From Fidelibacterota bacterium (GTDB taxonomy: Bacteria > Fidelibacterota > Marinisomatia > Marinisomatales > TCS55): DNA of 64,000 bases. Within the stretch, counting starts at the first letter, position 1, and the number at the start of each line of letters is the position of its first letter. Below, piece by piece: positions 1 to 64,000 of this stretch. The notes beneath the pieces are model-generated. The model did not search any database. It saw only the letters and a program-made list of their open reading frames with translations, and was not told where the DNA came from. Location: NCBI GenBank assembly GCA_004124385.1, contig SCKN01000001.1, positions 402,606 through 466,605 of the forward strand, written 5' to 3'. The position numbers and the translations under genes are program-made.

Positions 1-784
1 GCGCTGACGGAACTGTAATCGCCATTGTAGTTGCAATTAAAACAATACCTACTGCGACCCATGTTATTTTAAGCCCTGTAGCAAAGACTACAAGTATTAT
101 ACAAATGTAGTATAAAACCCAAAGCATCAATGTTAGAAAGACCAACTGAACAGAATGCTTTGTTTTAACTATGGATGTTAATCCTGTAAATACATTTTGA
201 ATATTTCCCAACAATTTTTGACCGGTCGAAGTTTGAAATAATTTCCAATGGACAAATTTATCGTGAAAATTGGAATGACTTTTACCCAACCAAATAATAA
301 ATACAAGTCCTCCAATTGTAAACACCACAAGGCCAATTAATATTTTACCACTCCATTCCATTAAAGGTGAAAAAAAGGCGAAAAAGATCATCATAGCAGC
401 CAATCCCATCAAATCGAGTATACGCTCCAAGATGATCGTTCCAAATGCCACTGAGGCGGTGATCATGTTGCTACGTGAAATAGCATATGCACGTAACAAC
501 TCACCCAATCTAAAAGGCAAGACACCATTCCCAAAATAACCGATCATGGTTGAACTGAATAAAGGATTAAATGTAAATACATGAATTGGGTTTAATATTA
601 GCTGCCATCTATATGCACGTAATGCAACGCTTATCACCATAATAATCATTGATAAAAATACATACGACATATGGGTATGTGATAAATTTTCCATCAGATC
701 CTTGAAATTCATTTCACGAAATGCATACCAAAGGCCGGCAGCGGTTATAGCAAACCCAATAATTAATTTTAAAGCTCTATTCAC
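1..784 (-). CDS. LPG-synthase/flippase-type integral membrane protein (3' end outside window)
   Basis: I translated this gene by hand on the minus strand from a GTG start at 784; the frame stays open to base 1, so the C-terminus is missing. The visible ~261 residues are a polytopic membrane protein. The N-terminal helix is followed by an ALRAYRWQLIL segment, a GYFGNGVLPFRLGELLRAY segment and LERILDL. These features are typical of the UPF0104/lysylphosphatidylglycerol synthetase TM-domain family, which includes AglD and MprF-like flippases. The family usually moves lipid-linked substrates across the inner membrane. The substrate here is unknown. The start overlaps the LolA-like gene by 8 bp, so the two are probably co-transcribed behind ftsK. 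Confidence 0.8.
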   Translation of the reverse strand, partial: MNRALKLIIGFAITAAGLWYAFREMNFKDLMENLSHTHMSYVFLSMIIMVISVALRAYRWQLILNPIHVFTFNPLFSSTMIGYFGNGVLPFRLGELLRAYAISRSNMITASVAFGTIILERILDLMGLAAMMIFFAFFSPLMEWSGKILIGLVVFTIGGLVFIIWLGKSHSNFHDKFVHWKLFQTSTGQKLLGNIQNVFTGLTSIVKTKHSVQLVFLTLMLWVLYYICIILVVFATGLKITWVAVGIVLIATTMAITVPSA

Positions 785-1364
785 GTAAATCGATCACTTC
801 TACTGCTTCTTTTCCAAATGTAGAAAACGAGTAAGAACCTCTTAATATCTGCCAAGCTGACACCTTTAAACTAATCCAATTATCCTTATCATAATCAACA
901 TTCAAATTCTCAAAATGCCAATTTTCCTTATTTACAGAAATTGTTCCATTCATTTCGATCTCTTTCATTTCAAATGAAAACGTAATTAATCCATTTTCGT
1001 TCCGTTTATTTGAAATAGAAATTCCGGATAAATCACCTAAAATAATTGAAAAAATATCTCGATCTTCCGAAAATCGTTCATCTATAATAAGCTGTTTAGT
1101 TAACTTATTTAATGTTTTGATAATATTGCCTGAAATAAATATATCTTGTTCGCTGGATTCAATTAAATAACTTAATGAATCAATAAATGAAACGGATAAA
1201 TTTGAATTATAGGTTTGCCCATATTGAAATTGATTTAATTCAACTTCGATTTTTTTCCATTTAAAAAACTCCAATCCTCTCTTTAAAGAATCAAGATCTG
1301 ATGAAGGAGTTCCCTGTAAAAATGAAAACAACAATAGCCCGTAAATAGGCAAACGGAACCGCAT
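777..1364 (-). CDS. Exported LolA-like protein
   Basis: This 195-residue protein has an N-terminal signal peptide (short basic start, hydrophobic core to about residue 18) and then a soluble domain rich in beta-strand-like alternation. Length and a start just 4 bp after ftsK fit LolA, the periplasmic lipoprotein carrier, which follows ftsK in many bacteria. The sequence itself is divergent: I see no strong LolA motif, and the call leans on position, length and signal peptide. It could instead be an unrelated periplasmic protein. It overlaps the downstream membrane-protein gene by 8 bp. Confidence 0.5.
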   Translation of the reverse strand: MRFRLPIYGLLLFSFLQGTPSSDLDSLKRGLEFFKWKKIEVELNQFQYGQTYNSNLSVSFIDSLSYLIESSEQDIFISGNIIKTLNKLTKQLIIDERFSEDRDIFSIILGDLSGISISNKRNENGLITFSFEMKEIEMNGTISVNKENWHFENLNVDYDKDNWISLKVSAWQILRGSYSFSTFGKEAVEVIDLRE

Positions 1365-1368
1365 AACT

Positions 1369-3795
1369 TTAATCTTCTAAATGGAGCAAGTAAGTTTCAT
1401 CCACCAAAACTTCACGAGCTTTACTACCGGTAAAGGGACCGACAACTGCAATCTGTTCCATCTGATCCATGAGTCGTGCTGCGCGCGAATATCCAACTTT
1501 TAGGCGACGTTGTATGAGTGATATAGATCCTTGCTGGTGAGTAACCACTAGACGAATAGCTTCATATAATAATTCATCTTTATCGCTGTCTACTCCACCA
1601 TCTACTCCATTACCATCAAGAAGCTGACCTTCACGAATACTGGGCAGAATTAATTCTGTAGCTTTTGGTTGATCTTGAATATGTTCCATAAGTGCTTCAA
1701 TTTCTTCCAACGATAAAAATGCATTATGCAAACGAATCGGATCAGATGCTCCTGATCCTAGATAAAGCATATCACCCCTGCCGATCAATTTTTCAGCTCC
1801 CATTATATCAATAATTACGCGGGAGTCAATTTTACTGGCTACCTGGAATGCAATTCTTGATGGGAAGTTGGCCTTGATCAAACCGGTGATTACATCAACA
1901 GACGGTCGCTGTGTGGCAATAACCAAGTGGATACCAACCGCTCTTGCCAATTGAGCCAGACGGGCAATGGGCGCTTCCACTTCTCGGGCATTCAGCATCA
2001 TCAGATCTGCCAATTCATCCACAACTACGACGATAAAAGGCATGATCGCTTCACCGTTGCCTTGCATCTTTTTATTGTATTCACCGATGTTGCGCACCAC
2101 TGCGTCGGCTAGTATATCATAACGTCTGCCCATTTCACGCTCTACAGCCCGCAGAGCGTATACTGCGTTCTCTACAGATGTAACTATCGGTTCATCTATA
2201 TCTTCCATTGATAATAGATGATATCCTTCCAATGCACGATATAAAGACATTTCAACTTTTTTAGGATCTATAATAACAAACTTTAATTCATCGGGAGTGG
2301 CACTATATAACAAGCTGCAAATGATTGAATTTAAACAGACAGATTTCCCTGATCCTGTCGTTCCTGCAATAAGCAAATGAGGCATATCAGCTAAATCAAG
2401 AGTTGCGATTTCACCGGTTGTATTTTTTCCGATCGCTAAATTTAGTTTGGATTCAGAATTTGCAAATTTTTCTGAATTGATAACTGATTTAAAATACACA
2501 GTGGCGGGATTGCGATTTGGGATTTCTATTCCAACAGAAGATTTACCCGGAATGGGCGCTATTACTCGAACACGGCTGGCTTCCATCACTCTGGCAAGAT
2601 CATCTGAAAGTTGGACAAATTTATTGACACGAACACCTTCATCTGGCTCTACTTCAAATAAGGTGATAATAGGTCCCGGACTTACATTAACGACCTTACC
2701 TTTAACACCAAATGTTAATAAGGATTGTGTTAAAAAATTTGCACGTTCGACTAGCTCATCGCGACTCATTGTATCAGACACTGTTACAGGAGAAGCTAAT
2801 AAATCGGATGAGGGTAATTGGTATTCGCGCTTCGGCTGTTGTCTTTCGGACACTTCATCCAAATTAATTTCATCCTCTTCAACCATTTCACCCACTTCAA
2901 TATTTTCATCTACATTTTCTTCAGGTAGCTCTGATTGTTCAGCAGGTATTTCTGATTGATCATCTTTTTCATCCTGAAGCGCTTCTACACTATTTTCAGC
3001 TTCATCCTTCTCTATAAATTTTTCTGGCTGCTCGTCACTTTCATCGGTCGAAATATATGATGGAGCAGGTGTCGCTCCGGCATAATTCGGAGTTTCATCT
3101 TCTTGCTCAATTTCTTCCCCAATAAGTTCATCTTCTTCCAGCGTAGGGAATGATTCTTCTTCCTCATGTTGAGCATCTATTTTATTCAGTAAATCCTGTG
3201 TATGTTTTCGTTTGGCTTCTTCAGTTGCTTCAATTTCTTTTTTTAGTTTTTGATCTTGTCGTTTATTCTTAAATGTGTTGCCTAGTTTTTTCAAAGGTTC
3301 ATATAAACTGAATTCAAAATAGCCGCGTATCATAACCAACCACAAAGCGATGAGCAAAATCGTCGTGCCGATTATTCCCAAAAAGCTATACATGAAATTG
3401 GCAAGATTTCCACCAACAAGTCCGCTTGCAGTAAAATCCAAACCTGAACGATCATGCAATTCGATTTCTACAAGGCCTATTGTAACAGATAAAAGTACAC
3501 TAGCGCCAACAGCATAACCGGCAATTCGATTGAAAGATTTTAATTCTTTCTGACTGAAACACAACCAGCCCCAGATTAAACCCAATATGGGAAATAAAAA
3601 TGAGGGATAGCCAAACAGAAACTTGATGAAGAAATATGAAAGGTATACTCCGAGAATTCCCAAAGGATTTTCAACTTGAACATTTTGAGAGATACCCGGA
3701 TCTTCACTAGGATTGTATCCTATAAGGCTGATTAGCACCAACAACGAAGTTGTTAGGGTAAGAATACCAAGTATTTCTAGGCGTCTGTCTTTCAA
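1369..3795 (-). CDS. ftsK: DNA translocase FtsK/SpoIIIE
   Basis: FtsK pumps chromosomal DNA through the division septum and activates XerCD resolution. Numbered from the upstream TTG at 3834, the protein has four TM segments within residues 20-170. A highly acidic linker spans roughly 205-340, followed by the motor. The Walker A is GTTGSGKS (491-498) and the Walker B is VVVDELAD (603-610). The C-terminal winged-helix gamma domain that reads KOPS is at about 755-815. I prefer a second TTG at 3795, because it forms a 4-nt TTGA overlap with the upstream epimerase stop and gives 808 residues. The TTG at 3834 would overlap that gene by 43 bp. The overall length is normal for the family. Confidence 0.95.
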   Translation of the reverse strand: MKDRRLEILGILTLTTSLLVLISLIGYNPSEDPGISQNVQVENPLGILGVYLSYFFIKFLFGYPSFLFPILGLIWGWLCFSQKELKSFNRIAGYAVGASVLLSVTIGLVEIELHDRSGLDFTASGLVGGNLANFMYSFLGIIGTTILLIALWLVMIRGYFEFSLYEPLKKLGNTFKNKRQDQKLKKEIEATEEAKRKHTQDLLNKIDAQHEEEESFPTLEEDELIGEEIEQEDETPNYAGATPAPSYISTDESDEQPEKFIEKDEAENSVEALQDEKDDQSEIPAEQSELPEENVDENIEVGEMVEEDEINLDEVSERQQPKREYQLPSSDLLASPVTVSDTMSRDELVERANFLTQSLLTFGVKGKVVNVSPGPIITLFEVEPDEGVRVNKFVQLSDDLARVMEASRVRVIAPIPGKSSVGIEIPNRNPATVYFKSVINSEKFANSESKLNLAIGKNTTGEIATLDLADMPHLLIAGTTGSGKSVCLNSIICSLLYSATPDELKFVIIDPKKVEMSLYRALEGYHLLSMEDIDEPIVTSVENAVYALRAVEREMGRRYDILADAVVRNIGEYNKKMQGNGEAIMPFIVVVVDELADLMMLNAREVEAPIARLAQLARAVGIHLVIATQRPSVDVITGLIKANFPSRIAFQVASKIDSRVIIDIMGAEKLIGRGDMLYLGSGASDPIRLHNAFLSLEEIEALMEHIQDQPKATELILPSIREGQLLDGNGVDGGVDSDKDELLYEAIRLVVTHQQGSISLIQRRLKVGYSRAARLMDQMEQIAVVGPFTGSKAREVLVDETYLLHLED

Positions 3796-4763
3796 AATAG
3801 CTGGGGATATTCCGTTTTCACGGTTCTGAACCAATCAACAAATTGGACAATTCCATCATAAAGATGAGTTGATGGAGAATAATCAAGTCGAGATTCTGCT
3901 CGAGATATATCAGCATATGTGCGCTGAACATCGCCGGAAGGGAGATCGTACTCATCAAGCACGGGCACTTTTCCGGTAACGTCACTGATTGTGGATACCA
4001 GATCAGCCAATTTTACAGGTTCAGAGTTTCCGAGGTTGTATATCATGAAATCATCCTTTGACTTCAACGCAGCAAGTATACCACCTATGATGTCATCAAT
4101 GTAAGTATAATCTCGCGCTGTGGAACCATCGCCAAAAAAAGGCAATGGAGCGTCATTCAATAAAAGGCGAACAAATTTATGGATAGCCATCTCCGGCCGT
4201 TGGCGAGGGCCGTATACAGTAAAAAATCTTAAACAAATAGTTGGTATTTCATATAAGTGGGAATATGTAAAACAAAGTTCCTCGCCCATTTTTTTGGTCG
4301 TTCCGTATGGAGAAATTTGCTGATCCACCATATCCATTTCTGAAAATGGGATTTTATCATTATTTCCATACACTGATGAGGATGATGCAAAAATGAATTT
4401 TTGAATTTTATTCCTCTTCATTTCTTCCAATAGATTTTGAGTACCATTTATATTCACATCCGTATAATGCAAAGGATCATCCAAAGAAGGTCTAACACCT
4501 GCCATGGCAGCTAAATGAATGACAGTTTCAAATTTATATGAGGAAAAAACGTTACTCAAAAATGATCTGTCCCGTATATCGCCTTTATGAAATGAATAAC
4601 GTTTATAATCAAGATGACGTTTCTGATTAATTAATTTAATCTCTGGATTATAGAAATTATTCAAATTATCAACACAAACAACCTGGTTACGTTGACTCAA
4701 TAATTTATCTATAAGATGTGATCCAATGAATCCACAACCGCCCGTTACTAAAATCGTACTCAT
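3792..4763 (-). CDS. NAD-dependent epimerase (UDP-glucuronate 4-epimerase-like)
   Basis: This 323-residue extended short-chain dehydrogenase begins with the NAD-binding glycine motif TGGCGFIGSH. It carries the catalytic SSSSVYG serine/threonine region and the YGTTKK tyrosine-lysine pair. The AAMAGVRPSLDDP segment and FFTVYGPRQRPEMA are characteristic of UDP-glucuronate/UDP-glucose 4-epimerases that act on nucleotide sugars for surface polysaccharides. The exact substrate cannot be read from sequence. The start overlaps the gcvT stop by 4 bp and the stop overlaps the probable ftsK start by 4 bp, so it sits in one transcription unit with unrelated housekeeping genes. Confidence 0.85.
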   Translation of the reverse strand: MSTILVTGGCGFIGSHLIDKLLSQRNQVVCVDNLNNFYNPEIKLINQKRHLDYKRYSFHKGDIRDRSFLSNVFSSYKFETVIHLAAMAGVRPSLDDPLHYTDVNINGTQNLLEEMKRNKIQKFIFASSSSVYGNNDKIPFSEMDMVDQQISPYGTTKKMGEELCFTYSHLYEIPTICLRFFTVYGPRQRPEMAIHKFVRLLLNDAPLPFFGDGSTARDYTYIDDIIGGILAALKSKDDFMIYNLGNSEPVKLADLVSTISDVTGKVPVLDEYDLPSGDVQRTYADISRAESRLDYSPSTHLYDGIVQFVDWFRTVKTEYPQLF

Positions 4764-5839
4764 AATTGGGCCGACCCATTCTTATAAAAAGGGGGTTTTA
4801 TAATAGTCGCTTTTTTCATAATACCTCTTATATCTAAATCCAGTTCCATTCCAACTTTATGTTTGCCGAACTGAACATAGCCCAAACCAATACCCTTCTG
4901 CAAAGATGGAGATTGTGTCCCACTTGTTACTTTACCTACTTTATTTCCATCAGCATAAATGGAATATCCTTTTCTTGGGACTGCTCTTTCATCCATCTTA
5001 AATGCAGTTAAATGTCGAATGCGATTTTCTTTTGCTAAAAGCAGAGATTTTTTTCCAATGAATTTATCTTTATTCAATTTTGTTATCCATCCTAACCCTG
5101 CTTCAATTGGATTGGTCGCATCATCAATATCATTACCATATAAGCAAAATTTCATTTCCATTCGAAGCGTATCTCTGCAGGCTAATCCGCACGGAATAAC
5201 ATCTCCCGTGTCCATAATGATATCCCATATTTGACCTATATCATCTTTATCAGCATAAATCTCAAAACCCAATTCACCGGTGTAACCAGTACGAGCGAAG
5301 GTTGCGTTAAAACCACCAATATTACTTTCTATGAACGTATAAAATGGAATATCTGTAAGATCTAATTCAACACATTTTTGCAAAATATTTCTCGAATCAG
5401 GACCTTGTAAAGCAATGAGGCCTGTTTCGGCACTGATATCAATTAGCTCCACATCGTCTCGTTTGTATTTTTTCAGCCAACTAAAGTCTTTTTCTAAATT
5501 AGACGAATTCACCACAAGCATATATTTGTCTGCATATTTATAAATTAATATATCATCAATAATTCCGCCGTTCTCATAGCACATTGCTGAATATTGAGCA
5601 TCACCCACTGACATGCTTTTAACGTCATTGACAGTTATATAATTTAAAAAATCTTCTGCCCCAACTCCCCTCACTATTAATTCACCCATATGGCAAATAT
5701 CAAAAATTCCGCAGGAATTGCGTACAGCCAAATGTTCTTGAATTATACCAGAGTATTGAATTGGCATCTGATAACCAGTGAAATCAACCATTCGAGCATT
5801 TAAAATGATATGTTTTTGGTATAGTGGCGTTTGCATCAT
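4760..5839 (-). CDS. gcvT: Aminomethyltransferase, glycine cleavage T protein
   Basis: GcvT transfers the methylene unit from the aminomethyl-lipoyl H protein to tetrahydrofolate in glycine cleavage. The 359-residue length is typical. The N-terminus has the family's HMVDFTGYQMPIQY-like segment, written here as ARMVDFTGYQMP, with FDICHMGE after it. Further on come ALQGPDS, FARTGYTGELGFEI and the folate-site region CGLACRDTLRMEM, then EAGLGW. The gcvH and gcvP genes are not in this window, so the complex must be completed elsewhere. A 65-bp gap separates it from ruvA; it overlaps the epimerase gene by 4 bp. Confidence 0.95.
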   Translation of the reverse strand: MMQTPLYQKHIILNARMVDFTGYQMPIQYSGIIQEHLAVRNSCGIFDICHMGELIVRGVGAEDFLNYITVNDVKSMSVGDAQYSAMCYENGGIIDDILIYKYADKYMLVVNSSNLEKDFSWLKKYKRDDVELIDISAETGLIALQGPDSRNILQKCVELDLTDIPFYTFIESNIGGFNATFARTGYTGELGFEIYADKDDIGQIWDIIMDTGDVIPCGLACRDTLRMEMKFCLYGNDIDDATNPIEAGLGWITKLNKDKFIGKKSLLLAKENRIRHLTAFKMDERAVPRKGYSIYADGNKVGKVTSGTQSPSLQKGIGLGYVQFGKHKVGMELDLDIRGIMKKATIIKPPFYKNGSAQL

Positions 5840-5904
5840 TTATTCAATTGAATTCGTCTAATTATTTAAACGATTAATAAAGTGTGACAACATTCATAGA
5901 GGGA

Positions 5905-6495
5905 TTAAAGTTTAGTCAGCGCTTTCTTAATAATTGTTTCAATACTGCCGTTTAGATTCCCTGTTGCTTCCAATTCACGTATTGCGTGGTTTGCATGCCC
6001 TCTTTTATATCCCAATGCCATTAACCCAATAACGGCATCTTTTACCAACCCATCTTCTTCAGCATTCATAAAATCCATATTATCATCATCTTCATCTACA
6101 TACTTTTCTTTTAATTCTACAATCATTCGCTTGGCAGTTTTGGGGCCGATACCGGAAATTGTAGTTAGTGATTTAACATCACCTGCAATAATGTTCTTTT
6201 TGAATTCAAGAGGATTCGACCCGGAAAGGATATTCATTGCAGATCGCGGACCAATACCGCTGATTGAATTCAGCAGGGTAAACATATTTCGTTCTTCAGC
6301 ATTACCAAAACCATACAATTCCATTAAGTCTTCCCGAACATTAAAGTAGGTTAATAATTCTGCATCAAACCCTTTTTCTGGCAAAGCATTGTAGGTAGAA
6401 GCTGTTATGGATATTTTTAAACGGATGCCGTTCATATCCAACACAACATGTGAAGGATCTTTATAAAACAGTAGCCCTTTTATAGAATCAATCAT
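5905..6495 (-). CDS. ruvA: Holliday junction branch migration protein RuvA
   Basis: RuvA binds four-way junctions as a tetramer and loads the RuvB motor. The 196-residue protein has the N-terminal OB domain beginning MIDSIKGLL. Two helix-hairpin-helix motifs follow (ISGIGPRSAMNIL and ISGIGPKTAKRMI), then an acidic hinge. The C-terminal domain III ends the protein and normally contacts RuvB. It overlaps ruvC by 4 bp in the common yebC-ruvC-ruvA order. No ruvB gene is present in the window. Confidence 0.97.
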   Translation of the reverse strand: MIDSIKGLLFYKDPSHVVLDMNGIRLKISITASTYNALPEKGFDAELLTYFNVREDLMELYGFGNAEERNMFTLLNSISGIGPRSAMNILSGSNPLEFKKNIIAGDVKSLTTISGIGPKTAKRMIVELKEKYVDEDDDNMDFMNAEEDGLVKDAVIGLMALGYKRGHANHAIRELEATGNLNGSIETIIKKALTKL

Positions 6496-6971
6496 TGGAC
6501 AAATCGATGTTGATTAATATAACACAAACCTACTGCCAAAGCATCTGAAGAGTCTAATGGCGTCGGCGTTTCTTTTAACTTCAAAATATTTTTTACCATA
6601 AACTGTACTTGTTCTTTTGTCGCATTTCCGTTGCCCACCACCGATTGCTTTACTTTCTTGGGTGCAAATTCCTTGCACGAAATATTATTCCTCGCTGCTG
6701 CTAATATGATAACCCCTCGAGCCTGACCAAGCATGAGTGCAGATTTAAAATTTTTATGATAGAATGTATCTTCCACTGCTACAACATCCGGTGCGAATTC
6801 TTTTAATAATTTCATAGTTTCTTCATGTAGATAATGCAAGCGGTTAGCTAATGATTTCGTTTTAGGTGGTTTGATTATTCCATATCCATGGGCTTTAGCA
6901 TTACGCTTATTGTAATCCAATATACCAAATCCGGTAACATTCATTCCAGGATCAAATCCAATGACACGCAT
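6492..6971 (-). CDS. ruvC: Holliday junction resolvase RuvC
   Basis: RuvC cuts Holliday junctions symmetrically. The 159-residue protein keeps the RNase H-like acidic residues: D7 in GFDPG, E67 in AVED, and D140/D143 in LDSSDALAV. The PPKTKSLANRLHYLHEE region is also typical of the family. Its stop overlaps the ruvA start by 4 bp and its start overlaps the yebC stop by 1 bp, which indicates tight co-expression with RuvA. Confidence 0.97.
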   Translation of the reverse strand: MRVIGFDPGMNVTGFGILDYNKRNAKAHGYGIIKPPKTKSLANRLHYLHEETMKLLKEFAPDVVAVEDTFYHKNFKSALMLGQARGVIILAAARNNISCKEFAPKKVKQSVVGNGNATKEQVQFMVKNILKLKETPTPLDSSDALAVGLCYINQHRFVQ

Positions 6972-7696
6972 TATTCTACCGAATCAAAATTTGTATACAC
7001 AGCTTTAATATCATCATGATCTTCCAGCGCTTCCAATAACGTAATAACAGACTGCTCTTTATCGCTTTCGACATTATGTAAATTTTTAGGCACCATATCA
7101 ATATTTGCTGATTCAATCTCGTATCCCTGTGAATCTAATGCATCACGTACAGACATTATTTCGGAGGAATCTGTTGATACAATAAAGACATTATCAGCCG
7201 CTTCAAAGTCTTCAGCTCCAGCTTCCAGAGCTGCTTCAAAAACAACGTCTTCTTCATGCCCATTGGCTTTTAGTGTAATCTGCCCTTTCTTATCAAACAT
7301 CCACGAAACAGATCCATTTTCACCCAAGTTTCCACCGTATTTGCTTATTAAATGACGAATTTCTGCAACTGTTCGTTGTTTATTATCCGTTAAGCATTCC
7401 ATGAAAATGGCAACGCCAGCAGGGCCGTATCCTTCATAGCTAACTTCTTCATACGTCACACCAGGAAGTTCACCCGTACCTTTTTTGATAGCGCGAGTAA
7501 TATTGTCTGAAGGCATATTTGCAGATTTTGCATTGGATACAGCCTGTCGCAAACGAGGATTACTGTCTGCATCTCCTCCGCCTTCTCTGGCAGCAATCGT
7601 TATCTCTTTTATAATGGTTGTAAAAATCTTACCACGCTTGGCATCTGTGGTGGCTTTCTTGCGTTTGATGGTAGCCCACTTACTATGACCGGACAT
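6971..7696 (-). CDS. yebC: YebC/PmpR family protein
   Basis: This 241-residue protein begins with the family hallmark MSGHSKWATIKRKK and contains GRGG-like and GENGSVSWMF segments. YebC/PmpR proteins were described as DNA-binding regulators. Some members have been linked to relief of ribosome stalling at proline stretches. Which role applies here cannot be told from sequence. It is the first gene of the yebC-ruvC-ruvA unit, with about 136 bp of non-coding sequence on its upstream side. Confidence 0.95.
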   Translation of the reverse strand: MSGHSKWATIKRKKATTDAKRGKIFTTIIKEITIAAREGGGDADSNPRLRQAVSNAKSANMPSDNITRAIKKGTGELPGVTYEEVSYEGYGPAGVAIFMECLTDNKQRTVAEIRHLISKYGGNLGENGSVSWMFDKKGQITLKANGHEEDVVFEAALEAGAEDFEAADNVFIVSTDSSEIMSVRDALDSQGYEIESANIDMVPKNLHNVESDKEQSVITLLEALEDHDDIKAVYTNFDSVE

Positions 7697-7832
7697 ATTT
7701 CCCCTGAACTTTAGTTAAAATTGAATTGAAAAATTACGTCGTTTCAAGTTATAAATGGAATGAGGAATTAGATCAAAATTAGAAATTTGGATTAGGAAAA
7801 ACATATCACTTCTTCCATCTTCCATACTAATC

Positions 7833-8111
7833 CTATTTCCTATACACCTCATCATGACTTCCGATGTCAACAAGGATAATTGCTTTTTCAGTAAAACGAA
7901 TGATAAGTGTAATGCGGTATTTATATGTGAGGCTGATGGCGTGGAGTCCTTTCAGCTTTCCTCCCAAACGGTGAATTCTTAAAGATGTATTTTTAGGGTT
8001 CTTTCTCAATATTTCAATAATGGATTGAAACCTGTCTTTTAACTCCGGATGTATTTTGAAAAACTTTTTGGCCGTTCTCAAAAACGCTGGTGGTGTTTTT
8101 ATGGTGTACAA
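7833..8111 (-). CDS. RelE/ParE-family toxin (probable mRNA interferase)
   Basis: This 92-residue basic protein has the RelE/YafQ-like fold signature. It starts with a helical N-terminus (AFLRTAKKFFKIHP) and continues with LRIHRLGGKLKGLHAISL. The last two strands are YRITLIIRF and the terminal IILVDIGSHDEVYR. Toxins of this family usually cleave mRNA in the ribosome A site. The basic residues and the H/Y near the C-terminus fit a catalytic member, but activity is not shown. The antitoxin gene lies upstream and is separated by a 138-bp gap rather than the usual overlap; that gap holds a palindromic repeat. Confidence 0.85.
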   Translation of the reverse strand: MYTIKTPPAFLRTAKKFFKIHPELKDRFQSIIEILRKNPKNTSLRIHRLGGKLKGLHAISLTYKYRITLIIRFTEKAIILVDIGSHDEVYRK

Positions 8112-8133
8112 TTATTCTACCCAAACATAATTC

Positions 8134-8230
8134 TTGTCTTTGCGAGGAGGTACGACGAAGCAATCTCCTTACATCAACAAAACCAAGGAGATTGCCACAT
8201 CCCGACTACCGCCGGGATTCGCAATGACAA
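8134..8230. repeat. Nested palindromic repeat element between antitoxin and toxin genes
   Basis: This ~97-bp element has near-perfect terminal inverted repeats: TTGTCTTTGCGA at 8134-8145 and TCGCAATGACAA at 8219-8230, matching in 11 of 12 positions. Inside is a perfect 11-bp hairpin, GCAATCTCCTT (8160-8170) with AAGGAGATTGC (8185-8195). A 6-bp hairpin, ATCCCG/CGGGAT (8199-8218), follows. The arrangement resembles the dispersed TCATTGCGA...GCAATCTC repeats I know from many environmental bacterial genomes. It has no coding capacity. In RNA it would fold strongly between the two toxin-antitoxin genes. Confidence 0.85.
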
Positions 8231-8249
8231 CAGTTTTTGCATTGAAAAA

Positions 8250-8519
8250 TCAATTTTCTACAGATTCAATCGCTGCCATCAAATCATTTACCGTTTTATG
8301 AGATTGCACTTCACCCTTTCCAATTTCATCCAAAGCAATTTTTAGCCTTGCTTCGTAGGCAACTTCATTTTCGGAGATCAAATCTGAATAGCTTTCTTCA
8401 TCCATGACCACATATTGGGGTTTATTATTTTTAATAACGTGGACCGGCCCGTCTTTCAGTCCTTCATCCACAGCGGAAATACCCCGGCGTTTTATTTCCT
8501 GGGCAGTGATTGTTTTCAT
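8250..8519 (-). CDS. Antitoxin, Phd/RelB-like
   Basis: This 89-residue protein begins MKTITAQEIKRRGISAVDE and continues HVIKNNKPQYVVMDEESYSDL. That is the Phd/YefM-type N-terminal DNA-binding and dimerisation pattern. The C-terminal half is helical and acidic, as expected for the toxin-neutralising part. The gene lies upstream of the RelE-like toxin in the same orientation. It probably autoregulates from the 113-bp gap upstream, although I could not identify an operator. Confidence is high that the two genes form a pair, lower on the exact antitoxin family. Confidence 0.8.
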   Translation of the reverse strand: MKTITAQEIKRRGISAVDEGLKDGPVHVIKNNKPQYVVMDEESYSDLISENEVAYEARLKIALDEIGKGEVQSHKTVNDLMAAIESVEN

Positions 8520-8632
8520 ATTAGCTCCATAATATGTACTGAATTTAGTACTAATATTGGTATTTATAAAGAATAAATAAAGATTAGGAAAACTAATTAC
8601 TTATTACTTTTTACTTCTTCCATATACACTTC

Positions 8633-9118
8633 TTACTTCATCCTGATGATCATCCCCGTTCTTTGTGGAGTAATCCGTGTACGGATGACCCAGGCAGAGC
8701 GATAGCCCATATTTTGTAATTTTTGGCGCATTTTGTCAGCGTCTTCACGGACAACGTAATCGCCGGTACGAACTTTATAATTGGGTGTTTCATAGATGAC
8801 GTATGTCGAATCGTCCAAAGCAGTGTTTAATAATTCACTCAAAGAATCCGCTCTTGTCATTGATTTTGATGCAAGAATTTGAACTCTGAATCCATCGGTA
8901 ACCCAATGGACGGTATCCGCTGCAAGAATAGAGTCAAGCCCAGAGTCGCCGGATAAGACATTATTTATAATCACCGGCCATTTTGGCTGGACATCGCGGT
9001 GCTCATTTGGATCGAAAATCTTCTTTAAATCAGTATCCTGACTAAAACCAAAAGTAATTAATCCAAAGAAAAAAAGATTTTTAATAATTCCTCTGTGAGC
9101 TCTGTGGCTAACTATCAT
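8633..9118 (-). CDS. Exported SPOR-domain protein
   Basis: The protein is ~161 residues from the ATG at 9118. I chose this start because its ATGA overlaps the batE stop by 4 bp; an ATG at 9151 would overlap more. A signal peptide (IIKNLFFFGLITFGFS) is followed by a linker. A SPOR-like domain then covers the C-terminal ~75 residues (GFRVQILASKS, later YKVRTGDYVVREDADKMRQKL). SPOR domains bind denuded peptidoglycan at division sites. The first residues SHRAHRG are encoded by a short repeat-like DNA stretch, noted separately. It is the last gene of the bat cluster. Confidence 0.8.
   Translation of the reverse strand: MIVSHRAHRGIIKNLFFFGLITFGFSQDTDLKKIFDPNEHRDVQPKWPVIINNVLSGDSGLDSILAADTVHWVTDGFRVQILASKSMTRADSLSELLNTALDDSTYVIYETPNYKVRTGDYVVREDADKMRQKLQNMGYRSAWVIRTRITPQRTGMIIRMK
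9090..9111. repeat. Short CCACAGAG/CTCACAGAGG dispersed-type repeat inside a signal peptide
   Basis: On the minus strand this 22-bp stretch reads TTAGCCACAGAGCTCACAGA and ends GG. It resembles the short CACAGAG-type repeats found near gene starts in many environmental bacteria. Here it encodes the N-region SHRAHRG of the SPOR protein and nearly touches the batE stop. Only one copy was found, so the repeat identity comes from memory of the motif. Confidence 0.4.
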
Positions 9119-9855
9119 GATAAAGGCCGAATAGTATTCACAGGAATCCACCCTTTTTTACCATCGAGTAAAATGATTTCCACCCAATTATCCTGACTTT
9201 GGGTAATCTCTGCTTTTAATCCTTCATGAATCTTAAATACAATCATTTCATCCCGAACTGCCGGTACAGAATACACATTTACAGACGTTGAAACAATCAC
9301 ACCTTCTGGTTTTTCGGCTATGTCCCAATATTTATCCAGGCAAATGCCATGAATTAAAATGGTTAAAATAACAAAAGTCATTTGCAGTTTGACTGTTGTT
9401 TGTCGACCTAAAAATCTAAATTGTCCCAAAACATACACCAATCCAACTAATAGCAGAAAAACACTTCCCCACATAAGCAGATCATTTATTGTTCTGGAAT
9501 TCTTGTAAGCGTTATACCAATCAAGCAAAACAAAGCCATCTGGAAAATCAATGCGATCCTTTACACGTGTATTGGTGATTTCCAAATTATGTTTAATATC
9601 TCGATTTCGCGGTTCAAACTGCAATCCCTTTTCATAAGCCCACACAGCATGCCCCACTTCACCCATACGGTAGTAAGAATTTCCCAGATTATAATACAAA
9701 TCCGCATGCTCTACCGAATTCAGTAACCGCTCGTAACTCCGAGCTGCCTGGACATATTTTTCGTCATCAAAATAATAATTCCCCCGAACAAATAAACTAT
9801 CCGCATTGGATGCAATGAGGTTAGAAAACAACAGTGCTAAATACAAAATTCTCAT
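9115..9855 (-). CDS. batE: BatE, TPR and SH3-like membrane protein
   Basis: This 246-residue protein has a signal peptide and TPR repeats at about residues 20-105 (YYFDDEKYVQAARSYERLL; LYYNLGNSYYRMGEVGHAVWAYEKGL). Two TM helices lie near 125-170. The C-terminal SH3-like domain includes VNVYSVPAVRDE and WVEIILLDGKKGWIP. This layout matches BatE of the Bacteroides aerotolerance (bat) operon. Its molecular role is unproven, though a part in envelope protein assembly or stress tolerance has been proposed. It overlaps batD by 4 bp and the SPOR gene by 4 bp. Confidence 0.88.
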   Translation of the reverse strand: MRILYLALLFSNLIASNADSLFVRGNYYFDDEKYVQAARSYERLLNSVEHADLYYNLGNSYYRMGEVGHAVWAYEKGLQFEPRNRDIKHNLEITNTRVKDRIDFPDGFVLLDWYNAYKNSRTINDLLMWGSVFLLLVGLVYVLGQFRFLGRQTTVKLQMTFVILTILIHGICLDKYWDIAEKPEGVIVSTSVNVYSVPAVRDEMIVFKIHEGLKAEITQSQDNWVEIILLDGKKGWIPVNTIRPLS

Positions 9856-11555
9856 GCGTGGCTATCCACTTTTTTAAGCAATATTCCCGCCGTTCCGGCG
9901 ATATCTTGATCTGTCATTATTCCGGGAGCATAACGTCCGGCATCGCAATCTTTTAATAGCTGTATCAAGTCCTCTAATTCTTCAGGTGGAATTATTCCAC
10001 TTAATTCCTGTTCTACATAAAGTGGATCCATCTTATCTGTCTGCAGCTGCCACCGTTCTTTTAAATATGTATAAATCGTCGATGAAACATTCTCAATACT
10101 CGATTGCGTTTGGAGTGATTTCAACGCACGCTTCAATGCCCGATGAGACATGCGTTGTCCGGCGGTGGCAATGCGCTGCTGCTGATATCGCGTCAACGTT
10201 ACGGGAGCCAAAAACAGCCCGGCTGCTAAAATATAACTCGTCCAAACCCAAATGGGAATTTCCCTGCTGCCTCGTTCCACCCATGTTGGAGATGAAGTAA
10301 CATTATAATGAATATCCTGACCCAACAGTGCAATCTCTTCTTTGGTGAATCCTGATGTGCCTGATGTTAATTGATCTTTTGCCGGGGAAATATTCAATTC
10401 AACAGAACGGGAACGGATAGAATGAAATTGTTCATCCTTGGGATTAAAATAAGCTAATTCAATACGCGGTAAAAATACTCTTCCAGCCTGACGCGGAATA
10501 AGAATGTATTCCCATTTCATATTACCGGTGAATTGATCCCAAAGCTGTTTCTGTTCGAAAGATGCCGTAGGCGGAAACACATCCATTGTCTCCGGAAAAT
10601 TCAGCTTTGGCAAGCTGAACATATTTAAATTCCCCGTACCCTGTAATTCCACATAATACGTAACTGCTTCGTTAGTCTTAACTTTATCCGTATCAACAGA
10701 AGCAGTCAGCTTGAATTCCCCCACAGCGCCGGTGAAATTTGCCGGCTGCCCCGCAGGATATGGTTTTACACGAATTCTTCGCGCTTCAGTACGAAGTACT
10801 TTTTGTACTGTTTCATTGAAAAAGCTGTTAAAAAATGGATCGTCAAATACACTGCGCTGTCTTTTCCGCTTTTTCGGAATTTGCACATTACAGCGCACTG
10901 TCATGGGAGTTAATTCCAACTCGCCTGTTTTCGTGGGGAAAAGAGCCACTTTATACAGCGTCGCTACATTATAAAGAACACCATTAATGGTAGTTTGGTT
11001 AAACCTTGGAGGGCGCGGGACCGATAATTCTTCTGTCCAGAACCCCACACTCTCCGGATATTTAATATCTTCCAGGCTCATCTGAACTCGGGTATACAGT
11101 TTATAGGTAACCGTGACCTGCTCGCCGACATAGACCTCATCCTGATCAATTTCCGCCAGCAAAAATAATTCATCTTTATTCACGACCTGCCCGCTTCCTT
11201 TTACATTCATGCGAATGGGCTTTGTTTTCAACTTTTCACCATCCACAGTTACAGCTAAAGCGGGAATAGTTAATTGCCCTTTTTTATTGGGCACCAGCGT
11301 CCAGGTAAGCGTTTTGCTGGAGGTGGCTTTGCCATTTATCCATTGGTAGCTGGTTTGCTGGGTAGGACCGCTGATTATGGTAAAATTTTTCTCTAATGGC
11401 GCCAGGTTTATGCGGGGCATATTATTCGCGTCTTTGGCTTCGATCTTGAACGTAAAGGTCTCGTTAACCGCAAGTTGATTCACATCTACGGACGCTGTCA
11501 CAGACTGTCCGGATACTAATTGAAATAATAAAATAATTGGTAATAAAAGTCGCAT
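9852..11555 (-). CDS. batD: BatD, oxygen-tolerance family protein
   Basis: The protein is 567 residues from the ATG at 11555, which overlaps the batC TGA by one base (TGATG); a TTG six bases upstream is less likely. A signal peptide ends near SGQS. A long run of Ig-like beta domains follows, with TVTYKLYTRVQ and EVYVGEQ segments typical of the BatD family. One TM helix sits near residue 430-455 (IPIWVWTSYILAAGLF), and a helical cytoplasmic tail ends the protein. BatD is thought to work with the VWA proteins BatA and BatB at the inner membrane. Confidence 0.9.
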   Translation of the reverse strand: MRLLLPIILLFQLVSGQSVTASVDVNQLAVNETFTFKIEAKDANNMPRINLAPLEKNFTIISGPTQQTSYQWINGKATSSKTLTWTLVPNKKGQLTIPALAVTVDGEKLKTKPIRMNVKGSGQVVNKDELFLLAEIDQDEVYVGEQVTVTYKLYTRVQMSLEDIKYPESVGFWTEELSVPRPPRFNQTTINGVLYNVATLYKVALFPTKTGELELTPMTVRCNVQIPKKRKRQRSVFDDPFFNSFFNETVQKVLRTEARRIRVKPYPAGQPANFTGAVGEFKLTASVDTDKVKTNEAVTYYVELQGTGNLNMFSLPKLNFPETMDVFPPTASFEQKQLWDQFTGNMKWEYILIPRQAGRVFLPRIELAYFNPKDEQFHSIRSRSVELNISPAKDQLTSGTSGFTKEEIALLGQDIHYNVTSSPTWVERGSREIPIWVWTSYILAAGLFLAPVTLTRYQQQRIATAGQRMSHRALKRALKSLQTQSSIENVSSTIYTYLKERWQLQTDKMDPLYVEQELSGIIPPEELEDLIQLLKDCDAGRYAPGIMTDQDIAGTAGILLKKVDSHA

Positions 11556-12283
11556 CACCAATCTTTCTCCAGTTTTTTAGACGGTACTTTGGCCATTTGT
11601 CGCTTTTGATTCACTTTTTCATCCTTTTTCAAGGCGTCTAAAATAGCCCGCGCATGCTGTAGATCCTGCTGTTTTTCCTGATCTTCTTTAGCTTGTTGCT
11701 GCTCCTGATCTTTCTCTTCCTGGGATTGTTCCTGTTGTTCTTGCTCTTTTTGCTGTTCCTGTTCTTGCTGATCAGAACCTTCTTGTTTTTCTTGTTCTTG
11801 ACCTTCCTTCTTTTCGCCGTTTTGATCCTGTTCCTGTTCCTGGGACTTTTCTTTATCCTTATCCTGATTCTTGTCCTTATTCTGTTCCTGCTGTTGTTGC
11901 TGATATCGAATCATTTCATAATTGTGTTTTGCATCTTTATCCGTTGGATTTAATTCCAATGCTTTCCGATAAAAGGCCAATGCTTCTTCATTCTTCTGCT
12001 GGGATGCCATGGTATTGGCAATATTGTAATACGCCTTGGACTGCAATTCTTTATTGTCCGTTTCCAGCGCCCGTTGAAATGCATCTAACGCTCCCTGTAA
12101 ATCCTGTTGTTGGAAGGCGGTAGTCCCCAGTCCAAATTGGGCGGCGGCATTTTCGTCCTTTTCTTCCAAAATGGATTCATAATATTTACGGGCGTTTTCA
12201 TAATCTCCGCTCTGATAGGCCTTTAGTCCATCATCTTGTGCGATAAGTATTCCTGACAGTAAAATGATAATGACCTTATACAA
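11555..12283 (-). CDS. batC: BatC, TPR protein with long charged tail
   Basis: This 242-residue protein appears to start at a TTG at 12283 and overlaps batB by 8 bp. A signal peptide is followed by three TPR-like units at about residues 20-125 (AYQSGDYENARKYYESIL; AYYNIANTMASQQKNEEALAFYRKALEL). From ~130 to ~210 the sequence is almost entirely Q, E, K and D in a low-complexity run. A conserved-looking KDEKVNQKRQM segment and KLEKDW end the protein. TPR domains bind partner peptides, here presumably other Bat proteins. Confidence 0.88.
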   Translation of the reverse strand: MYKVIIILLSGILIAQDDGLKAYQSGDYENARKYYESILEEKDENAAAQFGLGTTAFQQQDLQGALDAFQRALETDNKELQSKAYYNIANTMASQQKNEEALAFYRKALELNPTDKDAKHNYEMIRYQQQQQEQNKDKNQDKDKEKSQEQEQDQNGEKKEGQEQEKQEGSDQQEQEQQKEQEQQEQSQEEKDQEQQQAKEDQEKQQDLQHARAILDALKKDEKVNQKRQMAKVPSKKLEKDW

Positions 12284-13301
12284 TCCGCCCCCTCCAGATT
12301 GACTCTTCTTTTTTACGTGTGGGTAAGATCATACTCACACCCAGAAAAAGAAACGATAAGAATGCAAATGTTTGATATCGATCTTCAAATTCAGCATACA
12401 CATGGGACTGGATGGTGCGCTTTTCCATGGTATCAATAGCTCTCATGATTTCCCGATGGCTGGCGGCACGGTTGTCAAAGCGGACAAATACGCCATCACC
12501 GGCACGGGCAATGTCACGAAGCAAACTTTCGTTCAAAACAGACGTCACAAGTATTCCCTGTCGATCCCGCTTGTATTCCCGGGAACCATTTTTTTCGATG
12601 AGAGGAATCAGTGAGCCGGTTTCTGTACCTACACCAACCGTATGTATAATCATCCCCTGGCTACTGGCCCTTTCCGCCAAATCGATAGCTGTTCCTTCAT
12701 GATCTTCACCATCGGTCACAAGAACAAATACCTTATAATGCTCACTTTCTTTAGTAAAAGCCGATAATCCAGTTTGAATGGCGGCACTCAAATCTGTTCC
12801 TTGAGTGGGGATTAATTTTGTGTCGATACCATCGAGAAATAATTGGGCAGCTTCATAATCGGTCGTGAGAGGTAAATATAAATGACTGGATCCGGCAAAG
12901 ACCACCAATGCTACTCGATCTCCTTTCAGCTTTTGAATCATTTGACTAATCTCGAACTTGGCTTTTTCCAGGCGATTGGGTTTTACATCTTCAGCATCCA
13001 TACTTTGGGACACATCAATGGCAAAAACAAGATCGACTCCTTTCCGTTCTACAGGAGCCAAACGGGTTCCGATCTGGGGTCCGGAAGCGGCAAACACGAG
13101 TAACATTAGCCCAACCACACCTAAACGCTTTTGCCAGCGAATTCGGCTGAAATCCACACGTTGAAACAGATTATCCTCAAGAGCACCATCACTTTTTGCA
13201 AAAACAGCTTTTGTTTTTCTGGCTCTGACTGTCCACGTAAGCCACATGAATATGAGCGGAACATAAAGCAATAGAATGAATGGAAAACGAAAATGAATCA
13301 C
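12276..13301 (-). CDS. batB: BatB, VWA-domain membrane protein
   Basis: This 341-residue protein starts at a GTG at 13301 whose GTGA overlaps the batA stop by 4 bp. It has an N-terminal TM helix, a second near 60-75, a von Willebrand A domain and a C-terminal TM helix near 312-328. The MIDAS motif is complete (D96-V-S98-Q-S100, then TDL and TDGEDHEG). Metal-dependent protein binding at the outer face of the inner membrane is the expected role. The tandem BatA/BatB VWA pair is diagnostic of the bat operon. Confidence 0.92.
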   Translation of the reverse strand: MIHFRFPFILLLYVPLIFMWLTWTVRARKTKAVFAKSDGALEDNLFQRVDFSRIRWQKRLGVVGLMLLVFAASGPQIGTRLAPVERKGVDLVFAIDVSQSMDAEDVKPNRLEKAKFEISQMIQKLKGDRVALVVFAGSSHLYLPLTTDYEAAQLFLDGIDTKLIPTQGTDLSAAIQTGLSAFTKESEHYKVFVLVTDGEDHEGTAIDLAERASSQGMIIHTVGVGTETGSLIPLIEKNGSREYKRDRQGILVTSVLNESLLRDIARAGDGVFVRFDNRAASHREIMRAIDTMEKRTIQSHVYAEFEDRYQTFAFLSFLFLGVSMILPTRKKEESIWRGRIV

Positions 13302-14269
13302 GTTCGTCTCCGAAAAACCGATCGGTCTAGTGTTTCATAACACAATCCCAGCATCAAAGCGGGAATGAGCAGCCAGCCGAAAAGCTCTTTGTATTGGGTA
13401 TATTCCTTCACCTGGATTTCTGTTTTCTCCAATTCATCAATTTCATCATAAATATTTATCAGCATATTCTCATCGGTGGCACGGAAATATTTTCCCCCGG
13501 TACGATCGGCAATAGCTCTCAATGTTTTTTCGTCAATCTCATTACGGATATAACCGCGATTGGGAATAAAAGACACAGACTGGTTTGTTCCGGCGCCGAT
13601 GGTATAAATACGAATATCAAACTGGCTGGCCAGATCAGCGGCTGTGAGAGGATCTAATTCTCCTGCATTATTACTGCCGTCAGACAAAAGAATCATAACC
13701 TTGCTCTCTGCTTCGCTGAAGCGGAGACGATTGGTGGCATTAGCAATAGCCATTCCGATAGCAGTTCCGTCTACTTCTCTATCGGCAATGCGAACTTCTT
13801 TCAGCAACTTCTGCAATACATTCTTGTCCATTGTTAAGGGACATTGGATGAATGATTCACCAGCAAAGACCAGAAGTCCGATGCGGTCCTCTTCACGATT
13901 TTGTATGAAAGTCTTTGCGGTTCGCTTCACCGCTTCAAGCCGATTGGGATTAAAATCCTCTGCCAGCATGGAACTGGAAATATCCAATACCATAACCATA
14001 TCCACAACCTGCACATTTTTCTCTTGAATACTTTCGATTATTCTTGGACGTGCAAGTGCAATTATAATAAGTGATACAGTGATAACCTTGAGAATATTAA
14101 TAAGAAGTATTTTGGCATTTCCACGTTTGCGGAATGTACTCGGAATTAACTGCAATGACGAAACACGCATGGTGCCTTCATGTTTCCAGCCTTGTTGTTT
14201 TTGCCAAATGAAATAAGCTGGGATAATGATTAATCCCAATAGAATCCATGGATGTTCAAAAAATATCAT
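13298..14269 (-). CDS. batA: BatA, VWA-domain membrane protein
   Basis: This 323-residue protein has TM helices near 5-22 and 55-72, a VWA domain, and a C-terminal TM helix. The MIDAS motif is intact (D96-I-S98-S-S100, VDGTAIG, LLSDGSNNAG). It heads the batA-B-C-D-E run and starts 110 bp downstream of tatA. In many genomes moxR (an AAA ATPase) and a DUF58 gene precede batA, and neither is present here. The gene products are assumed to form an inner-membrane complex. Confidence 0.92.
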   Translation of the reverse strand: MIFFEHPWILLGLIIIPAYFIWQKQQGWKHEGTMRVSSLQLIPSTFRKRGNAKILLINILKVITVSLIIIALARPRIIESIQEKNVQVVDMVMVLDISSSMLAEDFNPNRLEAVKRTAKTFIQNREEDRIGLLVFAGESFIQCPLTMDKNVLQKLLKEVRIADREVDGTAIGMAIANATNRLRFSEAESKVMILLSDGSNNAGELDPLTAADLASQFDIRIYTIGAGTNQSVSFIPNRGYIRNEIDEKTLRAIADRTGGKYFRATDENMLINIYDEIDELEKTEIQVKEYTQYKELFGWLLIPALMLGLCYETLDRSVFRRRT

Positions 14270-14379
14270 ATATCCCTGTTACGCGTAGCATTATGGCATT
14301 CTATACGCAAATAGTTTAGATTTGTTTCTAATCGTGAAATAACGGACGGATGCCCGTCGTGTAATTTTAAGTTACTGCT

Positions 14380-14583
14380 CTAGTTTTCGTCTTCTACTGA
14401 AGAAGCGGCATCTTCGATTTCCCGCTTCACTTCATCGGCGCCAGCTTTGAATTCCTTCGAGGCCTTGCCCAATGAACGAGCCAGTTCCGGCAGTTTCTTG
14501 GCGCCGAAAAGCAGTAAAACAACCAAAAGAATGAGCAGTAATTCCCAATAACCAAAGGCTGCGTGTATTAATGTGTAATTCAT
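14380..14583 (-). CDS. tatA: Sec-independent translocase subunit TatA/E
   Basis: This 67-residue protein has the TatA layout: a single N-terminal TM helix (ELLLILLVVLLLFG), the FGAKKLPELARSLGKA hinge and amphipathic helix, and an acidic tail. TatA oligomerises to let folded twin-arginine proteins cross the inner membrane. No tatC is in the window. It follows the DUF4321 gene by ~46 bp. Confidence 0.95.
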   Translation of the reverse strand: MNYTLIHAAFGYWELLLILLVVLLLFGAKKLPELARSLGKASKEFKAGADEVKREIEDAASSVEDEN

Positions 14584-14629
14584 AAAATTCTCCGCTTTTA
14601 GTAAATAGTGTACATGAAAGTTACAACGC

Positions 14630-14917
14630 TCATCGGAAATATCGCAGAAAGTAGTACGCGCTGGCTAAACCGATGATACTGGTGAAATTTATCTTGAGTG
14701 AAAGACCAAATTTTAATGTGAACATAATCAAATTCAAAACGATTACACCATTTTCATACCCTGCCATACCACCAAGATCAAAGGTGACGCTCGTCAGGAA
14801 AAAATCTTTGACCACGCCTTCCGGAAGAATCCAGCCAAATAATTCACCTGTTAATGTGCCGGCCATGGCACCGACAAATAACGTTATTGCAATAAGTGTA
14901 ATTGATCGTTTAGTCAT
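14630..14917 (-). CDS. DUF4321-family membrane protein
   Basis: The protein is ~95 residues from the ATG at 14917 (MTKRSITL). I prefer this to ATG codons up to 14959, because it overlaps the pssA stop by only 8 bp and begins just before the first helix. It has three hydrophobic stretches (ITLIAITLFVGAMAG; VIVLNLIMFTLKFGL; IIGLASAYYFLR). The GELFGWILPEGVVKDFFL segment resembles DUF4321 proteins. No function is established for the family. It lies in one run with pssA and psd, so a link to membrane biogenesis is possible but unproven. Confidence 0.65.
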   Translation of the reverse strand: MTKRSITLIAITLFVGAMAGTLTGELFGWILPEGVVKDFFLTSVTFDLGGMAGYENGVIVLNLIMFTLKFGLSLKINFTSIIGLASAYYFLRYFR

Positions 14918-15656
14918 TATTTTGTATGGTAACCTCTTCTTCAAAACGGTCATGATCAATCATCCACTTTACGGTACTCCATACGATATAAAATGACATA
15001 AGAGGAAATAATACAATCCCTTTCCACAAAATGGCGCTGGTAATCACGACAACAACACCAATGAGTTGGAGCGTATTGGATTTTCCTTTCTTAAATGATA
15101 ATAAAGGAAATTTTGAAAAGCGAACCGGACTCACCATCATAAAGCCCAAAGCGACAATCATGGGCAAAGCAATCCGTGGATCACCCATATCGCCAAAAAT
15201 CTGGTGATTAAACAGCATATAACTGACAATGATAATCGCATTTACGGGTGTGGGTAAACCAGTAAAAAAGGATTTAGGATCATCTTCTTGGATAATATTG
15301 AACCGTGCCAATCGGATTGTACCGAATAATAAGGGTGTAAATGCGATTAAACCGCCAAATAAGGGCGGAAGTCCTTCAACATAAACAGTATAGATCAATA
15401 AGGAAGGAGCTGCACAAAAAGAGACTGTATCCGCAAAAGAATCGAACTCCACACCAAACTTAGAGGGAATACCCAACATGCGAGCCAACTTACCGTCGGC
15501 AACGTCACATAATCCAGCAAACAAAATCAGCCAACCACCACGAATGGGGTCGCCTTTGATCATCATTACAATTCCCATGAACCCTAAAAACATATTGATC
15601 ACCGTGATGAGGTTGGGAATAAATCGACGCTTTTTACCTTTTTGATTCATTTTCAT
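14910..15656 (-). CDS. pssA: CDP-diacylglycerol-serine O-phosphatidyltransferase
   Basis: PssA joins serine to CDP-diacylglycerol to make phosphatidylserine at the inner membrane. The 248-residue multi-pass protein carries the complete CDP-alcohol phosphotransferase motif: D54-G55-x2-A58-R59-x8-G68-x3-D72-x3-D76. Its start overlaps the psd stop by 4 bp, so the two steps to phosphatidylethanolamine are encoded together. Confidence 0.95.
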   Translation of the reverse strand: MKMNQKGKKRRFIPNLITVINMFLGFMGIVMMIKGDPIRGGWLILFAGLCDVADGKLARMLGIPSKFGVEFDSFADTVSFCAAPSLLIYTVYVEGLPPLFGGLIAFTPLLFGTIRLARFNIIQEDDPKSFFTGLPTPVNAIIIVSYMLFNHQIFGDMGDPRIALPMIVALGFMMVSPVRFSKFPLLSFKKGKSNTLQLIGVVVVITSAILWKGIVLFPLMSFYIVWSTVKWMIDHDRFEEEVTIQNND

Positions 15657-16291
15657 TTTGTTAGCTGACCGACAACGGTTTTGCCTCCCGTTACTTTGTC
15701 GCCTACCTTCACATTGACTACAGAATTGAAAGGTACAATAAGATCGGTACGTGAGCCAAACATAATAAAACCAAACCGTTCGCCCGGTTTAACTGCTGAA
15801 CCCACTTCTGCATAGCAATAGATTCTACGAGCAATTAGACCGGCAATCTGTTTGATTTTAATTTTTACATTTCCCCGTGATAATACGACAATTGCCTGTT
15901 CGTTTACATCGCTGGCGCTATGATCAAACGCAGCTTTGAATTTGCCTTTTTTATAATCCACACTTTCGACAATTCCGTCAACCGGCATTTTATTTGAATG
16001 CACATTAAATACATTTAGAAATATTGAAATTTGTTTAGCATTTCCCACCGCTTCATCTTCTATTTCTTTTATTAAAACAACTTTTCCGTCAGCAGGCGCA
16101 ATAAGGAGATTATCACCTTGGGGAGTTATGCGGTGGGGATCGCGGAAAAAATTAAGACTGAATAAAAAGAAAATGCCGAATAGATAAAAACAAACTTTCA
16201 GTATTGACATTTCATAATAAAAGCCTGCAATTCCACACAGGATTGACACAAGAAAAAGTCCAATTAGTATTTTTCTTCCTTCAGGAGCCAT
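15653..16291 (-). CDS. psd: Phosphatidylserine decarboxylase proenzyme (short form)
   Basis: Psd converts phosphatidylserine to phosphatidylethanolamine with a pyruvoyl cofactor made by self-cleavage. The 212-residue length is that of the short, archaeal-type class. An N-terminal hydrophobic hairpin (residues 8-45) anchors it. The catalytic D68 (APADG) and H98 (NVHSN) are present. The self-cleavage site is G179-S180 in MFGSRTDL, where S180 becomes the pyruvoyl group. It starts in a TAATG overlap with the htrA stop. Confidence 0.95.
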   Translation of the reverse strand: MAPEGRKILIGLFLVSILCGIAGFYYEMSILKVCFYLFGIFFLFSLNFFRDPHRITPQGDNLLIAPADGKVVLIKEIEDEAVGNAKQISIFLNVFNVHSNKMPVDGIVESVDYKKGKFKAAFDHSASDVNEQAIVVLSRGNVKIKIKQIAGLIARRIYCYAEVGSAVKPGERFGFIMFGSRTDLIVPFNSVVNVKVGDKVTGGKTVVGQLTK

Positions 16292-17379
16292 TATTTCACA
16301 CGAGCCAAAATTAAATATTTTGTCAACGTTTTACCATCTCGATAAATTTTTAGTTTTATCTTATTCCCAGAACGTAAATCACTATCTTTAATAATCTTTA
16401 AAATATCTCGGGATGTTTTGATATTCTGATCATTAACAGCTGAAATAATATCCCCAATTGCTACGCCCGCCTTTTGAGCATTACTCCCTTTTTCAATTTC
16501 CACAACTATAACGCCTTGAGAAAGCGGTACATCGAGATATTCTGCAATCTCTTCAGTTAATCTTTCCACAGATAATCCAGTGGAAAAACTGCGGTCTACT
16601 TTTCCGTATAATTTTAATTCTTCAGCTATATCTTTTGCTAAATTAATGGGAATGGCGAATCCGATACCGATAGACCCTTCAGTAAATTGCGAGGCCGTAT
16701 AAATAAATGTATTGATACCAATCACTTCACCAAGGCTATTCACCAACGGTCCTCCGCTATTTCCGCGATTGATGGCTGCATCCGTTTGAATCATATCCTT
16801 ATAAATTTTTCCTGACTGAAACCCAAAATCCATATTCATAGCACTGATAATTCCGGCTGTTGCTGTGGGTTGCTTGCTTATATCAAAAAGCCCAAATGGA
16901 TTCCCAATGGCTATGGCCCATTCACCAATTATAAGGTCATCAGAATCCCCTAAAACTGCATACGGAAAATCGCGACCGCTCAACTTTAATAAAGCTAAAT
17001 CTGTAATAAAATCTGTTCCGACAATTTCTGCTTCAAATTCTTCTCCTCCGGGAAGTGTAACTATCACTTCCGTGGCATTTTCGATGACGTGATAATTGGT
17101 TAAAACATAACCATCAGGACTGATGACAACACCAGAACCAGAACTACGAACTTCCCTTTTTCGAGTTCGTTCAGGAAAAAAGAAGTCAAAGAAAGGATCT
17201 CTGCCTCTACTGAAAGGAGTATACACATCCCGTAACTGCACAACGCTTATGGATGCAACGGCCGGTTCTACAGATTCAATAGCCCGAGTAATGGCTGTTT
17301 GACGGGTATCGTCCACACTCCACTGACCATTGAGCAACGTTATTGCTAAAAGTAGACTAGAAAATATCCGCACCGGCAT
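16291..17379 (-). CDS. Periplasmic serine protease, HtrA/DegP family
   Basis: This 362-residue exported protease has a signal peptide ending near residue 18. The trypsin-like catalytic triad is complete: H97 (TNYHV), D127 (TDLALL) and S208 (RGNSGGP). Only one PDZ domain follows (residues ~270-355, including SQGVIVVEIEKGSNAQKAGV), a DegS-like rather than DegP-like architecture. No obvious TM anchor remains apart from the N-terminal hydrophobic segment. Members degrade or sense misfolded envelope proteins. It overlaps truA by 23 bp. Confidence 0.93.
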   Translation of the reverse strand: MPVRIFSSLLLAITLLNGQWSVDDTRQTAITRAIESVEPAVASISVVQLRDVYTPFSRGRDPFFDFFFPERTRKREVRSSGSGVVISPDGYVLTNYHVIENATEVIVTLPGGEEFEAEIVGTDFITDLALLKLSGRDFPYAVLGDSDDLIIGEWAIAIGNPFGLFDISKQPTATAGIISAMNMDFGFQSGKIYKDMIQTDAAINRGNSGGPLVNSLGEVIGINTFIYTASQFTEGSIGIGFAIPINLAKDIAEELKLYGKVDRSFSTGLSVERLTEEIAEYLDVPLSQGVIVVEIEKGSNAQKAGVAIGDIISAVNDQNIKTSRDILKIIKDSDLRSGNKIKLKIYRDGKTLTKYLILARVK

Positions 17380-18103
17380 ATTCCACTTTTTCTAAAAATA
17401 GCCCTTGGGCAGGTGACCGAAAAACCTGAACATCCTCCCGAGGATTATTTAACAATGTTTCAAATTCTGTTTTAGACATTTTATTCTTCGTGACATTTAC
17501 CATTGTACCAACGAGATAGCGTACCATATGATGCAAAAATCGATTGGCTGCAACTCTGTAATTTACCATTCCGCCGTCATTTGACCATTCAGATAAATAA
17601 AGTGTGCAAATTCTGTTTTCGACTTCTGGATTGTATTTTGAAAATGAAGTAAAATCATGTTCACCAATGAGCGATTCTCCCAAAGCATTTAATTGATCTA
17701 AATTTAACGCTCCAGTTTGCCAAACAGAGTTACGATCCATTATATATCCATCCATCCGACAATGATAAATATAGTGTCGTTTGACAGCAGAAAATCGTGC
17801 ATGAAAATTATCGGGCACAACCTCACATTCATTAATACGAATATCTCCCGGCAAATTGCCGTTCATAGCAGGAATAATATCACATGTGGCCATAGCTGTA
17901 TCCCAATCAAAATGAGCAACCTGCTCCAAGGCGTGAACCCCGCTATCCGTTCGACCTGAACCAATGACATTGATTTTTTCACCTTTGCTAATTGTGGTCA
18001 AAACACCTTCCAATACTTCCTGGATTGACCGATCGGACTTTTGTCTTTGCCAGCCATGATAGGCAGAACCATCGTATTGAATTTGAATTTTAAATCTGGG
18101 CAA
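17357..18103 (-). CDS. truA: tRNA pseudouridine(38-40) synthase TruA
   Basis: TruA isomerises uridines 38-40 in the tRNA anticodon arm. The 248-residue protein begins PRFKIQIQYDGSAYHGWQRQ. It has the catalytic D53 in GSGRTDSGVHALEQ. The C-terminal RFLHHMVRYLVGTMV motif is typical. The start is a TTG at 18103 that overlaps the upstream ecfT-like gene by 14 bp. The ecfT-truA neighbourhood is also seen in Firmicutes. Confidence 0.95.
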   Translation of the reverse strand: MPRFKIQIQYDGSAYHGWQRQKSDRSIQEVLEGVLTTISKGEKINVIGSGRTDSGVHALEQVAHFDWDTAMATCDIIPAMNGNLPGDIRINECEVVPDNFHARFSAVKRHYIYHCRMDGYIMDRNSVWQTGALNLDQLNALGESLIGEHDFTSFSKYNPEVENRICTLYLSEWSNDGGMVNYRVAANRFLHHMVRYLVGTMVNVTKNKMSKTEFETLLNNPREDVQVFRSPAQGLFLEKVEYAGADIF

Positions 18104-18824
18104 TGTTATGAAGTGTAAAAAATATAAATGATATAATCAGCAGCATGCTAAAATGCTTAATTGTAAACGGAATAGGCAGAGCGACTCCCCGGGGAATTTG
18201 TTGACCGTAGCCCCGCAATATCATTGCGTTTGCAATATCATCCGCTCGATTTAAATGAATCATAATCATTCCCGGCAATTGGTTAGCTGTTTCCTTCCAA
18301 CGCTGGATTCTACTTTTGGAAACATTCAATCCCAACGCTTTATGAATCCCCTGCCAGCGATTCCAATCGCGCTGCAATGAAGGATAAAAACGCAATGTCA
18401 TTTCCATAAATAGAAATAAGTCTTCTACTTTTCGCCATGGTTTGTTGAATTTCACCCAAATACTGCGCACTCCATGAAAAACAGAGCTGGATCCAGATTG
18501 CATTGTATAGGTATTCATGATGGCCATGACTAATAAAAACTTCATCATTGCTGTACTGATTTCTACAGAAATTTGCCAGAGCGTCGACTCGCTCATCAGA
18601 ATTGAAATTAGAAAATAAAATCCAACCATGATCGGGAGAAAATAGATAAAAGACCATATGGATCGCAGAATGCGAACGATGGCAACTTTTTCCAAAATAA
18701 TAAGGAGATTGAAAATTAATAAATAACCCAACCAATGATATAAAGTTGGGCTAAATAAAACAGCAGTAGCAAAAGATAAGTACAGCCATAGCCTGATCAA
18801 TGGCTGCTTTAGAAAAATGAACAT
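18090..18824 (-). CDS. EcfT/CbiQ-like energy-coupling factor transmembrane protein
   Basis: This 244-residue membrane protein has four to five TM helices in its first ~115 residues plus one at the C-terminus. A cytoplasmic region between them has amphipathic helices and the segment NAMILRGYG. That segment matches the A-R-G coupling motif EcfT uses to touch its ATPases. EcfT normally works with two ATPases (EcfA/EcfA') and a substrate-binding EcfS to import vitamins or metals. No such genes are nearby, so its partners must be elsewhere or its role differs. It overlaps truA by 14 bp. Confidence 0.75.
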   Translation of the reverse strand: MFIFLKQPLIRLWLYLSFATAVLFSPTLYHWLGYLLIFNLLIILEKVAIVRILRSIWSFIYFLPIMVGFYFLISILMSESTLWQISVEISTAMMKFLLVMAIMNTYTMQSGSSSVFHGVRSIWVKFNKPWRKVEDLFLFMEMTLRFYPSLQRDWNRWQGIHKALGLNVSKSRIQRWKETANQLPGMIMIHLNRADDIANAMILRGYGQQIPRGVALPIPFTIKHFSMLLIISFIFFTLHNIAQI

Positions 18825-18827
18825 TTC

Positions 18828-19445
18828 TTAAAACTGGATAGAAAGAGATAATCCGGAAAAGCCGCCATGAGCATTTATCATGGGATTTACAGAGACATCT
18901 TCGATTTGGGATATCCGCTGCAAATAAAGTGCATCGATGGCTGAAACGATATGATTCATTACGATACTGCCGGCAATGAATTTAGCACCCAAAGCCCATG
19001 TATCACTGGACACTCTATATGTACGGTATTGTTTTCGCTTTGAATCCGATGACCATTCCCAATCCCAGTCTCCTTCGACGGGATAAAGCGCATTATATTC
19101 CCGGAATCGCAGGTGTTCTTCATTATGTCCATTCATTGATTCATAATTGCCGACATCCACCCAAAACTGTCTGTCCTTGCCACTGGTTTCAACTCCGGCA
19201 TAATCTGCAGCATAGGCTTGAAATAATTTTGAATAATTTTTACTAACAATCAGCGCTCCTGCAAACGAAGCCCATAATGCAGTTTCTGAAAGTATAAAAA
19301 TGCGACCTCTTTCAGATCTATTTAAGCTATACTCTCCCCAACCGGGAAGTAAAAAAGATTTTACAACCGGACTTAAGCTCTTGCTGTTTTGACCAAAAGC
19401 AAAGCTGCAAAGCAGCATAATGATTATGAGTTTTTTCTTGTCCAT
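18828..19445 (-). CDS. DUF5683-like exported membrane protein
   Basis: The protein is ~205 residues from the ATG at 19445 (MDKKKLIII), which places a signal peptide correctly. Starts up to 19481 would extend a non-signal-like N-terminus into lnt. Features include SFLLPGWGEYSLNRSERGRIF, typical of DUF5683-type proteins with a short helical hairpin after the signal, and a later GAKFIAGSIVMNHIVSAIDA helix. The family's function is unknown; it is common in the FCB group. The start overlaps lnt by 22 bp. Confidence 0.65.
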   Translation of the reverse strand: MDKKKLIIIMLLCSFAFGQNSKSLSPVVKSFLLPGWGEYSLNRSERGRIFILSETALWASFAGALIVSKNYSKLFQAYAADYAGVETSGKDRQFWVDVGNYESMNGHNEEHLRFREYNALYPVEGDWDWEWSSDSKRKQYRTYRVSSDTWALGAKFIAGSIVMNHIVSAIDALYLQRISQIEDVSVNPMINAHGGFSGLSLSIQF

Positions 19446-20914
19446 TCCCAAACGACCATACTTAATCCAAAGAAAATACACAGCAATGCAAATACATCAC
19501 CACCAGGATAATGTTTTTTATCAGCCATAAACGTTAGTGAACCAAAAATAATTCCCTGATCATAAAATGCGAGTTTTTGCTCTACTTTTCCTGAAGGAGA
19601 AATGATTCCTGAAATACCGGTATTTGCACTCCGCACAACAGGCACTCTGTTTTCCACAGCTCTTATTTGAGCAACTGCAAAATGCTGATATACACCGGGA
19701 GCATCACCAGACCATGCATCATTGGTCTGAATGGTTAAAAATTCTGCACCAGAATCAACAAATTCTTTTGCGATCCTGGGGAAACTGGATTCGTAACAAA
19801 TCATATTACCAAAGCGCTTATTATGAACATTAAATATGGTGTATTCCTCTCCGTTATCAAAGTTCCCCTGACCAAAGTTCAAATCCTTCAATTGGGGAAA
19901 TGTATTGGATAGAGGAATATATTCAGCAAAAGGTACCAAATGAACTTTGTGATACATTTTATATGAACCATCTGCATTTAATAAAATTGAACCATTATAA
20001 TAATGTTTGCCATTTTCATCAACAGCTTTGTCAATAGTACCTGCCAATAAAGGGATATTATTTTCTGAAACATACGATTGAATAGTTGCACGTATGGGTG
20101 AAGTACGCAGATATATTGGTAATGCTGATTCAGGCCATAATATAAAATCCGGCTTCAGTTCCATTGCTTGGATCGTTAACGAATCCATTAATGATATTAA
20201 TTCTGCCCTGAATGTCCGATCCCATTTTTGCACAGGGTTAACATTTGGCTGAATGACAGCAACAGAAAAATCAGACGTATTAGAATTTTTCTCCACAACA
20301 TTCATCCGCCATGATCCGAAAATGAAAACCAAAACCCATAGTCCAATTGCTCTGAAAATAAACTGTTTTCGTTCGTCTGTTATCAGAGCTAAATATAATA
20401 ATCCGTTTAAGATGCAGATAAATAATGTGATTCCTGCCGTCCCTGCTACATCCGCTGTTTGAATCATGGGCAAAATAGATACTTGAGTTAATGCAAGATC
20501 TCCCCAAGAAAAGCCCAATGGACCAAAACTGCGAAGCATTTCCATGGCAATCCAAACAAAAGGAAAAATTATTAAACCTATTTTGAATCGCTTTTGTAAA
20601 TATGAAATTGATATACCAGCCAAAACCCAAAATAATCCCAGATAGAAGACAGCAGCAGATAACGATAATAATGCTACAATTGGAGATGCGCCTTGATTCA
20701 AGCCCATCCAGTAATAGGCAATAAAATGTGAAGTAATTGCAGCTAAATACGACATAGCTGCACTGGTTTTAATACTTTTGTTTAACCAAATTCGAAACAA
20801 TGGTACAAAACCTATATATATCAAAAAACCAGTATTGAAGGGTAAATACGCAACACCTACAGTGATACCTGAAACGATCGCTAAAATCCAATCAGGGTAT
20901 TTATTCAACATCAT
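19424..20914 (-). CDS. lnt: Apolipoprotein N-acyltransferase
   Basis: Lnt adds the third acyl chain to the N-terminal cysteine of lipoproteins at the outer face of the inner membrane. The 496-residue protein has about six N-terminal TM helices (residues 8-200), a nitrilase-like domain (~215-460) and a final TM helix. The catalytic triad is intact: E262 (WPES), K323 (YHKVHLVPF) and C373 (MICYES). The overlap of 4 bp with yqgF suggests co-transcription. Confidence 0.96.
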   Translation of the reverse strand: MMLNKYPDWILAIVSGITVGVAYLPFNTGFLIYIGFVPLFRIWLNKSIKTSAAMSYLAAITSHFIAYYWMGLNQGASPIVALLSLSAAVFYLGLFWVLAGISISYLQKRFKIGLIIFPFVWIAMEMLRSFGPLGFSWGDLALTQVSILPMIQTADVAGTAGITLFICILNGLLYLALITDERKQFIFRAIGLWVLVFIFGSWRMNVVEKNSNTSDFSVAVIQPNVNPVQKWDRTFRAELISLMDSLTIQAMELKPDFILWPESALPIYLRTSPIRATIQSYVSENNIPLLAGTIDKAVDENGKHYYNGSILLNADGSYKMYHKVHLVPFAEYIPLSNTFPQLKDLNFGQGNFDNGEEYTIFNVHNKRFGNMICYESSFPRIAKEFVDSGAEFLTIQTNDAWSGDAPGVYQHFAVAQIRAVENRVPVVRSANTGISGIISPSGKVEQKLAFYDQGIIFGSLTFMADKKHYPGGDVFALLCIFFGLSMVVWEWTRKNS

Positions 20915-21318
20915 TTACTTTGGGTATCTAAATACTGTTGTAGAAATATTGCAGCAGCAGTTTGATCGATAAGACCTTTGTTATGGCCTGTTTTAATTCC
21001 CTGTTCCACCAACGCTTTTGCAGCACTCACAGAGGATAAACGTTCGTCTATTAATTCAACTTTTATGTTTATTTCTTTAAGTTTGTCTACAAAGTTTAAC
21101 ACACGTTCAGTTTGAGCAGTCATCTGTCCTTTCATTCCCTTTGGTAAACCTACAATTACACAGCCAACTTCTTTCTCTTTTATAATTGATTGAATTTCTG
21201 CAATTAATTCGGGATTATTTGGAATTGTCTTAAAAGGAGATCCAATGATTTGCATAAGATCAGAAAGGGCTAACCCAACACGTTTTTCTCCATAATCGAT
21301 TGCTAATACGCGCTGCAT
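20911..21318 (-). CDS. yqgF: YqgF/RuvX family nuclease, pre-16S rRNA processing
   Basis: This 135-residue RNase H-fold protein begins MQRVLAIDYGEKRVGLALSD, with the family's first catalytic aspartate at D8. It continues with GLPKGMKGQMTAQT and DERLSSVSA, and a terminal IDQTAAAIFLQQYLD carrying the last acidic residue. Members act in 16S rRNA 5'-end maturation or as Holliday-junction resolvase homologues. It ends 21 bp after relA/spoT starts downstream reading. Confidence 0.93.
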   Translation of the reverse strand: MQRVLAIDYGEKRVGLALSDLMQIIGSPFKTIPNNPELIAEIQSIIKEKEVGCVIVGLPKGMKGQMTAQTERVLNFVDKLKEINIKVELIDERLSSVSAAKALVEQGIKTGHNKGLIDQTAAAIFLQQYLDTQSK

Positions 21319-21339
21319 AAATAATTATATTAAATATAT

Positions 21340-23541
21340 TTAGATGGACTGACCGGTCCGTTCGATGAAATCTACACCGCTGATTTTGGTCATTTTTCTG
21401 AATATGCGTTCGAGTTGCCGTACGTTGTTAATTTGAATTATAAAATATATTATGGCTAGGGTATCTTTTACTTTTGAATCAACGCTGACTATATTTATAT
21501 CAAATTTATTGATGCAATCCGTCAAATTATTTAACAATCCTTTACGGTCTTCACCTACAACTTTTAACCGAACATTAAATAAATCCTTTTTGTCTACATC
21601 CCATTCAACAGGAATGAGTCTGTCAGATTCTTTATTCAATAAAGGTAAACTGCTGCAATCCGTTTTATGGACAGTAATTCCTCGACCTCTTGTAACAAAA
21701 CCAATCATTTCATCGCCGGGGATTGGATTACAACATTTTCCAAATGAAACCATCAAATTGGAAATCCCCTGCAGTTTAATTCCCTTTGTCTTCGAACGTG
21801 CAAAATTAAAAAAGCTGGTTTCAGCTTCTGGAGTATCCTGATCCAGAGCGTCTTCCTGTTCGGGATTAATTTTTTGAAGAATATCACGAATCGTTAAATC
21901 GCCTTTACCAATTGCTTCTAATAATTGTTCTATTTTATTAAAACCAAATTTTTGATATGATTGTTCTATTTCATCGTATTTATTTTTCATTTTCATACGA
22001 CGCAATGTCTTTAATAGAATTTCTTTACCGAGTTCAACACTTTCTTCAAATTGCTGATTAACGAGCGCTTTTTTAATATGTGTCCTGGCTTTAGTTGTTA
22101 CAACAAAATTGAGCCAGCCATAACTGGGTTTTTGTGTTTTACTGGTGATTATTTCAATGGAATCACCATTTTTAAGTTTTGTATTTAGGGGAACTATACT
22201 ATGGTTAATTTTTGCCCCCAAACAATGCAGCCCTACTTCAGTATGCACATAAAACGCAAAATCAATCGGAGTGGAATTGATGGGCAATTGCTTCAAATCT
22301 CCATTGGGAGTAAAAACAAATATTTCATCGCTAAATAAATCAATCTTTAACAGATTCATAAACTCTCTGGGATCAGAAGATTCAGACTGCAGTATTTCAA
22401 CTAATTCCCGAAGCCATTTTATATTTGAGTCAACATCTTTTAATTTGGCACCACCTTCTTTGTATTGCCAATGTGCAGCAACACCAATTTCTGCTGTCGC
22501 TTCCATATCATGAGTGCGTATTTGAATTTCCATTAATTTACCTCCCGGACCCACAATTGTCGTATGAATGGACTGATACGCATTTGATTTAGGAGATGCA
22601 ATAAAATCCTTAAAACGCTCTTGTACCGGTGTAAACTGATTATGAATTATACCCAGAGCCAAATAACAGTCTTCTATTTTTTCAACAATAATTCGAATGG
22701 CCAAATGATCATAAATTTCTTTAAATGTTTTATTCCGTTTTATCATTTTACCAAAAATAGAGGCATGGGATTTCACTCTGCCGTAAATATTCGCAGTCAG
22801 ATTTAATTTATTTAATTCTGTCTGGAGTGGATCAGATAATAATTTGATATATTTTTCTCTATCTTTTCGACTGGATTTTATCTTTGAATCCAAATCTTTA
22901 TACTCTTTTGGCTTAAGTGTTTTGAACACTAAATCCTCTAAATTGGATTTGACATTTGCCATTCCTAACCGATGAGCTAATGGAACAAACACATCACGTG
23001 TTTCAACAGCTATGCGATGTTGCTTCATCCTGGATAAATGTTCAATTGTCTGCATATTATGTAAACGATCAGCAAATTTGATTATGATTACCCTAATGTC
23101 CTTTGCTACAGATAAGAGCATCTTCATAAAATTGCCAGCTTGTTCTTCTGCTCTACTGGAAAATTTGATACCACCCAATTTGGTGACTCCATCCACTAGA
23201 TTTGTAATATCCTCACCAAACTTTTCCCTTATATCAGCCAGAGAAGCACCTGTATCTTCAACAGAATCATGGAGTAGACCACCTATAATAGTATTGTGAT
23301 CCATTTTCCATTCTGCCAAAATTTTGGCTACTTCCACACAATGATTAAAGTAGGGTTCGCCAGACTTCCGCTTTTGACCTTCATGGTGCGTAATCCCAAA
23401 ATCATACGCCTCCCAAAGGAGTCGTTTAATATTATCACTATCATCGTCTGAAACATTATTTACTTGCTCATACAATTCCATAAATTGTTTTGGGTATTCA
23501 CCCACAAGCTGGGGAACAAATCTGGACAAAGGATTTTGCAT
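21340..23541 (-). CDS. Bifunctional (p)ppGpp synthase/hydrolase
   Basis: This enzyme makes and degrades the stringent-response alarmone. The 733-residue protein has an N-terminal HD hydrolase domain with H53 and the HD pair H91-D92 (LLHDSVEDTG). The synthase domain follows (ASPKSNAYQSIHTT and MEIQIRTHDMEATAE), then TGS (about 400-460), a CCNPIPGD conserved-cysteine segment and a C-terminal ACT domain. The hydrolase residues look intact, so it is a Rel-type enzyme rather than RelA-only. The start overlaps the dnaB stop by 1 bp (TAATG). Confidence 0.95.
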   Translation of the reverse strand: MQNPLSRFVPQLVGEYPKQFMELYEQVNNVSDDDSDNIKRLLWEAYDFGITHHEGQKRKSGEPYFNHCVEVAKILAEWKMDHNTIIGGLLHDSVEDTGASLADIREKFGEDITNLVDGVTKLGGIKFSSRAEEQAGNFMKMLLSVAKDIRVIIIKFADRLHNMQTIEHLSRMKQHRIAVETRDVFVPLAHRLGMANVKSNLEDLVFKTLKPKEYKDLDSKIKSSRKDREKYIKLLSDPLQTELNKLNLTANIYGRVKSHASIFGKMIKRNKTFKEIYDHLAIRIIVEKIEDCYLALGIIHNQFTPVQERFKDFIASPKSNAYQSIHTTIVGPGGKLMEIQIRTHDMEATAEIGVAAHWQYKEGGAKLKDVDSNIKWLRELVEILQSESSDPREFMNLLKIDLFSDEIFVFTPNGDLKQLPINSTPIDFAFYVHTEVGLHCLGAKINHSIVPLNTKLKNGDSIEIITSKTQKPSYGWLNFVVTTKARTHIKKALVNQQFEESVELGKEILLKTLRRMKMKNKYDEIEQSYQKFGFNKIEQLLEAIGKGDLTIRDILQKINPEQEDALDQDTPEAETSFFNFARSKTKGIKLQGISNLMVSFGKCCNPIPGDEMIGFVTRGRGITVHKTDCSSLPLLNKESDRLIPVEWDVDKKDLFNVRLKVVGEDRKGLLNNLTDCINKFDINIVSVDSKVKDTLAIIYFIIQINNVRQLERIFRKMTKISGVDFIERTGQSI

Positions 23542-24908
23542 TAGAAAGGCACTTTGGTTCCCATTTCGTCACCAATTGCAGAATAATTTTCAAACCTTGC
23601 AAACCGTTCAATAAATGCTGCATCTAATGTTCCAGTGGGACCATTCCTATGTTTAGCCACAATTATCTGGGCCTTACCTCTATCCTCATCTTCCTGGGTA
23701 TAAATCCATTGTCGATACAGAAATATCACCAAATCCGCATCCTGTTCAATTGCACCACTTTCACGCAAATCTGACAATTGCGGACGATGTTCAGAGCGCT
23801 GTTCCACGGCACGGGATAACTGTGAAAGAGCAATAACCGGAATATCCAATTCTTTTGCTAATGCTTTCAATGATCGCGAAATAGTGGAAATCTCCTGCTG
23901 TCTGCTTTCCGCTCCTTTAGGACCCGACATAAGTTGTAAATAATCCACAATGAGAATATCAATATTATGCTCCGCTTTCAATCGGCGAGCTTTTGCACGC
24001 AATTCCAAAACGCTGATAGCTGGTGTATCATCCAAATAGATGGAGGCTTCTGCCAATGTGCCAACTGATACACTTAAATTCTGCCATTGTTTTTTGGGCA
24101 ATTTTCCTGTTCGAACTAAATGACTGTCCACTTTTGCTTCCGCACAGAGTAACCGCAGAGCTAGTTGGTGATTCGCCATTTCCAAACTAAAAATACCAAC
24201 TGAATGACCATAATCAACTGCAGCATTACGCGCCATAGATAGGGCCAGCGCTGTTTTTCCCATGGCTGGACGTCCAGCAATTATAATTAATTCTCCCGGT
24301 TGAAAGCCGGAAGTCAATTCATCCAGATCTACTAATCCAGAAGCGATTCCCGTAACATCTCCAGGACGCGAATGAATCTGATCAAGTTTTTCAAATGTTT
24401 CATGTAAAATTGGATCAATATGTTGAAATCCACCTCTTAGTCGGCGTTGTGAAATTGAAAAAATAGATTGTTCCGCTTGATCCAACAATTCATCTACACC
24501 TTGAGAATCATCATACGCATCCTTTGAAAGATTATGAGAAATCATAATTAATTGTCGCAACATTGCTTTCTCTAATACAATTTTAGCATAATTCTCAACA
24601 TTTGCCACTGACGGAACTGAATCAACAAGACCTGTGATATAATATGCACCGCCTACACTTTCCAGTTTTTTATTCTTTTTGAGCTGATTGACAATTGAAA
24701 CTGTATCAATTTCCTGACCTTCGTTAAATAATTGTGCCATACTACTGAAAATTTTATTGTGGGATTCTTTATAAAATTGATCTGCTGTAAGCCATTGCAG
24801 TGCTTTACTCACTGCTTCTTTACTGGAAAGCATCGCCCCCAATACCGCTTGTTCAGCTTCAGATGATTGTGGTTGAACATTTAAAGGTTGCTGTAATTCA
24901 TTTGCCAT
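23541..24908 (-). CDS. dnaB: Replicative DNA helicase DnaB
   Basis: DnaB unwinds DNA ahead of the replication fork as a hexamer. The 455-residue protein has the N-terminal domain (residues 15-120, with AEQAVLGAML). A linker and the RecA-like C-terminal domain follow. The Walker A is GRPAMGKT (212-219), and a Walker B-like ILIVDYLQLMSG and the DLRESGAIEQDADLV motif come later. No intein interrupts it. The gene starts flush against the udg stop. Confidence 0.96.
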   Translation of the reverse strand: MANELQQPLNVQPQSSEAEQAVLGAMLSSKEAVSKALQWLTADQFYKESHNKIFSSMAQLFNEGQEIDTVSIVNQLKKNKKLESVGGAYYITGLVDSVPSVANVENYAKIVLEKAMLRQLIMISHNLSKDAYDDSQGVDELLDQAEQSIFSISQRRLRGGFQHIDPILHETFEKLDQIHSRPGDVTGIASGLVDLDELTSGFQPGELIIIAGRPAMGKTALALSMARNAAVDYGHSVGIFSLEMANHQLALRLLCAEAKVDSHLVRTGKLPKKQWQNLSVSVGTLAEASIYLDDTPAISVLELRAKARRLKAEHNIDILIVDYLQLMSGPKGAESRQQEISTISRSLKALAKELDIPVIALSQLSRAVEQRSEHRPQLSDLRESGAIEQDADLVIFLYRQWIYTQEDEDRGKAQIIVAKHRNGPTGTLDAAFIERFARFENYSAIGDEMGTKVPF

Positions 24909-25586
24909 TTATTTACTCGAATCTAAATAATCTTTAATGGTTTTAAAATCTTCCCACGTGGGTCGTTTCAAATCCTGGTTTCTTAATAATGCTGCCGGAT
25001 GATACGTCACCATTAAAGGTGTTCCGTGATAGTCATGAAATGTATTTCGCAAACTTTTCAACGATTTATCCACATTCAAAAGTGTCTGTCCGGCGACTCG
25101 CCCCAAAGCTACAATGAGCTTTGGTTTTATCAAATGAATTTGATGAAGTAAATACGGTTCACACTGGTCGACTTCAGAACGGAGTGGATCTCGATTATTG
25201 GGCGGTCTGCATTTCATTACATTGCAGATATAAACATCTTTTTGGCGGTTGCGCCCTATTGCTGCGAGTATTTTATCTAATAGTTTGCCTGCGCGTCCGA
25301 TAAACGGTTCACCGAGTTTATCTTCTTCAGCTCCGGGAGCTTCGCCTACAAGGAGCAAACTGGCATTGGGATCACCCACACCAAAAACGAATTTATTCCT
25401 CGACTGACCTAAAGGACATTTTTGGCATTGACAAATCTCTTGTTCAAAAGCAGTAATATCCGAACCAAAACCTCCATCCATTCCTGACGTCGAAGGTTGT
25501 GAGCTTATATTGAGATAAAGCTCATCCCCGAACAGTTCCTGTGTTTGCCGTAAGTAACGACTTACATCATCTGTTCGAGGGGACAT
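24909..25586 (-). CDS. Uracil-DNA glycosylase, family 4 (iron-sulfur)
   Basis: This enzyme removes uracil from DNA in base-excision repair. The 225-residue protein has four cysteines spaced for a [4Fe-4S] cluster: C54 and C57 in QCQKC, then C126 (KCRPPNNRD) and C142. The family motif GEAPGAEED lies at 81-89. A C-terminal [10 protein letters not shown] gives the catalytic-site histidine. It is immediately followed by dnaB and preceded by the omega gene two bases away. The N-terminal ~35 residues vary. Confidence 0.92.
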
Positions 25587-25588
25587 TG

Positions 25589-25876
25589 TTAATTATCTTC
25601 TTCGGGTTCGGGTAAAGTCTGCCACTTTAAATCGCCATCCATAAATTCATTCATAGCTTGGGTCGTGGGCTTGGTTTCTTCTTCATAATCTTCTTTAGGT
25701 TCAGGAGGAAGTTCATCCAATGCACCCATGTCAAATTCTTCCGCTTCTTTCATGGCTTGTTCCATGGAACGATTTTGGGTAATCTGCTTTGCCCGTTTGG
25801 ACATCACAACAACTGTTTCAAAAATATCATCTGATTGTTTTTCCATTTCACGAATGGAAATCGGTTTAACTGCCAT
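25589..25876 (-). CDS. rpoZ: RNA polymerase omega subunit
   Basis: This 95-residue protein resembles bacterial omega. MAVKPISIREMEKQSDDIFETVVVMSKRAKQI is the start, matching the family's rpoZ helix with AxRAxxI-like residues. It follows gmk in the same order seen in E. coli and many other bacteria, which supports the call. The C-terminal half is acidic and rich in E, D and P. Omega folds on and stabilises the beta-prime subunit. It overlaps gmk by 11 bp. Confidence 0.8.
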   Translation of the reverse strand: MAVKPISIREMEKQSDDIFETVVVMSKRAKQITQNRSMEQAMKEAEEFDMGALDELPPEPKEDYEEETKPTTQAMNEFMDGDLKWQTLPEPEEDN

Positions 25877-26438
25877 GCGGCACTCCTTTGTTTTGTTTGT
25901 TAATGATTGTTATGATTTCTGCGGTTGTTCGCTGAACATCATCATTGATTACAGTAAAATCAAATTTTCCCTTATAACCTATTTCAATTTCCAGTCTTCC
26001 CAAACGTTTTGCTATACGATCTTCAGTATCTGTTCCCCGTTTTATCAACCGCGCTCGAAGATCTTCCAAACTAGGAGGTAAAACAAAAATGGTCATCGTA
26101 TGTTCCGCATATAATTCTTTAATAGACATAGACCCTTTAACATCCACTTCAAATAATAAGATATCACCTGTCAAAATAGCAAAATTAATTGTTTCCTTCA
26201 GAGTTCCATACATACAACCATGGACATCCTCTGTTTCTGCAAATTCATTCCGTGCAAGACGCTCTTTAAATTCAGCATCACTAATAAAATAATAATCAAC
26301 TCCGTGGACTTCATAATTTCTTTGATCACGTGTTGTACACGATACAGAAAATTTCATATCTGTCTGCTTCTGTAAAGCTCGACAAAGAGTCGTTTTTCCG
26401 GCACCTGATGGAGCTGAAATAGTAACCAAATTTTTCAT
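25866..26438 (-). CDS. gmk: Guanylate kinase
   Basis: Gmk phosphorylates GMP to GDP. The 190-residue protein has the P-loop SAPSGAGKTTL (residues 8-18). The GMP-binding region follows with SCTTRDQRNYEVHGVDYYFIS. The EVDVKGSMSIKE and IFVLPPSLEDLRARL segments are also typical. It follows yicC by a 4-bp overlap and is followed by rpoZ with an 11-bp overlap, forming the widespread yicC-gmk-rpoZ cluster. Confidence 0.95.
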   Translation of the reverse strand: MKNLVTISAPSGAGKTTLCRALQKQTDMKFSVSCTTRDQRNYEVHGVDYYFISDAEFKERLARNEFAETEDVHGCMYGTLKETINFAILTGDILLFEVDVKGSMSIKELYAEHTMTIFVLPPSLEDLRARLIKRGTDTEDRIAKRLGRLEIEIGYKGKFDFTVINDDVQRTTAEIITIINKQNKGVPHGS

Positions 26439-27295
26439 AATACGTTTTGAATCTGTTCGCGAATTTTTTCAAGATGATTTTTAAAATTCACAACAATGTT
26501 TATGATATCACCTGTACCACTTTTTGAGCCCACCGTATTGATTTCCCGACCTAATTCCTGCAATAAAAATGAGAGTCTTTTCCCTGTAGGCTCATCCATG
26601 AAAAGAAATGTGTTAAACTGGTCAATATGACTTCGTATCCGAACCAATTCTTCGGAGATATCTGACCGATCGACTAAAATTGCAACTTCCTGGGCAAATC
26701 GTTGTTCATCCATATTTGCTTTATCCATGAGTTCAGAAATACGTTTGTGTAGCTTTTCTTTATGTTTAGCAACCAATCCATCAGATAAGCCTTCTATTTT
26801 ACTTAATTGCTCTGCAAGAAGGGTAACACGCTGCACAGTATCATCATGAATGACTTCTCCTTCTTTAGCCCGCATAGTCTGAACTTGATCCAATGCATTC
26901 TCAACTGCATCAATAATTGATGTTTGGTCAAGGTCGTTTTTTTCACCATTTACAAAAAGATCATCAAATGAAAGTAATGAACTCATATCTAATGATCGCC
27001 CATAATCCTTCTGAATTTCATGAAGGATATTTTCAACTGCCTCAAAACGCTGGCGGTTGAAAGATACATTAACTTGCTTTACATCTTGATTTTTTTCGAT
27101 AGTAACGTGAACGGTTCCCCGAACCAATGTTTTATTGATTTTATCTCGAACCGCAGCTTCAATTTCGGGTACGAGAGTTAATCCTCGAATTTTTATTTCC
27201 AGAAAGCGCGCATTATAGGTACGGACCATAACATTGAGTCCTTTTTCTCCATCACCAACTGCACCCCTCCCAAAACCTGTCATACTTGTTAACAT
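26435..27295 (-). CDS. yicC: YicC-family endoribonuclease-like protein
   Basis: This 286-residue protein begins MLTSMTGFGRG, the YicC hallmark, and ends with SKSGTGDIINIVVNFKNHLEKIREQ. Charged helical regions in the middle include HIDQFNTFL and GKRLSFLLQELGREINT. YicC proteins have been described as endoribonucleases in some bacteria, and deletions affect stationary-phase fitness. It is the first gene of the yicC-gmk-rpoZ unit; 135 bp of apparently non-coding sequence lies upstream of it. Confidence 0.93.
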   Translation of the reverse strand: MLTSMTGFGRGAVGDGEKGLNVMVRTYNARFLEIKIRGLTLVPEIEAAVRDKINKTLVRGTVHVTIEKNQDVKQVNVSFNRQRFEAVENILHEIQKDYGRSLDMSSLLSFDDLFVNGEKNDLDQTSIIDAVENALDQVQTMRAKEGEVIHDDTVQRVTLLAEQLSKIEGLSDGLVAKHKEKLHKRISELMDKANMDEQRFAQEVAILVDRSDISEELVRIRSHIDQFNTFLFMDEPTGKRLSFLLQELGREINTVGSKSGTGDIINIVVNFKNHLEKIREQIQNVL

Positions 27296-27430
27296 AATGT
27301 GATTTTTTTATTCCAGAAAAGTCGGGGAATTTACATGTTTTATTCTATCTCCCCCAAACAATACATCCCTTTTATAGTGAGTAGTATCGAATTGCACTGC
27401 TCACCAATTATAACTAACTATTACCAATTC

Positions 27431-27778
27431 TCAATCATCTGCATCAGGTCTCTGACGATTTTTCTTTTTTTCACTGCGTTGTTTTTTAGCTTTAATCCGT
27501 TTTTCGTGAGCGGATCTGGGTGTTTTTGTTTTAATTCGCTTTTTGCGCTTTTTATTTAACGTTTCTATTTTCTCACGTAAACGATTTAATGCGATGTCTT
27601 TATTTCTGTGCTGACTGCGTTCATCCTGACACGTTACTACTATGCCTGTTGGTATATGAGTTAACCGGACAGCGCTTTCCGTTTTATTTACATGCTGACC
27701 ACCCTTTCCACTTGCGCGAAATGTGTCCACTCGACATTCCTTGAGTAATTCAGTATTATTTTTCGGTATCACTATCAT
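27431..27778 (-). CDS. GGQ-domain peptide-release protein (ArfB/PrfH-like)
   Basis: This 115-residue protein has the catalytic GGQ motif of class I release factors at residues 26-28 ([18 protein letters not shown]). [16 protein letters not shown] follows. It lacks the codon-recognition domain. A lysine/arginine-rich tail of ~35 residues ends the protein ([16 protein letters not shown] and on), similar to the tail ArfB uses to enter the mRNA channel of stalled ribosomes. Ribosome rescue is the likely role. It is divergent from the plus-strand gene at 27912. Confidence 0.85.
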
Positions 27779-27911
27779 CGATTTACAAATTCATTTTTTT
27801 CATTCATCTTCATACATGTTGAATACATTAACTTTTAACACATAAAACTATATGTATAAGTAGAATATTCAAAGCTTTCTTAAATCTAATAAAATCAGGG
27901 CCATTTCAATC

Positions 27912-29315
27912 ATGAGACAATTACATATCTTCATCTTATCCATTTTTATTCTTCTTTCATGTGAAAGACAAAATACCTTACTGAAGGATTTTGTTCAAAA
28001 AGAGGATGATGCATTTCGGTTTGAAATTATAAACGTTGTCGAAGGTGATTCCTGGAAAGAATACATCGTCAAAATGGTTTCTCAAGAATGGCTCACATCA
28101 AACGATGTAGAAGAAACAGAATGGTGGCATTGGGTTAGAATCGTTGTGCCCAATGACGTTGAAGAATCCGAAGCATTGTTTTTTATCGGAGGAGGAAGTC
28201 ACAAAAGCAAAGCACCCGCATCTGCCGAACCGGCATTGGTGCAGGTAGCGTTGGCAACCAAATCAATCGTAGCTGATATTTCTAATATACCTTTTCAGTC
28301 ACTCATCTTTAAAAATGATGATTTTGGCGAACGCTACGAAGATGATATTATTGCATTCGGCTGGAGGCATTTTGTGGAAAATGGCGCTAAAGATCAAGAT
28401 GCGAAATGGCTGGCACATTTGCCCATGACGAAAGCCGTGGTGAGAGGCATGGATGTCATTCAGGAAATATCGAAATTGGAAAATAAATCGGTTGATCGTT
28501 TTGTCACTGCCGGCGGATCTAAACGCGGCTGGACTACTTGGTGTACCGCCATTGCAGATGATCGAATTATGGCTATAATTCCTATCGTCATAGATATGCT
28601 GAATGTCGAACCCTCATTTAATCACCATTGGAAATGCTATGGTGCCTGGTCTCATGCAATTGACAGCTACGTAAACGAAGGTGTTATGGATTGGATGGGC
28701 TCCAAGGAATATGATCGAATCAATGAAATTGTTGAACCCTTTTCATTTCGCGAACAATTAACGCTACCGAAATTTCTCATAAACGCCACCGGAGATGAGT
28801 TTTTCGTTACGGATTCATGGCAGTTTTACTGGGACGAACTCCAGGGTGAAAAATATTTACAATATATCCCCAATGCGAATCATGGACTTCGTACGAATGC
28901 TGGAGAGTATAACATGAAAAGTTTAACTGCATTTTATAAAGCAGTCATTTCAGATTCAAACAGACCACAGTATAACTGGCATGTTAGCAATGATTCTATT
29001 TATTTAAATGTCGATCATGAACTCAATTCTGATTATTCAATTAAACAGTGGGAAGCAGTCAATAATGAAACACGGGATTTTAGAGTGGATGTGATTGGGC
29101 GAAGTTGGACATCAACAGATATTCCAAAGTCAGCTAACGGCCGTTATGCAGTAAAAATTGCTCAACCGGAGAATGGGTATAAAGCCGGACTTCTTGAAGT
29201 AACATTTAATCCGGAATCCGACATTCCATTCACGTTTACATCCGGAACAGTCGTTTCTCCCAATACATTTCCATTTGGTGATTATGTGAGTAAAAATCCT
29301 AAAGGAACACGTTAA
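27912..29315 (+). CDS. PhoPQ-activated pathogenicity-related (PqaA-like) lipoprotein, alpha/beta hydrolase
   Basis: This is the only confidently called plus-strand gene in the window. The 467-residue protein has a lipoprotein signal with the lipobox cysteine at C17 (LLSCERQ). It then shows the PhoPQ_related family pattern: EWWHWVRIVVP, a Gly-rich FIGGGSHK and MTKAVVRGMD. The nucleophile is S203 in TAGGSKRGWTTW; the probable acid is D295 (NATGDEFF) and the histidine H324 (NANHGL). The substrate is unknown. It runs divergently from the GGQ gene and converges with the PorV-like gene, ending 8 bp from it. Confidence 0.9.
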   Translation: MRQLHIFILSIFILLSCERQNTLLKDFVQKEDDAFRFEIINVVEGDSWKEYIVKMVSQEWLTSNDVEETEWWHWVRIVVPNDVEESEALFFIGGGSHKSKAPASAEPALVQVALATKSIVADISNIPFQSLIFKNDDFGERYEDDIIAFGWRHFVENGAKDQDAKWLAHLPMTKAVVRGMDVIQEISKLENKSVDRFVTAGGSKRGWTTWCTAIADDRIMAIIPIVIDMLNVEPSFNHHWKCYGAWSHAIDSYVNEGVMDWMGSKEYDRINEIVEPFSFREQLTLPKFLINATGDEFFVTDSWQFYWDELQGEKYLQYIPNANHGLRTNAGEYNMKSLTAFYKAVISDSNRPQYNWHVSNDSIYLNVDHELNSDYSIKQWEAVNNETRDFRVDVIGRSWTSTDIPKSANGRYAVKIAQPENGYKAGLLEVTFNPESDIPFTFTSGTVVSPNTFPFGDYVSKNPKGTR

Positions 29316-29323
29316 AAAACGTA

Positions 29324-30442
29324 TTAAAATAATTTAGTAACTTGCCCGGCAAGCCATTTCGGATCAAGACTGAAAGAAATCAAATGGGAATCGCCCAACA
29401 TAGCAGATTGAGTTGAAGATGTGAACGCATAATGAATGGCTGCCTGTCCCCAATCCAAACCCAATCCGGCACTAGTGAGAGCATTTAATCCACGACCAAA
29501 CCGTAACGCTATTTTATTATATTGAATTTCAAGTCCGGCGCGATAGCGTCCGCCCATTTTTCCCAACTGTAGATCATCATCCACACTTCGTCCAAACGGA
29601 TCCAAGGCAATATCAGCCATGACTTTGAATCGGAGGGGGATTTTATCAAATCCAACTTCTTGGGCGATGCCGGTAAATAATTCGGGAGAAAAATGCTCAA
29701 CTGTTCCATTATCCCAAACGAGCAAAGATGTCGTTGCGTCCGTTAAAACAAGTCCAACAGTATTCCCTTTCCAAAAAGATGATATCGCTCCCACATCGAT
29801 TCCAATCCCCGATGCAAAATGTTCGGCTAGTGCATGGAAAAAGCCTTTCATTCCCACTCCGATAGTCCAGCGGTTCAATTGCCACGTTGAACTTAAATGA
29901 ACTCCCCACTGTGATTGACGAAAATAACGGACCTTTTCCGCGTCCAAACGTTCACCTTCGTCTAATTGACCATTATTCTCACCGGCATCACCCGTGCCTG
30001 GAATGCCGTCTAAACCCCAGTCCAAAAGAATATCACGTGTATCAGGAATTTGGCTAACACCCTCGTGGAAAAGGACCATTATTACCGGATTACGAAATCG
30101 CTTCAGCGTGGGAAAAACAATGAGGTCACTGTTCACTAAACCGGCAAAGCGATTTTGATGAGCATACAGATATTGATCAAATGGATTTTTGGCATGAGCG
30201 GGATTTTGTAATACAGATGCTGCTCCGCCAAATGCTGCCGTTTGGGTTTGTCCCAGCGCCAATGATTGGGCATCTCCAGCATTTTTAAATGCTTGCCAAC
30301 CGTACCGCACCCAGTAAGATTCAGCTGACAAAGTAGAAACGAACAGGATTATAAATACAATTCGAAAAATCCTTTTTATTCCCTGCGCTTCGCTAATAGA
30401 TGGGAACACAAAGGGGATATAAACTGGTTTAATATTTTTCAT
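29324..30442 (-). CDS. PorV/UPF0164-like outer-membrane protein
   Basis: This 372-residue protein has a signal peptide with an unusually long N-region (~24 residues before the hydrophobic core RIVFIILFVSTLSA). The rest is a beta-barrel-like sequence. The start LGQTQTAAFGGAASVLQNPAHA resembles PorV/UPF0164 proteins. A Ca-binding-like stretch GLDGIPGTGDAGENNGQ sits in the middle. The barrel pattern continues to the end, with alternating strands such as YRAGLEIQYNKIALRFG. Relatives take part in type IX secretion, but no other T9SS gene is here. It converges with the PqaA-like gene. Confidence 0.65.
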   Translation of the reverse strand: MKNIKPVYIPFVFPSISEAQGIKRIFRIVFIILFVSTLSAESYWVRYGWQAFKNAGDAQSLALGQTQTAAFGGAASVLQNPAHAKNPFDQYLYAHQNRFAGLVNSDLIVFPTLKRFRNPVIMVLFHEGVSQIPDTRDILLDWGLDGIPGTGDAGENNGQLDEGERLDAEKVRYFRQSQWGVHLSSTWQLNRWTIGVGMKGFFHALAEHFASGIGIDVGAISSFWKGNTVGLVLTDATTSLLVWDNGTVEHFSPELFTGIAQEVGFDKIPLRFKVMADIALDPFGRSVDDDLQLGKMGGRYRAGLEIQYNKIALRFGRGLNALTSAGLGLDWGQAAIHYAFTSSTQSAMLGDSHLISFSLDPKWLAGQVTKLF

Positions 30443-30460
30443 TGGAATAAAAACAATTTT

Positions 30461-30500
30461 GAACCCCTCTTCAATTCTCCCCTCCTAAAGGAGAGAAACC
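30461..30500. repeat. CTCCTTTAGGAG-type repeat upstream of the PorV-like gene
   Basis: Between mutS and the PorV-like gene, the minus strand reads CTCTCCTTTAGGAGGGGAG and continues to a second GAGGGG. A 4-bp stem (CTCC/GGAG at 30482-30493) sits in it. Similar CTCCTTTAGGAGGGG sequences are dispersed in many FCB-group genomes. Only one copy is present here, so the repeat call rests on memory. Confidence 0.35.
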
Positions 30501-30547
30501 AAAAGGATTAAATTTTCTGAATCCCATCTTCCATAATCCATCTGCCA

Positions 30548-33148
30548 TCACAAACCGTGTTTCTTTTTTAGTTCATCCAGTTTTTGTAATGCTTGGATAG
30601 GCGTCATGGAATTCACATCCATTTCATCCAGATCTTTTTTGAATTTAGCTTCTTGTTTTTCGAATATGGATATCTGTTTTGACGCCGGTGGCGGTGAAGA
30701 TGTTCCCGATTGATCCGATGATTCCAGGTGATGACTTAAAATATCCTTCGCTCGGGAAATTACACTTGCTGGCAATCCGGCCATTTGCGCCACATGAATT
30801 CCGTAACTCCTGTCTCCCGGACCGGGCATGATTTTCTTTAAAAATACAATCTCATCCCCAAATTCCTTCACGGCGGCGTGGTGATTCTCCAAGCGCTCCA
30901 GGGAATGCTCAAGCTCTGTTAATTCATGGTAGTGCGTGGCAAATAATGTTCGGGCTGCCACATCATCATGATTATGCAAATATTCGGTAATGGACCACGC
31001 CAGCGAAAGGCCGTCAAACGTGGCAGTCCCCCGGCCGATTTCATCCAGGAGAATTAAGCTTTGGGATGTGGCATTATTCAAAATATTAGCCGCTTCGATC
31101 ATTTCCACCAAAAAGGTACTCTCTCCACCGGCTAGATTATCACTGGCGCCCACACGGGTGAATAAACGATCTACCATGCCGATCGTGGCCTTTTTCGCAG
31201 GCACATAGCACCCAATCTGGGCCATGAGGACTATCAAGCCGACTTGACGTAAATACGTGGACTTACCGGCCATATTGGGTCCGGTGATGAGGTGGATCTG
31301 ACTTTTCGTCACGTCCATTTTTAAATCATTTCCCACAAACCGATCAGACGCCGGGAGCAAATTTTCCACCACAGGATGACGTCCGTCTTTAATATCAAGA
31401 ACAGCGTCTGCAACAAGCGTCGGTTTACAATATTTTTTCTGAATAGCCAAATGGGAAAAAGTGGACAATGCGTCGAGCCTGTTCAGCAATTTAGCGTTGA
31501 TCTGGATACGGTCAGCCCGATCCATAATCTTTTGGCAGCATTCAGCAAATAATTCTGATTCGATTGCCAAAATATCTTCCTCGGCTGAAAGAATTTTTTC
31601 CTCATATTCCTTCAGTTCTTCGGTAATATAACGCTCGGCGTTTACCAGTGTCTGTTTGCGGATATACGATTCAGGTACTTTATCCTGATGAATTTTGGAA
31701 ATTTCAAGGTAATAACCGAACACCTTATTAAAGCCCACTTTCAGTTTACTGATGCCCGTTTTTTCCCGCTCCGACTCCTGCATTTCGACAATCCACTGTT
31801 TCCCGCCACTTGCCAGCTTGCGCAATTCATCTAATTCTTTATTTATTCCATCACGAATAACGTGCCCCTGTTGGAGTTGTGCGGGCACTTCATCGTTTAA
31901 TTTTTCAGAAATTAATTCCACAACCGGAGCGGTGTCTGCAAACGAATCGGCGGCTAAATTCAATTGATTAATATCTGATGACTGCAGTAATTCTTTCAGT
32001 TTCGGTATACACTTCAAGCTTTCCTTTAGACCTATAATGTCCCTCGGGTTCGCTTTATTCTGACTAATCTTACCAAGAATTCGCTCTATGTCCAACACGT
32101 CATCCAGTAAGAATCTAACCTTCTTCAGCAGACGTTTATTTTTTACAAATCCACCTACAATATCTAGCCGTTCATTCAGTTTCTCTATGTCCGTCAGCGG
32201 TTGGGATAACCATTGTTTCAATAAACGTCCGCCGCCGTTGGTCACCGTCTCGTCCAATAAGTCTACCAGCGTCCCATGGGTGCCTTGTGTCGCCAAGGAC
32301 TTAAATACTTCCAAATTGCGTATGGTAAATCCGTCCAGCCCCATAATGCCGTCATCGGTAATAGGAGTCAAAGTCGTAATGTGGGACAAGGAACCGTTCA
32401 GGGCATTCTTCACGTGGTAAAAAATCGCGCCTGCTGCCGTGATGCCCAGTTCCATATGACCGCAGCCAAACCCTTTCAGCGTCCGCACGCTGAAATGCTC
32501 GGTAAGTGTGCGCTCGCCCTGATCAAAAGACAATACCCACTCTTCCACCGTGGACACAAAGGGTTTCAGTTCCCGATACCAGTCCGTTGTGGAATAAACC
32601 ATGTTCTCCGCCAACAGCACTTCCCGAGGAGCGAATTTCCGCAGTGCTTCCGTCAGTCCGGCTGCTGGACATTCGCCAATAAACAATTCTCCCGTGGACT
32701 GATCCAGCACAGCGTAACCGGCTTGGTCGTGGTGAATGTGGACGCAAGACAAAAATTGATTCGATTTTTCATTCAGCGCTGCTTCACTGGTGATGGTTCC
32801 GGGCGTTACCACTTCTACCACTTCCCGCTTGACAATTCCCTTCGCCAGCTTGGGATCTTCCACCTGTTCGCAAATGGCCACGCGATGACCGGCGTTTACC
32901 AGTTTGTGTAAATAATTATCGATTGCATGATAGGGGAATCCCGCCAAGTGCACTTTGCCCGCAGCGCCGTTGGAACGCTTGGTGAGCACAATGCCCAGCA
33001 CTTTTGCTGTGGTGACGGCATCATCGCTGAATGTTTCATAGAAATCACCCATGCGAAAAAGGACAATAGCATCGCTGTACTGACGCTTCACCTCCTCATA
33101 CTGACGCATGAGGGGAGTGCTTTGTTGTTTAGCTTTTGTTTTACTCAT
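30548..33148 (-). CDS. mutS: DNA mismatch repair protein MutS
   Basis: MutS detects mismatches and starts repair. The 866-residue protein has the mismatch-contacting F36-Y37-E38 in MGDFYETF. The connector, core and clamp regions follow. The ATPase Walker A is GPNMAGKST (623-631), with SLILLDEIGRGTATFDG as Walker B and an FATHYHELTELE segment. Length and motif order match MutS1 rather than MutS2. It starts one base after the selB stop, so it appears to be co-transcribed with selA-selB. Confidence 0.97.
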   Translation of the reverse strand: MSKTKAKQQSTPLMRQYEEVKRQYSDAIVLFRMGDFYETFSDDAVTTAKVLGIVLTKRSNGAAGKVHLAGFPYHAIDNYLHKLVNAGHRVAICEQVEDPKLAKGIVKREVVEVVTPGTITSEAALNEKSNQFLSCVHIHHDQAGYAVLDQSTGELFIGECPAAGLTEALRKFAPREVLLAENMVYSTTDWYRELKPFVSTVEEWVLSFDQGERTLTEHFSVRTLKGFGCGHMELGITAAGAIFYHVKNALNGSLSHITTLTPITDDGIMGLDGFTIRNLEVFKSLATQGTHGTLVDLLDETVTNGGGRLLKQWLSQPLTDIEKLNERLDIVGGFVKNKRLLKKVRFLLDDVLDIERILGKISQNKANPRDIIGLKESLKCIPKLKELLQSSDINQLNLAADSFADTAPVVELISEKLNDEVPAQLQQGHVIRDGINKELDELRKLASGGKQWIVEMQESEREKTGISKLKVGFNKVFGYYLEISKIHQDKVPESYIRKQTLVNAERYITEELKEYEEKILSAEEDILAIESELFAECCQKIMDRADRIQINAKLLNRLDALSTFSHLAIQKKYCKPTLVADAVLDIKDGRHPVVENLLPASDRFVGNDLKMDVTKSQIHLITGPNMAGKSTYLRQVGLIVLMAQIGCYVPAKKATIGMVDRLFTRVGASDNLAGGESTFLVEMIEAANILNNATSQSLILLDEIGRGTATFDGLSLAWSITEYLHNHDDVAARTLFATHYHELTELEHSLERLENHHAAVKEFGDEIVFLKKIMPGPGDRSYGIHVAQMAGLPASVISRAKDILSHHLESSDQSGTSSPPPASKQISIFEKQEAKFKKDLDEMDVNSMTPIQALQKLDELKKKHGL

Positions 33149-33149
33149 C

Positions 33150-35027
33150 TTATTTGGATATAATTAACGCCATATTTCCTTTAAGACGTACATTACCATC
33201 TCGTACAGTCCAACCCTGCTTATCGCAGTATTCCAGGACAGGAATGGCGAATTTCCGCGTTAAACCGCTCATGCGTTTAAAGTCTGCCACATTCATTTCG
33301 CTTTGGATGTTAAAATGGTCTTTCATTGCTTGGTGGAGTTTAGCCATGTTTTGGCTGTGCATCCAGACACCGTTTTCGATTTCCACCACAGTTTCATTCC
33401 TTTTTAGAACGTGTAGAATCTCCAGAATTTCTTTATGACTTGTATTCAATATTTTTGATAATTCTTCTGTGGTCATGGGAGTGAACCCATTGCCCCTCAA
33501 ATCTGTTTCTATTTTTCTGGATATTTCTGCCGTTCCACCTGCCAATTCCACTTTATGACTCGCCAATGCTACACCCGTTCCGGCGGAACGAATGGATGCA
33601 TCTTTTACCATGATGTCCAACACTTCAGTCGACCATTTTTGGCTCAATCCCGTTTCCAGCTGCAGTACATCCGTTGACATGGCTTTCCGGAGGGGATTTT
33701 TCTCATGAAACTGTTCTAAACATTTTATGATCAATTCAGAGCATGAATTAACATTTTCGTCTGAATATATAAAACTTCGTCTAGATGTGTTCAATTCAGT
33801 TTTTTTCACCAATTCCCTGACGTTGTTATCCGTCATTTGCAGCGCTTTCCCCCAATTAAATACCGTCTTGGGATTTCGTTTGAATGTAGCGACCAATTGA
33901 ACAAAACGGTTTATCGGATTAATATCCAGTCCTGTCACCCATTCTTTGATCTTAACACCTTTAGGGATAAATGTGGTCAATACCGTTCCGCCGCCCATCG
34001 TATGCATGGGAGAATAGGAACGCATGACAAAGCGGTCTTCACTAGCCATCACTGCCGGATGCTCCAGCTCAATAATAACATTTGCCGAACTGCCAGCAGT
34101 CAATTTTTTGTTCGATGTCAAATAGACTCTGGCCATAACTTCCGCCGTGCCCAAATGCACCCGCACACGCTGGCGGTGTTTCAGTTCTTTTTTCATGTCT
34201 GCCGTGAGCTGAATATGCGCCGTGAATTTTGATACAGCTTGCAGTTTCCCGGGAGCCACCAGTTCAGAACCACGGAACACTTTTTCTGCTTCCACTCCGG
34301 AAAGATTCACCGCCGCCCGATCGCCGCGCTGCACAGATTCCACTTCCGCACCATGGGACTGAATGCCCCGGACTTTCGCAGAAATATACCCCGGCAATAC
34401 ATCCACGGAATCTCCTTTTTTCAAACGTCCGGAAATGACCGTTCCCGTGACCACCGTTCCAAAACCGGTTATGGAAAAAACACGGTCAGCCTGGAGACGG
34501 AAAAAGCTCTCATCATCTGGCTGCTGAACTGCAGACGCTTTTGATTCCAATAATTGCTTTAAATTGTCAATTCCCTCATTGGTTTGTACGGACGTCCGGA
34601 CCACATCCACGCTTTTAAAAATACCTTCTGTCAATTCCCGGATTTCCAGCTCAACCAGGTCCAGCCATTCTCCGTCTTCTGCCAAGTCGATTTTGGAGAG
34701 AGCCACCACACATTGGGGAATATTCAGCAGTTTCAGAATGTGTAAATGCTCCCGTGTTTGGGGCATAATGCCGTCATCGGCCGCCACCACCAAAAGTGCA
34801 ATATTAATGGTAGACACGCCCGCCACCATATTGCGGATAAATTTCTCGTGACCGGGAACGTCAATAATGGTTACGGATTCATTCAAGAAAGCAAATCCTA
34901 AATCGATGGTCATTCCTCGGGCTTTTTCTTCCACCAAGCGGTCGGTGTCTGTACCGGTGAGTGCCTTGACCAAGGCAGTTTTTCCGTGGTCAATATGCCC
35001 GGCAGTACCTATGACAACTTGGGTCAT
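33150..35027 (-). CDS. selB: Selenocysteine-specific elongation factor SelB
   Basis: SelB delivers Sec-tRNA to UGA codons that carry a SECIS hairpin. The 625-residue protein has GTPase motifs GHIDHGKT (10-17), DVPGH (56-60) and the SKID variant of NKxD (111-114). The EF-Tu-like domains II and III follow. The C-terminal ~250 residues form winged helices that in E. coli SelB bind SECIS RNA ([40 protein letters not shown]). Its start overlaps the selA stop by 1 bp (TAATG). Confidence 0.96.
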
Positions 35028-36397
35028 TAGACGTCCTGAATTGCTTGAATAAGTCTGGATACTTGGTTTGGCAGAACCGCTTTCAGATCAATATAAAATG
35101 TATTTCCTTTGGTATATCCAACAACGGGAGTGTTTCCCGTACGAAATGCTTTGGCCAGTTTAGATACTGACATAGTTTTGGGCTTGAATTGCAATGCAGC
35201 ACTGGGGATAGTTTCCACGGGCAGTGATCCGCTCCCGGCTTCCACTTTGGATTCCACCAATGCAATTCCCAGGTCGTTTATTTTCTTTTTAGGAATATCT
35301 GTCAAAATTTTCTCTCCCCGTTTCAGAAGAGTATTTTGAGATGCGGTCAAGAGTTTCAGGGACAAATTATCACTACTCACTTTATCGTCTGAAAAATAGG
35401 TACGCAATGTTTCTTCCATGAGTGCAATGGTCCACTTATCGCAGCGGTATGTTCGATAAAGTGCATTTTTGTGGATGGCATTCACGAACTTCTTCTTTCC
35501 TACAATGAGCCCGGATTGAGGTCCGCCCAAGAGTTTATCCCCGGAGAATGTGATGATATAGGCGCCGGTCTTCACTACATCTGCGACCAATTCTTCCGGC
35601 GGGAGTCCCATTCTTGCCATATCCACTAATGCGCCGGAACCGAGATCGGCTACCAATGGAATGCGTTTCTTTTTCGTTAAATATGCCAATTCTGTGAGTG
35701 ATACTTCTTTCGTGAATCCTTTTACTACGTAATTACTGGTGTGCGCCCAGAGAATGGCGCCGGTGTTCTTGGTGATTGCTTTTTCGTAGTCTATTAAATG
35801 TGTTCGGTTGGTGGTGCCCACTTCCACCAGATTGCAATGACTTTTCCGGACAACGTCGGGAATACGAAATGAACCTCCGATTTCCATTTCCTGTCCCCGG
35901 GAAACAATAACGTCCTTCCCTTCGGCAAATGTATTTAATGCAATAAGCACAGCGGCGGCATTATTATTAACAATTAAACTTTTTTCCGAACCGCATATGG
36001 CAGAGAGCATTTCATTGATATGGTTTTGTCTTTCGCCCCGTTTGCCGGAGTCGAGATCGAATTCCAGGTTTACGTAGCCTTCCAGTGTTTTAGCCGCATT
36101 GGCAATAACTTTTTTTGACAACGGCGCCCGACCAAAACCTGTATGTAGAACGACGCCGGTACCGTTGATGATATTTTTCATGGATGGTTTAGATAATCGG
36201 TCAATTTCAGACAGAATTTTATGAACAATTACGTTGCGCTTGAGTTTTAATTTTCCTGCTTTAGCATCTGCTCGATATCGACTTATTTCTGATTTAATAA
36301 TTTTGGTTATATAATTAATATGTAGTTGCGTATCTGATTTTACTTCAAGTAATACTTTAGATACAGACGGCAGTTGCTGGAGTTGATTCTTACTCAT
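35027..36397 (-). CDS. selA: L-seryl-tRNA(Sec) selenium transferase SelA
   Basis: SelA converts Ser-tRNA(Sec) to selenocysteinyl-tRNA using selenophosphate. The 456-residue PLP enzyme has [13 protein letters not shown]-like sequence near residue 80 ([17 protein letters not shown]) and [12 protein letters not shown]. The PLP lysine is K288 in [14 protein letters not shown]. Length is normal. It is the first gene of selA-selB-mutS, 43 bp downstream of the MFS gene. Neither selD nor a tRNA-Sec gene was found in the window. Confidence 0.96.
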
Positions 36398-36440
36398 ATC
36401 AGTAGTGGAAATTGATGAACATTCATAGATAAAACAACCA

Positions 36441-37601
36441 TCATGATTTGCGAATAATCATATAGCTGGTAAATAGTGCCGGGATTAATAAAAAGCCCAT
36501 CATGGGAAATACAGCAGCAACGCCTTGGGTTTCGGCAATAAATCCGCCAAATCCTGCCGCCAGTGAACCGATACCAAAACTCAAGAAAAAACTGATACCG
36601 TAACCCAGTCCCCTGTTGGCGCTGTGGGTAAATTCAGCAATAAGTGTATTGCTGATGGGTTGATTGGAAAAATAAGCCATACCCATGAAAATACTAAATA
36701 CAACCAACCACATGTCCGAACTGTATCCCATGAGTAATAAAAATGGAATATTCACAGCCACAATGAGGAAAAGCATTTTGGGGCGATTATAGAGGCTGCC
36801 CAGCCGTCCGCCGATGAGTTGACCGATAATTCCTGCCAAAAATACCATTGAGGGGAATATTCCTGCTTTCATGGTATCGGAAATAAAGGGCATAAAGTCA
36901 TTTGTATTCTCGGCAAAATGTGTGGGCATAAATGTGGTAAAACCATAATAAGCCATACCCATGAGCATATTGGTGATATAAAAATAAATCAATGCCGGTC
37001 GATTTGTTTTATCTACTTTATTCTCCGTTTTTTCTTCTTCAACTTCTTGATTACGTCTGGGAATAGCAATAAGGGTAATCAATGCCAAAAGTATGTTAAA
37101 TATGCCCAAAAATGCATAGGATGCTCGCCAGGAAATAAGCGCTGCCAATGCTGTAGCCATAATGGGTCCGGCAGCAGAACCGACTGTACCAAAAATACCA
37201 TGGACAGCCATTCCTTTGGTGAGAGCATTGACACGATGAGAAATGAGCGTAAGTCCGGCCGGATGATAAATACTGCAGAAAAAGCCCATAAATCCCAAAC
37301 CAATTACCATCATAAAAAATGAACTTGAGACTGAAACCAAAAGAGCAGAAAACCCAGATCCGACGAGATACAATATTAATAACATCCGGCCGCCTAATTT
37401 ACGTTCGGCCCAACCAGCGGGAATTGCACCTAATCCAAACATAAAGGCACTTACAGTAACAACAAGTCCAAGTGTATCCAGCCCAATATTGAATTCGTTC
37501 CGCAAAATGGGAATTAAACTGGGGAGTGTTAGCATTAATGCATGGACGGATAAATGACTTCCGCCAGTGATACTTAATACAATTTTTTCGAATTTGCTCA
37601 T
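36441..37601 (-). CDS. Major facilitator superfamily transporter
   Basis: This 386-residue protein has twelve predicted TM helices in two six-helix halves. The loop 2-3 basic motif AGWAERKLGGRMLL is characteristic of MFS carriers. The central loop (RRNQEVEEEKTENKVDK) is charged. The HAL and SIYHPAGLTLISHRV segments recall the fosmidomycin-resistance (Fsr)-like branch. The substrate cannot be assigned. It lies just upstream of selA in the same direction, but a role in selenium handling is not supported beyond that adjacency. Confidence 0.85.
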   Translation of the reverse strand: MSKFEKIVLSITGGSHLSVHALMLTLPSLIPILRNEFNIGLDTLGLVVTVSAFMFGLGAIPAGWAERKLGGRMLLILYLVGSGFSALLVSVSSSFFMMVIGLGFMGFFCSIYHPAGLTLISHRVNALTKGMAVHGIFGTVGSAAGPIMATALAALISWRASYAFLGIFNILLALITLIAIPRRNQEVEEEKTENKVDKTNRPALIYFYITNMLMGMAYYGFTTFMPTHFAENTNDFMPFISDTMKAGIFPSMVFLAGIIGQLIGGRLGSLYNRPKMLFLIVAVNIPFLLLMGYSSDMWLVVFSIFMGMAYFSNQPISNTLIAEFTHSANRGLGYGISFFLSFGIGSLAAGFGGFIAETQGVAAVFPMMGFLLIPALFTSYMIIRKS

Positions 37602-37742
37602 TGTTTGGTGAATAGTGAATTGTAGCTGGTTACTGGTATTCTTTCAATCAAATAATTTCTGTGCAATTTACAAATCTATCAACTGTCATTTTACCAATAA
37701 CAACTCGTCAGTTTCTAACGATTACATCGCCAGCCAGAAAAT

Positions 37743-37776
37743 AAAAACCCCCACCGTATTTACCGATGAGGGTTTA
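37743..37776 (-). terminator. Rho-independent terminator after rplS
   Basis: On the minus strand, 21 bp after the rplS stop, AAACCCTCATCG pairs with CGGTGGGGGTTT around a GTAAATA loop. The stem is 12 bp including two G-U pairs, followed by a run of T. It closes the ffh-rpsP-khpA-rimM-trmD-rplS unit and separates it from the MFS-selAB-mutS genes. Confidence 0.9.
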
Positions 37777-37796
37777 TTATTTATGTAGAGAATTGA

Positions 37797-38138
37797 TTAT
37801 CTCTTTTCAGCGATACGTGTTGCTTTGCCGGAAAGTTTTCGCAAATAATTCAGCTTAGCTCTACGAACTTTACCGCGGCGAATCACATTAATATTTGCCA
37901 GCATAGGTGAATGGATCGGAAATATTCGTTCCACACCTACACCATTTGAAATCTTTCGAACGGTCATAGTTTCTTCGATTCCACCACCTTTTCGGCCAAT
38001 AACGACTCCCTGATATTTCTGAATTCGTTCCTTGCCTCCTTCAACAACCCGGACATCCAACTCAACTGTATCTCCCGAATTGAATACGGGTAAATCTGTT
38101 TTTAATTGTTCTTGTACTGCTTCATTTAACTTATTCAT
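37797..38138 (-). CDS. rplS: 50S ribosomal protein L19
   Basis: L19 lies at the subunit interface of the 50S particle. The 113-residue protein contains the family's [36 protein letters not shown] and [10 protein letters not shown] complete the signature. It is the last gene of the ffh-rpsP-khpA-rimM-trmD-rplS unit, 3 bp after trmD, and is followed by a strong terminator. Confidence 0.97.
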
Positions 38139-38141
38139 TAT

Positions 38142-38855
38142 TTACTCCGATATTTCACTTTTTTCTAAATATTTACGCCACAAATCCGGACGTTTTTCTT
38201 GTGTAATATGTTTTCTTTCAGATTGTTTCCAATCTTCAATTTCTTTATGATGGCCACTCACTAAAACATCAGGAACACTCATTTCTTCCACTTCGCGAGG
38301 CTTTGTATAATGGGGATTATCCAGTAAATCTCCATAAAAAGTATCTGATTCTGCGGATTCACGTGAATTCAATACTCCGGGAATAAGCCGCACGATAGAA
38401 TCAATTATAATCATAGCAGGAATTTCTCCGCTGGATACAACATAATCACCGATAGAAAATTCATCCGTAACATATTTTTCAATCACCCGCTGATCAATTC
38501 CTTTATAATGTCCGCAAATAAAAATCAAATTTTCATTTTGACTAAATGATTCAGCTGATTTGTGATTCCACGTTTTACCCTGGGGAGAGGGAAATACTAT
38601 ACGGACATCCTTATTGTCCATCCATTCTAATGCAGATTCTATAGCGTTCACCAGCGGTTCTGCCATCATGACCATTCCACTGCCGCCACCAAAGGGTGTA
38701 TCGTCTATTTGACGATAATTTCCTTTGCCGAATTCCCGCAAATCTACAATATTATATTCAGCTACATTTTCTTCTGTCGCTTTACGCAACATACTTTGCT
38801 CAATAATAGTATTGACCATATCTGGCACAGGCGTTATGATAGCAATTTTTTTCAC
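38142..38855 (-). CDS. trmD: tRNA (guanine(37)-N1)-methyltransferase TrmD
   Basis: TrmD methylates G37 next to the anticodon, which prevents +1 frameshifts. The 237-residue SPOUT enzyme has the trefoil-knot segments ICGHYKGIDQRV, DEFSIGDYVVSSGE and PAMIIIDSIVRLIPG. DVLVSGHHKEIEDW follows near the C-terminus. One difference from many homologues is an N-terminus without the common MxFDVITLFPE start; it reads MKKIAIITPVPDMV. It overlaps rimM by 4 bp. Confidence 0.95.
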   Translation of the reverse strand: MKKIAIITPVPDMVNTIIEQSMLRKATEENVAEYNIVDLREFGKGNYRQIDDTPFGGGSGMVMMAEPLVNAIESALEWMDNKDVRIVFPSPQGKTWNHKSAESFSQNENLIFICGHYKGIDQRVIEKYVTDEFSIGDYVVSSGEIPAMIIIDSIVRLIPGVLNSRESAESDTFYGDLLDNPHYTKPREVEEMSVPDVLVSGHHKEIEDWKQSERKHITQEKRPDLWRKYLEKSEISE

Positions 38856-39352
38856 ACTAACCCTTCCATGGGGGCAATTATAATAATTTTCAAAAGATGA
38901 TCCACGCCTATAACAATCTCTTTAATAACTGGAATCAGCTTTTCATCCTTACCATCATTAATGACATATACATCATTTGACGGGAGCCAAAGAATATCCG
39001 TTAATTTCCCAACCAATTCGCCGGATTCAGTCACCATGCTATAGCCTAACAAATCCTTGGAAATCAGATCCGCATTATCACCCGAACGGCCTTCAGCAAA
39101 AAGGGTTTGGCCAACAAGCGTTTCAGCTGAATCTCTCGTTTTAAACCCTTCAAAAGTGAAGCGTCTTTTCTTTCCTTGTCCAATCGCATTGAAAAGCTTG
39201 ATATCCTGAACCATATCCGTATCAAAACCAATATGCAGTTCCCGAGTTTCAATATATTCATCGAAATAACGTGATAATGGCTGCAGACGTACTTCACCTC
39301 GCAATCCGCTGACTCGAGTTATTCGTGCAATTGGATGAACTTTTTTAGTCAT
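38852..39352 (-). CDS. rimM: 16S rRNA processing protein RimM
   Basis: RimM helps mature the 30S head and binds S19. The protein is ~166 residues from the ATG at 39352, two bases beyond the khpA stop; upstream ATG codons to 39400 would lie inside khpA and are unlikely. The N-terminal domain has ARITRVSGLRGEVRLQPLS. The C-terminal PRC-barrel region carries LIPVIKEIV. It lies between khpA and trmD, as in many genomes. Confidence 0.92.
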   Translation of the reverse strand: MTKKVHPIARITRVSGLRGEVRLQPLSRYFDEYIETRELHIGFDTDMVQDIKLFNAIGQGKKRRFTFEGFKTRDSAETLVGQTLFAEGRSGDNADLISKDLLGYSMVTESGELVGKLTDILWLPSNDVYVINDGKDEKLIPVIKEIVIGVDHLLKIIIIAPMEGLV

Positions 39353-39353
39353 A

Positions 39354-39587
39354 TCAGTCAATAACATCCAATCGAGCACGTTTACCACCTTCTTTTGCAT
39401 TCACAGCAAAAACAAGTGTGCGAATCGCAGAAATATTGCGACCGCGTTTGCCGATTACTTTTCCATAATCACCTTCACCTACAGTCAATTCAAAAATGAT
39501 TTGCTGTTCAGTTTCAATTGCGGTCACCTGAACTTCTTCGGGTTTATCCACTAACTTTTTAACAACTAACTCGATAATTTCCTGCAT
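39354..39587 (-). CDS. khpA: KH-domain RNA-binding protein KhpA
   Basis: This 77-residue protein is a single KH domain with the RNA-binding loop VIGKRGRNISAIRTLV. It matches YlqC/KhpA in length and position between rpsP and rimM. In Gram-positives KhpA works with KhpB in small-RNA and cell-division control. The role in other phyla is unclear. An AGGAGA-like ribosome site precedes it (minus strand at ~39593). Confidence 0.93.
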   Translation of the reverse strand: MQEIIELVVKKLVDKPEEVQVTAIETEQQIIFELTVGEGDYGKVIGKRGRNISAIRTLVFAVNAKEGGKRARLDVID

Positions 39588-39605
39588 GATAATCTCCTTA
39601 TAATC

Positions 39606-40619
39606 TTATTTGTCGCTTTTATTTTCCGTATTCTTATCAGATGATTCATCTGCTTCTTGTTCTGGTTTGGCTACTTCTTCTGTGGTTTCTTCTGCAATTT
39701 CCTCTACTGGTTCTTCTTCTTTTACTTCATCTTCAGGTTTCTCGGCTCCGGATGTTTTTTCTTCTACGCCTGTTTCAGCTTCAGGTTCATCTTTTTCTTC
39801 TAAAGGCTCTTCTTCAGTTTCAGAACTTTCATCAGACGTTTCTTCAACTGGTTCTTCAACTGGTTCTTCTACTACTACAACTTCTTCATCAGGAGTCTCT
39901 TCAACCGTATCGGCTGGAGCTTCATCTACAGAATCTTCAATAGGCTTATTCTCTTCATCAGCTGATTTTTCTTCTTTTACTTCTGATTCAGGTTCTTCTG
40001 CCTCTGATGTTTCTTCATCAGCCTCTTTTTCTTCTGTAGGCTCTTCTTTAGTTTGAGTACTTTCATCAGATATTTCTTCAGCAGAAGCTTCTACTTCTAC
40101 AACTTCTTCTGACTCTGATGTTTCTTCTCCGTCTGTAGATTCAGTCGTTGCTTCTTCGGTTACGGTTTCAGTCTCATCCGCAGACGCTTCTTTGACTTCA
40201 TCCGCAGCAGCCGTTTCTGATTCTTTTTCAGCCACTTTTTGTTTTTCTTCTGCTTTATTTGATGCTTTATCAGTCCGTCGTTTTTCTACTTCTACCCGTT
40301 CAAGAGCCCATTTCTTCATTTCTTTTTCAACTGCTTTTTCATCTAAACCCTGACGAATTAAGTGCCAGCGATAGGTTAATCCGGTGCGTTTTAATAGATT
40401 GTGAGCTGTTTCTGTTGTTTGGGCACCTTCTTTTAGCCAATGTATAATTCGCTCATCGTTAAGTGCAAAATTCTTTTCATCATTTCGTTCGAGAGGATTA
40501 AACCAACCCAATTGCTCAATTGCAGCTCCATCGCGGCGTGATCGTTCATCCATCACCACCAAGCGATAAAAAGGTCTGTTTCTGCGTCCAATTCGTTTCA
40601 GTCTTATTTTCGTAGCCAA
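39606..40619 (-). CDS. rpsP: 30S ribosomal protein S16 with a long acidic C-terminal tail
   Basis: Residues 1-82 are a normal S16 core, with MATKIRLKRIGRRNRPFYRL and FNPLERNDEKNF. S16 is needed for 30S assembly. A helical extension runs to ~120. Residues 121-337 are then low-complexity E, D, S, T, A and P: the tail is about 2.5 times the core length. Within the tail, residues 185-217 and 263-302 are diverged copies (DES-TQT-KEEP...EVKEE versus DES-SET-EEEP...EVKEE) about 234 nt apart in DNA. Frame and stop are intact. FCB-group S16 proteins often have extensions, but I recall them as shorter. Confidence 0.93.
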   Translation of the reverse strand: MATKIRLKRIGRRNRPFYRLVVMDERSRRDGAAIEQLGWFNPLERNDEKNFALNDERIIHWLKEGAQTTETAHNLLKRTGLTYRWHLIRQGLDEKAVEKEMKKWALERVEVEKRRTDKASNKAEEKQKVAEKESETAAADEVKEASADETETVTEEATTESTDGEETSESEEVVEVEASAEEISDESTQTKEEPTEEKEADEETSEAEEPESEVKEEKSADEENKPIEDSVDEAPADTVEETPDEEVVVVEEPVEEPVEETSDESSETEEEPLEEKDEPEAETGVEEKTSGAEKPEDEVKEEEPVEEIAEETTEEVAKPEQEADESSDKNTENKSDK

Positions 40620-40631
40620 GATAGTCTCCTT

Positions 40632-41960
40632 TTAGCTTATTCCCATAAAATTACCCATTGGCATCTTGCCGGGTTTCATTTTTCCAAATTGTTTCATCAT
40701 TTTTTTCATTTGCGCAAATTGTTTCAATAGCTGATTCACTTCTTGCAAAGAACGACCAGAACCGAGAGAGATTCGTTTCCGTCTGCTGCCATCGATTAAG
40801 TTAGGCTTTCTACGTTCTGATGGCGTCATGGAATTGATAATGGCTTCTGTCCATAATAGTTGACGATCGTCCATATCCATCCCTTTCAACATTTTGCGAT
40901 TAATACCAGGCATCATTCCCATAAGTTGTTGGAGTGATCCCATTTTTTTTAGCTGCATTAACTGCTGCTGAAAATCTTCTAAATTAAATTCATTGCCACG
41001 CAATTTCTTTTCCAGCTTGGCAACTTCTATTTCATCTGTAACAAGTTCTGCTTTTTCAACCAATGAAATTACATCTCCAAAGCCCAAAATCCGATCAGCC
41101 ATCTGTTTAGGATTAAAGGGTTCCAACCCATCCATTTTTTCTGAAACTCCGGCAAATTTAATGGGAGTTCCAGTCACTTGCCGAATTGAAACAGCAGCTC
41201 CTCCTCGGGCATCTCCATCCAGCTTCGTCAGAATGGTGCCGGTCAAGGGCAAAGCTTCTGAAAATGCTTTAGCAGATGTAACAGCATCTTGCCCGGTCAT
41301 ACTATCTGCAACAAAAAGAATTTCATTCGGTTTTACTTCATCCCAAATATGCTGAATCTCGTTCATCATTTCACCATCAATATGAAGTCGACCGGCAGTG
41401 TCAAGAATGACAATATCTACTTTTTCACTTTTTGCTTTGGCAACAGCATTAACACAAATCGCCACAGGATCTCCAAGGCCCTCATCATAAACAGGAACAT
41501 CAATTTGCCGACCCAAAGATTGCAATTGCTCAATCGCAGCTGGACGGTATACATCTGCAGCAACCATTAAGACTTTCTTATTTTGATTCGTAAACATTTT
41601 GGCTAATTTTGCACACGTTGTTGTTTTTCCGGACCCTTGAAGTCCCGCCATCAAAATGACAGATGGTTTACCGTTTAAATCTATTTCAGCCGTTTCATCA
41701 CCCAGAACATGTATTAATTCTTCATAAATAATTTTAATAAATTGCTCACCCGGTTTTATTGACTTCAGGACTTTGGTTCCTTCAGCTTTAACTTTTACAT
41801 GTGTAATAAAATCACGAGCCACTTGTAAATTCACATCCGCTTCCAAAAGGACGCGACGAATCTCTCGCGATGTCTCCTGGATATTCGTATCTGTAATTTT
41901 CCCCAACCCACGTAAGCGACGGAATATTGTGTCGAATCTATCTGTTATTTGTTCAAACAT
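40632..41960 (-). CDS. ffh: Signal recognition particle protein Ffh
   Basis: Ffh binds signal peptides and 4.5S RNA and targets ribosomes to the membrane through FtsY. The 442-residue protein has the N domain (1-85) and the G domain with P-loop GLQGSGKT (106-113), DTAGRLHID and TKLDGDARGG. A methionine-rich M domain ends it (GMMPGINRKMLKGMD; KKMMKQFGKMKPGKMPMG). It heads the ribosomal-protein unit, 12 bp before rpsP. Confidence 0.97.
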   Translation of the reverse strand: MFEQITDRFDTIFRRLRGLGKITDTNIQETSREIRRVLLEADVNLQVARDFITHVKVKAEGTKVLKSIKPGEQFIKIIYEELIHVLGDETAEIDLNGKPSVILMAGLQGSGKTTTCAKLAKMFTNQNKKVLMVAADVYRPAAIEQLQSLGRQIDVPVYDEGLGDPVAICVNAVAKAKSEKVDIVILDTAGRLHIDGEMMNEIQHIWDEVKPNEILFVADSMTGQDAVTSAKAFSEALPLTGTILTKLDGDARGGAAVSIRQVTGTPIKFAGVSEKMDGLEPFNPKQMADRILGFGDVISLVEKAELVTDEIEVAKLEKKLRGNEFNLEDFQQQLMQLKKMGSLQQLMGMMPGINRKMLKGMDMDDRQLLWTEAIINSMTPSERRKPNLIDGSRRKRISLGSGRSLQEVNQLLKQFAQMKKMMKQFGKMKPGKMPMGNFMGIS

Positions 41961-41996
41961 AAATTTTCGGTTCGAATAAAGCTTATAAAATTAACT

Positions 41997-42014
41997 GATT
42001 CTCTTTAGGGAATC
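41997..42014 (-). terminator. Weak hairpin between smc and ffh
   Basis: GATTCCC and GAGAATC (minus strand) can form a 7-bp stem, including one G-U pair, around a TAAA loop. It sits 33 bp after the smc stop and is followed by an AT-rich stretch without a clean T run. It may be a weak terminator or attenuator for smc; the evidence is thin. Confidence 0.3.
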
Positions 42015-42046
42015 AATAAAATAGAATATATTTATAAATGGTTGAA

Positions 42047-45000
42047 TTATGCGTCGAACTTGACGGAAACTAACTTGGAAACGCCCTTCTGCTCCATGGT
42101 AACACCAAAAAGATAATTAGCTGCTTCCATGGTTAGTTTATTGTGCGTCACAACAATGAATTGAGTCTCTTTAGAAAAAGCTTCCAAAACTTTAGTAAAT
42201 TTGCGGATATTGATATCGTCCAAGGGTGCATCCACTTCATCTAAAATGCAATATGGGCTTGGTTTATATTGGTAAATAGAAAACAATAAAGCGATGGCCG
42301 TTAATGACTTCTCGCCAGCAGATAACATACGTAACGAATTATTTTTTTTTCCCGGAGGTTGAGCATGAATTGCAATATCAGCTTCAAGAGGATCGGGGTC
42401 ACCCACCAATGACAATGAGCCTTTTCCTCCTTCAAAAAACATGGAAAATAATTTTTCAAAATTAACCTTTATTTCATCAAAGGTTTCCGTAAAAAGCTTC
42501 CGAGCTTCCTGATCAATTTTTTGTATTGTATTCCTCAAATTTTGTTCAGATTCGATCAAATCTTCTTTTTGTTCAGTAAGAAGCTCAAGACGTTCACACT
42601 CAACATCATGCTCATCTTTTACAGCCATATTTATTGGCCCTATATTTTCGACACTGCGGTTAATTTTTTCAATTCGTTCTTCCAGTGAAAATAATGATTC
42701 TTCAACTACCATCTTTTTCGGAATAGACATATCATACCTATCTTTAATACGCTCAATGACCAGCTTGATACTTTGATCATAATTGGCAATCTCAAGTTCA
42801 GCAGATTTTAAATCTTCTAATAAATTTTCACGATTATGCTGTTCTTCACGAATTTTTGCCTGAATGATTTCAATTTCTTTATATGTTTCCTGATAGGTTA
42901 CTTTTTTCAAATCGAGCACAGATCGTTTTTTATTAACGACTGCATTTGCTTTCACCAACTCCTTCTCACACGAATTGATCTTATCTTCCAATTCCTTCTG
43001 TCTGGCCAATAGATTTTTGATTTCACTGTCTATATCAGTTTGTCTGCTCGTTAATTCTGTCACTGAATCTGCAGCTGTTCTTTTTTGAAAAGAGATATTG
43101 TCACGCTGATTTTCAAGATTGAGAACTTCAATCCGCAAATCCTGGGCACTCTGATGATATTCATCACGCTGTTTTCGAACAGCTAATAACTCGTCGTTTG
43201 CTTTTGTTAGACCTTCAGCTAGTTTTTTCAGAATTTTTTCACCTTTTTCAGCTGATGGTGATAATTTTTTCAAAGATGCTTTCAAAGATACAATTGCAGC
43301 TGACGTTTCATCCATATTATCAGATTTCGCTATTAACAATTCACACTGCTGTTCATTATGGATTTTATATTGCAAACATTCATTTTCAAGAGTGGAAACA
43401 TCTTCATTCTGTTTATCAAGCGTTGTGATAATTTTATTTTGTTCGGATGTAGTATTCCCTAAACGTTCAGCATTATCTTTCAAGTCCTTTTGAACAGCAC
43501 TTTGAGCTTTTTCATTTTCCTGAAGTTGGATTAATAGTGATTCTAATTTCTCTTGACGTCCTACAAGCCCTTTTCCCATTTTACCTTGGGATAAAATTAA
43601 ATTCGTGTCGGAATATGTACCTTCCAAATCAACAAGATCCCATCCGGACAGATTCGCATCTTGCAACGCTTTGGAAAGATTTTTCACTATTAACACATTG
43701 CCCAGTAAAACATTAACTAGTTCGCTATATTTAGAATCTGCTTTTACACTTTCCAATGCTCTGCAAACTACCAAGTCACTTTTAGGAGTAGTTGCAATTT
43801 TTGATTTTAAAGCTGATAATTCTTTTAAAGGTAAAATAGATGCGTTGCCGTGTTTTTGATCTTTTATAATGTGCAGTGTTTTAAGAGCGGTCGCTCTGTC
43901 TTTTGCAACTAAACAGCCTGCAGTTGGCCCAAGCACATTTTCAATAACTGACTGGAATTCTTTATCAATATCTAATAATTCAGCCAAAACGCCATGGACA
44001 CCTGGGAAATCTTTAGAATGTTTTAACACATGTTTTACACCGCCGGAAAAACCTTCTTTCGATTCTAATAAATTTTCATAAAACTGAATTTGGTTTTGGA
44101 GTCCTTCCTGCTTTGCTCCCAAACTATGCTGCCTGCGAATTGTATCATGTTCATCCAATTTTAAAGTCTGAATCTGGGATTTTATATTTTTAAGCTTTTC
44201 ATGAGTTAAACCAACCTGCTCTTGGAGTCCAGCCAACTTATTATTTTTTTCAGCTGATTCTTTTTCTGCAGTAGCAATACTCTCTTTTAAACTTATTTCT
44301 CGCGATTTCAAAGCGTCCATTTGTTCTTGTTTATCGGCAAGCATATCTTCAGTACGCTTGAAAAGTGATTCTTGGTCAGCCAGTTTACGCTTCTCATCCC
44401 AGCGTTCATTCTGCAATGTATCCACAGCTGTTTGCGCTTGCTTATATTTAATATCTATAGATTCAAACGCAGCTTTTTCCTTTTTATAAACAGCTAATTG
44501 ATTATCAATCTGCGGTAAAAGTTCTTGAGTTTCTTTGTCATAATCATCTATATGCTGTTGAAGCTGGCTAACGCGATTTTCATTGGCAGAATTTTCTCTC
44601 TCCAAACGTTCAGCGGTTGATTCAGCGCTCCGACGTTGCTCTGTGCCAACCAATACATCGCGCTGCAAGGTATCACGCTTTTCTGCAGCTGTAAAAATAT
44701 CCATGCGCATTTCATCGAGTTCTGACTGTTGCTGCTGATAGAATGATTTCAAATTGTCCAGTTCTGTTTCATGAATGGATGTTTCTGTTGCAGTGGATTC
44801 GCGGAGGTGTTTGAAATCCTGAATCTTTTTCTTTAAGGGTATGGCAATTTCTTCAAATTCTTTTATTCTAATAAATGCTAAAGCAATTTCACGCTGACGG
44901 AGTTCATCAGTTAATTTTTCATGACGCTCAAAACGTTTGAGTTGTAACGCCAATGCTTTCACTTTTGCTTCAACTTCTGCAATAATATCGAAAACGCGTT

Positions 45001-45565
45001 CAAGGTCCGTGCGGACTGCTTCAAATTTGTGCAATGCCGATTTACGCTGTTGCTTATATTTGTTAATCCCGGCCGCTTCTTCAAACATCCGTTTGCGATC
45101 GTCGTTTGTTTCAGAGAGTATTTGTTCAATCATTTTGAGCTCGATAACCGAATAAGCATCTGCTCCCATACCTGTATCAACAAACAAATCCTGAATATCC
45201 TTTAAACGACATGGTGTGCGATTAATAAAATATTCACTAACCCCATTTCGAAAGACACGACGCCCGATCTCGACATCATTATATTCCACGGGTAGTTTAC
45301 CTTTATTATTATGAACGGTGAGAGATACTTCGCAAACGCTTAGGGGTTTTAAAGAATCGGAGCCGCTGAATATAACATCTTCCATTTTAGTGCTACGCAA
45401 GACACTATGTTTCTGTTCGCCCAAAACCCAGCGAATGGCATCGACAATGTTAGTTTTTCCGCAACCGTTGGGACCAACGATTGCTGTTATACCTTCTCCA
45501 AATTTGAGGTTATCCTTTTTGGCGAAGGATTTAAATCCGTGAATGCTTAGATCTGATATATACAC
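42047..45565 (-). CDS. smc: Chromosome segregation protein SMC
   Basis: SMC dimers compact and separate sister chromosomes with ScpAB. The 1172-residue protein has the N-terminal Walker A GPNGCGKT (31-38) and the Q-loop region VLGEQKHSVLRS. Two long coiled coils flank a hinge at roughly 510-640, with GVHGVLAELLDIDKEFQSVI and LGNVLIVKNL. The C-terminal head carries the signature LSAGEKSLTAIALLF and Walker B CILDEVDAPLDD. Length is normal. It precedes ffh and follows the HIT gene by 65 bp. Confidence 0.97.
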   Translation of the reverse strand: MYISDLSIHGFKSFAKKDNLKFGEGITAIVGPNGCGKTNIVDAIRWVLGEQKHSVLRSTKMEDVIFSGSDSLKPLSVCEVSLTVHNNKGKLPVEYNDVEIGRRVFRNGVSEYFINRTPCRLKDIQDLFVDTGMGADAYSVIELKMIEQILSETNDDRKRMFEEAAGINKYKQQRKSALHKFEAVRTDLERVFDIIAEVEAKVKALALQLKRFERHEKLTDELRQREIALAFIRIKEFEEIAIPLKKKIQDFKHLRESTATETSIHETELDNLKSFYQQQQSELDEMRMDIFTAAEKRDTLQRDVLVGTEQRRSAESTAERLERENSANENRVSQLQQHIDDYDKETQELLPQIDNQLAVYKKEKAAFESIDIKYKQAQTAVDTLQNERWDEKRKLADQESLFKRTEDMLADKQEQMDALKSREISLKESIATAEKESAEKNNKLAGLQEQVGLTHEKLKNIKSQIQTLKLDEHDTIRRQHSLGAKQEGLQNQIQFYENLLESKEGFSGGVKHVLKHSKDFPGVHGVLAELLDIDKEFQSVIENVLGPTAGCLVAKDRATALKTLHIIKDQKHGNASILPLKELSALKSKIATTPKSDLVVCRALESVKADSKYSELVNVLLGNVLIVKNLSKALQDANLSGWDLVDLEGTYSDTNLILSQGKMGKGLVGRQEKLESLLIQLQENEKAQSAVQKDLKDNAERLGNTTSEQNKIITTLDKQNEDVSTLENECLQYKIHNEQQCELLIAKSDNMDETSAAIVSLKASLKKLSPSAEKGEKILKKLAEGLTKANDELLAVRKQRDEYHQSAQDLRIEVLNLENQRDNISFQKRTAADSVTELTSRQTDIDSEIKNLLARQKELEDKINSCEKELVKANAVVNKKRSVLDLKKVTYQETYKEIEIIQAKIREEQHNRENLLEDLKSAELEIANYDQSIKLVIERIKDRYDMSIPKKMVVEESLFSLEERIEKINRSVENIGPINMAVKDEHDVECERLELLTEQKEDLIESEQNLRNTIQKIDQEARKLFTETFDEIKVNFEKLFSMFFEGGKGSLSLVGDPDPLEADIAIHAQPPGKKNNSLRMLSAGEKSLTAIALLFSIYQYKPSPYCILDEVDAPLDDINIRKFTKVLEAFSKETQFIVVTHNKLTMEAANYLFGVTMEQKGVSKLVSVKFDA

Positions 45566-45630
45566 TTAATACTGGTTTGGGTGATTTGTGGTGACGGAAT
45601 TTATGTATTTTTAGAGGAGAATGCTACAAA

Positions 45631-45975
45631 TTAACCCGGAGGCCAATTCATTTGTCGTCCACCCAATAAATGGAGATGAATATGATACACAGCCTGCCCG
45701 CCGTGCTGATTGCAATTAAACACTGTGCGGTAACCCGAATCAGCAATACTCTCTTGTTCTGCAATATCCTTTGCAGCTATTAACATTTCACCCACGAGTA
45801 ACTTATGGGAATCATCCAGATTATTCGTTGTGGCAATATGCTCTTTTGGAATAATGAGTATATGTGTAGGTGCTTTTGGATCAATATCCCGAAAAGCTAA
45901 TACTGAATCATTTTCATACACTTTATCGGATGGAATTTCTCCAGTTATAATTTTGCAAAATAAGCAATCAATCAT
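45631..45975 (-). CDS. HIT-family (HinT-like) nucleotide hydrolase
   Basis: This 114-residue protein is a histidine-triad hydrolase with the triad at HIHLHLLGGRQMNWPPG near the C-terminus. The N-terminal CLFCKIITGEIPSDKVYENDSVLAFRD matches the HinT branch, with a CxxC that may bind zinc. HinT proteins cleave purine nucleoside phosphoramidates such as aminoacyl-AMPs. It overlaps rsmE by 8 bp. Confidence 0.94.
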   Translation of the reverse strand: MIDCLFCKIITGEIPSDKVYENDSVLAFRDIDPKAPTHILIIPKEHIATTNNLDDSHKLLVGEMLIAAKDIAEQESIADSGYRTVFNCNQHGGQAVYHIHLHLLGGRQMNWPPG

Positions 45976-46681
45976 TCAAACCTCCAAATTCAATAATATT
46001 CAAAGCAGTCATTACAGCAGTCTCTGTACGCAAGCGTCTGCTGCCCAAAGAAACGATAGGAATATTTTTCTCTCGAATCACAGTCATTTCATTTTCAGAG
46101 AAATCTCCTTCCGGGCCAATTAACATGGTTACTTCATTTGGCTGAACATCTTTTTGCCAAGATGCTAACGATTGCTCGCCATAGCTGTTTGGACAAACTA
46201 TGCACTTAATACTTTTATCAATAAACTGGATTAAAGATATTGGTTCATGGATAATTGGAAAGCGACTGCGACCGCATTGTATTGCAGCTGTGCGAACAAT
46301 TTTTAGAGCTCGTTCCATATTCAATGATTTGTTTACACATCTGGCCAAAAGTAATGGCGTGATGGAAACAGCGCCGCATTCCACTGCTTTTTCCAATAAC
46401 CATTCAAATCGGTCTCGTTTAATTAGCCCAACTGCTATATGCATTTTTATTTTCGCTTCTGAAAAACCCGATGTCTTTTCAATAATTTCACCGATCACTT
46501 CTTGACCATTTTGTTTAATAATGCCTTTATACGCAGTTCCTTCTCCATCCAACATCCAAATTTCATCATCGACATTTAGTCGAAATACATCAAAAGCGTG
46601 ATGCGCTTCTTCACTAACAAGCTTGAAGCGGTTTTTGGTAATATTATCGGGAGATAAATAAAAAAAGTGTTCGTTGGCCAT
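45968..46681 (-). CDS. rsmE: 16S rRNA m3U1498 methyltransferase RsmE
   Basis: RsmE methylates U1498 of 16S rRNA. The 237-residue SPOUT protein has a PUA-like N-terminus (HHAFDVFRLNVDDEIWMLDG) and the knotted domain with LLIGPEGDF-like MLIGPEGDFSENE. VSLGSRRLRTETAVMTAL follows at the C-terminus. It overlaps the HIT gene by 8 bp and the upstream unknown gene by 1 bp. Confidence 0.95.
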   Translation of the reverse strand: MANEHFFYLSPDNITKNRFKLVSEEAHHAFDVFRLNVDDEIWMLDGEGTAYKGIIKQNGQEVIGEIIEKTSGFSEAKIKMHIAVGLIKRDRFEWLLEKAVECGAVSITPLLLARCVNKSLNMERALKIVRTAAIQCGRSRFPIIHEPISLIQFIDKSIKCIVCPNSYGEQSLASWQKDVQPNEVTMLIGPEGDFSENEMTVIREKNIPIVSLGSRRLRTETAVMTALNIIEFGGLND

Positions 46682-47259
46682 TATCGTAGCCAGTTAAAAC
46701 CCACATGGATAATGGCACCGTTATAATGTTTTTCACCATCCACAATACCATTCATTGGTAATATATCCATTCCGGCGCCAACGGATACCATCATACCATT
46801 CGCCATTAAAAAATCAACGCCGACACCGGCATATCCACCCACGGACCATATACCTTTTGATTTTCCCCATCGAGTTGAAAATGTATTACTTTCTGCACCA
46901 TCAATTGTTAATACGGGACCGAGTTGCCCGGTCACAAATGGAGCAAAATTGTTAGCAATCTGATTTGCAAATGGAAAGTATTTACCGCCGCCAAATAAGG
47001 GAACTATGAAAACATATTTATCCCCCACAGAACGATATCGGCCTGTATAATAATCATAGATCATCATTTGCTCATCACCTTTTACGTCAAAAATTTTACC
47101 ATGAAATAACCATTGCAGTTTATCTGAAGAGCGCCACGTCTGATGAAAAAATACACCCGTGCCCTGTTCACCTACTTGCAAACCGAAGCCTTTATACCCC
47201 TCACTTGCAAAAAGAAAAGTTTGAAGTAAAACGAAAGCTGCTATTATTTTTATTTTCAT
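46681..47259 (-). CDS. Exported protein, possible small beta-barrel
   Basis: I do not recognise this 192-residue protein. It has a signal peptide (IKIIAAFVLLQTFLFASEG) and then alternating hydrophobic/polar strands with many glycines and aromatics. Examples are GFGLQVGEQGTGVFFHQTW, GGYAGVGVDF, MVSVGAGMDI and the terminal AIIHVGFNWLR. The aromatic C-terminal strand suggests a small outer-membrane barrel of eight or so strands. It overlaps its neighbours by 4 and 1 bp, so it is co-transcribed with rsmE and the dehydrogenase. Confidence 0.6.
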   Translation of the reverse strand: MKIKIIAAFVLLQTFLFASEGYKGFGLQVGEQGTGVFFHQTWRSSDKLQWLFHGKIFDVKGDEQMMIYDYYTGRYRSVGDKYVFIVPLFGGGKYFPFANQIANNFAPFVTGQLGPVLTIDGAESNTFSTRWGKSKGIWSVGGYAGVGVDFLMANGMMVSVGAGMDILPMNGIVDGEKHYNGAIIHVGFNWLR

Positions 47260-48272
47260 ATATCTATTACCACTTTTCCAAACTGTTCACTGTTTTCCAG
47301 ATATTCATGCCCTATTGCAATATCATCCAAGGGAAATATTTTATCAACTCGGGACTTCAATTGGCCTTTAGCAACCAGTTTGATAACCTGTGTAAACGCA
47401 TCTACATTTCCCATTGTCGACCCCATAATTGTTTGCTGCTTGAAAAATAAATGCCGCAGATCAATAGTTGCATTAGGACCGGTTGTTGCTCCACATGTTA
47501 CAACACGACCCCCTTTTGCCAATACGTGCATAGATATTGCCCACGTGGCTGAACCCACATGCTCAAACACAACATCCACTTTTCCACAAAACGTTTTAAC
47601 TTTATCAGCAACATTGTCATTATAATGATTTACCACCAAATCAGCCCCCAGTTCATTTGCGAAAGCACATTTTTCATCGGATCCGACTGTGGCTATTACA
47701 TTACACCCGGAAATTTTTGCTATTTGCACTGCCATATGACCAACACCGGAACCGGCGCCCCATACCAGAATATTTTCACCGGGTTTAATTTTTGCGCGAT
47801 TTATAAGCATTTGATATGCTGTTTGCCCAACTAATGGAAACGCAGCTGCTTCTGCAAAAGTAATATTTTCCGGTTTAAGTTCTACACATTTTTCGTCCAG
47901 AACTATAAACTCACAGTTCGTACCATCAGTTGATTCACCACGAATACCCATGTTAGCGCATAAATTTTCATTCCCGGACTGGCAACTTCGACACTCACCA
48001 CAATACACCAATGGCTGTATAATAACAGAATCGCCGATTTTAAATTTATTTGCTTGCACGCCGAGTTTGTATATTTTACCAGCTCCGTCACTGCCCATTA
48101 TCAATGGCAATGGAACGCCGGGAATTCCATTACGAATCCAAATATCGAGATGATTAAGTGCGGATGTTTTTAATTGAATACAAACTTGACCGGTGGAAGG
48201 CTCGGGAACGGGTAATTCATCGATGCGCAGAACCTCAAAACCTCCATGCTCATGAATGCGGACAGCTTTCAT
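47256..48272 (-). CDS. Zinc-type alcohol dehydrogenase/quinone oxidoreductase-like protein
   Basis: This 338-residue MDR-family protein has the structural-zinc cysteines C91, C94, C97 and C105 (CGECRSCQSGNENLC). The NAD(P)-binding motif is VWGAGSGVGHMAVQIAK. At the catalytic-zinc sites it has NHLDIW and GSDGAG instead of the usual C...GHE, so the active-site zinc may be altered or lost. The substrate is unknown. It overlaps both neighbours by 4 bp, linking it to DoxX and the unknown exported protein. Confidence 0.85.
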   Translation of the reverse strand: MKAVRIHEHGGFEVLRIDELPVPEPSTGQVCIQLKTSALNHLDIWIRNGIPGVPLPLIMGSDGAGKIYKLGVQANKFKIGDSVIIQPLVYCGECRSCQSGNENLCANMGIRGESTDGTNCEFIVLDEKCVELKPENITFAEAAAFPLVGQTAYQMLINRAKIKPGENILVWGAGSGVGHMAVQIAKISGCNVIATVGSDEKCAFANELGADLVVNHYNDNVADKVKTFCGKVDVVFEHVGSATWAISMHVLAKGGRVVTCGATTGPNATIDLRHLFFKQQTIMGSTMGNVDAFTQVIKLVAKGQLKSRVDKIFPLDDIAIGHEYLENSEQFGKVVIDI

Positions 48273-48709
48273 TTTTCACAAGAACAAAATATTTTATCCA
48301 AGCTTAAATCACCGGGACCAGCCATCATTATTGCAGCACTGGCAATGGCATAGACAAGAGCTAGTTCAGGATTGCCATCTCCAGTAGTAATATGCATATT
48401 TACACCAACCAGCATAGTAATCATTATTAATCCGGCACCCAAGCGTGTACACAATCCTAATCCAATCATGATTGCACCAATTGATTCAGAAAATGCGGCC
48501 ATAAATCCCCAGAATGTGGGTAAAAACGTTATTCCGAGATGTTGCATTCCAAAGGCGCCTAACCCTGCCCAGCCTTCAGGACCGCTCATTAGCTTATCCC
48601 AGCCATGATTCGTTAGAATCAAATAACCAATTCCAATTCTTAAAACTAACAAACCGTAATTACTACATTTACTGCAATCTTTAAAAACTGCCGTTATACA
48701 TTTATTCAT
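48269..48709 (-). CDS. DoxX-family membrane protein with cysteine-rich termini
   Basis: The protein is ~146 residues from the ATG at 48709; an AAGGAG site lies 7 bases upstream of it. An in-frame stretch to 48784 is probably untranslated, because a separate small gene covers it. Four TM helices resemble DoxX (GLLVLRIGIGYLILTNHGWDKLMSG; GAIMIGLGLCTRLGAGLIMITMLVG). Both ends carry cysteines: CITAVFKDCSKC at the start and CSCEK at the very end. The DoxX family is tied to quinone or thiol redox chemistry in a few members. It overlaps the dehydrogenase by 4 bp. Confidence 0.8.
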   Translation of the reverse strand: MNKCITAVFKDCSKCSNYGLLVLRIGIGYLILTNHGWDKLMSGPEGWAGLGAFGMQHLGITFLPTFWGFMAAFSESIGAIMIGLGLCTRLGAGLIMITMLVGVNMHITTGDGNPELALVYAIASAAIMMAGPGDLSLDKIFCSCEK

Positions 48710-48860
48710 CATTAATCTCCTTATATTCAGCATCCTGTATATCCATTTTTTGATAATCCCTTTTTTCTTTTTTATTCGGCACATTTTTCATCAGAATAAT
48801 ATTTTTAACAAACCGGATGCCGGCAAATACCAATACCAGAATTAATAATGTTTTAAACAT
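48702..48860 (-). CDS. Small membrane-anchored peptide (52 residues)
   Basis: I found this ORF by hand in the gap between the deoxynucleoside kinase and doxX. It starts at an ATG three bases after the kinase stop and its stop overlaps the doxX start by 8 bp. It reads MFKTLLILVLVFAGIRFVK, a single TM helix, followed by a lysine-rich segment (NKKEKRDYQK) and an acidic end. No family is recognised, although small TM-plus-charged proteins of this type occur in the FCB group. The tight spacing on both sides supports it as a real gene. Confidence 0.6.
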   Translation of the reverse strand: MFKTLLILVLVFAGIRFVKNIILMKNVPNKKEKRDYQKMDIQDAEYKEINDE

Positions 48861-48863
48861 TAT

Positions 48864-49502
48864 TTATTGTGAAACAGGATTGAAAAATTTTGTACCCGTG
48901 ACCGGCTGACGGATATAATTGATCACTTCATCCAGGTCTTTATCATTATGTACAAAATCAATATTATTTGTGTTGATAATAACAAGCGGAGTATCCTGGT
49001 AGCGGAAAAAATATTCTGTATAGAGTTGATTTAAAGCATCAATATATTCTTCAGATATGTTTTTTTCCATATCGCGACCACGATGAGAAATATTGCGCAT
49101 GAGTGTATCAGTATCTGCTTGCAAATAAATAACTAAATCCGGGTTAATAACATTTTTTTCTAACAGTTTAGCCACCGTATCATACAGCGTCATTTCTTTC
49201 TCATCTAAATTCAGTGAGGCAAATAGTCTGTCTTTTACAAACATATAGTCTACTATAAGCAGATTATGAAACATATCTACTTGACGTAATTCCTGTTGCT
49301 GTTGATAACGCTGAAGTAAAAAGAACAACTGTGTTTGGAACGCATATCGTTCCGGTTCATCATAAAATTCAGATAAAAATGGATTTTCATCAAAACCTTC
49401 AAGTATCAACCGCGCTCCCAATCGTTCAGAAAGTAGTTTGGCTAAACTTGTTTTTCCCACGCCAATAGGCCCCTCAATGGCAACATAATACAAATTCCTC
49501 AT
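48864..49502 (-). CDS. Deoxynucleoside kinase (dAK/dGK type)
   Basis: This 212-residue kinase phosphorylates deoxynucleosides for salvage. The P-loop is GPIGVGKT (11-18) in AIEGPIGVGKTSL. The substrate/lid segments are ILEGFDENPFLSEFY, FQTQLFFLLQRY, DRLFASLNL and MRNISHRGRDME. The pattern is of the dAdo/dGuo kinase family rather than thymidine kinase. It overlaps folK by 4 bp; that folK-dnk arrangement recurs in FCB genomes. Confidence 0.88.
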   Translation of the reverse strand: MRNLYYVAIEGPIGVGKTSLAKLLSERLGARLILEGFDENPFLSEFYDEPERYAFQTQLFFLLQRYQQQQELRQVDMFHNLLIVDYMFVKDRLFASLNLDEKEMTLYDTVAKLLEKNVINPDLVIYLQADTDTLMRNISHRGRDMEKNISEEYIDALNQLYTEYFFRYQDTPLVIINTNNIDFVHNDKDLDEVINYIRQPVTGTKFFNPVSQ

Positions 49503-50005
49503 GCGTTTTTTTCCATGACATGTTTTGTTACGTTAGATGTATCCAAACACATACTTAATAATTTGCTTACAGTTAAATTATATACCGGAACAATGAAGTT
49601 CGGGGCAAGTTCTGCCCAAGGAAGTAATACAAATTTACGGTTTGCCAAATCAGTATGAGGGATGGTTAATTGCTCTGTTTCCAAATACGAACTTCCGTAT
49701 GTTAGTATATCAATGTCAATAGTTCGTGGTGAATTTTTTTCTCGTTTTTTAGAGCGCCCCAGTAATTTTTCCACATTTTGGCAAGCATCAAACAATTCGA
49801 ATGCAGAAAAGTCTGTTTTGTAAGAAATGACTGTGTTTAAAAACTCCGGTTGGTCTGCATTAAATAGTGGGGGACTATTATAATACGAAGCACTTTTAAT
49901 ATCATTAATTTCATGATATGTTGCTAGTGCTGTAAGAGCACTGGCGAGATTTGATTCACGATCTCCAATGTTTGAACCTAATGATAAGAATCCAGAATCA
50001 GGCAT
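49499..50005 (-). CDS. folK: HPPK, 2-amino-4-hydroxy-6-hydroxymethyldihydropteridine pyrophosphokinase
   Basis: FolK transfers pyrophosphate from ATP to the pterin in folate synthesis. The 168-residue protein has FLSLGSNIGDRESNL at the N-terminus. The catalytic signature RTIDIDILTYG and IPHTDLANRKFVLLPWAEL follow. It overlaps folB by 8 bp and the kinase by 4 bp. Confidence 0.95.
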   Translation of the reverse strand: MPDSGFLSLGSNIGDRESNLASALTALATYHEINDIKSASYYNSPPLFNADQPEFLNTVISYKTDFSAFELFDACQNVEKLLGRSKKREKNSPRTIDIDILTYGSSYLETEQLTIPHTDLANRKFVLLPWAELAPNFIVPVYNLTVSKLLSMCLDTSNVTKHVMEKNA

Positions 50006-50366
50006 TGTCGTCCTTTTGGCGTGTAATTTCTACTTCAACAGAATCCAGATTACCATTAATTGGAGCTTCAGGTTTTCGCACACGTACAGTTATTTTTGCA
50101 ATATTAAACTGCATTAGAATTGCATTTGCAATTGATTCAGCCAGAGCTTCAATCAAATTAAATTTATTACCCTTTACACAATTTTCCACAGTTTGAAAAA
50201 CAGCTCCATAATCAATAGTTGTTTCAAAATTATCGGATGTGCATGCTTCATTTAAATCTGTAGACATTTCCACATCCACTTCGAATTGCCCACCCTGCTC
50301 TTTTTCCGATTTATTGACTCCGTGGTAGCCATAAAACTGCATGTTTTTAATACGAATGATGTCCAT
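49998..50366 (-). CDS. folB: Dihydroneopterin aldolase
   Basis: FolB makes the 6-hydroxymethyl pterin that FolK uses. The protein is 122 residues from the ATG at 50366 (MDIIRIKNMQFYGYHGV), the standard FolB start; an ATG at 50405 lies next to the groEL terminator and is unlikely. EKEQGGQFEVDVEM, TIDYGAVFQTVE and NLIEALAESIANAIL are family segments. Its upstream gap holds the groEL terminator, so it probably has its own promoter. Confidence 0.94.
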   Translation of the reverse strand: MDIIRIKNMQFYGYHGVNKSEKEQGGQFEVDVEMSTDLNEACTSDNFETTIDYGAVFQTVENCVKGNKFNLIEALAESIANAILMQFNIAKITVRVRKPEAPINGNLDSVEVEITRQKDDNA

Positions 50367-50416
50367 GGTAAAAATAAAGTTACTCCTCGTTATGTTCTCT
50401 GTCAACTTGTAGAAAT

Positions 50417-50446
50417 AAAAAAGCCCCGCATTTTGCGGGGCTTTTT
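50417..50446 (-). terminator. Rho-independent terminator after groEL
   Basis: AAAAAGCCCCGCA and TGCGGGGCTTTTT form a near-perfect 13-bp stem around a short loop, followed by T on either strand. It lies 17 bp after the groEL stop and works for minus-strand transcripts; the symmetrical A/T flanks would allow termination from either side. Confidence 0.95.
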
Positions 50447-50462
50447 AGATTAATGGTAAGAT

Positions 50463-52399
<1,937 letters not shown>

Positions 52400-52475
52400 C
52401 ATTAAACTCCTATTTTTATTTTATGTTAATATGTATTGTTTGTCTTCTTCAGTAAAATGCCTTTAGGCAGCGCAG

Positions 52476-52505
52476 AATATATATGTTATTTAAGATTGAA
52501 TGCAA
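52476..52505 (-). promoter_or_regulatory. Probable groES promoter
   Basis: On the minus strand, TTGCAT (52500-52505) and TATATT (52476-52481) are 18 bp apart; TATATA two bases earlier would give 16 bp. Both fit a sigma-70-type promoter and lie ~80-100 bp upstream of the groES start. The CIRCE-like operator sits just upstream of the -35 box. Confidence 0.6.
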
Positions 52506-52511
52506 TACATT

Positions 52512-52537
52512 TTAGCACTCTTTTAATAGAGTGCTAA
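52512..52537. promoter_or_regulatory. CIRCE-like operator (HrcA target) with 8-bp spacer
   Basis: TTAGCACTC (52512-52520) and GAGTGCTAA (52529-52537) are perfect 9-bp inverted arms with an 8-bp spacer of TTTTAATA. CIRCE arms in other bacteria have this sequence with a 9-bp spacer. The element begins one base after the dut stop codon and lies upstream of groES. HrcA repression of groESL at normal temperature is the expected function. Confidence 0.9.
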
Positions 52538-52538
52538 T

Positions 52539-52976
52539 TCACTTCCCCGTACTACCGAAGCCTCCACTTCTTCGAGATGTATCAGATAATTCATCGACTA
52601 ATTCAAAATGGATAGGCGCACCGTCCATGGCAACTAATTGAAATAATCGCTGACCCGGCTCTACTCTATAATCTTCAGTCTTGATATTATCTATAGCCGC
52701 CATGATTTCTCCGCGATAACCACCATCAATCAAACCAACGGAATTACTCAATCGTAACGGCGTTTTGGAAATACTGGAACGGGGCATCAATAAATATGGT
52801 TTATTTTCTGTGTTTTCACATGCAATCTGCAAATGTATCAGTGTGGATTCACCCGCCTTAATCGTTTGTTCCGACACGACAAATAAATCAATACCAGCGT
52901 CGCCATCATGAAAATGACCATGATTTTGGTATAATTGGCTCACAGTAGTGTTGAATGGTTTAATTTTTAAATGCAT
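52539..52976 (-). CDS. dut: dUTP diphosphatase
   Basis: Dut hydrolyses dUTP to dUMP, keeping uracil out of DNA. The 145-residue trimeric-type protein has the five family motifs in order: DAGIDLFV, PRSSISKT, VGLIDGGYRGEIMA, PGQRLFQLV and the C-terminal RRSGGFGSTGK. The N-terminal ~20 residues vary. Its stop lies one base from the CIRCE arm, so groESL control overlaps the end of this gene. Confidence 0.94.
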   Translation of the reverse strand: MHLKIKPFNTTVSQLYQNHGHFHDGDAGIDLFVVSEQTIKAGESTLIHLQIACENTENKPYLLMPRSSISKTPLRLSNSVGLIDGGYRGEIMAAIDNIKTEDYRVEPGQRLFQLVAMDGAPIHFELVDELSDTSRRSGGFGSTGK

Positions 52977-53004
52977 TAATAATCCTGTTTAAAAGTTTGT
53001 ATGG

Positions 53005-53871
53005 TTAACCTATCAAATTTTTTATCATTTCAATGTGTTTTGGAGTCGACCCACAGCAAGCACCGATGATTGTAGGATTAGACTCTAAATACAACGATAT
53101 ACTCTCTTTAAAGTTAGAATCATTTATAGTATTAAAATAATTATTATCATAATCCGTTACACCCATATTAGAATACACACCCCAATCATCTGTCCAAAGA
53201 GATAAAAATAATTCTAATGCACTTTGGGTTGTCGCAATCTTATTACAATTAAGCATTAAACATGAAACTGAAAACGTTTTAATCAAATTGATAATTTCTT
53301 TCAAGGAATGACCATCAAGAATATGATCGCTATCTTTTAAAATTAAGCTGAACCAACATTTTGATTCAATATTACGACTGGTTTCAAGAGCGATCTGAAT
53401 TTCTTCGACATGTCCCATGGTTTCAAATAACAGCAAATCAACGCCTGCTTCATTAAACCATTCTACTAATTCACCAAATGTATCTTCAGCGGCACCCTTA
53501 CCCGGAAATAACTCAGGCGAATAACAATCATCAACTGCTGTAATTGAACCGGCAACTTTTATAGAATCATCACCAGTTTTCCGAGCTAAGTCAACGGCAG
53601 ACATTAAACTATTGCGAGCTCTTTCTTGAGCTCTTTGCTTTGTATAACCGGCTTTACCATACGTATAAGTCGTCGATCTAAACGTATTAGTTGTAATAAT
53701 GTCCGCTCCGGCTGCGGCATATTCTTGATGAATATTTAATACAATTTCAGGATGAGTCAAGTTTGCGTCTGCTGACCAAATTGGTAAAGGAAGATCAACA
53801 CCTTTGCGGACTAATTCAGTGCCCATGGCACCATCTAAAACCAGCGGTTTAGATTTGTGTGTTTTGTTCAA
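53005..53871 (-). CDS. Homocysteine S-methyltransferase
   Basis: This 288-residue zinc enzyme transfers a methyl group to homocysteine. The three zinc cysteines are present: C209 (LNCNK) and C272-C273 (GACCGSTPKHI). The LVLDGAMGTELVRKGVDL start and NTFRSTTYTY are typical. It resembles MmuM rather than the larger MetH module. Its start overlaps the APC permease stop by 23 bp, which recalls the E. coli mmuP-mmuM operon for S-methylmethionine use. Confidence 0.88.
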   Translation of the reverse strand: MNKTHKSKPLVLDGAMGTELVRKGVDLPLPIWSADANLTHPEIVLNIHQEYAAAGADIITTNTFRSTTYTYGKAGYTKQRAQERARNSLMSAVDLARKTGDDSIKVAGSITAVDDCYSPELFPGKGAAEDTFGELVEWFNEAGVDLLLFETMGHVEEIQIALETSRNIESKCWFSLILKDSDHILDGHSLKEIINLIKTFSVSCLMLNCNKIATTQSALELFLSLWTDDWGVYSNMGVTDYDNNYFNTINDSNFKESISLYLESNPTIIGACCGSTPKHIEMIKNLIG

Positions 53872-55168
53872 ACTTATTACCGAGATAATATAGAAGTATA
53901 CTTGCTAAAAATAATGAAACACCTATAATTGATTCAACAGTTTGTTCTTTAAATGTATAAAATAAAATCCAAGCATTTACCGCCAAAAATAAAATCGGCG
54001 TCCAGGGATATCCCCACACTTTATAGGGTCTTGGCAATTCCGGTTCACGTTTTCGCAAAACAAAAACAGCTGCCACAGTTGCAGAATTAGTAATAATAAG
54101 CGCTATTCCCGTATACATTAATACTTGTTTGAAGGATGAAGTAAAAATGAACAAGAGGCAAATAGCCAGTTGCAGTATAAAAGCATAAACAGGAATTCCT
54201 TGGCTATTGTTTTTTGATAAAATTCTGATATAACTGTAATCCTCACCCATTGTTTCCATGATTCGAGGACCAATGAATACATAACTGCTTATGGTGGATA
54301 AAAGTAAAAAAGAAATCCCGATGGCGATAATTCCAGCTCCAGTTTGACCGAAAATTCTCACTCCGGAAATGTATCCTACTTCCACCTGACCAACCATTTC
54401 AGATATGGGTGTTGTGTATAGAAAAATGTAGTTTAACAATACATATAATACCATTACAAAGGATGTCCCTAAAAGTAAAGAACGGGGTAAGTCCTTTTGG
54501 GGATTTCTTACCTCTCCAGCAAAATATATTGTCGAATTCCAACCTGTATACGCATAATACACCCACACAAGACTTACTGCAAACCCTGAACTCATTATCA
54601 ATTTCATATCACCCGGTTTTGGCAGAATTGAAATAACTTGATGATCGTTCATCATAAAACCGGCAATGATAAATATGAAGATAAGGATGACCTTTATTCC
54701 TGTTGACCAACCTTGAAAAAGTGTGCCCCATTTTAAACTAAACGCATGAAGAAAATGAAAAACAAGAATCATTGAACACGCAACCCACATGGGGTCGAAA
54801 GCAGGAAATATTGCAGCAAAATACATGCCTAAAGCCATAGCGGCCAAAACAGCAGGAGCAGAAAAACCAACGGTTGCAGAAACAAATCCACCGGCAAAAC
54901 CAATAGATGGATGGATGATACGGCTTAAGAGATGATATTCTCCACCAGACCTGGGTAACGCAGCGCCCAATTCACTATAAGAAAGTGCGCCGCATAAAGC
55001 AACAACACCTCCCACAATCCATAACATAATGAGTGGAAAAATAGATTGGATATCATTGAGTTGAAAACCAAGGCTCGTAAAAACACCCGTACCTATCATA
55101 GATGCTATTACAAAGGAAGAAGCCGTCCACATGGATATGTGACGGTTTGAGGTTGATTTTTCTATCAT
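53849..55168 (-). CDS. APC-family amino acid permease
   Basis: This 439-residue protein has twelve TM helices, with the APC superfamily start ASFVIASMIGTGVFTSLGF (TM1 unwound Gly-rich segment) and GALSYSELGAALPRSGGEY in TM2-3. The later FFVNSATVAAVFVLR-type tail and PRPYKVWGYP are typical of the amino acid/polyamine branch. The overlap with the homocysteine S-methyltransferase suggests transport of S-methylmethionine or a similar methyl donor; that is an inference. Confidence 0.88.
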   Translation of the reverse strand: MIEKSTSNRHISMWTASSFVIASMIGTGVFTSLGFQLNDIQSIFPLIMLWIVGGVVALCGALSYSELGAALPRSGGEYHLLSRIIHPSIGFAGGFVSATVGFSAPAVLAAMALGMYFAAIFPAFDPMWVACSMILVFHFLHAFSLKWGTLFQGWSTGIKVILIFIFIIAGFMMNDHQVISILPKPGDMKLIMSSGFAVSLVWVYYAYTGWNSTIYFAGEVRNPQKDLPRSLLLGTSFVMVLYVLLNYIFLYTTPISEMVGQVEVGYISGVRIFGQTGAGIIAIGISFLLLSTISSYVFIGPRIMETMGEDYSYIRILSKNNSQGIPVYAFILQLAICLLFIFTSSFKQVLMYTGIALIITNSATVAAVFVLRKREPELPRPYKVWGYPWTPILFLAVNAWILFYTFKEQTVESIIGVSLFLASILLYYLGNKFEQNTQI

Positions 55169-55179
55169 TTAAAAAAGGA

Positions 55180-55545
55180 TTATACGCGGTATAATTTGTA
55201 GGCTAGCAATAACCAACCGGAAATCAGAGCAAGACCACCGATGGGTGTTATGGCTCCTAACCAACGCACATTACTTATAACCAGAACGTACAAACTGCCG
55301 GAAAAGATAACAATTCCGATCAATATTAAAACGGATGAAAGATGGATAACATCCTTTGGAAAATGAAATCCGAGAAGACCAATTAATACAAGTCCTAAAG
55401 CATGATACATATGATATTTTACACCCGTTTCAAAAATCAAAAGGTCTTCAGGTGAAACTTTTGTTTTGAGACCGTGAGCTCCAAAAGCACCCAATAAAAC
55501 AGCAAGTCCTGCCAGCAGCGCTCCGGTTATTATGATCGATTTCAT
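55180..55545 (-). CDS. DUF423 membrane protein (YgdD-like)
   Basis: This 121-residue protein has four TM helices and the DUF423 start LLAGLAVLLGAFGAHGLK. GVKYHMYHALGLVLIGL, VLILIGIVIFSGSLYVL and TPIGGLALISGWLLL complete the signature. No molecular function is established. It sits between the mechanosensitive channel and the permease in the same orientation, 8 bp after the former. Confidence 0.92.
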   Translation of the reverse strand: MKSIIITGALLAGLAVLLGAFGAHGLKTKVSPEDLLIFETGVKYHMYHALGLVLIGLLGFHFPKDVIHLSSVLILIGIVIFSGSLYVLVISNVRWLGAITPIGGLALISGWLLLAYKLYRV

Positions 55546-55553
55546 TTAAGAAC

Positions 55554-56585
55554 TTATTTTTGAACGATTGTTCGTATGGGAAATGGAATTTCAATGCCTT
55601 CTTCATTGAACCTTTTGTGAAGACGTTTGATAAATTCATGTTTGATGGAATGATGATCGCCATACTTGACGGCACGCATGTAAACAGTAAAGTCAATACT
55701 TGAATCCCCAAAGTGTTGAAAACGTAAAATAGGTTCATAATCCTTTTTGGCTGTATCCAAATCCTTAATTATTTCCTTGGCGACTTCCAAGGATACTTTT
55801 TCCACGTGATCTAAATCGCTGTCGTAAGCCACACCGGCGGCAATTTTAACGGAATAGCTGCTATCAATTGCATCATAGTTTTTTGTAATGGCATTGGATA
55901 ATTTTGAATTAGGAATCGTGATTAAATTATTTGTTCGTTCCTTCAGGGACGTATTGCGCCAGGTAATGTTGGTTACATAGCCCATTTCACCTGAGTCCAA
56001 TTCAACAAAATCTCCAATACGAACCTTTTCTGAAAGAAGAATGTGGAGTCCTGCAAAAAAATCAGATAGTGTATCCTTCAACGCTAAAGAAATTGCAAGA
56101 CCACCTACGCCCAATGCAGTCAAAAATGGCGTTATCGATAGCCCAAATGACTGCAAAATAATCATAATACCAATGGCGATAATAGATCCTCGAGCAAGAT
56201 TTGTAAAAATAGCAGTCGAAGGAAAACCTGTTCCCTGCTTCATTGACCAAGCGTTCAGTAAACCAATGGCCAAGTTAGAACTAGCCAATGTAACAGATAG
56301 AATAAGTAGAGCCAGTGCCAGTTTGGCTACATAAACATTATAAGGTAATCCGACCTGTAGACTGCTAGCAGCAAGATAAAATGCACCAAGGAAAAACCAG
56401 TATGTGACGTGTTTTTCAACAGCCATAAATAGGACATCATCGCCTTTCCAAGACGTTTTTTCAGCGAATTTTTTAAACCGGCTGCGAAAAAAGTATTTAA
56501 ATATCAACCCGGCGAAAATACCAATGACTAACGTAATCGCCGGCGGACCCCAAATTGTATAGATTTCTTGTAATTGTTCTTTCAT
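55554..56585 (-). CDS. Small-conductance mechanosensitive channel, MscS family
   Basis: This 343-residue protein has four to five TM helices in its first ~190 residues. The pore helix is Gly/Ala-rich (GVGGLAISLALKDTLSDFF). The beta domain follows with KVRIGDFVELDSGEMGYVTNITWRNT and LITIPNSKL, which is the MscS signature. The C-terminal domain ends IEIPFPIRTIVQK. MscS channels release solutes on osmotic down-shock. Confidence 0.93.
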   Translation of the reverse strand: MKEQLQEIYTIWGPPAITLVIGIFAGLIFKYFFRSRFKKFAEKTSWKGDDVLFMAVEKHVTYWFFLGAFYLAASSLQVGLPYNVYVAKLALALLILSVTLASSNLAIGLLNAWSMKQGTGFPSTAIFTNLARGSIIAIGIMIILQSFGLSITPFLTALGVGGLAISLALKDTLSDFFAGLHILLSEKVRIGDFVELDSGEMGYVTNITWRNTSLKERTNNLITIPNSKLSNAITKNYDAIDSSYSVKIAAGVAYDSDLDHVEKVSLEVAKEIIKDLDTAKKDYEPILRFQHFGDSSIDFTVYMRAVKYGDHHSIKHEFIKRLHKRFNEEGIEIPFPIRTIVQK

Positions 56586-56612
56586 AAGGTTGCGAAATTA
56601 CAACGTATTAAA

Positions 56613-58214
56613 TTAAATCTCCTCCACTTCTATTTTTACAATAACCTGTAATTCACTATCCGGAAAAAGATAATCTTTATACTCACCTTCTTCTTGCAAA
56701 TAATCTCTTCGAAAAACATGTTTTCCGTTAATATATAGGGATAAATACTGGAGTTTACGATCTTTGTGAAATGCCCATAATAAACCGTGTTCTACATTTC
56801 CTCTCATTGATTTTTCAGATTTCAAATTCCCTGAATAATAACGTTCAGTTTTGGTGGTAATACCTATTTTGAATTTTGAGTTTGTTGTTTCTAATCCAAT
56901 ATTATTCCAGTTTTTTTGAAAAATAACGTCCTGCTTTTTAATTACTTTTATTTCTTTTAGCCTGCTGTTATCAAAATACTCCAATGAACAATGTAGTTGA
57001 CCTAAATAATAATACTCTTCTTTTTTGATTATTCCGCTTGGACTATACATTCGCATGATGCCGTGAATCTGCCCATTTGAATACGTTGTAATTGTAGAAT
57101 ATTCACCGTGATGATACCTACGATAATTGATACCATTTAGTTTATCATTTAAATAAGTTCCGCTTTCACGTTTAAAACCATTTGTATTCCATACTGTATA
57201 TGGGCCAGTACGAACGCCTCTATTATATGTATAGAATGATTTCATCATACCATTTTCATAATATGTGTTTTGCTCTCCATCTATTTTTCCATGAGCATAT
57301 ATTGCTTCATTTCGAAGTGAACCATTACGGTAATATTTTTTTACCGAACCATTATATATATCAGATAAATATGTTATTACAGAATCCAAATTGCCATTAA
57401 TGGAATACCATTTCCAATCACTCGTTTTAAACCCATTTTGATATGTACCTACAACAGCTTTCTCGCCGTTTACATGCCAAACTTTGTATTTACCCATATA
57501 CTGGTTATTTGAATATTGAATTAGGGAATCCAATCCTTTATTTTCACTTCGCCATTTCCATTCTCCATTTTTTTTATCATTTAAATAGCTGCCTGTCATG
57601 ACCTTTTTGCCCTGATCATTCCAAATGGTAACAAGCCCATCTTTAATACCTTTTTTATAAGTCACGATACGTTCTTTCTTACCCGCTTTGCTAAACCACG
57701 TCCATTTACCATTGGGAATGCCAAACCTGTACTCACCAATTAAGGACTTTTTACCATTTGAATTATAATGAATTGATTTTCCATGATATTTATGTTTTTG
57801 ATAGGACATTTCTTTAATTTTACTCCCAGTAAAAGAATAATCAACACTTTTACCGGAAAGCATTCCTTTTTCGTATGTTCTTAATGAATCCGGATTGCCA
57901 TCTCTTCCAAACCATAACCATTTATCACTTTTACGATTATTCTCAAATTGTCCTTTTGCAATCACACCTCCAGCAGGTGAATATTCAACGTGTTTACCAT
58001 GACGAATATTACGGATCATATCAGTTGAAGAGGCCAATTGTCCATTGGGATGATATGTTAATAATTCAATTAATGTAGAATCTTTTACACCATCTTTTTT
58101 CTGGACTTTCATCATTGCGACTGTTTTCTCTTGGTGATTATCATAACGGTCCATGACTACCGAAACGGGTGCACATGAAAACAGAAAAATGGTGAATAAA
58201 ATGATGCGTTTCAT
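56613..58214 (-). CDS. MORN-repeat (YwqK-type) lipoprotein
   Basis: This 533-residue protein has a lipoprotein signal with the lipobox cysteine at C14 (FLFSCAP). About 18-20 imperfect MORN_2-type repeats follow, of ~20-24 residues each. Typical units contain YxxNGxKxxxGxYxxGxxxGxWxW (e.g. YNSNGKKSLIGEYRFGI). YwqK-labelled proteins share this pattern, but the toxin-antitoxin label given to them is weakly supported. MORN repeats make beta-hairpin solenoids that bind proteins or lipids. Location is presumably the outer or inner membrane face. It starts a unit whose next gene is the MscS channel. Confidence 0.8.
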   Translation of the reverse strand: MKRIILFTIFLFSCAPVSVVMDRYDNHQEKTVAMMKVQKKDGVKDSTLIELLTYHPNGQLASSTDMIRNIRHGKHVEYSPAGGVIAKGQFENNRKSDKWLWFGRDGNPDSLRTYEKGMLSGKSVDYSFTGSKIKEMSYQKHKYHGKSIHYNSNGKKSLIGEYRFGIPNGKWTWFSKAGKKERIVTYKKGIKDGLVTIWNDQGKKVMTGSYLNDKKNGEWKWRSENKGLDSLIQYSNNQYMGKYKVWHVNGEKAVVGTYQNGFKTSDWKWYSINGNLDSVITYLSDIYNGSVKKYYRNGSLRNEAIYAHGKIDGEQNTYYENGMMKSFYTYNRGVRTGPYTVWNTNGFKRESGTYLNDKLNGINYRRYHHGEYSTITTYSNGQIHGIMRMYSPSGIIKKEEYYYLGQLHCSLEYFDNSRLKEIKVIKKQDVIFQKNWNNIGLETTNSKFKIGITTKTERYYSGNLKSEKSMRGNVEHGLLWAFHKDRKLQYLSLYINGKHVFRRDYLQEEGEYKDYLFPDSELQVIVKIEVEEI

Positions 58215-58378
58215 CGGTAGAATCTAATGAATAATATGGGTTATGAGTCTGGAATTGGATTAGGATTTAAAATAATGGATTGGTGGATGATGAAGCAAAT
58301 AAACATACCCTCATTTATGTTAAGAATCAATGGCTAGTAATCGAATGACTCTATGGAAATCCAAAACGTACGTACCGC

Positions 58379-58513
58379 ATGACACCAGAACAATCACTAG
58401 AATATCAACGGCGCACATTTACTGCAATTAAAAAAGATTCGTTTTGGGAATGGTGGCGATTTGCTACTTGGTATAAAGAATGGAGAAAGACGTGTTCAGT
58501 TACGCATACTTAA
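58379..58513 (+). other. Possible 44-residue tryptophan-rich ORF in an otherwise empty gap
   Basis: The gap 58215-58509 (295 bp) lacks a convincing gene. The only coherent frame is on the plus strand: MTPEQSLEYQRRTFTAIKKD and then an FWEWWRFATWYKEWRK segment, ending at 58513 inside the end of the convergent reductase gene. It has no strong ribosome site and I do not recognise it. It may be a chance ORF, a small protein or a gene remnant. Confidence 0.25.
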
Positions 58514-59016
58514 TTTGTAACAAGAATTGAATCAACTAATTCTTTAATCCTTTCTATCAAATTTGAGTCTACCACTTTATTCCCTTCATACATATCACCT
58601 GTTGCATAAACAAACTTGGGAATGACGTTGCATCTGTAATCCAGCATAATGCTATTTGCAAAGGGCATGAGTGACATATAACTCTTATCGCCACCGGCGT
58701 TGCATATAAATCCGACTTCTTTATCATTCCATCCACTTCCGGTGAGTTCCAATAAATTCTTTGCTGCTGCGTTTAAGGAATAATTATACACAGGACTTGC
58801 AATAATCAATGAATCTGCATCCTTTATTTTTTTGGTCAGATCAAGAACAGCCTGATCTTTATAACATTCTCCACCATCACAAAAGGGGAGATTAATAGTT
58901 TGCAAATTAATGACTTCAGCATTTGCATTTTTTTCATTAAAAAATGTAAGTGCTTTTTCAGACAAAGCAAGTGTTTGGCCTTTGGGTCGTAAACTTGTGG
59001 AGATGATTAAATGCAT
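58510..59016 (-). CDS. NAD(P)H-dependent FMN reductase-like flavodoxin-fold protein
   Basis: This 168-residue protein begins HLIISTSLRPKGQT, a flavin-phosphate-binding loop. LPFCDGGECY and ASPVYNYSLNAAAKNLLELTG, the family's conserved SPxYxxSxxxxLKN region, follow. GFICNAGGDKSYMSL contacts the isoalloxazine in relatives. Products reduce FMN, quinones or azo compounds; the physiological acceptor is unclear. The CDGGEC segment has two cysteines that are unusual for the family. It follows comM by ~28 bp. Confidence 0.85.
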   Translation of the reverse strand: MHLIISTSLRPKGQTLALSEKALTFFNEKNANAEVINLQTINLPFCDGGECYKDQAVLDLTKKIKDADSLIIASPVYNYSLNAAAKNLLELTGSGWNDKEVGFICNAGGDKSYMSLMPFANSIMLDYRCNVIPKFVYATGDMYEGNKVVDSNLIERIKELVDSILVTN

Positions 59017-59044
59017 AGTGCTCTTTCTTGTTTGCTTCGTGAAT

Positions 59045-60586
59045 TTACTCTAGCCAAAGCTGTCTATCTAAACTTCTATATTGGATTGCTTCGCTTATAT
59101 GCTCCGAACGAATATGTGCACTACCTTCCAAGTCTGCAATGGTTCGTGATACTTTTAATATTCTGTCATAGGCGCGTGCTGATAAACCCAGTCTTTCCAT
59201 TGCTTGCTTTAATAAACCAGCTGCTTCTTTATCTAGCTTACAGTACGTATTCAAATCACCCGTTTCCATTTGTGCATTGCTAAACATTCCCGCTGTTGAC
59301 TTATAACGATCCAGTTGTACTTGCCGAGTCATTTGAACTCTTTCACGAATTGCTTCAGATTTTTCACCTGCTTCTTTTCCATCAAGATCTGCGAATGGCA
59401 CAGCCGGAACTTCGATATGAATATCAATTCTATCCATCAGAGGACCGGAAATACGGCTCATGTATTTTTGGATCAATTGAGGATTACAGGTGCATTCATT
59501 TTGAGGATCGGTGGCATATCCGCACGGACAAGGATTCATGGCTGAAACCAGCATAAATCGGGAAGGATAACTCAAAGACATGGAGGCACGGGCAATAGTG
59601 ACTTCACCATTTTCCAATGGCTGTCGCATAACTTCTAATACATTCTTTTTGAATTCTGGAAGTTCATCTAAAAAAAGGACGCCATTATGAGACAAACTGA
59701 CTTCTCCCGGTCTGGGAATTGTACCGCCACCGATTAAACCAGCGTCACTGATGGTGTGGTGTGGTGCCCGAAACGGACGTGTGGCAATGATACCTTGACC
59801 TTCTGGCAATAGTCCAGCCACGGAATGAATTTTGGTTGTTTCCAATGCTTCATCCAAAACCAACTCTGGTAAAATAGTCGGTAAACGTTTAGCCAGCATG
59901 GTTTTTCCGCTACCCGGAGGACCAATCATAATAACATTATGACTTCCCGCTGCGGCTACTTCTAAAGCGCGCTTTACCTGTTCCTGGCCTTTTACATCAG
60001 CAAAATCCACATGGTAATTTTTGTAATTCTTAAACAACGCTTTTTGATTAATAACAATTGGCTGAACGGATTTCTGTTCGTTAAGGATTGCGATTACATC
60101 AGCGAGTGTTTTAACCCCAACGACTTTTACGCCTTCGACTACGCCAGCTTCACTGGCATTTTCTTCAGGTAAAATAACTCCCCTTATTCCTCTATCTCTA
60201 GCGCAAATCGCTACAGGTAAGGCTCCTCGAATTGGACGAATTTTACCATCCAAGGCTAATTCACCTAACAAAAGCATTTTTTCTAAATGATCATGTTTCA
60301 CTTCGCCAATAGCAGCTAATATTCCAATAGCTATGGGAAGATCAAACGCGCTGCCTTCTTTGCGTATATCTGCAGGCGCCAAGTTGATGGTGACATGTTT
60401 ATGGGGAAATGTATAACCAGTATTTTTTATAGCAGCGCGGACACGCTCTTTACTTTCTTTTACTGCACCTTCTGCAAGACCGACAGTTCTGAATTTAGGT
60501 AATTTTGCTCCGGTAAGGTGGGCTTCTACTTCAACTATGTAGGCATCAATTCCAAGAATAGCAGAACTTAATGCTTTGGCCAGCAT
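59045..60586 (-). CDS. comM: ComM/YifB-family AAA+ helicase-like protein
   Basis: The protein is 513 residues from the ATG at 60586 (MLAKALSSAILGIDAYIVEVE), the family start; it forms a TAATG overlap with the preceding gene, so the ATG nine bases upstream is less likely. A Lon-type domain fills the N-terminus. The Mg-chelatase-like AAA+ core has Walker A GPPGSGKT, GVLFLDELPEFKK and the CPCGYATDPQNECTC zinc-like cysteines. The C-terminal domain follows. ComM promotes branch migration in natural transformation; homologues in non-competent bacteria are of unknown role. Confidence 0.94.
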   Translation of the reverse strand: MLAKALSSAILGIDAYIVEVEAHLTGAKLPKFRTVGLAEGAVKESKERVRAAIKNTGYTFPHKHVTINLAPADIRKEGSAFDLPIAIGILAAIGEVKHDHLEKMLLLGELALDGKIRPIRGALPVAICARDRGIRGVILPEENASEAGVVEGVKVVGVKTLADVIAILNEQKSVQPIVINQKALFKNYKNYHVDFADVKGQEQVKRALEVAAAGSHNVIMIGPPGSGKTMLAKRLPTILPELVLDEALETTKIHSVAGLLPEGQGIIATRPFRAPHHTISDAGLIGGGTIPRPGEVSLSHNGVLFLDELPEFKKNVLEVMRQPLENGEVTIARASMSLSYPSRFMLVSAMNPCPCGYATDPQNECTCNPQLIQKYMSRISGPLMDRIDIHIEVPAVPFADLDGKEAGEKSEAIRERVQMTRQVQLDRYKSTAGMFSNAQMETGDLNTYCKLDKEAAGLLKQAMERLGLSARAYDRILKVSRTIADLEGSAHIRSEHISEAIQYRSLDRQLWLE

Positions 60587-60777
60587 TAATTGCAAGTAAT
60601 GATGCCTTTGAAAGCCAAGTAGGGAATCAGCAAAAATAAAATAGAATCACGAATCAGATAGAAAGTAAAAAAAGCGGCTAGAACAACCCATCCTTTTTTT
60701 TTGATCAATAATTTATATCCTCCCTCATGGCGAATGCTATTCCATTCAGATAAAAAGGTTGGTTTATAAAATGACAT
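60586..60777 (-). CDS. Small membrane protein of unknown function (63 residues)
   Basis: I do not recognise this protein. It has a soluble N-terminal ~25 residues (SFYKPTFLSEWNSIRHEGGY) and then two hydrophobic stretches (WVVLAAFFTFYLIRDSILF and LLIPYLAFKG). It overlaps its upstream neighbour by 1 bp and comM by 1 bp (TAATG), which supports real translation. No motif suggests a function. Confidence 0.6.
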   Translation of the reverse strand: MSFYKPTFLSEWNSIRHEGGYKLLIKKKGWVVLAAFFTFYLIRDSILFLLIPYLAFKGIITCN

Positions 60778-61217
60778 TATTCTTCACTAGGCTTAATTTT
60801 CCCATATTTAACATTTTCATATTTTTCCCAAAGAGTTTCACCTGCAGCTTGTTGAAAACGAAAGGCAAAGGCCATGGCTTCATAAAATGGTTTATTCACA
60901 AAATCATTATGGCTATAAAATTCATCTATCCATCCAACAAATTCATCCAAATCTCTGTCTTCCAGTTGGTCAAAAATACCAAAAACTAATTCAGCGCGAT
61001 TATCATAATACCACGTAGTGAGTTCATTATAGCCAAGCTCGTCCTTTAACGCTTCATACGTTTCATATGTTTGTGTCATATAAGAAAATAAATATGTTTC
61101 TTTTTGATCTGGGGTTAGTGTTTTCCAATAGGCAACAATTGGAGTCATTTTGGTCGGTTCAAAGTCCTGCGACCAAATAAATGATACTAAAAATAGTGGG
61201 ATTATTAACTTTTTCAT
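60777..61217 (-). CDS. Exported protein of unknown function (146 residues)
   Basis: This protein has a signal peptide (KKLIIPLFLVSFIWSQ) and a mostly helical, acidic mature part. It contains aromatic clusters (YLFSYMTQTYETYEALKDEL; FVGWIDEFYSHNDFV) and no cysteine. I recognise no family. It is the first of three tightly spaced genes ending in comM; 146 bp of apparently empty sequence lies upstream (61218-61363). Confidence 0.65.
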   Translation of the reverse strand: MKKLIIPLFLVSFIWSQDFEPTKMTPIVAYWKTLTPDQKETYLFSYMTQTYETYEALKDELGYNELTTWYYDNRAELVFGIFDQLEDRDLDEFVGWIDEFYSHNDFVNKPFYEAMAFAFRFQQAAGETLWEKYENVKYGKIKPSEE

Positions 61218-61363
61218 GGCTTACCTGTTTCCGAATTATCAGTCCAAACTACGAAGACAAAACTATCAAATCAAAGTGCTCAAGTTGGATTTTGGTGATT
61301 TGTGATTTTGTAACTGGTTAGCAGCAAATTATTATTTTCACTCTAACCATTAATGTTCAACGA

Positions 61364-62386
61364 CTAATTTCTACTTAACAAATCATCAACATTAATTAGT
61401 CCCCAAAGAGGAAGGACAATTATTGTACGATCCATATTTCTTTTTTCAACAAATTTGAATGATTTTTCTACATCCATTCCCTGGAGCAATTTTTCCAATA
61501 AACTTCTCGATTTTAATCCCTTTTTTAATGGAACAAAAAAATCATCCCAATGAATGGGAACAATCACTTTGGGATTCAATGCGTCTACCACATGGGTTTG
61601 AAAGTTGTCATTATATGATTTATCCATTGTCTCTAGCCCAGCCATGCCAAGGAATAGAATATCAACAACATAATTTTCCAAAATATTAGATATGTATCCT
61701 GCGCTGCCATGAATCGCAATTGATGCATCTGCGTGTTCAACAATAATCGTATAACTGGCTCCTTCAAAATATTCAAACGCACTTGCCGGTGGAACAATCG
61801 GATTAATAATTTCTCTATTCAAAAGTTTCAAACCTAATTCTTCATCTGGATAAGGCCAATGTTTCCCTTTTATGAGTGTCACCTTCATTGATCCTATTTG
61901 TAGCGGTACTCCTGATTCGACAATGACCATTTGTTCTTCTGGGAAATTCAATCCCCTGCCGATATTGGCTGTTGATTCAGAACCAATAAGTTTTGCACCT
62001 GTCTTCATTGCTACTATGGGAGAATCCATGGCATGATCAAAATGGGAATGGACCGGAATAACTGCATTCAGTTGGTGAATCCCGGCTTTCTCCAGGCAAT
62101 ACTCGATTACTCCATAATCTGGTTCAATTTCCCCCCAAAGAACGTTGCTTATTGAAGGTCGACTAAAAAATCCGTCTGTTAGTATTGACGTTTTTCCATC
62201 TGTAATTAATATATTTGTATTGCCTAAAAATTTAACATTCAATGAACCAATGTTATAATCCAAATTGGGATGAAAAAGATATTTTTCAAGTTGAGGAGTG
62301 TGAGGTCTAAAGTTTAAAAGAAATGTCAGAATAGATATAGTAAATACAAAAATTCCCAAAATGGTATATAGAAAAGATTTTTTCAT
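61364..62386 (-). CDS. MBL-fold metal-dependent hydrolase, membrane-anchored
   Basis: This 340-residue protein has an N-terminal TM/signal anchor (residues 5-24) and a metallo-beta-lactamase domain. The HxHxDH motif is H113, H115, D117 and H118 (VHSHFDHAMDS). A later histidine is in IAIHGSAGY, and PIHWDDFF near the C-terminus supplies the final metal ligand. It resembles the L-ascorbate lactonase (UlaG)/lipid-processing branch. The substrate is unknown. It follows ispG by ~40 bp. Confidence 0.85.
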   Translation of the reverse strand: MKKSFLYTILGIFVFTISILTFLLNFRPHTPQLEKYLFHPNLDYNIGSLNVKFLGNTNILITDGKTSILTDGFFSRPSISNVLWGEIEPDYGVIEYCLEKAGIHQLNAVIPVHSHFDHAMDSPIVAMKTGAKLIGSESTANIGRGLNFPEEQMVIVESGVPLQIGSMKVTLIKGKHWPYPDEELGLKLLNREIINPIVPPASAFEYFEGASYTIIVEHADASIAIHGSAGYISNILENYVVDILFLGMAGLETMDKSYNDNFQTHVVDALNPKVIVPIHWDDFFVPLKKGLKSRSLLEKLLQGMDVEKSFKFVEKRNMDRTIIVLPLWGLINVDDLLSRN

Positions 62387-62427
62387 TTAAAATATTTCAA
62401 TTTTGTAATGAATTCACTACTAACCTA

Positions 62428-64000
62428 TCAACAATCCACCCAGTCGTTATATTCTTTAATTAATTCGATTAATTCATCCACCGCATTTTCAGCTGGAATA
62501 TTTTTTCGCACCACTTCTTTTCCTTTATATAATGAAATAACACCCCTGCCGCTTCCCACATATCCATAGTCGGCATCGGCCATTTCACCGGGACCATTTA
62601 CAATACATCCCATGATACCGATTTTTAACCCTTTTAAATGGTCGGTACGCTTGCGGATCATAGCAGTTGTTTCCTGAAGGTCAAACAGTGTCCGGCCGCA
62701 GGATGGACATGAAATATATTCCGTTCTGGAAATGCGTGTGCGTGTGGCTTGCAAAATACCAAAAGATGTTTGATTGATAAATTTATTATTATGTTTTGAG
62801 TTTAGCCAAATTCCATCTCCAAAACCATCAATGAGCAAACCACCGAAATCTATTGATGAATACAAACGGCAGTGCTCTCGGTCCAATTCGTTGAATTCGC
62901 GTTTCATTATTACAGGTATTTCTGTTTTTAATGTTAAAAATGCAACACGCATTTCTACCATGGCATGATCCGTTTTTGCTTCCAACATCAAGACTGAATT
63001 ATCCGGCAATGCATGTATAAATATATCATCCAAATTTTCTAGAGAACACAATACAAAATTCAAATCCGTAGATATGTTAGAAAAATCATCTGTAAGCAAT
63101 GGATATGTTTGAGACATTTCAGACCAAACATCTGCATCTTGAATCACACTCACCATTCCCGGAAGTTCAAAATCGACACTTCCTTTACCTACATACAAAA
63201 AGTCGGCAGCTGCATCAGCAGTGGTCCACTTATCCAAATCTACATTATAATAATGTCCGCAATTCTTCAAGTCTGCTGGTGTAATTTTTTTCAAATCGCT
63301 CAAATCAATAATAACTCTGGGAACTTCATCTCCACCAATATTTTTTACGATTAAAGACTGCCGTTTTAGATATTCGTATGGATGGAAAGATTGATTGTCT
63401 ATTTCAGGTATTTGATCAGTACGATTTGATAAGTAACGATCAACCAAAGCTTTCGCTACGGGGATTTCAGCTTCCGGTTCTTCTGTCAATGAAACTCGAA
63501 TTGTATCGCCCAGCCCATCTTCTAGAAGTGACCCGATTCCCACTGCAGATTTTATACGACCGTCTTCCCCTTCTCCTGCTTCCGTAACTCCCAAGTGCAG
63601 TGGAAAATCCATCCCATCTTTCATCATGGTTGCTACTAATAAACGATATGCTTGAATCATGACTTGCGGATTGCTTGCTTTCATGGAAAAAATAATTTCA
63701 TGAAAATTTTCTTCAATACATATCCGGGTGAATTCCAGTGCAGATTCAACCATCCCCAATGGAGTGTCACCGTAGCGATTCATAATACGATCTGAAAGTG
63801 AACCATGATTTGTGCCGATTCGCATGGCAGTTCCTTCTTCTTTACAGATTTTGACCAATGGTAAAAAGCGTTCCCGGATGCGTTCTAATTCTTCATTGTA
63901 TTGCGCATCTGTGTATTCCAGAATCTCAAATTTTTTCTTATCAGCATAATTCCCGGGATTGATTCGCACTTTTTCCACAATTCGTGCGGCAATCTCCGCA
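62428..64000 (-). CDS. ispG: 4-hydroxy-3-methylbut-2-enyl diphosphate synthase, large form (5' end outside window)
   Basis: IspG (GcpE) makes HMBPP in the MEP isoprenoid pathway using a [4Fe-4S] cluster. The frame stays open to base 64000, so the N-terminus is missing; a GTG at 63978 is probably internal. The TIM-barrel core (RIGTNHGSLSDRIMNRYGDTP; HLGVTEAGEGEDGRIKSAVG) is followed by an insertion domain (~residues 200-400 counted from 63978). The cluster cysteines are C424, C427 (SCPSCGRT) and C458 (GIMGCIVNGPGEM). The insertion marks the plant/Bacteroidota/Chlamydia type. Confidence 0.95.
   Translation of the reverse strand, partial: AEIAARIVEKVRINPGNYADKKKFEILEYTDAQYNEELERIRERFLPLVKICKEEGTAMRIGTNHGSLSDRIMNRYGDTPLGMVESALEFTRICIEENFHEIIFSMKASNPQVMIQAYRLLVATMMKDGMDFPLHLGVTEAGEGEDGRIKSAVGIGSLLEDGLGDTIRVSLTEEPEAEIPVAKALVDRYLSNRTDQIPEIDNQSFHPYEYLKRQSLIVKNIGGDEVPRVIIDLSDLKKITPADLKNCGHYYNVDLDKWTTADAAADFLYVGKGSVDFELPGMVSVIQDADVWSEMSQTYPLLTDDFSNISTDLNFVLCSLENLDDIFIHALPDNSVLMLEAKTDHAMVEMRVAFLTLKTEIPVIMKREFNELDREHCRLYSSIDFGGLLIDGFGDGIWLNSKHNNKFINQTSFGILQATRTRISRTEYISCPSCGRTLFDLQETTAMIRKRTDHLKGLKIGIMGCIVNGPGEMADADYGYVGSGRGVISLYKGKEVVRKNIPAENAVDELIELIKEYNDWVDC

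Follow-up and report, generated by a model that had tools for sequence, protein, structure and literature searches.

The gene at positions 39,606 to 40,619 (minus strand) of the window, the whole 64,000-nucleotide stretch of DNA that was analyzed, encodes an ordinary ribosomal protein bS16 with a lineage-wide two-part C-terminal extension. Small size and a basic charge are the norm for ribosomal proteins. The distal part of this extension is an acidic tail that, on comparative sequence evidence, is kept acidic by selection while its sequence and length drift. The extension may serve, with a probability of about 0.5, as a disordered, polyanionic bristle that would be anchored to the 30S subunit by a helix and act by bulk charge.

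The frame, read directly from the sequence, is open from a TTG start to a TAA stop and encodes 337 aa, with the ribosome-binding site AAAAGGAG just upstream of the start. The protein matches Pfam Ribosomal_S16 (PF00886) over residues 9 to 69 with 86.6 bits (cutoff, 27) and NCBIfam TIGR00002 with 100.2 bits (cutoff, 45.3), and the frame and these scores bear out the preliminary description of a real, intact S16. The TTG is separated from the upstream stop codon by just four codons. Across the phylum (loci L001 to L098), the apparent rpsP starts are TTG in 75 cases and GTG in 13, together 88 of 92, and ATG in 3. A profile search of the whole 2.09-Mb genome found S16 as a single copy, which rules out a second one. 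Fusion with another domain is also ruled out, as the tail matches no Pfam family, and weak NCBIfam matches to T2SS_GspB and NlpC_P60, far under their cutoffs, were rejected as compositional. The gene order ffh, rpsP, KH-domain gene, rimM, trmD, and rplS is that of the usual trmD operon, with the genes other than rpsP identified from their translations and not by a family-library run. The lineage is FCB, as proposed earlier; the source lineage of the window S16 is "Candidatus Neomarinimicrobiota," and, among named relatives, its S16 is closest to that of a Neomarinimicrobiota metagenome-assembled genome (MAG), with 66% identity over residues 1 to 122.

The S16 protein consists of a core, a predicted helical region, and a long tail, the coordinates of which are listed in the table. 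An AlphaFold model built from nine sequences shows the S16 fold followed by one helix at residues 94 to 146 (pLDDT about 94 to 97) and, from residue 151 onward, no secondary structure (pLDDT about 43 to 57 in blocks of ten). The start of the extension, previously described as a helix or linker, is thus given by the model as a predicted helix. Residues 83 to 146 are charge balanced, with a net charge of 0. Over 95 phylum sequences, W85 is conserved in 73, H86 in 82, L87 in 91, E100 in 80, K103 in 76, and W104 in 88, and this strong conservation indicates that residues 83 to 108 form a real module. The tail has 45% D/E and a net charge of -73, so the strongly acidic character noted in the preliminary description holds, but the disordered acidic part comprises 191 residues rather than the approximately 215 claimed. 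The whole protein has a pI of 4.26 and a net charge of -67, with a core pI of 10.5. Among the non-overlapping ORFs of the window, the tail contains the most acidic 100-residue stretch; the second most acidic is the strongly acidic linker of an FtsK/SpoIIIE translocase (positions 1369 to 3834, minus strand), which is ordinary.

Features of the window S16 gene and its surroundings, with the basis of each assignment
Feature	Position	Strand	Basis
Shine-Dalgarno-like AAAAGGAG, 5' of the rpsP TTG	40625..40633 (approximate)	-	sequence read directly
rpsP core, residues 1-82, bS16 fold	40374..40619	-	PF00886, TIGR00002, model pLDDT 75-97 in blocks of ten
Extension, residues 83-146: W85-H86-L87 ... E100..K103-W104 module, then long predicted helix	40182..40373	-	phylum residue counts, model
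Acidic tail, residues 147-337, predicted disordered	39609..40181	-	pLDDT and composition
Internal repeat copy 1, about residues 171-209	39993..40110	-	repeat search, 72% identity, spacing 234 nt; codon-shuffle test
Internal repeat copy 2, about residues 249-287	39759..39876	-	repeat search; codon-shuffle test
Downstream KH-domain gene, KhpA-like, with its own AAGGAG site	39354..39587	-	sequence and translations

S16 sequences were obtained from 152 of the 175 phylum genomes. In the 80 complete, N-free frames used for the length survey, the protein ranges from 149 to 461 aa (median, 238); all 80 extend beyond residue 146, and reversion to an S16 of 82 to 100 aa was found in none of them. Frames from the same genus are 317, 337, 359, 433, and 461 aa long, with one more, of 332 aa, partly masked by N. 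The preliminary description had raised the case of close relatives ending at residues 100 to 150 with a frameshift in the window copy, and the same-genus frames of 317 to 461 aa speak against it. A pseudogene, a frameshift, or an assembly error is ruled out by the long frames in the sampled genus members and in the 80 phylum members. Tail charge was surveyed in the 76 S16 proteins with at least 14 residues beyond residue 146: 71 tails are net negative, the median acid excess is 0.32 per residue, and the excess is at least 0.15 per residue in 62. Five tails lack a net negative charge, and four more are weakly acidic; L044, L046, L048, and L050 form one group with mixed-charge K/E tails. Inspection by eye revealed no tail motif shared beyond the genus. 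As far as the sampled sequences indicate, the S16 tail is a phylum-wide trait, neither a local accident nor a frameshift. A phylum with mostly long acidic S16 tails that appear to be selected for charge but not for sequence is a clean natural case in which to study the role of disordered polyanions on ribosomes, and these tails should be trimmed from concatenated ribosomal protein trees.

The tail of the window S16 contains an ungapped repeat of 118 nt at 72% identity with a spacing of 234 nt. The best gapped local DNA self-alignment scores 86, compared with 38.8 ± 5.5 (maximum, 58) in 200 codon shuffles, and the diverged copies about 234 nt apart suggested earlier are therefore genuine. Duplications beyond the codon-shuffle null (z > 3) were detected in 28 of 63 phylum tails, with unit sizes that differ between lineages; L021, from the same genus as the window genome, carries a 53-residue unit in three copies. 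These significant, lineage-specific duplications indicate that the tails turn over by in-frame duplication, and the expectation that S16 length varies like a repeat was likewise borne out. The repeat offsets are multiples of three in all 28 cases, which is weak alone, since codon periodicity biases the non-significant tails likewise. In L015, L016, L030, and L088, the 3' end of rpsP is basic and apparently frame-shifted, through either sequencing error in the repeats or a tolerated frameshift. MAG frames in the S16 tail repeat may be error-prone.

Between close relatives, the dN/dS of the tail is mostly 0.1 to 0.6, compared with 0 to 0.15 for the core, and it is near 0.8 to 1.0 in two pairs whose tails are weakly acidic or of mixed charge. 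Codon rates were estimated from 600 aligned tail codons in six close pairs, with an assumed transition bias of 3 and symmetrized directions. Exchange between D and E proceeds at 1.4 times the synonymous rate. The corresponding values are 0.16 for acid to uncharged (the slowest class), 0.47 for acid to basic, and 0.59 for other amino acid changes. In gapped pairs, part of the acid retention may come from the alignment of E to E. Since D-E exchange is free and acidity is lost about four times more slowly than synonymous changes accumulate, acidity rather than sequence appears to be under selection. Acidic runs of at least four residues are about fourfold depleted relative to within-tail shuffles (29 versus 122 expected), and runs of two are enriched (787 versus 452), although these counts are not independent, given the repeated units and the relatedness of the genomes. 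In the window tail alone, the longest acidic run is 3, whereas shuffling gives a mean of 6.0 (P = 0.004). Low-complexity expansion and function had been posed as alternatives in the preliminary description; the tail does turn over by duplication, but the two are not mutually exclusive, since selection appears to retain acidity.

The window S16 tail is a longer, more extreme version of the S16 tails that Bacteroidota sequences and structures had already revealed. The Bacteroidota-type bS16 (NCBIfam NF011094/PRK14521, 186 aa) likewise has the S16 core, an HL...W helix region, and an Ala/Glu-rich tail, but S16 proteins of this phylum are more acidic and reach about two and a half times its length. 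The window protein has the helical module after the core and the acidic tail typical of PRK14521, its residues 1 to 183 align with chain c of PDB 9i5v, and it scores 105.9 bits, under the equivalog cutoff of 209. In Bacteroidota ribosomes, 118 or 97 of 192 bS16 residues are modeled in Porphyromonas gingivalis (PDB 9i5v/9i5x) and 85 of 188 in Flavobacterium johnsoniae (PDB 7jil), and a tail left mostly unmodeled in these cryo-electron microscopy structures from two organisms is consistent with a disordered tail. A Foldseek search of the window S16 model against the PDB gave matches essentially to the core. Actinobacterial bS16 proteins (Cutibacterium acnes, PDB 8crx/8cwo; Mycobacterium smegmatis, PDB 5o5j) also carry a C-terminal extension beyond residue 82; that of C. 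acnes, of about 65 residues, contacts uS4 and accompanies a short h17 of the 16S rRNA (PMC10085706), whereas h17 is full length in the family of the window genome. NCBIfam PRK14520, which probably represents the actinobacterial type, gives 93 bits against a cutoff of 165. Acidic E/A/P-rich S16 tails also occur in KSB1, Gemmatimonadales, and Alphaproteobacteria (Pelagibacteraceae and Sphingomonas), in proteins of 187 to 250 aa. The alphaproteobacterial linker after the core lacks the WHL...KW module, unlike that of the window phylum, which suggests that these tails are convergent. In most of the sampled Firmicutes, Spirochaetes, and Synergistetes, S16 ends at 83 to 91 aa. A search of the available literature found no paper on S16 acidic tails.

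In the proposed bristle, the helical region at residues 83 to 146 would anchor to, or leave, the body of the 30S subunit close to bS16 and uS4 and carry the acidic tail into the solvent, where the tail may offset the basic charge of the core before and during early 30S assembly, repel nucleic acid and other ribosomes, and keep the S16 protein and the subunit soluble. Tail length and sequence would be free to drift because bulk charge alone would matter. The preservation of charge while sequence and length drift suggests that the tail acts electrostatically in a general way and is not a specific binding site. Several findings weigh against the bristle: the threefold range of total S16 length within the phylum, with a far larger range for the tail, speaks against a task that depends on length; five of the 76 tails lack a net negative charge and four more are weakly acidic; and two pairs have a tail dN/dS near 0.8 to 1.0. 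Among about 30 ribosomal proteins inspected in the S10-spc-alpha and S6 regions, acidic C-termini besides that of S16 were found only in bS6 and, weakly, in bL17, which indicates that an acidic tail is not a general habit of the ribosomal proteins of this genome. The tail of bS6 (L111:1327-1776, own genome) is similar in lying on a 30S protein, but it has about 30 residues and occupies another 30S site. In the assembly of the 30S subunit, bS16 enters once uS4, uS17, and bS20 are in place and drives the later steps (PMC5591316). A more specific and rather doubtful version is that the tail is a built-in polyanionic 30S assembly chaperone, a disordered domain selected for charge and not for sequence on a protein that acts early in assembly. 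It would keep basic ribosomal proteins or rRNA from misbinding, and it would be phylum-wide here and have arisen separately in several other phyla. The main rival to the bristle is tolerated expansion under compositional constraint only, which is a real possibility, though not the favored one: E-rich, repeat-prone DNA would duplicate in frame at a harmless, solvent-exposed terminus without a useful role, with selection purging only harmful residues (basic, hydrophobic, or stops). The wide length range, the lineage specificity of the duplications, the mixed-charge tails with dN/dS near 1, and the few frames with apparently shifted, basic ends would all fit such an expansion. However, it accounts poorly for the tail in 80 of 80 complete frames, none of which has returned to 82 to 100 aa, and for the slowed loss of acidity beside free D-E exchange; as acid to uncharged is the slowest class, selection for charge seems to be needed beyond the exclusion of basic residues. 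The data favor selection for charge, and any benefit of the tail is putative.

A docking arm, in which the tail binds a specific basic partner such as a ribosomal protein, an assembly factor, or a nucleoid or RNA-binding protein, is improbable. The 65-aa extension of C. acnes bS16 binds uS4 (PMC10085706), and the conserved module at residues 83 to 108 may dock comparably, but such docking is a better match for the helix module than for the acidic tail. Tails from different genera share no motif visible by eye, which makes a sequence-specific docking site unlikely and leaves the basic partner suggested in the preliminary description unsupported. A candidate partner, uL5 of the window genome (L059:12091-12807), is extended at its N terminus by roughly 55 Lys-rich residues, but it sits on the other subunit. 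Control of translation, with the acidic nascent chain slowing or destabilizing the ribosome and so limiting S16 synthesis (intrinsic ribosome destabilization), is very improbable. The rarity of acidic runs of at least four and the enrichment of runs of two look as if hard-to-translate runs were avoided, but such avoidance points to minimizing the effect, not using it. In addition, EttA-dependent pausing reportedly requires that the acidic residues be encoded in roughly the first 30 codons (PMC11282234), whereas the S16 tail starts after residue 146. Least credible is rRNA compensation, as reported for C. acnes bS16 (PMC10085706), in which the extension would replace a shortened 16S h17 by protein-protein contact. 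Ten 16S sequences from the window genome's family (relatives, the own-genome 16S being absent from the assembly, and including one probable contaminant, L104) have an h17 of 62 nt, compared with 61 in Escherichia coli, and h10, far from being shorter, exceeds the E. coli length by about 10 nt. With h17 of E. coli length in the family, compensation of the Cutibacterium type is not supported. The L104 sequence (16S from G003) is strongly unlike those of the other family members and probably derives from a contaminating contig in the MAG. An annotated 16S copy in an E. coli chromosome (L192; NZ_CP091836.1, 1798480-1799999) falls about 22 nt short of the E. coli length in its h17 region and is possibly foreign or a mis-assembly.
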